NCBI GenBank assembly: GCA_009885795.1
Contig: VFKA01000075.1
Coordinates: forward strand, 1-37,067
Length of the DNA stretch: 37,067 bases
Direction of reading: 5' to 3'
Origin: Rhodospirillales bacterium
GTDB lineage: Bacteria; Pseudomonadota; Alphaproteobacteria; Dongiales; Dongiaceae
The position numbers and the translations under genes were made by a program. Numbering within the stretch: position 1 is the stretch's first letter; each line of letters opens with the position of its first letter. The notes under the pieces are model-generated. The model searched no databases. It saw only the letters and a list, made by a program, of their open reading frames with translations, and was not told the DNA's origin. Below, piece by piece: positions 1-37,067 of this stretch.

Positions 1-1
1 C

Positions 2-376
2 ATACTGACCGAAAGAGGACGGATCGTCGCCACCTCAAGGCCCGCGCCCGGGCGCGTTCATGACATCGAACTGCGAAGGCGCGGGCCGCCTCTGCCCAAG
101 GGCTCACGCCTTTACGCCGACAGCGGCTATCAAGGCTATCAGAACGACCACCCCGCGACGGACATCCCCTACAAGCGATCGAAGAAAAGACCGCTGACCA
201 AGGACGAACGCGCTTACAACCACGGCCTCAGCCGCTTCCGTGTGCGCGTCGAACACGCCATCGCCCGCCTGAAGTCCTTTCGCATTCTCGCCGACAGATA
301 CCGCTATCCCAGGGCCGCCTATGCCGCCAAGTTCGCCATCGTCGCGGGCGTCGTCAATCTCGTCGCCGGCTTTTGA
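2..376 (+). mobile_element. IS5-family transposase, 3' part (cut by window edge)
   Basis: An open frame enters from the left edge and ends at the TGA at 374-376, giving about 124 C-terminal residues. It contains ADSGYQG (second catalytic Asp of the DDE triad) and RVRVEHAIARLKSFRIL, whose Glu matches the third acidic residue. This arrangement is typical of the DDE_Tnp_4 / IS5-group transposases. The first Asp and the helix-turn-helix part would lie upstream of the window, so completeness cannot be judged. The sequence after the stop (377-438) fits the short 3' tail of such an element. Confidence 0.85.
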
Positions 377-418
377 AGCCGCGGCGCTTCGCCCACCTTG
401 CGTCCTCCCTGCGCCCAA

Positions 419-438
419 GCTACTTTTGCAACAGGTCT
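419..438. repeat. Putative right terminal inverted repeat of the IS5-like element
   Basis: The stretch ending in TTTTGCAACAGGTCT lies about 45-60 bases after the transposase stop. Read on the minus strand it begins AGACCTGTTGCAAAAG, which resembles end sequences of IS5-group elements. The left end lies outside the window, so the inverted match and target duplication cannot be verified. The boundary is an inference. Confidence 0.4.
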
Positions 439-559
439 AATACTCATTTTGGACAGTGAAATAAGCATTGTGTCCCCGTGATTCCGTGTCGCGCTATCGG
501 CCGATGTCCGATCGTGATATGTTGCCGGCGCACAAGTAGAACAGTCTTCGGAGTCCCCC

Positions 560-1513
560 ATGGAAGATTCTAGCGCGTTTTCTATCTTCGTCATCGCCTT
601 CGTCGCGCTCGCCATCCTGCTGATCGCCATGGCGGTCAAGTCGGTGCCGCAGGGGCGCGAGTGGACGATCGAACGCTTCGGGCGCTACACCCTGACGCTT
701 CGCCCCGGCCTCAATTTCATCCTGCCGTTCATCGACCGCGTCGGCGCCAAGGTGAACATGATGGAGACCGTGCTGCCGGTGCCGACCCAGGAAGTCATCA
801 CCAAGGACAACGCCATGGTGAGCGTCGATGGCGTGGTCTTCTACCAGGTGCTCGACGCCGCCAAGGCGACCTATGAAGTCAACGACCTCGAGAACGCCAT
901 CCTCAACCTGACCATGACCAACATCCGCACGGTCATGGGCTCGATGGATTTGGACGAGCTGCTTTCGCTGCGCGACAAGATCAACCACCAATTGCTGAAG
1001 GTGGTGGATGGCGCCACCCAGCCCTGGGGCATGAAGGTGACGCGCATCGAGATCAAGGACATCGCCCCGCCGCGCGACCTGGTCGAATCCATGGGCCGGC
1101 AGATGAAGGCCGAGCGCGACAAGCGCGCCGCCATTCTGGTGGCCGAGGGTTTGCGCCAAGCCGCCATCCTCAAGGCCGAGGGCGAGAAGCAGGCCGCCAT
1201 TCTCGAGGCCGAGGGAAGGCGCGAGGCCGCGTACCGCGACGCCGAGGCGCGCGAGCGCATGGCCGAGGCCGAAGCGAAGGCGACGATGGTGGTCTCCGAA
1301 GCGATCTCCAAGGGCAACGTGCAGGCGCTCAACTACTTCGTCGCCCAGAAATACGTTGAAGCGCTGCGCGAAGTGGCGAGCGCGCCCAACCAGAAGTTGG
1401 TGCTCATGCCGCTCGACGCGGCCGGCGTCATCGGCGCCATCGGCGGCATCGCCGAATTGGCGCGCGAGGCGTTTCCCAAGAAATCCGGTCCGTGGGACAA
1501 GGAGAAGGCATGA
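560..1513 (+). CDS. SPFH/Band 7 membrane protein (stomatin/QmcA-like)
   Basis: This 317-residue protein has one N-terminal membrane segment (about residues 8-28), then an SPFH/Band 7 domain (about 30-190). A long Ala/Glu/Lys/Arg coiled-coil region follows (about 190-250), with repeated AAILxAEG units. That is the standard layout of bacterial stomatins and QmcA, which form oligomeric rings in the membrane and scaffold lipid microdomains or FtsH-type proteases. The start is supported by GGAG five bases upstream of ATG. Its TGA overlaps the start of the NfeD gene, and the SPFH-NfeD pair is a classic conserved two-gene operon. The precise client proteins are unknown. Confidence 0.93.
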   Translation: MEDSSAFSIFVIAFVALAILLIAMAVKSVPQGREWTIERFGRYTLTLRPGLNFILPFIDRVGAKVNMMETVLPVPTQEVITKDNAMVSVDGVVFYQVLDAAKATYEVNDLENAILNLTMTNIRTVMGSMDLDELLSLRDKINHQLLKVVDGATQPWGMKVTRIEIKDIAPPRDLVESMGRQMKAERDKRAAILVAEGLRQAAILKAEGEKQAAILEAEGRREAAYRDAEARERMAEAEAKATMVVSEAISKGNVQALNYFVAQKYVEALREVASAPNQKLVLMPLDAAGVIGAIGGIAELAREAFPKKSGPWDKEKA

Positions 1514-1962
1514 TGAGCGAATGGCTCGGCCGGATCGAGTTCTGGCACTGGCTGATCCTCGGCCTTGGCCTCGGCGTGCTCGAAGTGATGGCGCCGGGCG
1601 CCTTCTTCATTTGGCCGGGGCTGGCCGCCATCGCGACCGGGATTCTGTTGCTGGCCGTACCCGCGCTGGGCTGGGAGATCCAGTTCCTGTTTTTCGCCGT
1701 CTTGTCGATCGTCGTGACCGTAGGTGGGAGAACCTATGTGCGCCGCCGCCCGATCAAGACCGACGACAGTCGCTTGAACCGTCGCGCCGAACAGTATGTC
1801 GGGCGCACGCTCGTGGTCGAGCAGGCGATCGTGAACGGGCGCGGCGTCGTCAATGTGGACGACTCGGTCTGGCGCATCGAGGGGCCGGATTTGCCGGCCG
1901 GCGCGCGGGTCAAGGTCGTCGGCGTCGATGGCGCCTTATTGAGGGTGAAGCTCGCGGAGTGA
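1510..1962 (+). CDS. nfeD: NfeD-like membrane protein with C-terminal OB-fold domain
   Basis: This protein of about 150 residues starts at the ATG that overlaps the SPFH stop codon (ATGATGA). A second ATG at 1513 is equally possible. Hydrophobic segments cover about residues 12-35, 37-52 and 55-75. They are followed by a soluble C-terminal domain of about 65 residues (VGRTLVVEQAIVNGRGVV...RVKVVGVDGALLRVK), which matches the OB-fold of short NfeD proteins (NfeD1b type, without the ClpP-like protease). NfeD partners SPFH proteins in membrane quality control. Translational coupling with the upstream gene is clear. Confidence 0.92.
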   Translation: MMSEWLGRIEFWHWLILGLGLGVLEVMAPGAFFIWPGLAAIATGILLLAVPALGWEIQFLFFAVLSIVVTVGGRTYVRRRPIKTDDSRLNRRAEQYVGRTLVVEQAIVNGRGVVNVDDSVWRIEGPDLPAGARVKVVGVDGALLRVKLAE

Positions 1963-1978
1963 AGGGCGGGGATAGGTT

Positions 1979-2047
1979 GTCATTCCGGCGCACGCCGGAA
2001 TCCATCGATCCCCCGTCGCGATGGGTCCCGGCTTTCGCCGGGACGAC
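1979..2047. repeat. REP-like paired-hairpin intergenic repeat
   Basis: The element lies between the convergent nfeD and MoxR genes and consists of two hairpins. The first has arms ATTCCGGCG / GCCGGAAT (about 1982-2001) and the second GTCCCGGC / GCCGGGAC (about 2026-2045). It starts GTCATTCC and ends in GGGACGAC. Its position between two gene 3' ends suggests it could act as a bidirectional terminator or mRNA-end stabiliser. It belongs to the same broad class as the repeats at 11420-11693 and 15534-15608 but has a different stem sequence. Confidence 0.75.
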
Positions 2048-2064
2048 AGCTGTTGTTCGTCGCA

Positions 2065-2979
2065 TCAACGCGCGGCGGCGATGAGTTCCTGCTTCACCTG
2101 GTCGAGGATGGCGGCGGCCTCGCTGCCGCGGATCTTGGCGATGTCGTCCTGGTACTTGAGCAGCACGCCCAGCGTGTCGCCCACGACTTGCGGATCGAGC
2201 GCCACCTTGTCGAGCTGGACGAGGGCGTCGGCCCAATCGATGGTCTCGGCGACGCCGGGCAGCTTGAAGAGGTCGCGCTTGCGCAGCGCCTGGACGAAGC
2301 CGACGACCTGGCGCGCGAGCTCCGGCCCGGTCTTCGGCGACTTCACGCGCAGGATCTCGAGCTCGCGCGCGGCGTCGGGATAATCGACCCAGTAGTAGAA
2401 GCAGCGCCGCTTCAGCGCGTCGTGAATCTCGCGCGTGCGGTTGGAGGTGATGACGACGATGGGCGGCTCGGCCGCGGCGATGGTGCCAAGCTCCGGGATC
2501 GTGATCTGGAAGTCCGACAGCATCTCCAGCAGATAGGCCTCGAACGGTTCGTCGGTGCGGTCGAGCTCGTCGATCAGGAGGACCGGCGCGCCGCCGGCTT
2601 GCGGTTCGAGCGACTGAAGCAGCGGGCGCTTGATCAGGAATTTTTCGCCGTAGATGTCGCTGTCGAGCGTGTCGCGGCTCTTGTCGCCGGCGGATTCGGC
2701 GAGACGAATTTCCACCATCTGGCGCGAGTAATTCCATTCATAGACGGCCGAGGACACGTCGAGGCCTTCATAGCATTGCAGCCGCAAGAGCTTGCGCTTG
2801 AGGGACTTCGCCAGCACCTTGGCGATCTCGGTCTTGCCGACGCCGGCCTCGCCTTCGAGGAAGAGCGGACGATGGAGCTTCAGCGACAGATAGAGCGCCG
2901 TCGCCAGGCTGCGGTCGGCGACATAGTCGCCGGCGGTGAGGACGCCGAGCGTCTCGTCGACGGAGCGGGGCAGGGTCAT
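2065..2979 (-). CDS. MoxR-family AAA+ ATPase (CoxD-like)
   Basis: The 304-residue single-domain AAA+ protein has Walker A GEAGVGKT (43-50), Walker B VLLIDELD (133-140), sensor 1 TSN (178-180) and an arginine pair at 191-192. Length and motif context match the CoxD/MoxR branch, which acts as a chaperone-like ATPase. In CO dehydrogenase systems CoxD inserts sulfur into the Mo-Cu site together with the von Willebrand A protein CoxE. Here no CoxE gene follows, because the next gene is the convergent nfeD. The gene stands alone, divergent from the ABC importer across a 161-base region. A form II hydroxylase cluster lies about 9 kb away and is a plausible client, but that is inference. Confidence 0.88.
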   Translation of the reverse strand: MTLPRSVDETLGVLTAGDYVADRSLATALYLSLKLHRPLFLEGEAGVGKTEIAKVLAKSLKRKLLRLQCYEGLDVSSAVYEWNYSRQMVEIRLAESAGDKSRDTLDSDIYGEKFLIKRPLLQSLEPQAGGAPVLLIDELDRTDEPFEAYLLEMLSDFQITIPELGTIAAAEPPIVVITSNRTREIHDALKRRCFYYWVDYPDAARELEILRVKSPKTGPELARQVVGFVQALRKRDLFKLPGVAETIDWADALVQLDKVALDPQVVGDTLGVLLKYQDDIAKIRGSEAAAILDQVKQELIAAAR

Positions 2980-3140
2980 GGCGGAATCCTAGCCAATTCC
3001 ACCAAAAGAATCAAAATGTTGTGGCGATGCATGAAACTTTTCGGACGTGGAGCAATGCTGCTTTCGGCGAATGCGTGGCTGTGTTAGCGTTCTCCCAGCC
3101 TGCTTAACATGAACAGGCTTTCGACAACGGGAGGAAGATA

Positions 3141-4244
3141 ATGAGATCGACGTGGTTACGCATGATATCGGTTTCGGTCGTGGCGTTGATGTCGTCAACC
3201 GGGTTCGCATCCGGCCAGACGATGGACGAGCTCGTAGCCGCCGCCAAGGCCGAAGGCCAGCTGACCGTCATCGCGCTGCCGCACGATTGGTGCGGCTATG
3301 GCGGGGTGATCGAGGGCTTCAAGGCCAAGTACGGCCTGATCGTGAACGAGCTCAATCCCGACGCCGGCTCGGGCGACGAGATCGAGGCGATCAAGGCCAA
3401 CCAGGGCAATATGGGTCCGCAGGCGCCGGACGTGATCGACGTCGGCCTGTCCTTCGGTCCCACGGCCAAGGCGGATGGATTGATCCAGCCGTATAAGGTC
3501 GCGACCTGGGACACGATCCCGGATAGCGTCAAGGACGCCGAAGGCTTTTGGTACGGCGACTATTACGGCGTGCTGGCGTTCGAGGTGAATGCCGACATCG
3601 TGAAGAACGTCCCGAAGGATTGGGCCGATCTTCTGGGCCCGGACTATAAGAACAGCGTCGCTCTCGCCGGCGACCCGCGCGCTTCCAACCAGGCGATCCA
3701 AGGGGTGTACGCCGCCGGGCTATCGGTTGCGGGCGGCGATGCCGCCAAGGCCGCCGACGAAGGGCTGAAGTTCTTCGCCGAACTCAACAAGAACGGCAAC
3801 TTCGTACCGGTGATCGGCAAGGCGGCGCCGCTGGCGCAAGGCTCGACGCCGATCATCATCCGCTGGGACTACAACGCGCTCGCCGACCGCGACACGCTCA
3901 AGGGCAACCCGAAGGTCGAGGTCGTGGTGCCGGAGACCGGCGTCGTCGCCGGGGTCTACGTCCAGGCGATCAGCGCCTATGCCCCGCACCCGAACGCGGC
4001 CAAGCTGTGGATGGAGTACCTTTATTCGGATGAAGGGCAGCTCGGTTGGCTCAAGGGCTATTGCCACCCGATCCGGTTCAACGACCTGGTGAAGAACGGC
4101 AAGGTGCCGCAGGAGATGTTGGACCAACTGCCGCCGGCGGCCAGTTACGAAAAGGCCGTCTTCCCGACGCTCGACGAGCAGGCGGCGGCGAAGGAAATCA
4201 TCACCAAGCAGTGGGACGCCGTGGTCGGAGCGAACGTGCAGTAG
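3141..4244 (+). CDS. ABC transporter periplasmic substrate-binding protein
   Basis: The 367-residue protein has a Sec signal peptide (charged start, hydrophobic core about 7-20, likely cleavage near residue 25 after GFASG) and a family-1 type extracellular binding fold. It resembles the PotD/AfuA-like group (polyamines, iron, phosphonates). A strong Shine-Dalgarno sequence, GGGAGGAAG, precedes the ATG. It is the first gene of an importer operon with two PotB/PotC-like permeases and a PotA-like ATPase. The ligand cannot be told from sequence. A stable hairpin immediately downstream probably lets this subunit be made in excess over the membrane parts. Confidence 0.9.
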   Translation: MRSTWLRMISVSVVALMSSTGFASGQTMDELVAAAKAEGQLTVIALPHDWCGYGGVIEGFKAKYGLIVNELNPDAGSGDEIEAIKANQGNMGPQAPDVIDVGLSFGPTAKADGLIQPYKVATWDTIPDSVKDAEGFWYGDYYGVLAFEVNADIVKNVPKDWADLLGPDYKNSVALAGDPRASNQAIQGVYAAGLSVAGGDAAKAADEGLKFFAELNKNGNFVPVIGKAAPLAQGSTPIIIRWDYNALADRDTLKGNPKVEVVVPETGVVAGVYVQAISAYAPHPNAAKLWMEYLYSDEGQLGWLKGYCHPIRFNDLVKNGKVPQEMLDQLPPAASYEKAVFPTLDEQAAAKEIITKQWDAVVGANVQ

Positions 4245-4273
4245 ACTCCGAACACCAATCCTGACCGAGAGAA

Positions 4274-4312
4274 CTCTCCCCCGCCCGGCGGTTCGCCCTT
4301 GGCGGGGGAGGG
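4274..4312. terminator. Intra-operon GC-rich hairpin after the binding-protein gene
   Basis: Arms CTCCCCCGCC (4276-4285) and GGCGGGGGAG (4301-4310) form a perfect 10-base-pair stem with a 15-base loop. The hairpin starts 30 bases after the substrate-binding gene stop and ends about 25 bases before the permease start. There is no following T-run, so it is more likely a processing or partial-attenuation hairpin than a full terminator. Such hairpins commonly raise the ratio of binding protein to permease. Confidence 0.65.
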
Positions 4313-4336
4313 GTTCGCTGGCATGAGCCAACCCGC

Positions 4337-5230
4337 TTGACACAAGAAGCGCAGACCGCCCCACGCGCCTCGACGTTCCAGATCGGCCGGACGGCCTGGG
4401 CGTGGCTGGGCGTCACGCCGTTTTTCCTGTTCGCGCTCATGTTCCTGATTCTGCCGACGCTGTTCCTGGTCGTGGGCGGATTCCAGGACGCCGAGGGGCG
4501 CTTCACGCTCGATAACATTTACAACCTGTTTCAGCCGACGATCCTCTCCGCCTACTGGATCAGCATCAAGATCAGCGCGGCCTCGGCGATCTTCGGGGCC
4601 CTCATCGGGTTCTTCCTCGCCTATGCCGGGGTCATCGGCGGGCTACCGGCATGGATCAGGCCGACGCTGATGACGTTTTCCGGCGTCGCCTCGAACTTCG
4701 CCGGCGTGCCCTTGGCCTTCGCCTTCCTGGCGACGCTCGGGCGCACCGGTCTGGTGACGGCGCTGCTGGTGAAGTATTTCGGCTTCAACATCTACGACAC
4801 CGGATTCAATCTGTTGAGCTTCTGGGGATTGACGCTCACTTACCTATATTTCCAGATTCCGCTCATGGTGCTGATCCTGGCGCCGGCGCTCGACGGGTTG
4901 AAGCGCGAGTGGCGGGAAGCGGCGGAGAATCTAGGCGCCAGCACCTGGGAATATTGGCGCCGCGTGGCGCTGCCGGTGCTGTGGCCGAGCATCCTCGGCA
5001 CCACGCTGCTGCTGTTCGCCAACGCCTTCGGCGCCATCGCCACGGCCTACGCGCTCACCGGAAGCTCGCTCAACATCGTCACCATCCTGTTGTACGCGCA
5101 GATCCGCGGCGACGTGCTGCACGATCCCAATCTCGGCTATGCGCTGGCCCTGGGCATGATCCTCATCACCGGATTGTCCAACGGCGCCTATATCTGGCTG
5201 CGCCAGCGCAGCGAAAGGTGGTTGCGATGA
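4337..5230 (+). CDS. ABC transporter permease (PotB-like)
   Basis: This 297-residue integral membrane protein has about six transmembrane helices. The permease EAA loop is visible as EAAENLGAS...RVALPVLWPSI at about residues 195-220, the contact site for the ATPase. The start is uncertain: TTG at 4337 opens the frame, while a nearby ATG at 4323 is in another frame and stops after five codons. No clear ribosome site is seen, and part of the first 25 residues may not be translated. It pairs with the second permease at 5227, and the two genes overlap by 4 bases (ATGA). Confidence 0.87.
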   Translation: MTQEAQTAPRASTFQIGRTAWAWLGVTPFFLFALMFLILPTLFLVVGGFQDAEGRFTLDNIYNLFQPTILSAYWISIKISAASAIFGALIGFFLAYAGVIGGLPAWIRPTLMTFSGVASNFAGVPLAFAFLATLGRTGLVTALLVKYFGFNIYDTGFNLLSFWGLTLTYLYFQIPLMVLILAPALDGLKREWREAAENLGASTWEYWRRVALPVLWPSILGTTLLLFANAFGAIATAYALTGSSLNIVTILLYAQIRGDVLHDPNLGYALALGMILITGLSNGAYIWLRQRSERWLR

Positions 5231-6011
5231 AGCGCATGAAGATCGGCTCCTGGCTCGCCGTCGCCTTCGGCACGCTCTATTTCCTGATCCCGCTGATCGG
5301 CACGTTCGAATTTTCGCTGCGCGTGCGCCGCGGCGAATACAGCTTCGATGCCTATCGGATCGTGCTGGCCGACCCTGCCTTCCAGGCGACCTTCAGCTAT
5401 TCGACGGTGCTGGCGCTGGCGACGATCGTGGTGGGCGTGTTGCTGGTCGTGCCGACCGCCTATTGGATCGAGCTGCGGCTGCCGCGGCTGCGCCCGGTCG
5501 TGAGTTCATCACCCTGCTGCCGCTGGTCATTCCGGCCATCGTCATCGTGTTCGGTTATTTGCGCCTCTACAACAGCTCTTCGTTCCTGCCGATGACGGCC
5601 AACGAGAGAAGCACGGACGTGCTGCTGACCTTCAGCTACGTCACCCTGGCGCTGCCCTACATGTATCGCGCCGTCGATACCGGCCTGCGGTCCATCAACG
5701 TCAAGACCCTGACCGAGGCGGCGGAGATTCTGGGCGCCGGCTGGGCCACGATCCTGTTCCGGGTGATCCTGCCCAATGTGCGGGTGGCGATCCTCTCCGG
5801 CGCCTTTCTCACCTTCGCCATCGTCATCGGCGAATTCACCATGGCGAGCCTGCTGAACCGGCCGGCGTTCGGGCCCTATCTGCAATTGATCGGCGCCAAC
5901 CGGGCCTACGAGCCCTCGGCGCTGGCGATCATCGCCTTCGTCGTGACCTGGGCGTGCATGGGGCTGATCCAGATTTTCGGGCGGGGCAAGACGATCAAGG
6001 CGGCGCATTAG
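5227..6011 (+). pseudogene. ABC transporter permease (PotC-like), frameshifted
   Basis: The reading frame begins at ATG 5227 (frame overlaps the previous stop) and codes for normal permease sequence to about LRLPRLRPVV (codons ending near 5502). Homologous sequence then resumes one frame back as EFITLLPLVIPAIV and runs to the TAG at 6011. The EAA loop lies in the second part (EAAEILGAG...VILPNVRVAI). One missing G at about 5500-5503 (GTCGTGAGTTC instead of GTCGTGGAGTTC) would restore a protein of about 261 residues, the usual length. This is either a genuine inactivating deletion or a sequencing/assembly error. No slippery heptamer suggests programmed shifting. The rest of the operon looks intact, which favours error or a very recent lesion. 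Confidence 0.85.
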
Positions 6012-6027
6012 GGCTAGGGGACCGTAA

Positions 6028-7110
6028 ATGGCGTTTCTTGAAATCAACGGCGTGCGCAAGAGCTTCGGGCAGCAGGCCGTCGTACAGAATTTCGACCTCG
6101 CGATCGAGCGCGGCGAATTCGTCTCGTTCCTGGGGCCCAGCGGATGCGGCAAGACGACGACGCTGCGCATGGTCGCCGGATTCGAATCGCCCAGCGCCGG
6201 GACGATCCGCATCGACGGCCGCGACGTCACGACCTTGCGCCCGAACCAGCGCAATGTCGGCATGGTATTTCAGTCCTACGCCCTCTTCCCCAACATGACC
6301 GTCGCCGAAAACGTGGCCTTCGGCTTGAAGGTGGCGAAGCGCCCGGCCGCCGAAATCCGCGCCCGCGTCGAGGAGATGCTGACCCTCATCAAGCTGCCGG
6401 AACTGGGCGGGCGCTATCCCTATCAGCTTTCGGGCGGGCAGCAGCAGCGGGTGGCGCTGGCACGCGCGCTGGCGATCAAGCCGCAGGTGCTGCTGCTGGA
6501 CGAGCCGCTCTCCGCGCTCGACGCCAAGATCCGGGTCTCGCTGCGCGCGGAGATTCGCTCGCTGCAACTGGCGCTCGGCATCACCACGGTCTACGTGACG
6601 CACGACCAGGAGGAGGCGCTCTCCATGTCCGACCGGATCGTGGTCATGAACGAAGGCCGCGTCGATCAGGTCGGCACGCCGTTCGAGATCTACAATTATC
6701 CGCGCACGCGCTTCGTCGCATCCTTCGTCGGCACGCTCAATATCCTGCGCGGCAAGGTGGTGGCGCCCGAGAGCGGCAGGATAACCATCGATGGCCAGGA
6801 GGTCGTCGCCGCCGTCGCGACGAAGCTGGGCAAGGCGGGCGAGGATTGCCTGGTGGCGCTGCGTCCCGAGGCGGTGGCCCTGGTCGATGCGAGCGCCGGC
6901 GCCGGCGAGCGCAACGTCATGAAGGGAATGATCGAAGATGTGAGCTTCCTCGGTTCGGTCGTGCGCGTGCGCGTGCGATTCAAGGAGAGTTCGGTCTCGC
7001 TCGACACCTTCAACAATCCGAACGTCAAACCGCCTCAGCGCGGACAGGCGGTTGCGATCGGCTTTGCTCGCGGGGACCTTCTGGTGATCGAGGGCGCGGA
7101 GGGGGGTTAG
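6028..7110 (+). CDS. ABC transporter ATP-binding protein (PotA/FbpC-like)
   Basis: The 360-residue ATPase has Walker A GPSGCGKTT (36-44), Q-loop in VFQSYALFPN (about 80-89), signature LSGGQQQR (134-141), Walker B VLLLDEP (154-160) and the switch His in VTHDQEE (His192). A C-terminal TOBE-type regulatory domain spans about 275-355. This is the layout of the polyamine/iron (POT/FeT) importers. It closes the operon, 16 bases after the frameshifted permease. It energises uptake of whatever ligand the protein at 3141 binds. Confidence 0.93.
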   Translation: MAFLEINGVRKSFGQQAVVQNFDLAIERGEFVSFLGPSGCGKTTTLRMVAGFESPSAGTIRIDGRDVTTLRPNQRNVGMVFQSYALFPNMTVAENVAFGLKVAKRPAAEIRARVEEMLTLIKLPELGGRYPYQLSGGQQQRVALARALAIKPQVLLLDEPLSALDAKIRVSLRAEIRSLQLALGITTVYVTHDQEEALSMSDRIVVMNEGRVDQVGTPFEIYNYPRTRFVASFVGTLNILRGKVVAPESGRITIDGQEVVAAVATKLGKAGEDCLVALRPEAVALVDASAGAGERNVMKGMIEDVSFLGSVVRVRVRFKESSVSLDTFNNPNVKPPQRGQAVAIGFARGDLLVIEGAEGG

Positions 7111-7151
7111 ACGCCTTCCATGGCGCGGGCACCATCCATGGCGTCACGTTT

Positions 7152-7610
7152 TCAGGGATGCCGAGCCGCGGTGCGGGCCGCCGGCTTCTTCAAACGCGGT
7201 TGCGCGGCGGGTTTTTTCCCGATCCGATAGATATACGCGTCCTCGATCCACATTTCTTGGAGGACGCCCGAAAACTTGATCGAACCGATTCCAGGACCCG
7301 TCTGAACGGCGCGGCCCAGCAATGTCGGCAAGCGATCCCGGGGCGAGATCATTTTGACACGCGTGAACTCCAAGTCGAAATTCCCGGCGCTACGCTCCTT
7401 GAGGCGACTGAAGCTCCGGTCAACCCGCCGATAGGCTCCAAGCGTTCCGCCGGATTCGACCACTGGGCTCGCAATCAAGAGGCGCCAGCTGTCGCTGTCA
7501 GACTCGTAGAGCCAGAAGGCAGCGGTGACAGGAAACTTGTCTTTATCCAACTGTTCGATCAAGGACCTTCCATCCTTGATGTCACGATCTACCAGTGTTG
7601 CTGCAGCCAT
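7152..7610 (-). CDS. Uncharacterised partner of HEPN protein
   Basis: I do not recognise a named domain in this 152-residue cytoplasmic protein. The first 125 residues look like a compact alpha/beta fold containing DIKDGRSLIEQLD, FWLYESDSDSWRLLIASP and TGPGIGSIKF...EDAYIYRI. The last 25 residues are a basic Lys/Arg/Pro/Ala tail that might bind nucleic acid. It begins inside the end of the upstream HEPN gene (22-base overlap), so the two are translationally coupled and probably act together. Similar-looking proteins beside HEPN genes are, to my recollection, common and uncharacterised in proteobacteria. Toxin-antitoxin or regulatory function is only a hypothesis. Base composition is lower in GC than the neighbours. 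Confidence 0.7.
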   Translation of the reverse strand: MAAATLVDRDIKDGRSLIEQLDKDKFPVTAAFWLYESDSDSWRLLIASPVVESGGTLGAYRRVDRSFSRLKERSAGNFDLEFTRVKMISPRDRLPTLLGRAVQTGPGIGSIKFSGVLQEMWIEDAYIYRIGKKPAAQPRLKKPAARTAARHP

Positions 7611-7960
7611 TGTAGGACTCCGTGATGCGGGTCGGCGATAGCGCGATGAAAATCCTGAGCGTCCTTGCGGCGCACATTCGCAAGATACCTTCGCTCAGGT
7701 TCCCAGTCCTTGATCGTGTTCCAATAGCTCCGAAACTCCACGTCCTTTTCCTTTTCTAGCGCGTCTCCGAGTCCCGCCAAGCCCACCAGGTCGTCCAGTT
7801 TGTGGGTCCAGACACGCTGAACCCGCTTCAGGTCGGGAATGGTGTTAGCCCGAAATGTCTTGGCGATACATGCTTTCAACGCGCATTCCACGGCGTAGCC
7901 GGCAAGATAATATGCGGCAGGGTAACGCTTGGCTTTGAGCAATGCCTCACTATCTGCCAA
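7589..7960 (-). CDS. HEPN-domain protein, start uncertain
   Basis: From the TTG at 7960 the product is 123 residues. The core AAYYLAGYAVECALKACIAK (about 15-34) is the typical first HEPN helix pair. Two candidate Rx6H RNase-type motifs exist (Arg46-His53 and Arg98-His105), but neither can be assigned confidently as the HEPN active site. In-frame codons continue upstream as far as a TGA and read like conserved sequence (IKEPAQIRLADSEALL), yet contain no ATG or GTG. The true start may therefore be the TTG, an ATT at about 7982-7984, or the N-terminus may be lost. HEPN proteins act as RNases in toxin-antitoxin and defence modules or as nucleotidyltransferase partners. It overlaps its downstream partner gene by 22 bases. 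Confidence 0.8.
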   Translation of the reverse strand: MADSEALLKAKRYPAAYYLAGYAVECALKACIAKTFRANTIPDLKRVQRVWTHKLDDLVGLAGLGDALEKEKDVEFRSYWNTIKDWEPERRYLANVRRKDAQDFHRAIADPHHGVLQWLQQHW

Positions 7961-8074
7961 GCGTATCTGAGCCGGTTCCTTAATGCTCTTTGCGAGTCAC
8001 TACGGGGTCCCCATCCCGACCTTAGGCCACAAACCGAACTCGCAGCGCGGGTACCGCCAGGCTGATCGCCGCGG

Positions 8075-8410
8075 CTACTTCCGGACCCACTGGCCGTCGA
8101 CGAGGAGGTACTCGCCGGGCGGCGATTCCCGATAAAGCCTCTCGGCCGTCACCGCCGCCACCGTCTCGACGGAGGTGCCGGTATCGGCGGCGATCTGGGC
8201 ATAGGCCGCCTGGCGCTTGGCGTTGATGGTCTTGACGAGGGAAGCGATATCCGGCGAGGGGCTGCCTTCCACCGCCGCCACGAAACCTGTCGGCGTTTCA
8301 CCGACGAGGCCGGCCGCTTGGGCGTCGTCGAGGGCATCGGCGTGAGCCGAACCGGCGAACAAGACAAGCGCCGCCATCGCGGCCGCCAATCGAAGGAAGA
8401 AGGTGCGCAT
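8075..8410 (-). CDS. ydbL: YdbL family periplasmic protein (DUF1318)
   Basis: This 111-residue protein has a clear signal peptide (FFLRLAAAMAALVLFAGSAHA, cleavage near residue 24). Its mature region matches YdbL/DUF1318: a conserved segment around VGETPTGFVAAVEG, then INAKRQAAYAQIAADTG and a C-terminal LVDGQWVRK. It is the third gene after ydbH and ynbE, the same order as in Escherichia coli. There YdbL is a periplasmic factor that helps YdbH and the lipoprotein YnbE form an envelope-spanning bridge for phospholipid transport. Function here is transferred from that family. Confidence 0.9.
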   Translation of the reverse strand: MRTFFLRLAAAMAALVLFAGSAHADALDDAQAAGLVGETPTGFVAAVEGSPSPDIASLVKTINAKRQAAYAQIAADTGTSVETVAAVTAERLYRESPPGEYLLVDGQWVRK

Positions 8411-8434
8411 CCGAGTTTCAGCGTCCTTGGGCGT

Positions 8435-8632
8435 TCAAAACAGATCGGGGTTGGTTTTCATGAGGTCCTCGACTTCGCGGTCGATCTTGATCCGGACTTC
8501 CTGCTCGATCTTCACGTTCAGGTTGATGACGATGGGCTTGTCGGGCGCCTCGACTTTCACCGTCGGATTGCAGGCGGTGACAAGCGCCAAGCCAAGCGCC
8601 GCCGCAAGTCCATGCCTCGAGCCCGGTTTCAT
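8435..8632 (-). CDS. ynbE: YnbE family outer-membrane lipoprotein
   Basis: The 65-residue product starts at the ATG at 8632. An upstream in-frame ATG at 8653 would add seven non-conserved residues before the signal peptide. A hydrophobic stretch leads to the lipobox VTAC, with the lipidated Cys about 22 residues in. The mature part, with VNLNVKIEQEVRIKIDREVEDL-like content, is a short beta-strand-prone segment typical of YnbE. In E. coli, YnbE stacks on the C-terminus of YdbH to reach the outer membrane. Gene spacing is 41 bases from ydbH and 24 bases to ydbL. Confidence 0.9.
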   Translation of the reverse strand: MKPGSRHGLAAALGLALVTACNPTVKVEAPDKPIVINLNVKIEQEVRIKIDREVEDLMKTNPDLF

Positions 8633-8673
8633 GCCCTCATTTGCGCCCAACAATCGGGCTATTGCAAGGCGCG

Positions 8674-11352
8674 TTACCGGGGGGCCGCGCCGAATTGCGA
8701 AAGCCGCTTGGCGATGGTGTCCGGCACCTTGTAGCCGGCCAGGCTCCGGCGCAGGATCTGGTCCAGGCGACCGGTAAGATTAAGATTGAACTCCACCGGA
8801 TAACCATCGTAAAAACCAGGATTTTTCCCGGCCAGATGGACGCCGATCTCCATATCGCCGCCGGCCGCGCGGTCGATCGTGAGATCGAGCTTTTGGTACT
8901 GGAAATCGTTGAGGGCCGATAGCGCGAGGGCCACTGTTTCGCCCTGCTCGGCAAGGGCGGCCGGCGCCGAGGCTGGCGCGTAGGCGATTCGGCCTGGCGA
9001 CCGGGCCTTAAGCCGGCCGTCCTCGATGGCCCAGTCGGCGCCTTCGATCCGCACCGGGGCGCGGCCATCGAGCAAGCCGGTGGCGGAGAGGCCGTCGATG
9101 TCCACGAGCTCGACCAGCTTGGCGAGATCGATGCCGGCGGCGGCGACGGCAAGGTCGTAAACACTGGCGTCGAGAGCGATGCTCGCGGGCTCGATGCCGA
9201 TCTCGCCGCCGCCGAAGGCAAAGCGCGCACCGGCAAGGTCGAACCGGCCGGGCGCCAAACGGAACGTCACCAGACCGTCGGTCAGCGGCAGGCCGGCATC
9301 GAGGAGCGCGATGGCGATCTCTTGGCCCGGCGGCGTGGTCAAGGGCGCAAGCCCGTCGATGTCGATGACGCCGTTCAGGCGCACGATTTCGGCGGCGGCG
9401 GTTACGAGCGAGAAATTCTCGAGAAGAAGTTTCGCGTCCGTCTCGATGCGCCCGCCCTTCCATTTTCCGCCGCCGGCCAAGGCCACCTTTCCCGACGCGG
9501 TCTCGATCCAATTTGCCGCCAGCGGCACAACGTCCTTGGGCTGCTGCCCACGCTCGGCGAAGACGATCGGCGCGACAGTCATGCGCGCCTCGCCGGCATT
9601 GGTGGAAAAGCGGTGCCGGCCTTCGATCGATGCCGAGACCGCGCCGCCGAGGAGCCGCGCGGAAAAATCCGCGGCGTCGGCGCCGATCGCCGCCTTGGCG
9701 TCGAAGGCAAGCGGAATGAGCCAGGATTTTTCCACCGGCCCCAGCCGGCCGGTGAGAGTCGCCTCGGCGCGAAACGCGCCGCCGGCCGGTTCGCTCAGCG
9801 ATACGGCGAGTTTGGCGGATTGGAGGGTCAAGCTTTCGGTCGTCACGTCCGTCTTGCCTATGCGAACATCGCCGACCATGCCTTCCGGCGACAGCGACAG
9901 CCGCGCCACCGATATCGGCAGATCGAGATCGGCCAAGGCCGGCAGGCCGGGAATGGAGAGGCGGCGAAACGACGCCCGGCCCGGCGCGGTTGCTTCGAGC
10001 GAATAGCCTTCGGCGCCGGCTTCGATGGCGATGGGAATCTTGACGCGCAAGCCCTCGGCAACGGCGCCGGCGGCGACGGCGCGCCCGTGGAGATCGAGAT
10101 CGGCGCGGCCGGTCGCGGTGGCGGAGGTTTCGCGCAAGACGAATGTGCCGCCGAGCTTGGCGTCGAGCGCGAGGCCGCCGGAAACAATCGCCATGCCGAG
10201 ATCCTCGCCGGCAAGCACGAGGCCGGAGGGCTGGCGCGAAAGGCGCAAGATCGCGGGGCGCAGCGTCATCTTCATCGGCCCCTGGAGCAGCGGCGGGGCG
10301 CCGGCCATGTCCGGCGTTGCGTCGATCAGGAGATCGGCCGGAATGGTCAGGATGACGTCGTCGCCGGCAAAGGACAGATCGAAGGCGCCGGCCGCGCCGA
10401 TGTTCCGCGCCAGGCCCGGCCAGGCAAGGGCGTCGGCGGCGAAGGAAATCGTTCCGATGAACCCGGCCATGTCGGCCATCGTGCCTTCGGCGAAACCATC
10501 CAATGTCAGGCGCCCCTCGGCCGGATTGGGAACCCCGAGCAGCGGCCAGAGGGCGGCATCGGCGGCGGCTTCGACCGCGAGGCGCGCCTTCGCGTGGGAT
10601 GCCGGCCGGCCCAGATCGTCGAGCGTCGCATCGAGGACCATGTTCATGCGCTCGTCCGCCTCGACCAGACGAAGCTCGGCTCGCCCGGCGCCATTCTCGA
10701 CCGCCGCGTAGAGACTGCCGGATTCGAAATGCGCGCCGGCCACATCGGGCGCGGTGAGTTCGAAGCGCAGTGTCGCCTCCAGGGGAGCGCCCGCCGGCAG
10801 CACCGCGTGGAGGGCCCCGGAAAAACCGGCGCCGGCGCCGGCGATGTCGAAACGGCCGCGGGTCGAACCGAGAATAGCCTCGAAGCCGCCGTCCTTGGGC
10901 AGCACGCCACCGTTGAACGGCACCGTGGCGGACAAATTGGCGCCGGTTATCTCCAGGCGCGCGCCCTTGAAGTGGACTTCCGGAGGCACGGCCGAGCCTT
11001 CTTCCGCCGCGGCCAGGGCTTCGATGGCCGGATCGAGTTCGCCGAAGGAAAGTGCTACGCCTTCGAGGCGAGCCTTCAAGACGAGGCCGTCGATATCGAC
11101 GCGCGATACGACAAATTCGGACAAGGAATAGAGAACGGCGATCGAGGATGCGCTGGCGCTGTCGCCGATCTTGAGATCGACGATGCGCGCCTCGTCGAGA
11201 CCGAGGGATTGAATCGTGAGTTCGGCGTTCTCGATCCCGTATGCCGCCAGGCGGTCGCGCAGCAGAAAGCCGGCCAGCATCGGCAGCGCCAGCCAGACGA
11301 GCGCGGCGGCGAGGGCCGCGGTTACGACGAAGATGAGTGCGATACGGCGCAT
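8674..11352 (-). CDS. ydbH: YdbH family AsmA-like intermembrane transport protein
   Basis: This 892-residue protein is anchored by one N-terminal membrane helix (about residues 5-28). It is followed by a very long periplasmic region rich in beta strands with many repeats of the pattern hydrophobic-x-hydrophobic, as in AsmA/TamB-like bridge proteins. The C-terminal section (about 600-880, with GLLDGRAPVRIEG and LNLTGRLDQILR) matches the YdbH family, sometimes named dicarboxylate transport. It is the first gene of ydbH-ynbE-ydbL, a set implicated in anterograde phospholipid transfer between inner and outer membrane. A cluster of REP-like repeats and the 3' end of coxM lie upstream, so it has its own promoter in 11353-11420. 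Confidence 0.9.
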   Translation of the reverse strand: MRRIALIFVVTAALAAALVWLALPMLAGFLLRDRLAAYGIENAELTIQSLGLDEARIVDLKIGDSASASSIAVLYSLSEFVVSRVDIDGLVLKARLEGVALSFGELDPAIEALAAAEEGSAVPPEVHFKGARLEITGANLSATVPFNGGVLPKDGGFEAILGSTRGRFDIAGAGAGFSGALHAVLPAGAPLEATLRFELTAPDVAGAHFESGSLYAAVENGAGRAELRLVEADERMNMVLDATLDDLGRPASHAKARLAVEAAADAALWPLLGVPNPAEGRLTLDGFAEGTMADMAGFIGTISFAADALAWPGLARNIGAAGAFDLSFAGDDVILTIPADLLIDATPDMAGAPPLLQGPMKMTLRPAILRLSRQPSGLVLAGEDLGMAIVSGGLALDAKLGGTFVLRETSATATGRADLDLHGRAVAAGAVAEGLRVKIPIAIEAGAEGYSLEATAPGRASFRRLSIPGLPALADLDLPISVARLSLSPEGMVGDVRIGKTDVTTESLTLQSAKLAVSLSEPAGGAFRAEATLTGRLGPVEKSWLIPLAFDAKAAIGADAADFSARLLGGAVSASIEGRHRFSTNAGEARMTVAPIVFAERGQQPKDVVPLAANWIETASGKVALAGGGKWKGGRIETDAKLLLENFSLVTAAAEIVRLNGVIDIDGLAPLTTPPGQEIAIALLDAGLPLTDGLVTFRLAPGRFDLAGARFAFGGGEIGIEPASIALDASVYDLAVAAAGIDLAKLVELVDIDGLSATGLLDGRAPVRIEGADWAIEDGRLKARSPGRIAYAPASAPAALAEQGETVALALSALNDFQYQKLDLTIDRAAGGDMEIGVHLAGKNPGFYDGYPVEFNLNLTGRLDQILRRSLAGYKVPDTIAKRLSQFGAAPR

Positions 11353-11419
11353 AGCGCCAGATTAGGGCTCGTTAGGTAATAAGGGAATCGATTCGAACCG
11401 TGGGACGCGTAGTAAAGCT

Positions 11420-11544
11420 GTCATCGCCGGGCTTGACCCGGCGATCCATCGGCGTCGCACGCGATAACAATGAAGATCGGCGCGATTCTTCCGGCGAAGC
11501 CGCCGGCGCTTACCATGGATCGCCGGGTCAAGCCCGGCGATGAC
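11420..11544. repeat. REP-like inverted pair, copy 1
   Basis: A perfect 30-base inverted repeat: the arm at 11420-11449 is the exact reverse complement of 11515-11544. Each arm is itself a hairpin (CGCCGGGC...GACCCGGCG type). The 65 bases between the arms carry no gene. Together with copy 2, 148 bases further on, it fills the 398-base gap between ydbH and coxM. Confidence 0.9.
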
Positions 11545-11567
11545 AAAGGGGGAGACGCCTCCCGCCT

Positions 11568-11693
11568 GTCATGCGCGGGCTTGACCCGCGCATCCATCGG
11601 CGTCCCACGCGCGGCGTTGCGCCCGAATGGCGAAATTTTCCAGCGCCGTCGTTGGCGCTTACCATGGATCGCCGGGTCAAGCCCGGCGATGAC
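11568..11693. repeat. REP-like inverted pair, copy 2
   Basis: Same architecture as copy 1 at a 148-149 base offset. The outer arms are 11568-11597 and 11664-11693. The left arm has a changed stem (GCGCGGGC/ GACCCGCGC) with compensating bases on both sides of its own hairpin, while the right arm is identical to that of copy 1. The bases before the right arm (GGCGCTTACC) are also shared with copy 1, so the two copies arose by tandem duplication. Confidence 0.88.
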
Positions 11694-11718
11694 AAACGCA
11701 GGGTGCGCGGGGCCCTCC

Positions 11719-11738
11719 CTCTCCCACTTGCGGGAGAG
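11719..11738. terminator. Hairpin just downstream of coxM
   Basis: Arms CTCTCCC (11719-11725) and GGGAGAG (11732-11738) with a 6-base loop lie 13-32 bases beyond the coxM stop on the minus strand. There is no T-run, so factor-independent termination is uncertain. It may stabilise the 3' end of the hydroxylase mRNA. Confidence 0.45.
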
Positions 11739-11750
11739 ACGAACTCCGCT

Positions 11751-12545
11751 CTACCCGCAGGCGGTAACCGCGCGGCCCGCCAACACGGAAATGAGGTGCG
11801 CGCGGTAATCGGCGCCGCCGTGCAGGTCGCTGTTCAGGCCCTTCGACGGGATCTTGATGCCTTTCACCGCGTCGGCCGTGAAGCTCTTGGCAAGCGCCTC
11901 TTCCATCTCCTTCACCCGGAAGACGCAAGCGCCGGCCCCGGTGACGGCGACGCGCACGCCGCCCGCCGTCTTCGCCACCAGCACGCCGACGAGGGCGTAG
12001 CGCGAGGCCGGGCTCGGGAACTTCACGTAGGCCGCCTTCTCCGGTCTCGGGAAATGCACGGCGGTCACGATCTCGTCCTCGCCGAGCGCGGTCTCGAACA
12101 GGCCCTTGAAGAAATCGTCGGCCTTGATCTTGCGCTTGTTGGTGACGACCGTGGCGTCGAGCCCGAGGACCGCCGCCGGATAGTCCGCCGCCGGATCGTT
12201 GTTGGCGATGGAGCCGCCGATGGTGCCGCGGTTGCGCACTTGCGGGTCGCCGATGCTCTCGGCCAGCGCCGCCAGCACCGGGATCGTCTTCCTCACGTCG
12301 GGCGAATGCGCGACCTCGGCATGCGTGGTCATGGCGCCGACGCCAAGCCCGCCGTTCTCGGCCCTGATGCCCCGCAGTTCGGTCAACCCGGCGAGGTCGA
12401 CGAGGTCCGACGGCGAGGCAAGACGCTGCTTCACGGTGGGCAGCAAGGTCATGCCACCGGCAAGCAGCCTGCCGTCCTTGGCGGCGGCGAGCGCCTTTAA
12501 GGCGTCGGCGAGCGACGAAGCGCGATGATAATGGAAGTCATGCAT
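11751..12545 (-). CDS. coxM: Molybdenum hydroxylase FAD-binding subunit (CoxM-like)
   Basis: The 264-residue protein has the two FAD pyrophosphate-binding signatures of CO dehydrogenase medium subunits: LLAGGMTLLP (about 27-36) and TIGGSIANNDPAAD (108-121). The C-terminal domain (about 170-260) is the CoxM C-terminal fold. It passes electrons from the iron-sulfur subunit to the acceptor. It is slightly shorter than the usual 280-290 residues. Gene order S-L-M with a form II large subunit is usual for this enzyme class, and the substrate is not known. The family resemblance does not prove CO oxidation. Confidence 0.92.
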   Translation of the reverse strand: MHDFHYHRASSLADALKALAAAKDGRLLAGGMTLLPTVKQRLASPSDLVDLAGLTELRGIRAENGGLGVGAMTTHAEVAHSPDVRKTIPVLAALAESIGDPQVRNRGTIGGSIANNDPAADYPAAVLGLDATVVTNKRKIKADDFFKGLFETALGEDEIVTAVHFPRPEKAAYVKFPSPASRYALVGVLVAKTAGGVRVAVTGAGACVFRVKEMEEALAKSFTADAVKGIKIPSKGLNSDLHGGADYRAHLISVLAGRAVTACG

Positions 12546-12558
12546 CGTAACGTCCTCC

Positions 12559-14925
12559 CTATTCCGCCGCTTTCGCGGTCTTCTGCAACACTTGCCACAC
12601 CCGCGCGGGCGAGGCCGGCATCTCCATGTGCCTGACGCCGAGAGCGTCGGTGACGGCGTTCATCAATGCGGGCGGGGCGGCGATGGCGCCGGCCTCGCCG
12701 CAGCCCTTGACGCCCAGCGGATTGTGCGGGCAGGGCGTATGCGTCATGCCGATTTTGAAGCTCGGCAAGTCGTCGGCGCGCGGCATGCAGTAGTCCATGA
12801 AGGAGCCGGTCAGGAGCTGGCCGGTCTCCTTGTCATAGACGGCGTTTTCCAGCAACGCCTGGCCGATGCCTTGCGCGATGCCGCCATGGACCTGGCCTTC
12901 CACCACCATCGGGTTGATCACCGTGCCGAAATCGTCGACCGCCGCCCAATTCACCACCGTGACGACGCCGGTGTCGCGATCGATTTCGACCTCGCCGATG
13001 TGTACCCCGGCCGGGTAGGTGAAATTGGCCGGATCGTAGAACGCCGTCTCGTCGAGGCCGGGCTCGAGGCCGGCCGGATAATTGTGCGGCACATAAGCGG
13101 CAAAGGCGATCTCGCCGATCGTCTTTTGCTTGTCGGTGCCCTTCACCTTGAAGACGCCGTGGGCGTGTTCGATGTCCTGTTCCGCGGCTTCGAGAAGATG
13201 GGCCGCGATCTTCTTGCCCTTTGCGATGATCTTGTCGGCCGCCTTGAAGATGGCGCTGCCGCCCACCGCCGCCGAGCGCGAGCCGTAAGTGCCCATGCCG
13301 AAGGGAACGCGGTCGGTGTCGCCATGGACGACCTCGATCTTGTCGATCGGCACGCCGAGAAGGTCGGAGACGATCTGCGCGTTCGTCGTCTCGTGGCCCT
13401 GCCCGTGCGAATGGGAGCCGGTGAAGATGCGCACCGAGCCCGTGGGATCGAAGCGGATATGGCCCGATTCCCAAAGCCCGACACCGGCGCCCAGAGACCC
13501 CACCACGGCCGAGGGCGCGATGCCGCAAGCCTCGACATAGGCCGACAAACCGATGCCGCGCAGCTTGCCGCGTTTGGCCGATTCGGCCTTGCGGGCGGGG
13601 AAGCCCTTGTAGTCGATGAGCTTCAGCGCCTCGTCCAGGGTTCTCTCGTAATTGCCGGAATCGTATTGCAGCGCCACCGGCGTCTGATACGGGAACTGGT
13701 GCGGCTTGATGAAATTGCGCCGGCGCAGTTCGGCCGGGTCGATCTTCAACTCGCGCGCCGCCGTCTCGACCAGGCGCTCGATCAGATAGGCCGCCTCCGG
13801 CCGGCCGGCGCCGCGATAGGCGTCCACCGGCGCGGTGGTGGTGAACACCGCCTTCACCTCGCAATAAATCGCCGGCGTCGTGTATTGGCCGGCCAGCAGC
13901 GTGGCATAGAGGTAGGTCGGCACGCAGGTGGCGAAGGTCGAGAGATAGGAGCCCATGTTGGCGATGGTATCGACCTTGAGCCCGAGGAACTTGCCGTCCT
14001 TGTCCATGGCGAGCTCGGCATGGGTCACGTGGTCGCGCCCGTGCGCGTCGGACAGGAAGGATTCGCCGCGCTCGGCGGTCCATTTGACCGGCCGCCCCAC
14101 TTTACGCGCGGCCCAGGTGCAAACCGTTTCCTCGGCGTAGCAGTAGATCTTGGAGCCGAAGCCGCCGCCCACGTCCGGCGCCACCACGCGCATCTTGTGC
14201 TCCGGCACGCCCAGCACGAAGGCGCAGAGGATAAGCCGCAGCACGTGCGGGTTCTGCGAGGTGGAATAGCAGGTGTAGCTTTCGTAGGCCGGATCGTACT
14301 CGCCGATGGCCGCGCGCGGCTCCATCGCGTTCGGGATCAGGCGGTTGTTGATGAGGTCGAGCTTGGTGACGTGGTGCGCCGATTTGAAGGCGGCCTCCGT
14401 CGCCGCCTTGTCGCCGATCTCCCAATCGTAACAGAGGTTCTTCGGCGCCTCGGCGTGAACCTGCGCCGCGCCCGGATCGAGCGCACGCGCCGGATCGACC
14501 ACGGCGGGCAGCACCTGGTAGTCGACCTTGATCAGTTCGGCCGCGTCGCGCGCCTGGGGCAGGGTTTCGGCGATCACCACGGCGACGTGATCGCCGACGT
14601 AACGAACCGTGTCCTTGGCGAGCGGCGGGTGCGCCGGCGCCTTGTGCGGATTGCCCTGCTTGTCCTTCACCACCCAGCCGCAGATGAGGCTGCCGACCTT
14701 GTCGGCGACGATGTCGGCGCCGGTCAGGATCGAGACGACGCCCGGTGCCTTCTTGGCCGCGGCAACGTCGATCGACTTGATCTTGGCGTGGGCATGGGGG
14801 GAGCGCAGGAAGTAGGCGTGGGCCTGGTTCGGACGATTGATGTCGTCGGTATAAGTGCCGCGCCCGGTGAGAAAGCGGAAATCTTCCTTGCGGCGCACCG
14901 AAGCGCCGATGCCTGTGTCTGCCAT
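12559..14925 (-). CDS. coxL: Molybdenum hydroxylase large subunit, form II CODH-like (CoxL-like)
   Basis: This 788-residue molybdopterin-cytosine-dinucleotide subunit of the xanthine oxidase family has GGGFGSK (253-259), the active-site loop AYRGAGR (369-375) and the catalytic Glu in GCGEAG (Glu744). AYRGAGR is the form II signature. True CO dehydrogenases (form I) carry AYxCSFR with the Cu-binding Cys, absent here. The substrate is therefore open: an aldehyde, a heteroaromatic, or slow CO oxidation. The ATG lies 4 bases after the coxS stop, and coxM follows 13 bases downstream, so the three are co-transcribed. Confidence 0.95.
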
Positions 14926-14929
14926 GGTC

Positions 14930-15397
<468 letters not shown>

Positions 15398-15533
15398 GGA
15401 TTTTTCCTCCCTGGAACCGGCGCCGATCCCTCGTAAAACCAGAATCGATTGTCGATGGCCCGCCGGCTCCGGTCAAGTGCGAAGGCGAAATTTGTCGCCG
15501 GTGCCGTTTCCGACAGAAAGTTCCTTCAAGGAT

Positions 15534-15608
15534 GTCATGCCCGGCCCCCGAGCCGGGCATCCATCTCGCCGCTACGCCATGGATTGCCGGGTCAAGCCCG
15601 CCAATGAC
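15534..15608. repeat. REP-like paired repeat between coxS and coxG
   Basis: The element starts GTCATGCCCGGC and ends GCCAATGAC, with inner hairpins around CCCGGC/GCCGGG and a GGATTGCCGGGTCAAGCCC segment. It resembles the right arms of the 11.4-11.7 kb repeats with a few differences, so it belongs to the same family. Nothing else is visible in the 15398-15629 gap. Confidence 0.8.
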
Positions 15609-15629
15609 AAGTTCCTAGATAACGGAACA

Positions 15630-16223
15630 CTAGGAAAGGAAGATGAAAAGCAGCACCGCGACAATGATGACGAGGCCCGCGATCCAGATCGTCGGACTAA
15701 GGCCTTTGCCGGCTTGTTGCGGCTCGGCGGGGGTGGGAAGGGCGGCGGTTTCGCTCGCGGCGGGCGCGGCGGTTCCGCCGGCGGTCACCGCGGCGGCGAA
15801 GCTCGTGAAGAATTCCGCGGCGATCTTATCGGCGGCGCCGCCGATGAGCCGCGAGCCGATCTGCGCCAGCTTGCCGCCGACGTCGGCCTGGGCCGTGTAG
15901 GCGAGCAGCGTGGCGCGCCCGCCTTCTTCCTCGGTGAGCCTCACCTCGGCGCCGCCCTTGGCGAAGCCGGCGACGCCGCCCTGACCCTCGCCCGAGATCT
16001 TGTAACCCTTTGGCGGGTCGAGCTCGCTCAAGGTCACCTTGCCGCCGAAACGGGCCTTCACCGGGCCGATCTTCAAGGTCACGGTCGCGGTGAACTCGGT
16101 GTCGGAAACCTTGACCAATTCCTCGCAGCCGGGAATGGCGGCGCGCAAGATTTCGGGATCGTTCAGCGCCTTCCACACCGTTTCGCGTGGCGCCGGAATC
16201 CGGTATTCGCCAGTCAGGTCCAT
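15630..16223 (-). CDS. coxG: CoxG-like SRPBCC protein with C-terminal membrane anchor
   Basis: The 197-residue protein has an N-terminal SRPBCC/polyketide cyclase-like domain (about 1-145, with RETVWKALNDPEILRAAIPGC and FGGKVTLSELDPPKGY). An Ala/Pro/Thr-rich linker follows, then a single membrane helix (about 173-195) ending in FIFLS. CoxG proteins recruit CO dehydrogenase to the membrane and are thought to bind menaquinone or ubiquinone for electron transfer. That makes this a probable electron-delivery partner for the S-L-M enzyme. It is the last gene of a CBS-permease-coxG group, 15 bases after the permease. Confidence 0.92.
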   Translation of the reverse strand: MDLTGEYRIPAPRETVWKALNDPEILRAAIPGCEELVKVSDTEFTATVTLKIGPVKARFGGKVTLSELDPPKGYKISGEGQGGVAGFAKGGAEVRLTEEEGGRATLLAYTAQADVGGKLAQIGSRLIGGAADKIAAEFFTSFAAAVTAGGTAAPAASETAALPTPAEPQQAGKGLSPTIWIAGLVIIVAVLLFIFLS

Positions 16224-16238
16224 CGTCGCATCTCCCGC

Positions 16239-17570
16239 CTACATCAGGTAACGCAGATAAACATACACCGTGCTGATCGCAATGCTGAGCAGCATCATCG
16301 GGAACGCCAGCCAAAGAAAGGTCAAAAAGCGGAACGGAACGCCGGCCCGCTCGGCGATGCCGGCGACGGTGAGATTGGCGGAGGCGCCGATGAGCGAGCC
16401 GTTGCCGCCGAGACACGCGCCCAGGGACAACGACCACCACAGCGGCAGCAGCGCTTCGGGACCGCCGAAGGATGGCGCCAGGCCCTTGATGACGGGGATC
16501 ATGGTGGCGACGAAGGGTATGTTGTCGACGATGGCCGAGAGAATCGCCGAGCCCCAGAGGATCGCGAGAGCCATCACCGTGAAGTCGCCCGCGGTCGCCA
16601 CGAGCAGCCAGTCCGCGGCGAGATTGAGCAGGCCCGCATGCTCGACCCCGGCAACGACCGCGAACAAGCCCACGAAGAAGAAGATGGTCACCCATTCGAC
16701 TTCGGCGAAAGTCTGGTGCACGTGATGGGTCTGCGCCTCGGCGTCGCGCGGCCAGCAATCGAGCAACAACAGCAGCACCGCGCCGGCGAGCGCGATCGTG
16801 CCGGCCTCTTGATGCAGCACGCGGGCCATGACGAAGGCCAGGATGACGAGGCCGAGGACCGCGAGCGATTGCTTGAGGAGGCGCCAGTCGGTGATCGCCT
16901 CAAGCTCATTCATGGCCATGATGCGCGCCCGCGCCTCGGGCGCGGCCCGCATGTGCCGGCCCCAGATCAGGTGATTGACCAGCATCTGGACAGCCAAGAT
17001 GACCACGATGATGGGCGCCAGATTCACGACGAAGTCGTTGAAGGTGAGGCCGACGGCGGAGCCGATGAGAATATTCGGCGGGTCGCCGATCAAGGTGGCG
17101 GTGCCGCCGATGTTGGAAGCCAGGATCTCGGTGAACAGGAACGGATAGGGTGGCACGCGCAATTCGCTGGTGACAATGAGAGTCACCGGCGCGATCAGCA
17201 ACACCGTGGTCACGTTGTCGAGCAGCGCCGAAACCACGGCGGTCACGAGAGACAGCAAGGCGAGAATGGCCCACGGGCTGCCGCGCGCCAGCTTGGCCGA
17301 CCGGATGGCGACGTACTGGAAGATGCCCGACCGGCGGCTGATGGCGACGAGAAGCATCATGCCGATGAGGAGGGCGAGGGTGTTGAAATCCTGGCCTTCG
17401 ACGGCTTGGTCCTGATCGAGGACGCCGGAAAAAACCATGAGCGCCGCGCCGGAAAGCGCCACGACGGCGCGATTCAACCGCTCGGTCATGATGATAGCGT
17501 AAGTCGCGACGAGAATGGCGCTGGAGACCCAGAGCGGATCCCAGCCGAAGACCACCGACGGTTCGCTCAC
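16239..17570 (-). CDS. ArsB/NhaD-superfamily ion transporter
   Basis: The 443-residue integral membrane protein has about 11 predicted helices. Family motifs are GGTATLIGDPPNILIGS (about 155-170) and the second-half GGNGSLIGASANL (about 390), which flank the two inverted halves of ion transporter superfamily proteins (ArsB, NhaD, P-protein, SLC13-like). Asp in LLDNVTTVLL and VDNIPFVATM are probable ion-binding residues. The substrate is unknown: organic anion or Na+/H+ exchange is possible. It sits 4 bases after a CBS-domain gene and 15 bases before coxG in one operon, which raises a link to the hydroxylase. Confidence 0.88.
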   Translation of the reverse strand: MSEPSVVFGWDPLWVSSAILVATYAIIMTERLNRAVVALSGAALMVFSGVLDQDQAVEGQDFNTLALLIGMMLLVAISRRSGIFQYVAIRSAKLARGSPWAILALLSLVTAVVSALLDNVTTVLLIAPVTLIVTSELRVPPYPFLFTEILASNIGGTATLIGDPPNILIGSAVGLTFNDFVVNLAPIIVVILAVQMLVNHLIWGRHMRAAPEARARIMAMNELEAITDWRLLKQSLAVLGLVILAFVMARVLHQEAGTIALAGAVLLLLLDCWPRDAEAQTHHVHQTFAEVEWVTIFFFVGLFAVVAGVEHAGLLNLAADWLLVATAGDFTVMALAILWGSAILSAIVDNIPFVATMIPVIKGLAPSFGGPEALLPLWWSLSLGACLGGNGSLIGASANLTVAGIAERAGVPFRFLTFLWLAFPMMLLSIAISTVYVYLRYLM

Positions 17571-17574
17571 GGCG

Positions 17575-18024
17575 CTACCCCTTGATCACGGCCGACACCG
17601 CGTCCCAATAGGAGACGATGCCGACAAGGCGGCCGTCGGCTTCGACGACCGGCAGGGTGAAGCGGTTGCGATGGAACAGCAGCAGCGCTTCGACGATCGA
17701 CGTCTCGGGGCGCGCCAACCGAAGATCGGTGCGCACATGCGGGCCGATCGGGCCGCCGGCCAGCAATGCGTATCGTTCGCGCAAGCCGGCGACGTCGTCG
17801 GCGAGGAAGGACAAGTTGGCGAGTACCTCGTCCACGGTCGCGATCTTGGGAAGGAGGAGCGCCACCAGTTCGAAGACGCCGAAAGCGCCGACATAACGAT
17901 CCGTGTCCGAGACCACCGGCAAGAGGATGAAGCGGTTGGCGATCAGGCGGTCGGCGGCGGTGCCGATGGTGTCGCTCTCGCGCAGCGTCATCGGCTCCGG
18001 GGTCATGATGGCTCGGCAGGTCAT
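17575..18024 (-). CDS. CBS-domain pair protein
   Basis: The product of about 149 residues carries two CBS motifs: CBS1 from about residue 1 (MTCRAIMTPEPMTLRESDTI...FILLPVVSDTDRYVGAF) and CBS2 at the C-terminus (TSIVEALLLFHRNRFTLPVVE...LVGIVSYWDAVSAVIKG). I chose the ATG at 18024 because GGGGAG lies seven bases upstream. An ATG at 18099 would add 25 residues with no ribosome site. The frame stays open further upstream to 18306 but would run into the divergent DUF192 gene. CBS pairs bind adenosine ligands and often gate transporters, so it may regulate the adjacent permease. Confidence 0.87.
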   Translation of the reverse strand: MTCRAIMTPEPMTLRESDTIGTAADRLIANRFILLPVVSDTDRYVGAFGVFELVALLLPKIATVDEVLANLSFLADDVAGLRERYALLAGGPIGPHVRTDLRLARPETSIVEALLLFHRNRFTLPVVEADGRLVGIVSYWDAVSAVIKG

Positions 18025-18127
18025 GGGCGGCTCCCCGATCGCGGAAGGGATGAGGGTTTCACCCGCGTCGGCGGGCAAGTCAAGCCGGATGCTCGCCATG
18101 CCGGGGATGTCGTGGTAGCTGTCGGGG

Positions 18128-18613
18128 ATGACGAGCGGCGGACGACGGATTTGGAGAATGGCCGGCGGCGGCGCGGCGGCGCTGGCGGCGGCGCTGGCGT
18201 TCGGCCAGCCGGCAGGGGCGGGGGAACTCGTCACGTTTCCGCGCGACCGGATCGAAATCGAGACGGACGGGGGCGTGCGCGGTTTCGAGGTCGAGGTCGC
18301 GCGCACGCCGGCGCAGCGCGCCCAAGGGTTGATGTTTCGCGATAGGCTGGCGGCCGATGCCGGGATGCTGTTCCTCTATCCGCGCGATCAGGCCGTCAGC
18401 ATGTGGATGAAGAACACGCTGCTGCCGCTCGACATGCTGTTCATCGCCGCCGATGGGCGCATCGTCGCCATCGTCGAGCGCGCGGTGCCGTTGTCGACGG
18501 CGGCGATCTCCTCCGGGGAAGCGGTGCGCTCCGTGCTGGAACTCAACGGCGGTGCGTCGGCGCGGCTTGGGCTAGAGCCCGGCGACCGGGTACTTCACCC
18601 GGCGTTCGAATAG
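18128..18613 (+). CDS. DUF192 family secreted protein
   Basis: The 161-residue protein has a signal peptide (hydrophobic stretch about 11-30, cleavage near QPAGA) and a DUF192 domain (about 35-160). The hallmark motifs are RTPAQRAQGLMFRDRL, MLFLYP, MWMKNTLLPLDMLFI and VLELNGG. The family is small, beta-rich and of unknown biochemical role. The first ATG at 18128 is used, and the later ATG at 18158 would also leave a signal peptide. The gene is divergent from the CBS operon. Confidence 0.88.
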   Translation: MTSGGRRIWRMAGGGAAALAAALAFGQPAGAGELVTFPRDRIEIETDGGVRGFEVEVARTPAQRAQGLMFRDRLAADAGMLFLYPRDQAVSMWMKNTLLPLDMLFIAADGRIVAIVERAVPLSTAAISSGEAVRSVLELNGGASARLGLEPGDRVLHPAFE

Positions 18614-18725
18614 GGGCGGTTAGACCCAGCTCATCGATGTTCATGTCATCTTCAAGGAACGGCCTATCAAGAATGGCAGCGCGACGGTAGATGAGGTCGC
18701 TGCGAGGGACATACGGGGCGAAGAA

Positions 18726-20006
18726 GTGCGTATTCTGGTTGTTGGCGCGGCAGGATTCATTGGCCGTCACGTTGTTGCCGATCTGCTCGGCCACGGACAT
18801 ACGGTCGTGGGCGCGGTCCGCGGAACCGCTGCGATGGGCCGATCCTTTCCCGGCACCGAGTTCATCGCCTGCGATTTGACGCGTGATATCGACCCAGCTG
18901 TTTGGCGTTCACGCCTGCTCCGTATCGATGCGGTGGTGAACGTCGCCGGCGTGCTGACCGGCCCGAGTATGCGCGCGGTTCATGTGACCGCGCCGCAAGC
19001 GCTGTACCAAGCGTGCATCGAAGTCGGCGTTCGCCGTGTCATTCTCCTCTCCGCCATTAGCGCCCGGCCGGACGTCGAGACAGATTACGCGCGCACCAAG
19101 CTCGAGGGCGAGCGGGCGCTCATGGGAAGCGGTCTCGACTGGACTGTCCTGAGGCCGTCACTGGTCTACGCCAAGGGATCCTATGGCGGCACCTCGCTGC
19201 TACGGGGCCTTGCCGGGTTGCCAGGCGTCTTGCTCTTCCCCGGTGACGGCAGCTACGCGTTTACGCCGATCCATGTGAACGATCTGGCGCATGCCATTCG
19301 CGTGGTTTGCGTAACTGGAGCGTTTTCCGGCCAAGTGCTGGAGCCGGTTGGGCCGGAGACGTTGTCCCTTCGTATCCTGCTGGAACGCTACCGCCGCTGG
19401 CTGGGTTTCGGGTCGGCCCGACCCCTGGCTATACCGCTGTCGATCATGAGCGTCATGGCGAAGTTGGGCGATTGGTTCAAGTTGGGTCCGGTCTCGACCA
19501 ACAGCCTCCGGCAACTCCTGGAAGGCAATGCTGGCGATTCGCGCCGCTTCGCCGAAATGGTCGGCTTTAAGCCGCGGAGTTTCGCCGATGCCTTGGAAAG
19601 CGAACCCGCGGATGTTCAGGATCGGTGGCATGCAAGGCTGTTCTTCCTTGCACCCGTTCTACGGGCCGTCCTCGTGCTGTTGTGGGTCGCTTCGGGCACG
19701 CTCGGGCTGTTTTATGGTCGTTCGTCGACGTTTGCTGTCTTGGCGGTTCTCGGGCTGCCGGCAAGTTTGGTCGTTCCGCTTCAGATCGGTTCGTCCTTGC
19801 TCGATTTCGGTATTGCCGGCCTGCTCATATCCGACCGGCGCGGCCGCGTAGCGCTTTGGGCTCAACTCGTTGTTGTTCTCGGATACACGGGGGTGCTTGG
19901 CTTTGTACTCCCGATGCTCTGGCTCGATCCGTTTGGCGCGCTGCTCAAGAACTTGCCGATTCTCATGGCTATCCTCGTCAATGCCGTGCTGACGGACCAA
20001 CGATGA
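18726..20006 (+). CDS. SDR-family NAD-dependent epimerase/dehydratase fused to DoxX-like membrane domain
   Basis: The 426-residue protein starts at GTG. An N-terminal Rossmann fold has GAAGFIGR (about 7-14) and lacks an obvious YxxxK pair. The nearest is YARTKLEGE at about 120, which matches the atypical SDR (complex I/NmrA-like) group. Residues about 300-420 form four membrane segments that fit a DoxX-like domain. Such SDR-DoxX fusions are known but their reaction is unknown. The next gene, a DUF2269 membrane protein, overlaps by 4 bases (ATGA). Codon use looks slightly less GC-biased than the neighbours, so transfer is possible. Confidence 0.85.
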   Translation: MRILVVGAAGFIGRHVVADLLGHGHTVVGAVRGTAAMGRSFPGTEFIACDLTRDIDPAVWRSRLLRIDAVVNVAGVLTGPSMRAVHVTAPQALYQACIEVGVRRVILLSAISARPDVETDYARTKLEGERALMGSGLDWTVLRPSLVYAKGSYGGTSLLRGLAGLPGVLLFPGDGSYAFTPIHVNDLAHAIRVVCVTGAFSGQVLEPVGPETLSLRILLERYRRWLGFGSARPLAIPLSIMSVMAKLGDWFKLGPVSTNSLRQLLEGNAGDSRRFAEMVGFKPRSFADALESEPADVQDRWHARLFFLAPVLRAVLVLLWVASGTLGLFYGRSSTFAVLAVLGLPASLVVPLQIGSSLLDFGIAGLLISDRRGRVALWAQLVVVLGYTGVLGFVLPMLWLDPFGALLKNLPILMAILVNAVLTDQR

Positions 20007-20482
20007 TCGATACGTTTGTTTGGCTCAAATGGGTGCATATCGTCAGTTCGACGATGCTGTTCGGCTTTGGCGCGGGTACCGCCTACTACCAATGGTCGGC
20101 CCATCGCACTGGCGATCCACGCACGATCGCGCGGGTTGGCCGCATGGTCGTCCGTGCCGATTGGATCTTCACTGGAACGAGCGGCGTGGTTCAACCGGCA
20201 ACCGGCTTCGCAATGATCTATTTGACCGGTGCCAGCCCGTTCGAGCCATGGCTGGTCCTGAGTTACATTCTCTTCGGTGTGGCGTTCGCCTGTTGGGGAC
20301 CGGTTGTCTGGCTGCAGATCAGAGCGCAACGTCTGGCCGAGGAGGCAGCGCGGATCGGGGCACCGCTAGGCGCCGCCTATCACCGAGCCATGCGGCTCTG
20401 GTTTTTCCTGGGCTGGCCCGCCTTCATAAGTCTGTTGGCTGTCTACTGGTTGATGGTGGCGAAGCCGGACTTTTCAGGCTAG
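20003..20482 (+). CDS. DUF2269 family integral membrane protein
   Basis: The 159-residue protein has four hydrophobic helices (starting about residues 5, 52, 80 and 130). Conserved-looking features are WVHIVSSTMLFGFGAG near the N-terminus and the paired His residues of this family (His12 and His33) together with GRMVVRADWIFTG. It is translationally coupled to the SDR-DoxX gene through an ATGA overlap, so the two likely form a membrane-bound enzyme system. No function is known. Confidence 0.85.
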   Translation: MIDTFVWLKWVHIVSSTMLFGFGAGTAYYQWSAHRTGDPRTIARVGRMVVRADWIFTGTSGVVQPATGFAMIYLTGASPFEPWLVLSYILFGVAFACWGPVVWLQIRAQRLAEEAARIGAPLGAAYHRAMRLWFFLGWPAFISLLAVYWLMVAKPDFSG

Positions 20483-20568
20483 GCGGAGGGGCGATGTGGC
20501 GCCCATGCTCATTTCCGGTTGCGCGCGCCGCTTTGTGCGCGACTAGAAGCGTCATCCAAGCGCCGCCG

Positions 20569-20877
20569 CTATACCCCCGACTCGTCCGCCGCGATCTGCA
20601 CCACCGGCTGCCAGCTTTCGCCCGCCGCGACGAGGCAGGTGGCGCCGTTCGGCATCGTGATGATGATGGTCCAGGTGGCGCCGTCGGTGTTGGTCAGCAC
20701 TTCGATGAGGCCGCCATTGCTGGCGAGCCCGATGGCGGAGGGCGTCTCTTTATAATCGGCCGCGAGCCGGTACAGAACCTCGGCGCGGCTGCCGCAACTC
20801 GCCGAAGCCGCCTCGGCGCCGCCGGTCGCGAACCACGGCAGAACCGCCGGCAACAGGCAAAGGACATTCTTCCACAT
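20569..20877 (-). CDS. Small secreted conserved protein, function unknown
   Basis: The 102-residue protein begins with a signal peptide (VLCLLPAVLPWFATGGAEA, cleavage after AEA). The mature 80 residues have two Cys (Cys28 and Cys80, probably a disulfide) and a compact beta pattern with TWTIIITMPNGATCLVAAGE. I recognise it as a short conserved alphaproteobacterial periplasmic family without an assigned function. A perfect 8-base inverted repeat lies about 50 bases upstream. Confidence 0.75.
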   Translation of the reverse strand: MWKNVLCLLPAVLPWFATGGAEAASASCGSRAEVLYRLAADYKETPSAIGLASNGGLIEVLTNTDGATWTIIITMPNGATCLVAAGESWQPVVQIAADESGV

Positions 20878-20925
20878 GCTCCACCTCTACCCCCTTGGGG
20901 TTCGGTTCGGCCGGGCCAATCCCGG

Positions 20926-20950
20926 CCTGTCGCATATAATCGGCGACAGG
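20926..20950. promoter_or_regulatory. Perfect inverted repeat upstream of the small secreted gene
   Basis: Arms CCTGTCGC (20926-20933) and GCGACAGG (20943-20950) flank ATATAATCG. It lies 49-73 bases upstream of the minus-strand start at 20877. The AT-rich centre with a TATAAT on the plus strand suggests an operator or promoter. Function is inferred only from position and symmetry. Confidence 0.4.
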
Positions 20951-21019
20951 CGTGAATCCGCGATTAAGGATTAATGTGAAAAGGCGATTAAAGCGAAGAT
21001 TTGCCGAGTTTCACCTGGA

Positions 21020-21685
21020 TCAGACGCGCCGGCGGACGATCATGAGGCCGTCGGCGACAGGCAGCAGGCTGGCGGCCACGCGCCGGTCGTCCTTGATCTT
21101 GCGGTTTAGGGCGCGGATCGCGGTCACGTTGGCGTCATTCTTCGCCGGGTCGACCACGTCGCCGTTCCATAGCACGTTGTCGACAACGATGAGACCCCCG
21201 GGGCGCACCAGGCGCAGCGCGCGCTCGTAATAGCTGTCGTAATTCTCCTTGTCGGCGTCGATGAAGGCGAAATCGAAACTGTTTGCGCCGCCCCCGGCGA
21301 TGAGCGAATCGAGGGTTCCGACCGCCGGCGCCAGTCGCAGGTCGATCCGGTCGGCGATGCCGGCCCGTTGCCAGTAGCGGCGGGCGACAGCGGTATACTC
21401 TTCGTTAATGTCGCAGCAGACGAGACGGCCGTCGGCCGGAAGCGCCAGCGCGACCCAAAGCGCGCTGTAGCCGGTGAAGGTGCCGACCTCGAGCGCCTTG
21501 CGCGCGCCCATCGCCTCGACGAGCAAAGCCATGAACTGTCCCTGTTCGGGGCTGATCTGCATCAGGGCCATGGGCATGGCGGCGGTTTCGGCGCGCAGTT
21601 CCGCCAGCAGCGGGGGCTCGCGCAGCGAGACATCCAGGACGTACTCATAGAGCCGGGGGGTAAGCTCGGTGGTGTTGCGCGACAT
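21020..21685 (-). CDS. Class I SAM-dependent O-methyltransferase (COMT/CCoAMT-like)
   Basis: The 221-residue protein has methyltransferase motif I EVGTFTGYSALWVALALP (about 66-83), motif II region VCCDINEE, the metal-associated motif FAFIDADKENYDSYYE (about 137-152), and VVDNVLWNGDVV. The Asp-rich residues match the divalent cation site of catechol and caffeoyl-CoA O-methyltransferases. It is a single-gene unit. The substrate is likely a catechol or similar diol, though this is not determined. Confidence 0.93.
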   Translation of the reverse strand: MSRNTTELTPRLYEYVLDVSLREPPLLAELRAETAAMPMALMQISPEQGQFMALLVEAMGARKALEVGTFTGYSALWVALALPADGRLVCCDINEEYTAVARRYWQRAGIADRIDLRLAPAVGTLDSLIAGGGANSFDFAFIDADKENYDSYYERALRLVRPGGLIVVDNVLWNGDVVDPAKNDANVTAIRALNRKIKDDRRVAASLLPVADGLMIVRRRV

Positions 21686-21782
21686 GAAAAACGTTCTCCA
21701 TAGAGTAATTCGTTAATCCTTTATGACAGAATAGGGCTTTCAGTATCAACTAGGCCGTCCTTGCCGGCGGACATGATCCGGT

Positions 21783-23021
21783 GTGACGAAAGACATGAAA
21801 AAGCTCAAAATACTCGCGGCGGCAGAGCTGAAGGCGGTGATCAAGGCGCATCTGAGTTGGATGCGTTCGCCAAACCGCGGCCAGCGTGGCGATCTGTCGT
21901 TCTGCCACCTGTCCGGTTTCGACCTCTCCGGCCTGATTCTCAGGGGCATGAAATTCGCCGGCTCGCGGCTGACGCGCGTGAACTTTTCCGGTTGCGACCT
22001 GAGTGAAACCGATTTCTTCGGAGCCAATCTCGACCGCGTCAATCTGAGCAAGGCCAACATGAAAGGCGCCTCGCTTCGCGCCGTGCACTTACGCGGCGCC
22101 AATCTCGAAGGCGCCGATATGCAAGGCGTCGATTTGCGCGAGGGCATTCTCTACAGGCACGAGAAAGAGACGCGCTCCGGCGAGATGGCCGCGGACAATG
22201 CCGCCGAGGGCAAAGAATCGAACTTCTTCCGCGCCGATTTGACAGGCGCCAAGCTGTCGGGCGCCAAGTTTCGCGACGCTCATATGTCCGGCGCGATCCT
22301 CACCGACGCCACGCTCTCGCGCGCCGATTTCGGCGGATGCGACCTGACGGGCGCCGATCTCAGCGGGGCCGATCTCAGCGGCGCCGATTTCCGCGGCGCC
22401 AAGCTGACGGGGGCGAAGCTGGCCGGGGTCAAGCTCAATCAAACCGACTTCGAGGGCGCGGATCTACGCGGACTGACGCGCGAGGACCAGGACGTCATGC
22501 GTACCTGGGCAAAGGGAGCCACGTTGGATCCGTTGCCGGTGCGCGAGCGTGCCGATCTCGAGCAAACGCTGCAAGCGCATGAACGCTGGCTGGAAACGGA
22601 CGGGCGCGAGGGCAGCCGCGCGGTGTTCGAGGAGGCCAATTTCGCCAGATCCAATTTCGTCGGGCGAACCATCCGCATGGCGACATTCTGGCGCTGCAAC
22701 CTGGTGGCGGCCAATTTCACCGACGCGCGGCTCTTCGCCGTCGACTTCACGGGCTCGGATCTGCGTCAGGCCGTCTTCCGCGGCGCGCAGATATTCGGCG
22801 TGCGCTTCGATGGCGCCGACATGTTCAACGTCGAGTTGACCGACAGCGTCATCGCGACGCTGCCCCTCATCGGCATTCCCGGCGGCGCGATGCGCACGAG
22901 CTTCCGCGGCGCCGCGATCGCCGCCCGCGATCTGGCGAGCGCGAAATCCGTCGATGCGGATTTCATCGGCACAACCCCGGTGGACGCGCCGGCGCGCAAG
23001 CGGTCGGGCGGGCGGGTCTAG
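21783..23021 (+). CDS. Pentapeptide-repeat protein with internal duplication
   Basis: The 412-residue protein starts at GTG 21783 (alternative ATG at 21795). Residues 37-120 and 147-230 hold regular A(D/N)LxG pentapeptides that should fold as right-handed beta helices. Residues 285-350 hold a second, shorter set. Two non-repeat helical segments (about 11-37 and 258-285) share a pattern of L, xxxLxAH, W[ML], R and G before each repeat block. An acidic loop (about 125-147) interrupts the first helix. The C-terminus carries the odd segment GIPGGAMRTSFRGAAI. Pentapeptide proteins are often adaptors or DNA-gyrase mimics, but nothing here points to one function. Confidence 0.9.
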   Translation: MTKDMKKLKILAAAELKAVIKAHLSWMRSPNRGQRGDLSFCHLSGFDLSGLILRGMKFAGSRLTRVNFSGCDLSETDFFGANLDRVNLSKANMKGASLRAVHLRGANLEGADMQGVDLREGILYRHEKETRSGEMAADNAAEGKESNFFRADLTGAKLSGAKFRDAHMSGAILTDATLSRADFGGCDLTGADLSGADLSGADFRGAKLTGAKLAGVKLNQTDFEGADLRGLTREDQDVMRTWAKGATLDPLPVRERADLEQTLQAHERWLETDGREGSRAVFEEANFARSNFVGRTIRMATFWRCNLVAANFTDARLFAVDFTGSDLRQAVFRGAQIFGVRFDGADMFNVELTDSVIATLPLIGIPGGAMRTSFRGAAIAARDLASAKSVDADFIGTTPVDAPARKRSGGRV

Positions 23022-23048
23022 AGTAAGATCGCTTTGCTAACGCGGCCG

Positions 23049-23297
23049 TCAGAACTCGCGCGCGCGCACATATTCGAGGCCGCGCTCCAGCGTCGCCCGG
23101 GACACGGTCTTGCGCATGGTATGGTCGCCCACTCGCGTGAGCTGCACATAGGGCGTTCCGTCGGTGCCGGTGGTCAGCATCGATACTTCCCACACGACCC
23201 AGGGAGCGTCGCGCTTCTTGAATTTGTTGCCGACGGCCATGTCCGACCCCGTACGCCGGCCGGAAAAGACCCCGAACAACCCCCTTTTCTCGGTCAT
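23049..23297 (-). CDS. Small uncharacterised protein
   Basis: The 82-residue basic protein begins at ATG 23297, preceded by GGGAG about ten bases upstream. The longer frame up to 23396 has no conserved look. The sequence contains VVWEVSMLTTGTDGTPYVQLTRVGD and TMRKTVSRATLERGLEY, which could be a small SH3-like or beta-barrel fold. I do not recognise it. It is convergent with the pentapeptide gene and 205 bases from tRNA-Pro. Confidence 0.6.
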   Translation of the reverse strand: MTEKRGLFGVFSGRRTGSDMAVGNKFKKRDAPWVVWEVSMLTTGTDGTPYVQLTRVGDHTMRKTVSRATLERGLEYVRAREF

Positions 23298-23501
23298 GAA
23301 AGCCCATCTCCCCCGGGGGAAACGACGAATCGCCCCAGTGACGGTATTCTTACCATCCTTTTGCGCGCTCGAGCGAGTTAAACGATGATTTGGCACGGAA
23401 ATCTTACAGCGATGATAGTGTCCTGAAGGTTCACCCCCATGCGAACCCGCCCCCTGGAAGCCGGTTGCGGCAGGGCGGGAAACCCTTTATTTATCAAGCA
23501 T

Positions 23502-23578
23502 CGGGGCGTAGCGCAGTCCGGTAGCGCGCCTGCTTTGGGAGCAGGATGTCGCTGGTTCAAATCCAGTCGCCCCGACCA
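23502..23578 (+). tRNA. tRNA-Pro (anticodon UGG)
   Basis: A full cloverleaf with encoded CCA. Acceptor arm CGGGGCG pairs with CGCCCCG (23568-23574). The anticodon stem CCTGC/GCAGG encloses loop TTTGGGA with anticodon TGG at 23536-23538. The T arm is GCTGG-TTCAAAT-CCAGT. Length including CCA is 77 bases. Confidence 0.97.
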
Positions 23579-23622
23579 TCCGGGACGCATTGCCAAGGGA
23601 CCGACGAGAGCAACGGACGGCC

Positions 23623-23928
23623 ATGAAGGTTCGCATCTATCAGCCCGCCAAGACCGCCATGCAGTCCGGTCGAGCGAAGACGCGCCATTGGGCGCTCGAG
23701 TTCGAACAGACCGCTCCGCGGGAGCTCGATCCGCTCATGGGCTGGACCAGTTCGCGCGACACGTCTCAGCAGGTCCGCCTTGCCTTCGATACGCGCGACG
23801 AAGCGGTTGCCTTCGCGCAACGCAATGGGCACGCCTACACGGTCGAGGAGCCGGCGCCGCGCAAAGCCCTGCCCAAGAACTACGCCGACAATTTTCGCTT
23901 CGACCGGCGCGAGCCTTGGACACATTGA
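23623..23928 (+). CDS. Complex I accessory subunit, NDUFS4-like (ETC complex I subunit)
   Basis: The 101-residue protein contains MKVRIYQPAKTAMQSGRAK, WALEFE, PLMGWTSSRDT and AKNY-like NYADNFRFDRREPWTH ends, the pattern of the NDUFS4/18-kDa accessory subunit found in alphaproteobacterial complex I and mitochondria. It sits between tRNA-Pro and tRNA-Arg, 44 bases after the first and 21 before the second. That is an arrangement often kept in alphaproteobacteria. The ATG at 23623 gives the normal start. Confidence 0.9.
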   Translation: MKVRIYQPAKTAMQSGRAKTRHWALEFEQTAPRELDPLMGWTSSRDTSQQVRLAFDTRDEAVAFAQRNGHAYTVEEPAPRKALPKNYADNFRFDRREPWTH

Positions 23929-23949
23929 TGCCGGTCGGTCCGGCCAGAC

Positions 23950-24025
23950 GCGCCCGTAGCTCAGCGGATAGAGCAGCCGCCTTCTAAGCGGCAGGTCGCA
24001 GGTTCGATTCCTGCCGGGCGCGCCA
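23950..24025 (+). tRNA. tRNA-Arg (anticodon UCU)
   Basis: Acceptor arm GCGCCCG pairs with CGGGCGC (24015-24021), then discriminator G and CCA. The anticodon stem GCCGC/GCGGC (23976-23980, 23988-23992) encloses loop CTTCTAA with anticodon TCT at 23983-23985. The T arm GCAGG-TTCGATT-CCTGC is intact. Length 76 bases including CCA. Confidence 0.97.
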
Positions 24026-24137
24026 TTTCATCGCCAGGGTCGTCCTTTGCGTCCTGCCGGCGCCGATTTCCGCGCCGTTCTTCCCGGCTCCGCCATGATG
24101 AAAACAGCGCGACCCTTACCGCGCGCTCTTGCCCGCA

Positions 24138-24432
24138 TTACGCGACCCGAACAGCGTCCCGCTCTATGCTGTCCTTCATCAGCGGGTGAAGCGCGTCCCG
24201 CGTCGTAATGGTGACGGGGATTCCGAGTACCTCAGATATCTGCTCCTCGATTTGCATGAGGCGGAACAGGTTCGGAATCTTCGCCGCCGGGTTGTAGTCG
24301 ATGAAGAGGTCGAGATCGCTGTCGGCTCGCTCGGTACCGAGCGCCCGCGAGCCAAAAATAAATAGACCCGTCGCGCCGTTCTCGCGCAGAACCGCATCGT
24401 ACGTTCTCAGGCTCTCGATCAGGGCGGCTCAT
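24138..24432 (-). CDS. Minimal nucleotidyltransferase (MNT-like), disturbed start
   Basis: Reading 24422 to 24138 on the minus strand gives an uninterrupted 94-codon frame: GLFIFGSRALGTERADSDLDLFIDY and further VTITTRDALHPLMKDSIE. GSRAxG...DSDLD is the catalytic core of Pol-beta type minimal nucleotidyltransferases. There is no in-frame ATG or GTG: an in-frame TGA occurs at 24429-24431 and the next in-frame start-like codon is CTG at 24422. An ATG at 24432 is one base out of frame. Deleting one C after ATGAGCCGC would give MSRLIESLR..., so this is either a CTG start or a frameshift/sequence error. No HEPN partner is adjacent, although one lies at 7.6-8.0 kb. Confidence 0.75.
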
Positions 24433-24508
24433 TTCATGGAGTTGGATATTGCCACGATTGGCGCCGCAAGGCGAGAGTCGCCGAGCGCCCATGCCGGCGA
24501 TCCACCCC

Positions 24509-25696
24509 CTACCACCACAGCATCGGCGTCTTGGTCAGAATCTCGACCCCGTCCTTGCCGATGATGAGGTTCTGCTCGAAGCCGGCAAGGCCGACGCCCT
24601 CGTGGATAAGGAAGGCCTCGGAGCTGCACGCCGTGCCGGCCTCGAAGACGTCGTCCTCGTCGGTGATGTCGGTGCCGATCCAACTGTCCCAGAACATGCC
24701 CTGGCGATGGCCGAAGAGGGGCCATTGCGCGGCCGCGCCCTTTATGTCGCCGCCGTATTTCTTCGTCAGCTCGAAGCCGAGCTTGCCCAGATCGCGCACC
24801 TTCACGCCCGGCTTCATGGCGGCGATGATGCCCTCGACGATGGCGGCGCAGCCCTCGATCAGGTCGCGTTGCGCCTTCGTCGGCTTCTTGCCGCACACCG
24901 TGGTGCGGCCGGGATCGAGGAAATAGCCGGCCTTCATCGGCCCCATGAACCAGGCCCGCACCAAATCGCCGTCACGGACCGGGTCGGTGCTGTAGCCGGT
25001 GATGGGTTCGCGCGACCAGTACTGGCCGCGTTCGCCATGCGAGCAGCGGATATAGGCCAGCGCGCCGCCGTGCTTCATGGCCTCGGCGGCGGCCAATCCG
25101 ACCGATTCCGCCTCGGTCTTTCCGACGATGAGATTTTCCATGAGGATGTTGAGCGCGCGCGTGACGATTTCGCCGCCCTCGCGCAGGCAGTCGAGTTCGC
25201 GCGCGCTCTGCCGGCGCCGGCACTCCAGGACCAGCTTGTCTTCGGGAACCCATTGGATACCCGGCGTCGCCGCTTCGAGTTGGCGCCAGTATTTCATCGG
25301 CAGCGTGTCCGAACCGACCAGCGCCACCTTGCCCGCTATTTTTCGCGATTTCAGCGCGTCGATAACGCCCTTGATCGGGTCCATGTGCCAACGGTTGCGG
25401 TCGGTGGCGAGCAGGTCCTCGGGGTATCCGGCCTCGTCCATGTGAAGCTCCGGCGCCTGGCCGTCCTCTAGCAGCACCGCGGCATAGGAGCGCGCCTGCC
25501 AGAGGACCGTGTCGTATTCATGCGCCGAGTGGCCGGAATAGAAATTCGTGAGATAGAGTACGTCGCCGCAGCGATCGTAGGATCCGGCCGAGCGGCCCCA
25601 GACCACGGCCGCGCCATAGCCCTTCTTGCGCATGTTGGCGTGAACGGCGCGCCAGCGGCTTTCGTATTCGTCCTTGGGGAAGTACATCCGTGTCAT
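24509..25696 (-). CDS. M24-family metallopeptidase-like protein (creatinase/prolidase fold), ligand loss
   Basis: The 395-residue protein has a creatinase-type N-terminal domain (about 1-155) and a pita-bread C-terminal domain (about 165-390). Comparison with the M24 pattern shows Asp261 (LDPGRT), His330 (FGHRQG), Glu360 and Glu374 (GFEQNLII) in place. The first metal Asp is replaced by Trp249 (VRAWFMG). The canonical two-metal site is therefore incomplete and peptidase activity may be lost or changed, as in creatinase and DMSP lyase relatives. The gene is a single unit, and no clear partner lies beside it. Confidence 0.8.
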   Translation of the reverse strand: MTRMYFPKDEYESRWRAVHANMRKKGYGAAVVWGRSAGSYDRCGDVLYLTNFYSGHSAHEYDTVLWQARSYAAVLLEDGQAPELHMDEAGYPEDLLATDRNRWHMDPIKGVIDALKSRKIAGKVALVGSDTLPMKYWRQLEAATPGIQWVPEDKLVLECRRRQSARELDCLREGGEIVTRALNILMENLIVGKTEAESVGLAAAEAMKHGGALAYIRCSHGERGQYWSREPITGYSTDPVRDGDLVRAWFMGPMKAGYFLDPGRTTVCGKKPTKAQRDLIEGCAAIVEGIIAAMKPGVKVRDLGKLGFELTKKYGGDIKGAAAQWPLFGHRQGMFWDSWIGTDITDEDDVFEAGTACSSEAFLIHEGVGLAGFEQNLIIGKDGVEILTKTPMLWW

Positions 25697-25788
25697 GGGA
25701 ACCCGCCTCTTGCCGATGTTCGGTCAAGGCGGCCGAGCAAGGTGCTGCCGCCGGCGAATACAATCGCACGGCCGGGCGGGCCGGCAAG

Positions 25789-26772
25789 CTAATTTATATT
25801 GGTGAAGGCGTCGATGAGCCTCAGGACCGCCGGGCCCATGAGCACGACGAACAGAGGCGGAAGGATGAACATGATCATCGGCACGGTCAGCAGCGCCGGC
25901 AGGCGCGCGGCCTTCTCTTCGGCCTTCAACATCCGCTCCTCGCGGAACTCCGCCGAAAGCACGCGCATCGAAAGCGCCAGCGGGGTGCCGAACTTCTCGC
26001 ATTGACTGAGGGCGTTGCACAGCGCCCGGATTCCCGGCTGATTGGTGCGCAGATTCAGATTGGCGAGCGCCTGCTTCCGATCGGGAAGAAAGCCGAGTTC
26101 GATCGAGGTCAACACCAATTCGTCGGCCAGTTCCGGACCGCCGCGCGAGAATTCATCGGAGACGCGCTTCAGCATCGCATCGAGGCTGAGCCCCGCCTCC
26201 GCGCAAATAACCATGAGATCGAGCGCATCGGGCAGCGACTTGCGGATCTTGTCGCCGCGCTTGGCGATCGCGTTCCTGACAATGATATCCGGGATCATGA
26301 ATCCCAGCAACAATCCCCCGCCGATGGTGGCCATGCGCATCGGCGGCGAGAGATCGTAGGCGCCGCCGAAATAGAAGACGATCGCGGCGGCCACGCCGAG
26401 AAGAGCCGGCAGGGCGACCTTGAAAAACAGAAAGGCCACCATCGCGTCATTGTTGCGCCAGCCGGCGCGCGCGAGCTTCAGCGTGATCGATTCGGCCCTG
26501 TGGTTACGCTGCAGGTTGAGCTTGTCCACGAACTGGCGCATGAACCCTGACATGCTCGCCTGCGTACGGCGCCGGCGCGCCGGCGCCTGCAATCCTTGGC
26601 GCAGCTGTTCGCGCCTGGCCGCCAGTTCGCGCACGCGGCGCATGTTGGCGGGCCGCGCCACGAGCCCGTTCCACAGAATGAAGACCGACAAAAAGGCGAC
26701 GATGCCGGCCATCATCGTGATGGCGTCCTCGGCCGAGAGGTTGAGGGCGAAGAGGATGCTTTCGAAGGTCAT
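25789..26772 (-). CDS. tadC: Tad pilus platform protein TadC
   Basis: The 327-residue protein from the ATG at 26772 overlaps the tadB stop by 4 bases (ATGA). Four membrane helices and a GspF/T2SSF domain (about 175-300: ALDLMVICAEAGLSLDAML...) are typical of inner-membrane platform proteins that bind the CpaF motor. The extension to 26796 is not used. It is the last gene of the minus-strand operon in the window, and its end lies about 90 bases from the M24 gene. Confidence 0.93.
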   Translation of the reverse strand: MTFESILFALNLSAEDAITMMAGIVAFLSVFILWNGLVARPANMRRVRELAARREQLRQGLQAPARRRRTQASMSGFMRQFVDKLNLQRNHRAESITLKLARAGWRNNDAMVAFLFFKVALPALLGVAAAIVFYFGGAYDLSPPMRMATIGGGLLLGFMIPDIIVRNAIAKRGDKIRKSLPDALDLMVICAEAGLSLDAMLKRVSDEFSRGGPELADELVLTSIELGFLPDRKQALANLNLRTNQPGIRALCNALSQCEKFGTPLALSMRVLSAEFREERMLKAEEKAARLPALLTVPMIMFILPPLFVVLMGPAVLRLIDAFTNIN

Positions 26773-27788
26773 ATTTCGAACTTTGCCATCTTCCACATGA
26801 TGGAAATACCCATGGCGTAGGAGAGGAGGCCCGCCGCGATCAGCACGACGCCGCGCGGGTCGATGAAGAGTTGGCTGGCATAGCCGTAGTTCAGCACCAG
26901 AATGATGCCGAACATGATGAAAGGCAGGGATCCGACGATGTAGGCGCTGGCCTTGGCTTCCGACGCGTAGGCCTTGATCTTCAATCGCATCTGGCGGCGC
27001 TTGCGGATGACAGTGCTGAGGTTCTCGAGCGTTTCGGCGAGATTACCGCCGGTATCCTGCTGGATCCCCAGGGAGACGAGGAAAAAGCGATACTCCGGCG
27101 TGTCGATGCGGGGCAATGCCGCGACGAGCGCCTCGTTCAGGGTCATGCCCATCTTGATCGAGTCCGAGATCTGGCGGAACTCGACGCCGATGGGGTCGAG
27201 CATCTCCGAGCCGACGATCTTGATCGATTCGGTGACCGGCAGGCCGGATTTGATACCGCGGACGATGAGGTCGATCGATTCCGGGAACAGAGCGACGAAC
27301 CTCTTCAGGCGCCGGCCGCCGAGAAAGGCGATGGTGCCGTAGGGCAGGGCGGCCGCGAGGGCAACGCCGACAAGCAGGCAGGCCGCGATCGGCAGTCCCA
27401 GCAAGACCAGCGCCAGGCCCGAGAACAGCAAGCCGACAACGGCCGAGGCCACGAGATACTGAGCGACCGATATTCCGTAGCCGGTGCGCTCGAGCTTGGT
27501 GCGTAGCTTGGCGGCATTGGGGAGCGCCCGGCGGATGAGCTGGTCCAGGAAGGCGCTGGAACTCATCGAGACGTCGCGCCTGACATTCACTCTGGCAAGC
27601 GCCGGAAGGTTCATGCCCGGCTGGGTCGACAAGCGATCGAACATGTGCTGGCGCTGGCGTTTGGCGCGTCCCGCGCTCGACACCACATGGAACAGCAGGA
27701 TGAACGTTCCCGACATGAAGCCCAAAGCCAGCAAGACCTCGGTCAAGCCGAGACCTTGGGCATTCATGGCTTCGTAGAGGGCGTTCAT
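26769..27788 (-). CDS. tadB: Tad pilus platform protein TadB
   Basis: The 339-residue protein has an N-terminal membrane helix (about 13-38), a basic coiled segment and a GspF/T2SSF domain (about 180-300, with FPESIDLIVRGIKSGLPVTES). A C-terminal membrane pair follows. It is coupled to cpaF upstream (start ATG overlaps the cpaF stop by 4 bases) and to tadC downstream. TadB and TadC together build the platform on which the motor ATPase works. Confidence 0.94.
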   Translation of the reverse strand: MNALYEAMNAQGLGLTEVLLALGFMSGTFILLFHVVSSAGRAKRQRQHMFDRLSTQPGMNLPALARVNVRRDVSMSSSAFLDQLIRRALPNAAKLRTKLERTGYGISVAQYLVASAVVGLLFSGLALVLLGLPIAACLLVGVALAAALPYGTIAFLGGRRLKRFVALFPESIDLIVRGIKSGLPVTESIKIVGSEMLDPIGVEFRQISDSIKMGMTLNEALVAALPRIDTPEYRFFLVSLGIQQDTGGNLAETLENLSTVIRKRRQMRLKIKAYASEAKASAYIVGSLPFIMFGIILVLNYGYASQLFIDPRGVVLIAAGLLSYAMGISIMWKMAKFEI

Positions 27789-29440
27789 AGCGCCTCGATC
27801 AGCGGGCGCTCGAGCCCGTAATAGGCGGCCTTGGCGGTGAAATGCGGCCGCAGGCCGGAAGACTTGAAGGTGCCGCGCAATTTGCCGTCCGATTCCTCGC
27901 CCTCGAACTCGTACACGAACAGATCCTGGGTCGTGATGACGTCGCCTTCCATGCCGACCACTTCGGTGACGTGGGTGATGCGCCGCATGCCGTCGCGCAT
28001 GCGGGTGACCTGGATGATCAAGTCGAGCGCGGCCGCGATCTGCGTTCGCACCGCCTTGGAGGGCAGGTTGATTCCGGCCATGCCGACCATGTTCTCGATG
28101 CGGGTGAGGGCCTCGCGCGGGCGGTTGGCGTGAACGGTGCCGAGCGAACCGTCATGGCCCGTGTTCATGGCTTGCAGCATGTCCACGGCCTCGGCGCCGC
28201 GAACCTCGCCGAGGATGATCCGGTCGGGGCGCATGCGCAGCGCGTTCTTCACCAGATCGCGCATGGTGACCTCGCCGTGGCCTTCGAGATTGGGCGGGCG
28301 GGTTTCGAGGCGGACCACATGCGGCTGCTGGAGCTGAAGTTCGGCCGCGTCCTCGATGGTGACGATGCGTTCCGTTTGGTCGATCATTTGCGACAAGGCG
28401 TTCAGCAGCGTCGTCTTGCCAGAGCCGGTGCCGCCCGAAATCAAGATGTTGAGGCGGCTGCGCGCGGCGATCTTGAGCACGGTCCCCAGCGCTTCCGACG
28501 CGTTGCGCTGGCGCACCATGACGTCGAGGGTAATGCCCTTCTTGGAGAACTTGCGGATCGAGATCGAGGGACCGTCGATCGCGAGCGGGGGAATGATGAT
28601 GTTGACGCGGCTGCCGTCGAGGAGGCGCGCATCGCACAGCGGCGAGGATTCGTCGATGCGCCGGCCAATCTGCGAAACGATGCGGCTGGCGATGTTCATG
28701 ACGTGCGCATTGTCGCGGAACTTGACGTCGGTGAGGGTCAGCTTGCCGGCGCGCTCGACAAAAACCTGATTGGGCCCATTGACCATGATGTCGTTGATGG
28801 TGTCGTCGGCAAGCAGCGGCTCCAGAGGCCCCAGGCCCAGCATGTCGTCGAGCAGAAGCTCGACGACCGCCCGCTGCTCGCGCTGGTTGAGGTGGAGTTT
28901 CTGTTCCTTGAGAATCTCGTTGACCAGTTCGCCGATCTGGTTCGCCAGCTCCTCGCGGTCGAGCTTCGCCGCGGCGCCGACGTCGATGCGTTGCACGACG
29001 ATGGGTTGGACGCGCCGCTTGGCGTCCTCGACCGTCGCGCGGGCGGTCGCGCTCGGGTCCACTTTCGCTCCCGGCCGGATCATCGAGGGCGGCAGACCGT
29101 TCGCTTGCGGAATGGCGGGTGCCTCCGCCGGGACAATTTGCGACTTCACGGCCAGCGCCGCGGAAACGGTCTCGATCAATGCCGAGAACAGCGCCCGTCG
29201 CTCCAGAAGCCCAAGCTGGTGATCGATCCCGTCCAGCGCCTCGGAGGCGATCTCGCCAATCTTCAGTGCCAGCGAATGACGCGACATCTCACCGGGATTC
29301 TGGCTCTGCAGGCGTTCGAGGATCGCCGGACGCAGGCGATCGACCATGCGCGCCACGTCATTGGACGCCGAGTCTGGAGGCGGGTTCGCCTCCGGTCGTC
29401 GCGTGGGCAGCGGGCTTACGGTCGACGTCACGTCGATCAC
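27785..29440 (-). CDS. cpaF: Tad pilus motor ATPase CpaF/TadA with duplicated N-terminal domain
   Basis: This 551-residue secretion ATPase of the VirB11/GspE class has Walker A GGTGSGKT (336-343), an Asp box around VTIEDAAEL, Walker B-like RIILGEVRG (407-415) and His box [14 protein letters not shown] (427-440). Length exceeds the usual 450-500. Residues about 35-97 and 142-204 resemble one another (R-x-x-P, LA-x-x-IGE, E-x-RA spacing), showing an internal duplication of the N-terminal helical domain. The GTG start lies 21 bases after cpaE. It drives pilus assembly and possibly retraction. Confidence 0.95.
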
Positions 29441-29461
29441 CTAGGATTTGGATGCGACGAA

Positions 29462-30703
29462 TTACTTGCCGGCGCGCCAGAAGGAACGCTTCCGGGGCTT
29501 CTGGTCCGCGGCGAACAACGACGCGGCGAAGGCCTTGATCGGCGGCAGTATCTTGCTCGCCTTGGCGACCGTGGCGAGCGGCTTGCCGGCGCTTGCGGCC
29601 GCGGCGAGCGACTTGCCGTCATCGGGGACGATATAGTCGATCTTGCGGCCGAGCGCCTTTTCGAAATCCGCGCGGCCCACCGGATCCTTGCCCGTGCTGC
29701 GGTTGGCGACGATCGCCATGCGGGCATCGGGCGCCGCTTGATGAATCGCGCCGCTAAGGCGGATGGCGTCCCGCAACCCGGCCAAGGTCAGTTCCGTCAC
29801 CAGGACGACGTCCGTCGCCGCCGCCAGGACTCGCCCGCGCACCAACCCGGCGCTACGCGGAACGTCGATCACGAGGGCGTCGGATTGGCGGCGCAATTCA
29901 TGAATGAGCAGATCGAGAGCCGCGGGATCGTAATGAACGTCGTCGGCAAAGCTTTCCTCGGCGGCCATGACCGAAAGGTACTCGCCGATCTTCACGGCCG
30001 CGCTGCTGATGAACAGGCTGTCGATGCGGGATGGATTCTCGAGTGCATCGCGCAGGCCCCGCGTCGGCTCCACGTCGAGGGCCAAGGCAATGGTTCCATC
30101 CTGGAGGTCGAGGTCGACCAGGGACGTACGCTGCTTGTGCTCGTTGGCGATGATCCAGGCGAGATTGACCGCAAACGTGCTCGAGCCGACGCCGCCGCGC
30201 GTGCCCAGGACCGCGATCATCGACCGGCGCTGCGTTTGCGCGGACGCGGCCGTCGCGGCCGGCGGTGGCGCCGAAAGACGGGTGAGGGCGCCGTTCAACG
30301 CCTTCTCCGTCACCGGCTTCACCAGATACTCGACGACGCCGGATTCGATCATGTCGCGGTAAAGCGCGATGTCGTTCAGCGAACCGATGACGATGATCTT
30401 CATGTTGCCGGGAAACGTCGCCATGATCGGCAGGACCGCTGTCAACGGTTTCGGGGTGTCGCTGACATCGAGGATGAGAACGCCGGGCGGGCTGCCCTCG
30501 GCGAGGATGGCCAAGGCCTCGCGGCTGCCGCCATCGCGCATGCGCAACAGCGGAAAGCGCGGGGTACAGACGGCGCTGACGACGTCATGGGTCTGGTTGT
30601 CGGATATCACCGCCAGGCATTCGACGGCGCCCTCGGCGGCGAAATGCGGCTCGTGGGCGACCGGCGCGGGCGCTGGGTCGTGAAGTTTCGCTAGGCTGCT
30701 CAT
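29462..30703 (-). CDS. cpaE: Tad pilus localisation protein CpaE/TadZ
   Basis: The 413-residue protein has an N-terminal receiver-like domain (about 25-140) and a C-terminal ParA/MinD ATPase domain (about 160-400). Its P-loop is GTRGGVGSSTF (167-177): the usual Lys residues of KGGVGKT are replaced by Arg and Ser, a variant commonly seen in CpaE/TadZ. ATP use may therefore be weak. It positions the pilus at a cell pole. The ATG overlaps the cpaD stop by 4 bases. Confidence 0.92.
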   Translation of the reverse strand: MSSLAKLHDPAPAPVAHEPHFAAEGAVECLAVISDNQTHDVVSAVCTPRFPLLRMRDGGSREALAILAEGSPPGVLILDVSDTPKPLTAVLPIMATFPGNMKIIVIGSLNDIALYRDMIESGVVEYLVKPVTEKALNGALTRLSAPPPAATAASAQTQRRSMIAVLGTRGGVGSSTFAVNLAWIIANEHKQRTSLVDLDLQDGTIALALDVEPTRGLRDALENPSRIDSLFISSAAVKIGEYLSVMAAEESFADDVHYDPAALDLLIHELRRQSDALVIDVPRSAGLVRGRVLAAATDVVLVTELTLAGLRDAIRLSGAIHQAAPDARMAIVANRSTGKDPVGRADFEKALGRKIDYIVPDDGKSLAAAASAGKPLATVAKASKILPPIKAFAASLFAADQKPRKRSFWRAGK

Positions 30704-31386
30704 TGGATCGTCGACTCCTCTTTAATCGGAGTAATCGCGTTGGTGCGATAGCGCTGGATGGCGAGGTTTTGCTGGTCGGCGTCGGCGGGGGCAAGCTCCC
30801 GCCCGGCGATGAGGTCGGACGGCTCGGCGATCATGAGACCGAGATTCGTCGCCACCGCGCACCCGGGACTGATGATCGGGCGGTGCTCGAAGTCGAAGAC
30901 GATCGGGGCATTGTAGCCCGGGCATGTCGGGTTGATGACGGTGGTGACATGCGCGGTCACCACGACCTCATCCAATCTCGGTTCGACTCCGCTTGCCGCG
31001 GGCGTGGTCGCGATCGGGTTTTGTCCCAACTCGTACAGAGCCTGGCGAACGGACGCGATGCGGCCATCCGACAGCGCCACCGGGCCGATTCCGGCAACGA
31101 GAACGCGGCTGCCCTGCTTCACGCCGTTGCGCGCCAGGAAAATCCGCAGCGCCTCGCGTTCGACGTCGCTCAGCCTCGTATCGGGGCCGGGGAAGCGGAC
31201 CGCGTGGCGCACCGGCACTTGGACGGCTTCGGGAAACGGATGGGGCTGCGACTGCCGCCAGCCGGCATAGGTCATGAGACGCTTATCGGTCAGGTCGGCG
31301 CAACCGACGAGCAGCATGGACAACACCAGCGGCAGCACCAAGGGCGCCAGCCACCGGGCGGTGCGAGTGTGTCGTCGAATGTTCAT
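30700..31386 (-). CDS. cpaD: Tad pilus lipoprotein CpaD
   Basis: The 228-residue protein has a signal peptide ending in the lipobox LVGC (about residues 26-29), so it is a lipoprotein. The C-terminal CpaD domain contains SRVLVAGIGPVALSDGR and CPGYNAPIVFDFEHRPIISPGCAVATNLGLMI, with two conserved Cys that may bond. It helps the secretin CpaC to reach the outer membrane. It lies between cpaC and cpaE with short spacing. Confidence 0.92.
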   Translation of the reverse strand: MNIRRHTRTARWLAPLVLPLVLSMLLVGCADLTDKRLMTYAGWRQSQPHPFPEAVQVPVRHAVRFPGPDTRLSDVEREALRIFLARNGVKQGSRVLVAGIGPVALSDGRIASVRQALYELGQNPIATTPAASGVEPRLDEVVVTAHVTTVINPTCPGYNAPIVFDFEHRPIISPGCAVATNLGLMIAEPSDLIAGRELAPADADQQNLAIQRYRTNAITPIKEESTIQ

Positions 31387-31398
31387 GGCTCTTCCCCC

Positions 31399-32769
31399 TT
31401 ATTCGATGACGAAGCCGGCCGGACCGATCAGCCCGGAGGTGTCGGCGCCGCTGGGCGCGCCGGGCGCGAGCGACAGCTTCTGGCTGCCTTCCGGCCCGAT
31501 CGCGGCGTCGTTCGGGAGGGCCACGGTGGCCGGATCGGTGATCGGTTGCACGATGTAGGGCGTGACCAGGATGATGAGTTCGGTCTCGCCCCGCTCGAAG
31601 CTGTCGGACTTGAACAACTCGCCCAGGATCGGGATGTCGGCGAGGCCGGGCAATTTGTTGATGAAGTGCTGCGAGTCGGATTGTATGAGGCCGGCGATCG
31701 CGAAGGTCTGGCCGCTGCCGAGCTCGACGGTGGTTTCGGCCCGGCGTACGGTCAGCGCCGGGATCTCTATGCCGGATTCGATGACCGCCCCGGCCTCGGA
31801 GAGGGCACTCACCTCCGGGCGCACGCGCATGCTGATGCGGTTACCCGACAGCAAGGTCGGCGTGAATGAGAGGCCGACGCCGAAATTCTTGAATTCGATG
31901 GCAATGCCGTCGTCGGTCGGAACCGGGATCGGGAACTCGCCGCCGGCGAGGAAGCTCGCGGTCTCGCCGGACAGCGCCGTCAGGTTCGGCTCGGCCAGAA
32001 GATTGATGAGCTGCTGTTCGGCCAGGGTATCGACCAGGGCGTTGAAGTCGGTGCCGGCGATATCGAAGCCGGCGCCAAACAGATCGCCGAGCTGACTTCC
32101 GCCAAAGGTCGCATCGAGGCCCGGGAACCGCCGGGTCACGAGGCCGAAATTGATGCCGCCTGCATCGCCGGCGATGGCCCAGGAGATGCCGAGCTGACGG
32201 GCGATGCTGCGCGAAACCTCGGCGATGCGAACGCGCAAGGTGACTTGATTGGATTGCGTGATGCGCAAACGGTTGATGACGTCGGCGCCGTCGCCCACGA
32301 AACGCGCCGCCAGGCGCCTGGCGTCCTCGGCCTCGACCGGGGTTTCGACCGAACCGGTGAGCACGACGCCGCCTTCGACCGACTGCGCCGTAACCGACGC
32401 CGCGGGCAAGAGTTCGCCAAGGGCGCCCTGCAGGCGCGACAGGTTGTGCGTGACCACCAATTTGCTGGCGAGCAGAACCTGCTCATCGCCATCGACCGCG
32501 AAGAGCGTGGTCTCGCCGGGGCTCTTGCCCAGAACATAGATGAGGCGCGGCGATTTCACCGCGACGTCGGCGATATCCGGATTGGCGACGAACACCGCCG
32601 CCGCCGGCTGGTCGATGCGCACGAGGTTGCCTTCGTTCACCTCGATGACCATCGGCTCGCCGGTGGTCCGGATGATCTCGGCGGCGCGAGCGCTCGGCCA
32701 GGCCGATACGATCAGGGCCGCCGCCAGCAGCCATGGAATCGCTCGCAATGCGGTTCGCGTGAACGCCAT
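31399..32769 (-). CDS. cpaC: Tad pilus outer-membrane secretin CpaC/RcpA
   Basis: The 456-residue protein has a signal peptide (cleavage about residue 29, PSARA), an N-terminal secretin domain, a BON-like domain (about 115-180) and the secretin core (about 270-410). The core shows LLAEPNLTALSGETASFLAGGEFPIPV and FINKLPGLADIPILGELFKS. A C-terminal tail (about 420-456) rich in Gly, Pro and Ala extends past the secretin fold. It forms the outer-membrane channel through which the pilus exits. Confidence 0.95.
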   Translation of the reverse strand: MAFTRTALRAIPWLLAAALIVSAWPSARAAEIIRTTGEPMVIEVNEGNLVRIDQPAAAVFVANPDIADVAVKSPRLIYVLGKSPGETTLFAVDGDEQVLLASKLVVTHNLSRLQGALGELLPAASVTAQSVEGGVVLTGSVETPVEAEDARRLAARFVGDGADVINRLRITQSNQVTLRVRIAEVSRSIARQLGISWAIAGDAGGINFGLVTRRFPGLDATFGGSQLGDLFGAGFDIAGTDFNALVDTLAEQQLINLLAEPNLTALSGETASFLAGGEFPIPVPTDDGIAIEFKNFGVGLSFTPTLLSGNRISMRVRPEVSALSEAGAVIESGIEIPALTVRRAETTVELGSGQTFAIAGLIQSDSQHFINKLPGLADIPILGELFKSDSFERGETELIILVTPYIVQPITDPATVALPNDAAIGPEGSQKLSLAPGAPSGADTSGLIGPAGFVIE

Positions 32770-32793
32770 GATATCAATCCCCCCAGCTATGGC

Positions 32794-33750
32794 TCAGTCG
32801 ACCGTCACTTCGGTCGCCTGGTTGCCGTGATAGACGAGAACTTTGTGAAGATCCTTGCCGCGCGGCTTGTTGATGAGGTGGCTGACCTCGTTGTCGAGCG
32901 TGTAGGTGAGGCCGCGCTCGGGCTCGGCGATATCGTAGAGAGAACTACTAGACGGCGCGGCCGGGTCATCGCTGTCCGGCGCGGGCGCCGTGACCGCTGA
33001 ATCGATGGACGCAAGCTCCTGCAGCAGGGCTTCTTCCTCGGCGTCGATCGAGGCGATGGCTTCGTCCTCGGGCTTGGCGAGAGAGCGCAGGCTGAGCGAG
33101 AGCCGTCCCAGTTCCTGCACCACCGCCACCATCTCGACCTGCTTCGGCGTCACTTCGATCGTCGCCGTGCTGGCGACCTTGGGCTCCGACCTCTGGTCGT
33201 TCAGCGACTGGTCCAGCGCCAGGACGCGGACGTTCTCGAGAACCGTCTCGCTGGCGCGCACGGTCGCGCTGTCCTTGCCGGTGCCGACGGCATGCGTAAG
33301 GATGATGTCGACACGGTCGCCAGCGAATACCAGACCCGAAATGCCGCTGGTCTCGCTGATCGCAATGGAGATAGCGCGCATGCCGGGCTTCAAGACCGCG
33401 GCGAGAAAGCCGCGATCGCCGGGCTTGGCGACCCTCGTGCCGGTGATCGGTTCGCCCGCCGCGATGCCTTGACGCGGCACGGCACCGACGAAGTCGGTAA
33501 TGCTGTTCTTGCTTTCCAGCAGATAGGCGGGATCGACCGTGTCGTCCGGCCATGGCTGCCAGCGCATGTCGGTTTCCTTGATGAACGTTCCGGCGGGCAG
33601 GTCCACCTTGGCGACCAGCACCGCCGTCGCCTTGGGGGCTTCGACCACTTGCTCCGGCTTCTGGGACTGGAGCCATCCGCGAACGAAGAAGGCCGCGCCG
33701 ACCGCGATCACCAAGGCCGCCGCAACCAGTGCAATGCTACGAGGGTTCAT
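32794..33750 (-). CDS. cpaB: Tad pilus assembly protein CpaB/RcpC
   Basis: The 318-residue protein has an N-terminal membrane anchor (about 6-26), an SAF domain (about 42-110, with ATAVLVAKVDLPAGTFI) and an RcpC domain (about 115-215). A long acidic Ser/Asp/Ala linker (about 235-270) and a conserved C-terminal VLVYHGNQATEVTVD follow. It is thought to stabilise the secretin in the periplasm. It lies 24 bases from cpaC and 4 bases from cpaA. Confidence 0.92.
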   Translation of the reverse strand: MNPRSIALVAAALVIAVGAAFFVRGWLQSQKPEQVVEAPKATAVLVAKVDLPAGTFIKETDMRWQPWPDDTVDPAYLLESKNSITDFVGAVPRQGIAAGEPITGTRVAKPGDRGFLAAVLKPGMRAISIAISETSGISGLVFAGDRVDIILTHAVGTGKDSATVRASETVLENVRVLALDQSLNDQRSEPKVASTATIEVTPKQVEMVAVVQELGRLSLSLRSLAKPEDEAIASIDAEEEALLQELASIDSAVTAPAPDSDDPAAPSSSSLYDIAEPERGLTYTLDNEVSHLINKPRGKDLHKVLVYHGNQATEVTVD

Positions 33751-33754
33751 CGTT

Positions 33755-34273
33755 TCAACCTCCGATCAGCGAGCCGAAGACGGTCGTCACGCCGCCGAAG
33801 GCGATCGCAACGCCATAAGGCAAGGGCAGTTTCGTGGGAGACTTCGGTTGCGTGGCGCCGCCCGCGACCGCGGCTTGAGGCGCGGCGCGGCGTAGGCGGC
33901 GAATCGTCAGCAGCGCTATCCCGAGCGCGCCCCCGGCAAGCGCCGTCACGAGCAAGAAGCGAAGAAATTGATCGGGGCCCGCCCAAAGCGCCACCACGGC
34001 AACAAGCTTGGCGTCGCCCCCGCCGATCCAACCGCGCGAGAACAGGAGGAACCCCACCGCCAGCGCGCCGCCACCGAGCGCAAGCGACCAAAGCCAATCG
34101 ACAGGCGCCGGCGCGGTCCAGACATAAAACGGATAAAGCACGACCACCGCGACGGAAATGATGTTCGGCAGCAGATATCGCCGCAGATCCTCGACCGCCG
34201 CCCAGGTCATGAGACCGGCAAAGGCCGCCAGGATGGCGAAGTGTAGGAAAGAGCCGTCCAACATCGATCTCAC
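33755..34273 (-). CDS. cpaA: Prepilin peptidase CpaA/TadV
   Basis: The 172-residue polytopic peptidase of the A24A class has catalytic Asp in VEDLRRYLLPN (about 28) and GGGDAKLV (about 93). That is the two-Asp arrangement of leader peptidases that cleave Flp prepilin. The GTG start at 34273 is preferred because AGG lies five bases upstream. An ATG at 34264 is an alternative. It leads the minus-strand operon and has no Flp pilin gene before it. Confidence 0.9.
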   Translation of the reverse strand: MRSMLDGSFLHFAILAAFAGLMTWAAVEDLRRYLLPNIISVAVVVLYPFYVWTAPAPVDWLWSLALGGGALAVGFLLFSRGWIGGGDAKLVAVVALWAGPDQFLRFLLVTALAGGALGIALLTIRRLRRAAPQAAVAGGATQPKSPTKLPLPYGVAIAFGGVTTVFGSLIGG

Positions 34274-34653
34274 ATTCGCCTTTCGGTACCGCGGGGCTAG
34301 GCCTCGTCACCTAGAGCGATAGCGCGAAAAGGGTTGTTATTCCGTTAACTTCCCGGAAATGCCACGGCGGCCCGAGGCCCCAGGCCACGGGGCGGCGCTC
34401 GATGCCACCGCATTAATCGGTTCTTGGTGGGGTTCGGCGCAAAATCCGCCGGCGGCCGCTCCGCGAAGACGCGATCGGGCCGGCTTGGACCGTCCCGGGA
34501 TAGGTTTAAGGTAAATATATACAATTATAAGAGTAACACATTGTTAATGTTTTATTTCGTAAAAGCTATTTCATGAGAGTGTTTGAAATTATAAGCAATT
34601 TTATCTATCGACACTGAGTTTTGCTTCGGTAATACATGGAAAGGGTTGCAAGC
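34274..34653. promoter_or_regulatory. Divergent regulatory region between cpaA and tadG-like gene
   Basis: No gene is seen in these 380 bases on either strand, and no Flp pilin is encoded. The right part (about 34500-34635) is strikingly AT-rich compared with the rest of the window, which suits a promoter or a binding site for an AT-preferring regulator. It contains TTGAAA followed about 17 bases later by a TATCGA-like box upstream of the plus-strand gene. That is a weak match to a housekeeping promoter. Confidence 0.55.
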
Positions 34654-35985
34654 TTGACCGACATGAACGCCTACCGAACGTTGGTGCGCGACCTGCGCGA
34701 CTTTGTTCGCGACCGGCGGGCGGCCACCGCGATCATCTTCGCGCTTTCATTGCCGGCGCTCCTCGGTCTGGCCGGGCTCGGCATCGACGTCGGCGTGTGG
34801 TATCAGGCGCGCCGCGAGATGCAGACGGCCGCCGACGCGGCCGCCATCGCGGCGGCACTGGAGCATGTGCGCGGCAACGAGGGCGCGCCGCTGGATGCCG
34901 CGGCGCTGGTCGAAGCCGAGCGCAACGGGTTCGACGATGACAATGGCGAACTCGATATCAACAATCCGCCGAGTACGGGCGCCTACACCGCCGACACGGC
35001 GGCCTTCGAGGCGATCGTCACCGAACCGCAACGCCTGTATCTTGCCAGCGTCGTCACCGACGCCGAGATCACGGTGCAGGTTCGCGGCGTGGCGACGCGC
35101 CAGGTGCTGGGCGAGGCTTGCGTGCTGGCGCTCCATCCGACGGTGAGCGGCGGCGTGACCTTTACGGGCAGTACCACCGCCAACCTTATCAACTGTATTG
35201 TCGCCGCCAATTCGCGCGCCAATGACGCGATCGAGATCGGCGGCAACACGGACCTCACCGCGCTGTCGCTGTGGACGCCCGGCGGCTACGACCCTCATGG
35301 CAACCCCGGCGTCTACCTTCAAGAAGAGCCGATGACGCATACCTGGCCGCTCGAGGACCCCTATGCGAGTTTGACCATTCCCGCCTTCGTCGGCTGCGAC
35401 GCGACCGGATTCAACGACAGTCCGACCGACGAACAGACGCTTTCGCCGGGCGTGGACGGCTATTACGTGCTCTGCGACGGGTTGGACGTGCAAGGCACGC
35501 TGCACCTGGAGCCCGGCACCTATTACGTGGATGGCGGAAGTTTCACCGCCAACGCGACCGCTATCATCGATTGCCCGAACTGCACGGGCGACGCCGGCGT
35601 CACCATCGTGATGACCCGGGCGCCGGGAAATCCGACCAGCGAAATCGGGCAGATCGACGTCAATGGCAGCGCTACCGTTACGCTTCGCGCCCCCACGGAC
35701 GAGACCGAACATTTCGCCGGCATCCTCTTCTATCAGGACCGCCGGGCTGACGCCATGGTCAACCCGAACCGGTTCAACGGCGGCTCGACCATGAGCCTCG
35801 AGGGCGGGCTCTACTTCCCCTCCCAGAATCTCGATTTCAACGGCAACAATGGCGTCGGCGCGCCCACCTGCACGCAGATCATCGCCAGCACGGTCACGTT
35901 CTCGGGTGACTCCAGCATCCAAAACGCCGGATGCGACGACAGCCTTAGCCCGGCCAACGTCTACAACGTGCACCTGGTCGAGTGA
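34654..35985 (+). CDS. tadG: TadG-like pilus-associated protein
   Basis: The protein of about 443 residues starts at TTG 34654, with GGAAAGGG eight bases upstream. Other in-frame starts are ATG 34636, which lacks a ribosome site, and ATG 34663. The N-terminal TadE/G-like segment has a charged start, then a hydrophobic helix AIIFALSLPALLGLAGLGIDVGVW (about 29-52) and the QTAADAAAIAAAL motif. The rest is a Gly/Thr/Asn-rich beta-helical region (about 170-440, with repeats of VTFTGSTTANLINCIV type) and several Cys. The protein anchors in the inner membrane and reaches into the periplasm. It faces the cpa operon. Confidence 0.88.
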   Translation: MTDMNAYRTLVRDLRDFVRDRRAATAIIFALSLPALLGLAGLGIDVGVWYQARREMQTAADAAAIAAALEHVRGNEGAPLDAAALVEAERNGFDDDNGELDINNPPSTGAYTADTAAFEAIVTEPQRLYLASVVTDAEITVQVRGVATRQVLGEACVLALHPTVSGGVTFTGSTTANLINCIVAANSRANDAIEIGGNTDLTALSLWTPGGYDPHGNPGVYLQEEPMTHTWPLEDPYASLTIPAFVGCDATGFNDSPTDEQTLSPGVDGYYVLCDGLDVQGTLHLEPGTYYVDGGSFTANATAIIDCPNCTGDAGVTIVMTRAPGNPTSEIGQIDVNGSATVTLRAPTDETEHFAGILFYQDRRADAMVNPNRFNGGSTMSLEGGLYFPSQNLDFNGNNGVGAPTCTQIIASTVTFSGDSSIQNAGCDDSLSPANVYNVHLVE

Positions 35986-35992
35986 GGCGGCG

Positions 35993-36475
35993 ATGGCCAA
36001 GCCCCGACTTGACGTATTGGCTGAGGCGCTCCGCCGCCGGTTGGCTCGGGCCGCCGGAACGGACGAGCGCGGCAACGTCACGGTCGAACTTGCATTCGTT
36101 CTACCGGTCGCACTTCTCATTCTAGTCGGTATTTTCGATTTCGGTTTCGCGACGTTCGAAACCATGTCGCTGCGCAGCGCCGCGCGCGCCGGCGGGCAGT
36201 ATGCGCTTATCAACCCCAGCGACGCCGCCGGCTTGGAGCAGGTCGTGCGCAATTCCACCTTCGTCGATGGGGCCGACGTCGAGGTGACGTACAACCCCTA
36301 TTGCCAGTGCCCGAGCGGCACCACGGTGTCCTGTTCGACGGGTACGTGCGGGTCGCAATCGTTCTACCGTCTATACGAAGTGACGGTCACCAAGCCTTAT
36401 TCCGCGATCTTTCCCTATCCGGGCATACCCGACTCGATGACCCTGACCGGGACCGCGGTGTTCCGCCGGCAGTGA
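35993..36475 (+). CDS. tadE: TadE-like pseudopilin 1
   Basis: The 160-residue protein begins at ATG 35993, 8 bases after the tadG stop, with AGGCGG just upstream. The TadE-like leader GNVTVELAFVLPVALLILVGIFDFGFATFETMSLRSAARAGGQYAL (about residues 25-70) holds the Glu at +5 of the mature pilin-like helix. The C-terminal globular part has four Cys in QCPSGTTVSCSTGTCGSQ, likely paired. A prepilin peptidase would cut near GNVTVE. Confidence 0.9.
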   Translation: MAKPRLDVLAEALRRRLARAAGTDERGNVTVELAFVLPVALLILVGIFDFGFATFETMSLRSAARAGGQYALINPSDAAGLEQVVRNSTFVDGADVEVTYNPYCQCPSGTTVSCSTGTCGSQSFYRLYEVTVTKPYSAIFPYPGIPDSMTLTGTAVFRRQ

Positions 36476-36489
36476 TGGAGCCATAGAGA

Positions 36490-37067
36490 ATGAAACGGCG
36501 CGGTCCAGATTCCTTCGGCGGCGAGCCCAGGCGCATGCGGATTGTCAAGCGGCCGGCCAAGGCGCGCGGTCGGGATTCGGGCGAGCAGACCCGGGCCCGC
36601 CGCGAGGCCGGTGTCACCGGAGTCGAGTTTGCCTTGATAGCGCCTGTTTTGCTGGCCGCGGTCGTCGGCATCATCGAGTTCGGGCGGGCATTCCTCATGC
36701 ACAACAATCTGCAATACGCCGCCGAGGAAACGGGCCGCCTCGCCATGGTAAGCGTGGGTGCGAGCGTCGAGCCGTTGGTCAACGCGGCGCGTTCAAGCGT
36801 TTCCGGCATGAGCGGCGACGACATGCGGGTCACGCTGGTTTGGGACGATGTCGGCGGAGTCGATTTCGTCACGATCACCACGTCCGCCGAATTTAACTTC
36901 ATGGGCGGCCTGGTGACGACGAATTCCGGGGCGCTCGGCCTTTCGGGGAAATCGCGCGTGCCGCTGCCGGAAGATCCGGGCGTGCCGACGGGCTGGACCT
37001 GCACGGCCGCCACCGTTGCCGACGACGGCGACGAAGGCAACGAAGGGGACGAGGGCGACGAGGGCGA
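36490..37067 (+). CDS. TadE-like pseudopilin 2 with acidic Asp-Glu-Gly tail (partial)
   Basis: The frame opens at ATG 36490 and continues past the window end (192 codons seen). A basic N-terminus of about 40 residues precedes the TadE-like segment GVTGVEFALIAPVLLAAVV and IIEFGRAFLMHNNLQYAAEETGRLA. The periplasmic part is ordinary up to about residue 175. It is followed by the low-complexity run DDGDEGNEGDEGDEG, which is still open at the edge. The repeat consists of 9-base-like units of GAC GAA GGC type. The upstream stop lies 15 bases before the ATG, so it belongs to the tadG-tadE operon. Confidence 0.8.
   Translation, partial: MKRRGPDSFGGEPRRMRIVKRPAKARGRDSGEQTRARREAGVTGVEFALIAPVLLAAVVGIIEFGRAFLMHNNLQYAAEETGRLAMVSVGASVEPLVNAARSSVSGMSGDDMRVTLVWDDVGGVDFVTITTSAEFNFMGGLVTTNSGALGLSGKSRVPLPEDPGVPTGWTCTAATVADDGDEGNEGDEGDEG

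Follow-up and report, generated by a model that had tools for sequence, protein, structure and literature searches.

The window analysed here, by which we mean the whole stretch of 37,067 nucleotides of contig VFKA01000075.1 from a Rhodospirillales bacterium, carries two short overlapping genes, one of them coding for a HEPN protein, which a preliminary description had put forward as a possible toxin-antitoxin or regulatory system. The locus thus raises the question of whether these two genes form a genuine module and, if so, what such a module may do. Both frames are present on the minus strand as that description had located them, the HEPN gene frame at 7589..7996 and the gene of its partner, a protein of 152 aa, at 7152..7610, with a dual-coding overlap of 22 bases at 7589..7610.

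The difference in base composition between the pair and its neighbours, also claimed at that time, is evident from comparisons within the window, of which the pair is the lowest-GC part: its GC is 0.5735 vs 0.646 for the whole window, none of 3464 stretches of 809 bases (non-overlapping, window only) has a GC as low, and GC3 is 0.63 for the HEPN gene and 0.69 for the partner vs 0.79-0.90 for six other genes of the window. The gene at 8075-8410 sits on the same strand and the pair lies immediately beyond it. We take this gene and those at 8435-8653 and 8674-11352 to resemble YdbL, YnbE and YdbH. In three of the ten related loci with frames printed (L174, L175 and L181) the frame after the gene like 8075-8410 is an unrelated one of 305 residues, the other seven being not clear, and at E 0.001 the partner is absent from all 16 genomes of the same family. 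Since another frame occupies this place in those three loci and the partner is absent from the same-family genomes, the pair seems to have been acquired as an insert. A scan for promoters and terminators found none. Elsewhere in the window, a search with PF18765 pointed to a frame with a minimal nucleotidyltransferase motif (FGSRALGTERADSDLDLF) at 24138-24428 on the minus strand.

The start of the HEPN gene, which had been called unclear, is indeed so. The frame is open to 7996 and its first common start is TTG 7960, from which the protein counts 123 aa. In 54 of the 62 aligned relatives the start codon, chosen by a script with a preference for proteins of about 138 aa, lies 36 nt ahead of a conserved R codon, and 33 of the 62 begin with MNR. 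A family-like N-terminus with a GTG start at 8000 is found in the window as well (7980..8000, minus strand), but there the distance to the conserved R codon is 37 nt. Its frame is shifted by one base against that of the HEPN gene and reads VTRKEH before a stop after six codons. Given the 37 nt instead of 36 nt and the early stop, either the start of this copy would be damaged, or it is mis-sequenced, or a poorer start codon is used; the copy may be broken at its N-terminal end. That the frame could be a degraded fragment with no intact relatives, as the preliminary description had considered, does not agree with the large number of intact relatives of the pair. In other genomes one gene of the pair is broken or truncated at L054, L078, L044, L065 and L215, which suggests occasional decay or sequence errors.

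Membership of the first protein in the HEPN superfamily is carried by its Pfam match (PF05168, 26.9 bits vs a cut-off of 22) and by the comparison of its model (pLDDT 94.5) with known structures, in which the top rows are all HEPN proteins, including 1ufb (Z 12.9, 116 aligned residues, 2.7 A), 2hsb (AF0298, Z 11.2) and AbiV (Z 7.9); these values are at or below the Z of up to about 13 that is common among helical bundles with this tool. A Foldseek search with the model returned nothing under E 0.001, sequence searches of solved structures gave no relevant match, and the search of a viral structure library led to nothing. Conservation of the canonical RNase motif Rx4-6H is lacking, as the 63 sequences have no column of conserved His at that spacing after a conserved Arg. 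No column other than H65 has His in half or more of these sequences, and E37, K41, H65 and R103 are invariant throughout the alignment (63/63; 62 of the 70 HEPN relatives plus the window). E37 and K41 fall within the search pattern by which the genome loci were obtained, so that the 11 further sequences not found by that pattern give a less constrained test: H65 and R103 are present in 11/11 of them, and the 10 that cover positions 37 and 41 all have E37 and K41. The family thus shows the alternative arrangement of AF0298 and AbiV, a conserved His N-terminal to the Arg together with Ex3K; the accessible part of PMC3710099 describes for AF0298 and AbiV a conserved His that precedes the Arg and proposes that it is able to form an alternative active site.

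The partner was described as a protein of no named domain, and at E 1 it has no match in Pfam, NCBIfam or PADLOC; five of its relatives are likewise without a match in PADLOC. Imm9 was considered as its identity and rejected, with one of 60 members matching at 0.0089, under the Imm9 cut-off. The model of the partner (pLDDT 90.8, pTM 0.82) shows a helix, two strands, a long helix, a strand, a helix and two strands, followed in the window copy by a basic tail. This tail had been pointed out before and is present, with a lower model confidence (pLDDT about 70) after YRI, but it is not a feature of the family: it is missing in 11 of 14 aligned relatives, the other three being two longer proteins and one fusion that was trimmed for alignment. 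Similarly, of the segment that had been quoted as conserved (TGPGIGSIKF...EDAYIYRI), the terminal DAYIYR is the well conserved part, whereas the preceding ING..I is less so among the 60 sequences of the partner alignment (the window and 59 of 63 non-redundant relatives, after removal of partners that were broken, fused or cut by a contig end).

By sequence, the two genes do not form a HEPN/MNT pair, in agreement with the preliminary description. The GSX10DXD nucleotidyltransferase motif is absent from the partner alignments, and homology to MNT was rejected at the sequence level because the hhalign score against 12 MNT sequences (12.9) is no better than that of shuffles, 6 of 100 column shuffles scoring higher and the best reaching 16.2. 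The searches by fold lean weakly the other way. With VIA the best match of the partner is the nucleotidyltransferase 2rff (Z 6.6, 94 aligned residues, 3.9 A), and OAS3 (5.6), TUT4 (5.3), FAM46 and HI0073 (4.1) are listed further down, all of these with a Z under 8, which is the stated noise range of the tool. Other folds come near to these values: a RimP-type protein (1ib8) reaches 5.1, an acyl-AMP ligase scores 5.0, and for BolA and RbfA-like folds the Z is 4 to 5. Foldseek places a chain of a ribosome-assembly structure at rank 1 (E 0.026) and the MNT antitoxin 7ae2 at rank 5 (E 0.11, TM 0.31). With sequence profiles unsupportive, the nucleotidyltransferase-like fold of the partner may serve as a lead only.

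Some partners are continued by, or adjoin, other proteins. A Deinococcus plasmid (L004, 4363-5745) carries a fusion of the partner with a DUF3800 domain in which the 22-base overlap is retained, and in a SAR202 genome (L056, 4369-6312) the partner frame continues into an AICARFT/IMPCHase (purH-type) protein. In a Chloroflexi genome (L112, 4782-6314) the pair is directly followed by a gene with 68 percent identity to the purH-type second half of the SAR202 protein. At L126 the pair is flanked on both sides by other frames, presumably thymidylate synthase and MazG plus dihydrofolate reductase.

The two genes recur together as a unit. In 77 of 80 genome loci a partner start codon precedes the end of the HEPN gene by exactly 22 bases; these loci are the best 80 of 221, obtained via one HEPN peptide pattern and biased to the core clade. 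The three exceptions are L054 and L078, which have a stop within the HEPN frame, and L112, where the overlap is 4 bases; among the 77, the partner frame closes early in L044 and L065 and runs off the contig in L071 and L101. The titles of the 80 loci name Cyanobacteria, Planctomycetes, Acidobacteria, Bacteroidetes, Bacillus relatives, Chloroflexi, Proteobacteria and candidate phyla, and one locus is a metagenome contig binned as the archaeon Methanothrix. On plasmids, phages and viral contigs the same overlap, 22 bases exactly, links the HEPN gene to the next gene in 32 of 35 loci, many of them near-identical (five of the six plasmid or phage records found, H5 being left out as it resembles H4, and 30 viral contigs), with L006 (34 bases), L038 (25 bases) and L007 (4 bases, where the second gene codes for a ParA-type protein) as exceptions. 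The same bases code for the tail of the HEPN protein (W....W-stop) and the head of the partner (M....LV), and the overlap is thus fixed from both sides. The consensus pattern of the relatives' overlap has its sole match in the window at this very overlap, with 0.10 matches expected.

As many of the viral copies are near-identical, whole genomes were scanned as well. Among 398 genomes of the phylum of the window, the partner profile had four matches (window included), 4/4 beside a strong HEPN match, and in a fifth genome a diverged HEPN gene is followed by a diverged partner with an overlap of 4 bases (L127); the HEPN places considered here are the five stronger ones of 17, the other 12 being weaker than 1e-8. 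The second scan took the phylum to which L086, from the acidobacterium Silvibacterium, belongs; 12 partner places were found in 11 of 297 genomes, 12/12 beside a HEPN match. In both scans together, all 16 detected partners adjoin a HEPN gene (15/15 without the window), which bears out the co-occurrence that the preliminary description had proposed as a check. The 297 genomes also contained 20 HEPN places in 17 genomes, eight of them without a detected partner. Six of these eight precede a diverged partner, with an overlap of 22 in L213, L214 and L219, the HEPN gene of the last being incomplete, and of 4 in L216-L218; the remaining two are a truncated HEPN gene (L215) and a HEPN gene before a ParA-type gene (L220). 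The diverged partner groups are related to the partner family with hhalign probabilities of 94 to 98 percent and scores of 46 to 82, the top score being that of L006 with L038 and the best shuffle score 19.6, although single diverged partners can be weak (L218, only 6.2 bits).

Distances between HEPN proteins and between their partners are strongly correlated (Mantel r 0.80 for 77 pairs, a set without partners that are broken, fused or cut by a contig end; maximum 0.17 in 999 permutations). The median dN/dS is 0.22 for the HEPN gene and 0.21 for the partner in 61 close, non-independent comparisons with the overlap omitted, single values reaching 0.86, and both genes are under purifying selection. 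Chance ORFs are ruled out by pairing, selection and fold. The HEPN gene and its partner are a real, widespread and co-inherited two-gene module.

With regard to its distribution, the pair occurs in 189 of 5426 E. coli genomes, always on the chromosome and with an identity of 99 percent or more, and the two regions that were read place it within a lambdoid prophage, with the replication genes on one side and ybcN-ninE on the other. A 13.9 kb plasmid of Acinetobacter carries the pair with a BrnT/BrnA pair one gene away. A search for the partner in viral contigs gave nine candidates, none of which was confirmed. Presence is patchy in both genome scans (4/398 and 11/297 genomes). Lambdoid prophage, small plasmid, patchy presence and low GC in the window suggest that the module is mobile, and an arrangement of two small, co-directional and adjacent genes with mobile and patchy distribution is that of toxin-antitoxin systems. 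At the genome loci, 135 neighbour proteins were scanned, and 103 PADLOC and 152 Pfam families were matched. The commonest Pfam family has three occurrences among the best 25 of the 152, and the PADLOC rows among the best 25 of the 103 are E1-E2 models in two members. Defence islands were therefore rejected as an evident chromosomal context, there being no recurrent or defence neighbours among the matches listed.

Among known systems, HepT/MntA is the obvious one for comparison. It likewise consists of two small adjacent genes, one of them HEPN, with mobile and patchy distribution, and HepT structures match our HEPN model with Z 7 to 8. Unlike MntA, our partner is without the GSX10DXD adenylyltransferase motif, as described in the accessible part of PMC7641770, and our HEPN protein is without Rx4-6H and its gene comes first, whereas the usual order, according to the part of PMC3710099 available to us, is MNT-HEPN. 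The AF0298-type HEPN-T proteins (PF05168) and AbiV share the fold and, as set out above, the upstream His. In contrast to AbiV itself, the window HEPN protein stays under the cut-offs of the respective models (PF18728, 19.7 vs 27.1 bits; TIGR04498, 17.4 vs 27). A search with TIGR04498 in 348 genomes gave four matches, two of them over the cut-off, and a search in four genomes gave none.

A third relative is the PADLOC candidate PDC-M28, which comprises a HEPN protein, a ParA-type ATPase and a third protein. The window HEPN protein matches PDC-M28A at 9.8e-10, and hhalign with 11 HEPN proteins of ParA-type loci gives 98.8 percent (E 1.1e-16). PDC-M28 differs in that its second gene codes for a ParA/AAA ATPase and that a third gene or domain follows, and membership of our pair was rejected, the partner having no PADLOC match while the Nostoc locus L007 has true B and C matches. 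In loci of this type (L221-L230 and L007) the HEPN gene is followed by a ParA-type ATPase that carries an additional domain of ~120 residues at its N-terminus and, in most cases, by a third gene of about 475-510 codons, the ATPase and the third part being one protein in L007; two such loci adjoin BREX genes. A domain common to the partner and this ParA N-terminus was also rejected, since the two are similar by eye but score 13.3 vs a best of 15.4 in 100 shuffles. Phage versions of both proteins exist in PHROGs. phrog_5737 corresponds to the HEPN protein (window match 6.1e-28) and phrog_5760 to the partner, which it matches in the viral locus L026 at 4.4e-90 and in the window directly at only E 0.12, the link being made via intermediates such as L032 (5.4e-10); both are listed as of unknown function. 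In the literature no paper was found on PDC-M28, on the E. coli accessions or PHROG numbers of the pair, or, among the HEPN papers listed, on this pair.

Taken together, we consider it about an even chance (roughly 50%) that the pair is a mobile, self-contained module in which a HEPN RNase effector with an alternative site is held by a coupled partner that binds it directly. The HEPN protein would be a putative ribonuclease using an AF0298/AbiV-type site, H65 with R103, E37 and K41, and would stop growth by RNA cleavage. The partner, presumably made from the same transcript with its translation coupled to the HEPN gene's end, would bind the HEPN protein directly and suppress its activity; phage infection or loss of the module, for example, would act as the trigger that releases it. 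As the partner is without the nucleotidyltransferase motif, this control would not operate via AMPylation. A toxin-antitoxin or defence function is plausible; RNase activity, toxicity, binding, translational coupling and trigger are inferred. Several observations speak against this reading, namely the absence of the canonical Rx4-6H, the HEPN-first order, reversed with respect to MNT-HEPN, the lack of evident recurrent or defence neighbours among the matches listed, the Z values of the HEPN model, which do not exceed those common for helical bundles, and the possibly broken HEPN copy of the window.

The main competitor, which we regard as rather unlikely, is a two-subunit anti-phage effector in which the partner would be a sensor or activator needed by the HEPN protein and not its antidote. 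The titles of AbiV entries in the PDB speak of 'an RNase in a two-component antiphage system', AbiV shares the alternative site by the description in the accessible part of PMC3710099, the pair lies between replication genes and ybcN-ninE in the two lambdoid prophage regions, and the related HEPN protein of PDC-M28 (98.8 percent by hhalign) is subunit A of that candidate system; on the other hand, the AbiV models score under their cut-offs and the chromosomal copies are without an evident defence-island pattern among the matches listed. It is unlikely, although it can be combined with the best explanation, that the partner is a diverged and catalytically dead minimal nucleotidyltransferase, so that the pair would be a degenerate HepT/MntA pair neutralising by binding alone. 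The 2rff match of VIA with OAS3, TUT4, FAM46 and HI0073 behind it, 7ae2 at Foldseek rank 5 and the order of helices and strands, which fits the MNT topology with a four-residue turn in place of the motif loop, point in this direction. The same searches weaken the case, as Z under 8 is the noise range of the tool, RimP-type, acyl-AMP ligase, BolA and RbfA-like folds are close behind, Foldseek puts a ribosome-assembly chain first (E 0.026), and the hhalign score to MNT is beaten by 6/100 shuffles.

Since the canonical Rx4-6H is absent, the HEPN protein could also be a non-catalytic binder of RNA or protein, and the pair would then be a non-toxic one in which an RNA-binding HEPN protein and its cofactor act in RNA or stress regulation. 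The accessible part of PMC3710099 offers MtlR as a precedent for a non-catalytic HEPN protein, and the chromosomal neighbours are scattered without a recurrent theme among the matches listed. We regard this as the least probable of the alternatives, as the patchy mobile spread in prophages and plasmids, together with charged residues that do not vary, favours an active effector. To return to the RNase effector held by its partner, a bolder version would see in the pair a new class of HEPN effectors, extending from phages to many bacterial phyla, in which a pseudo-nucleotidyltransferase without the motif controls an alternative-site RNase by binding alone and the fixed 22-base overlap couples their synthesis; we put this forward as quite a doubtful suggestion.

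HEPN modules are among the commonest prokaryotic conflict systems, according to the accessible parts of PMC3710099 and PMC7641770. In the searches made, we came across neither a name nor a tested function for the pair, and the partner fell into no curated family of Pfam or NCBIfam. It is small, with about 270 residues in all, and intact copies are present in many bacteria. With the pair one could test whether the alternative site allows HEPN proteins that lack Rx4-6H to cleave RNA, and how control of a HEPN effector is possible without AMPylation.
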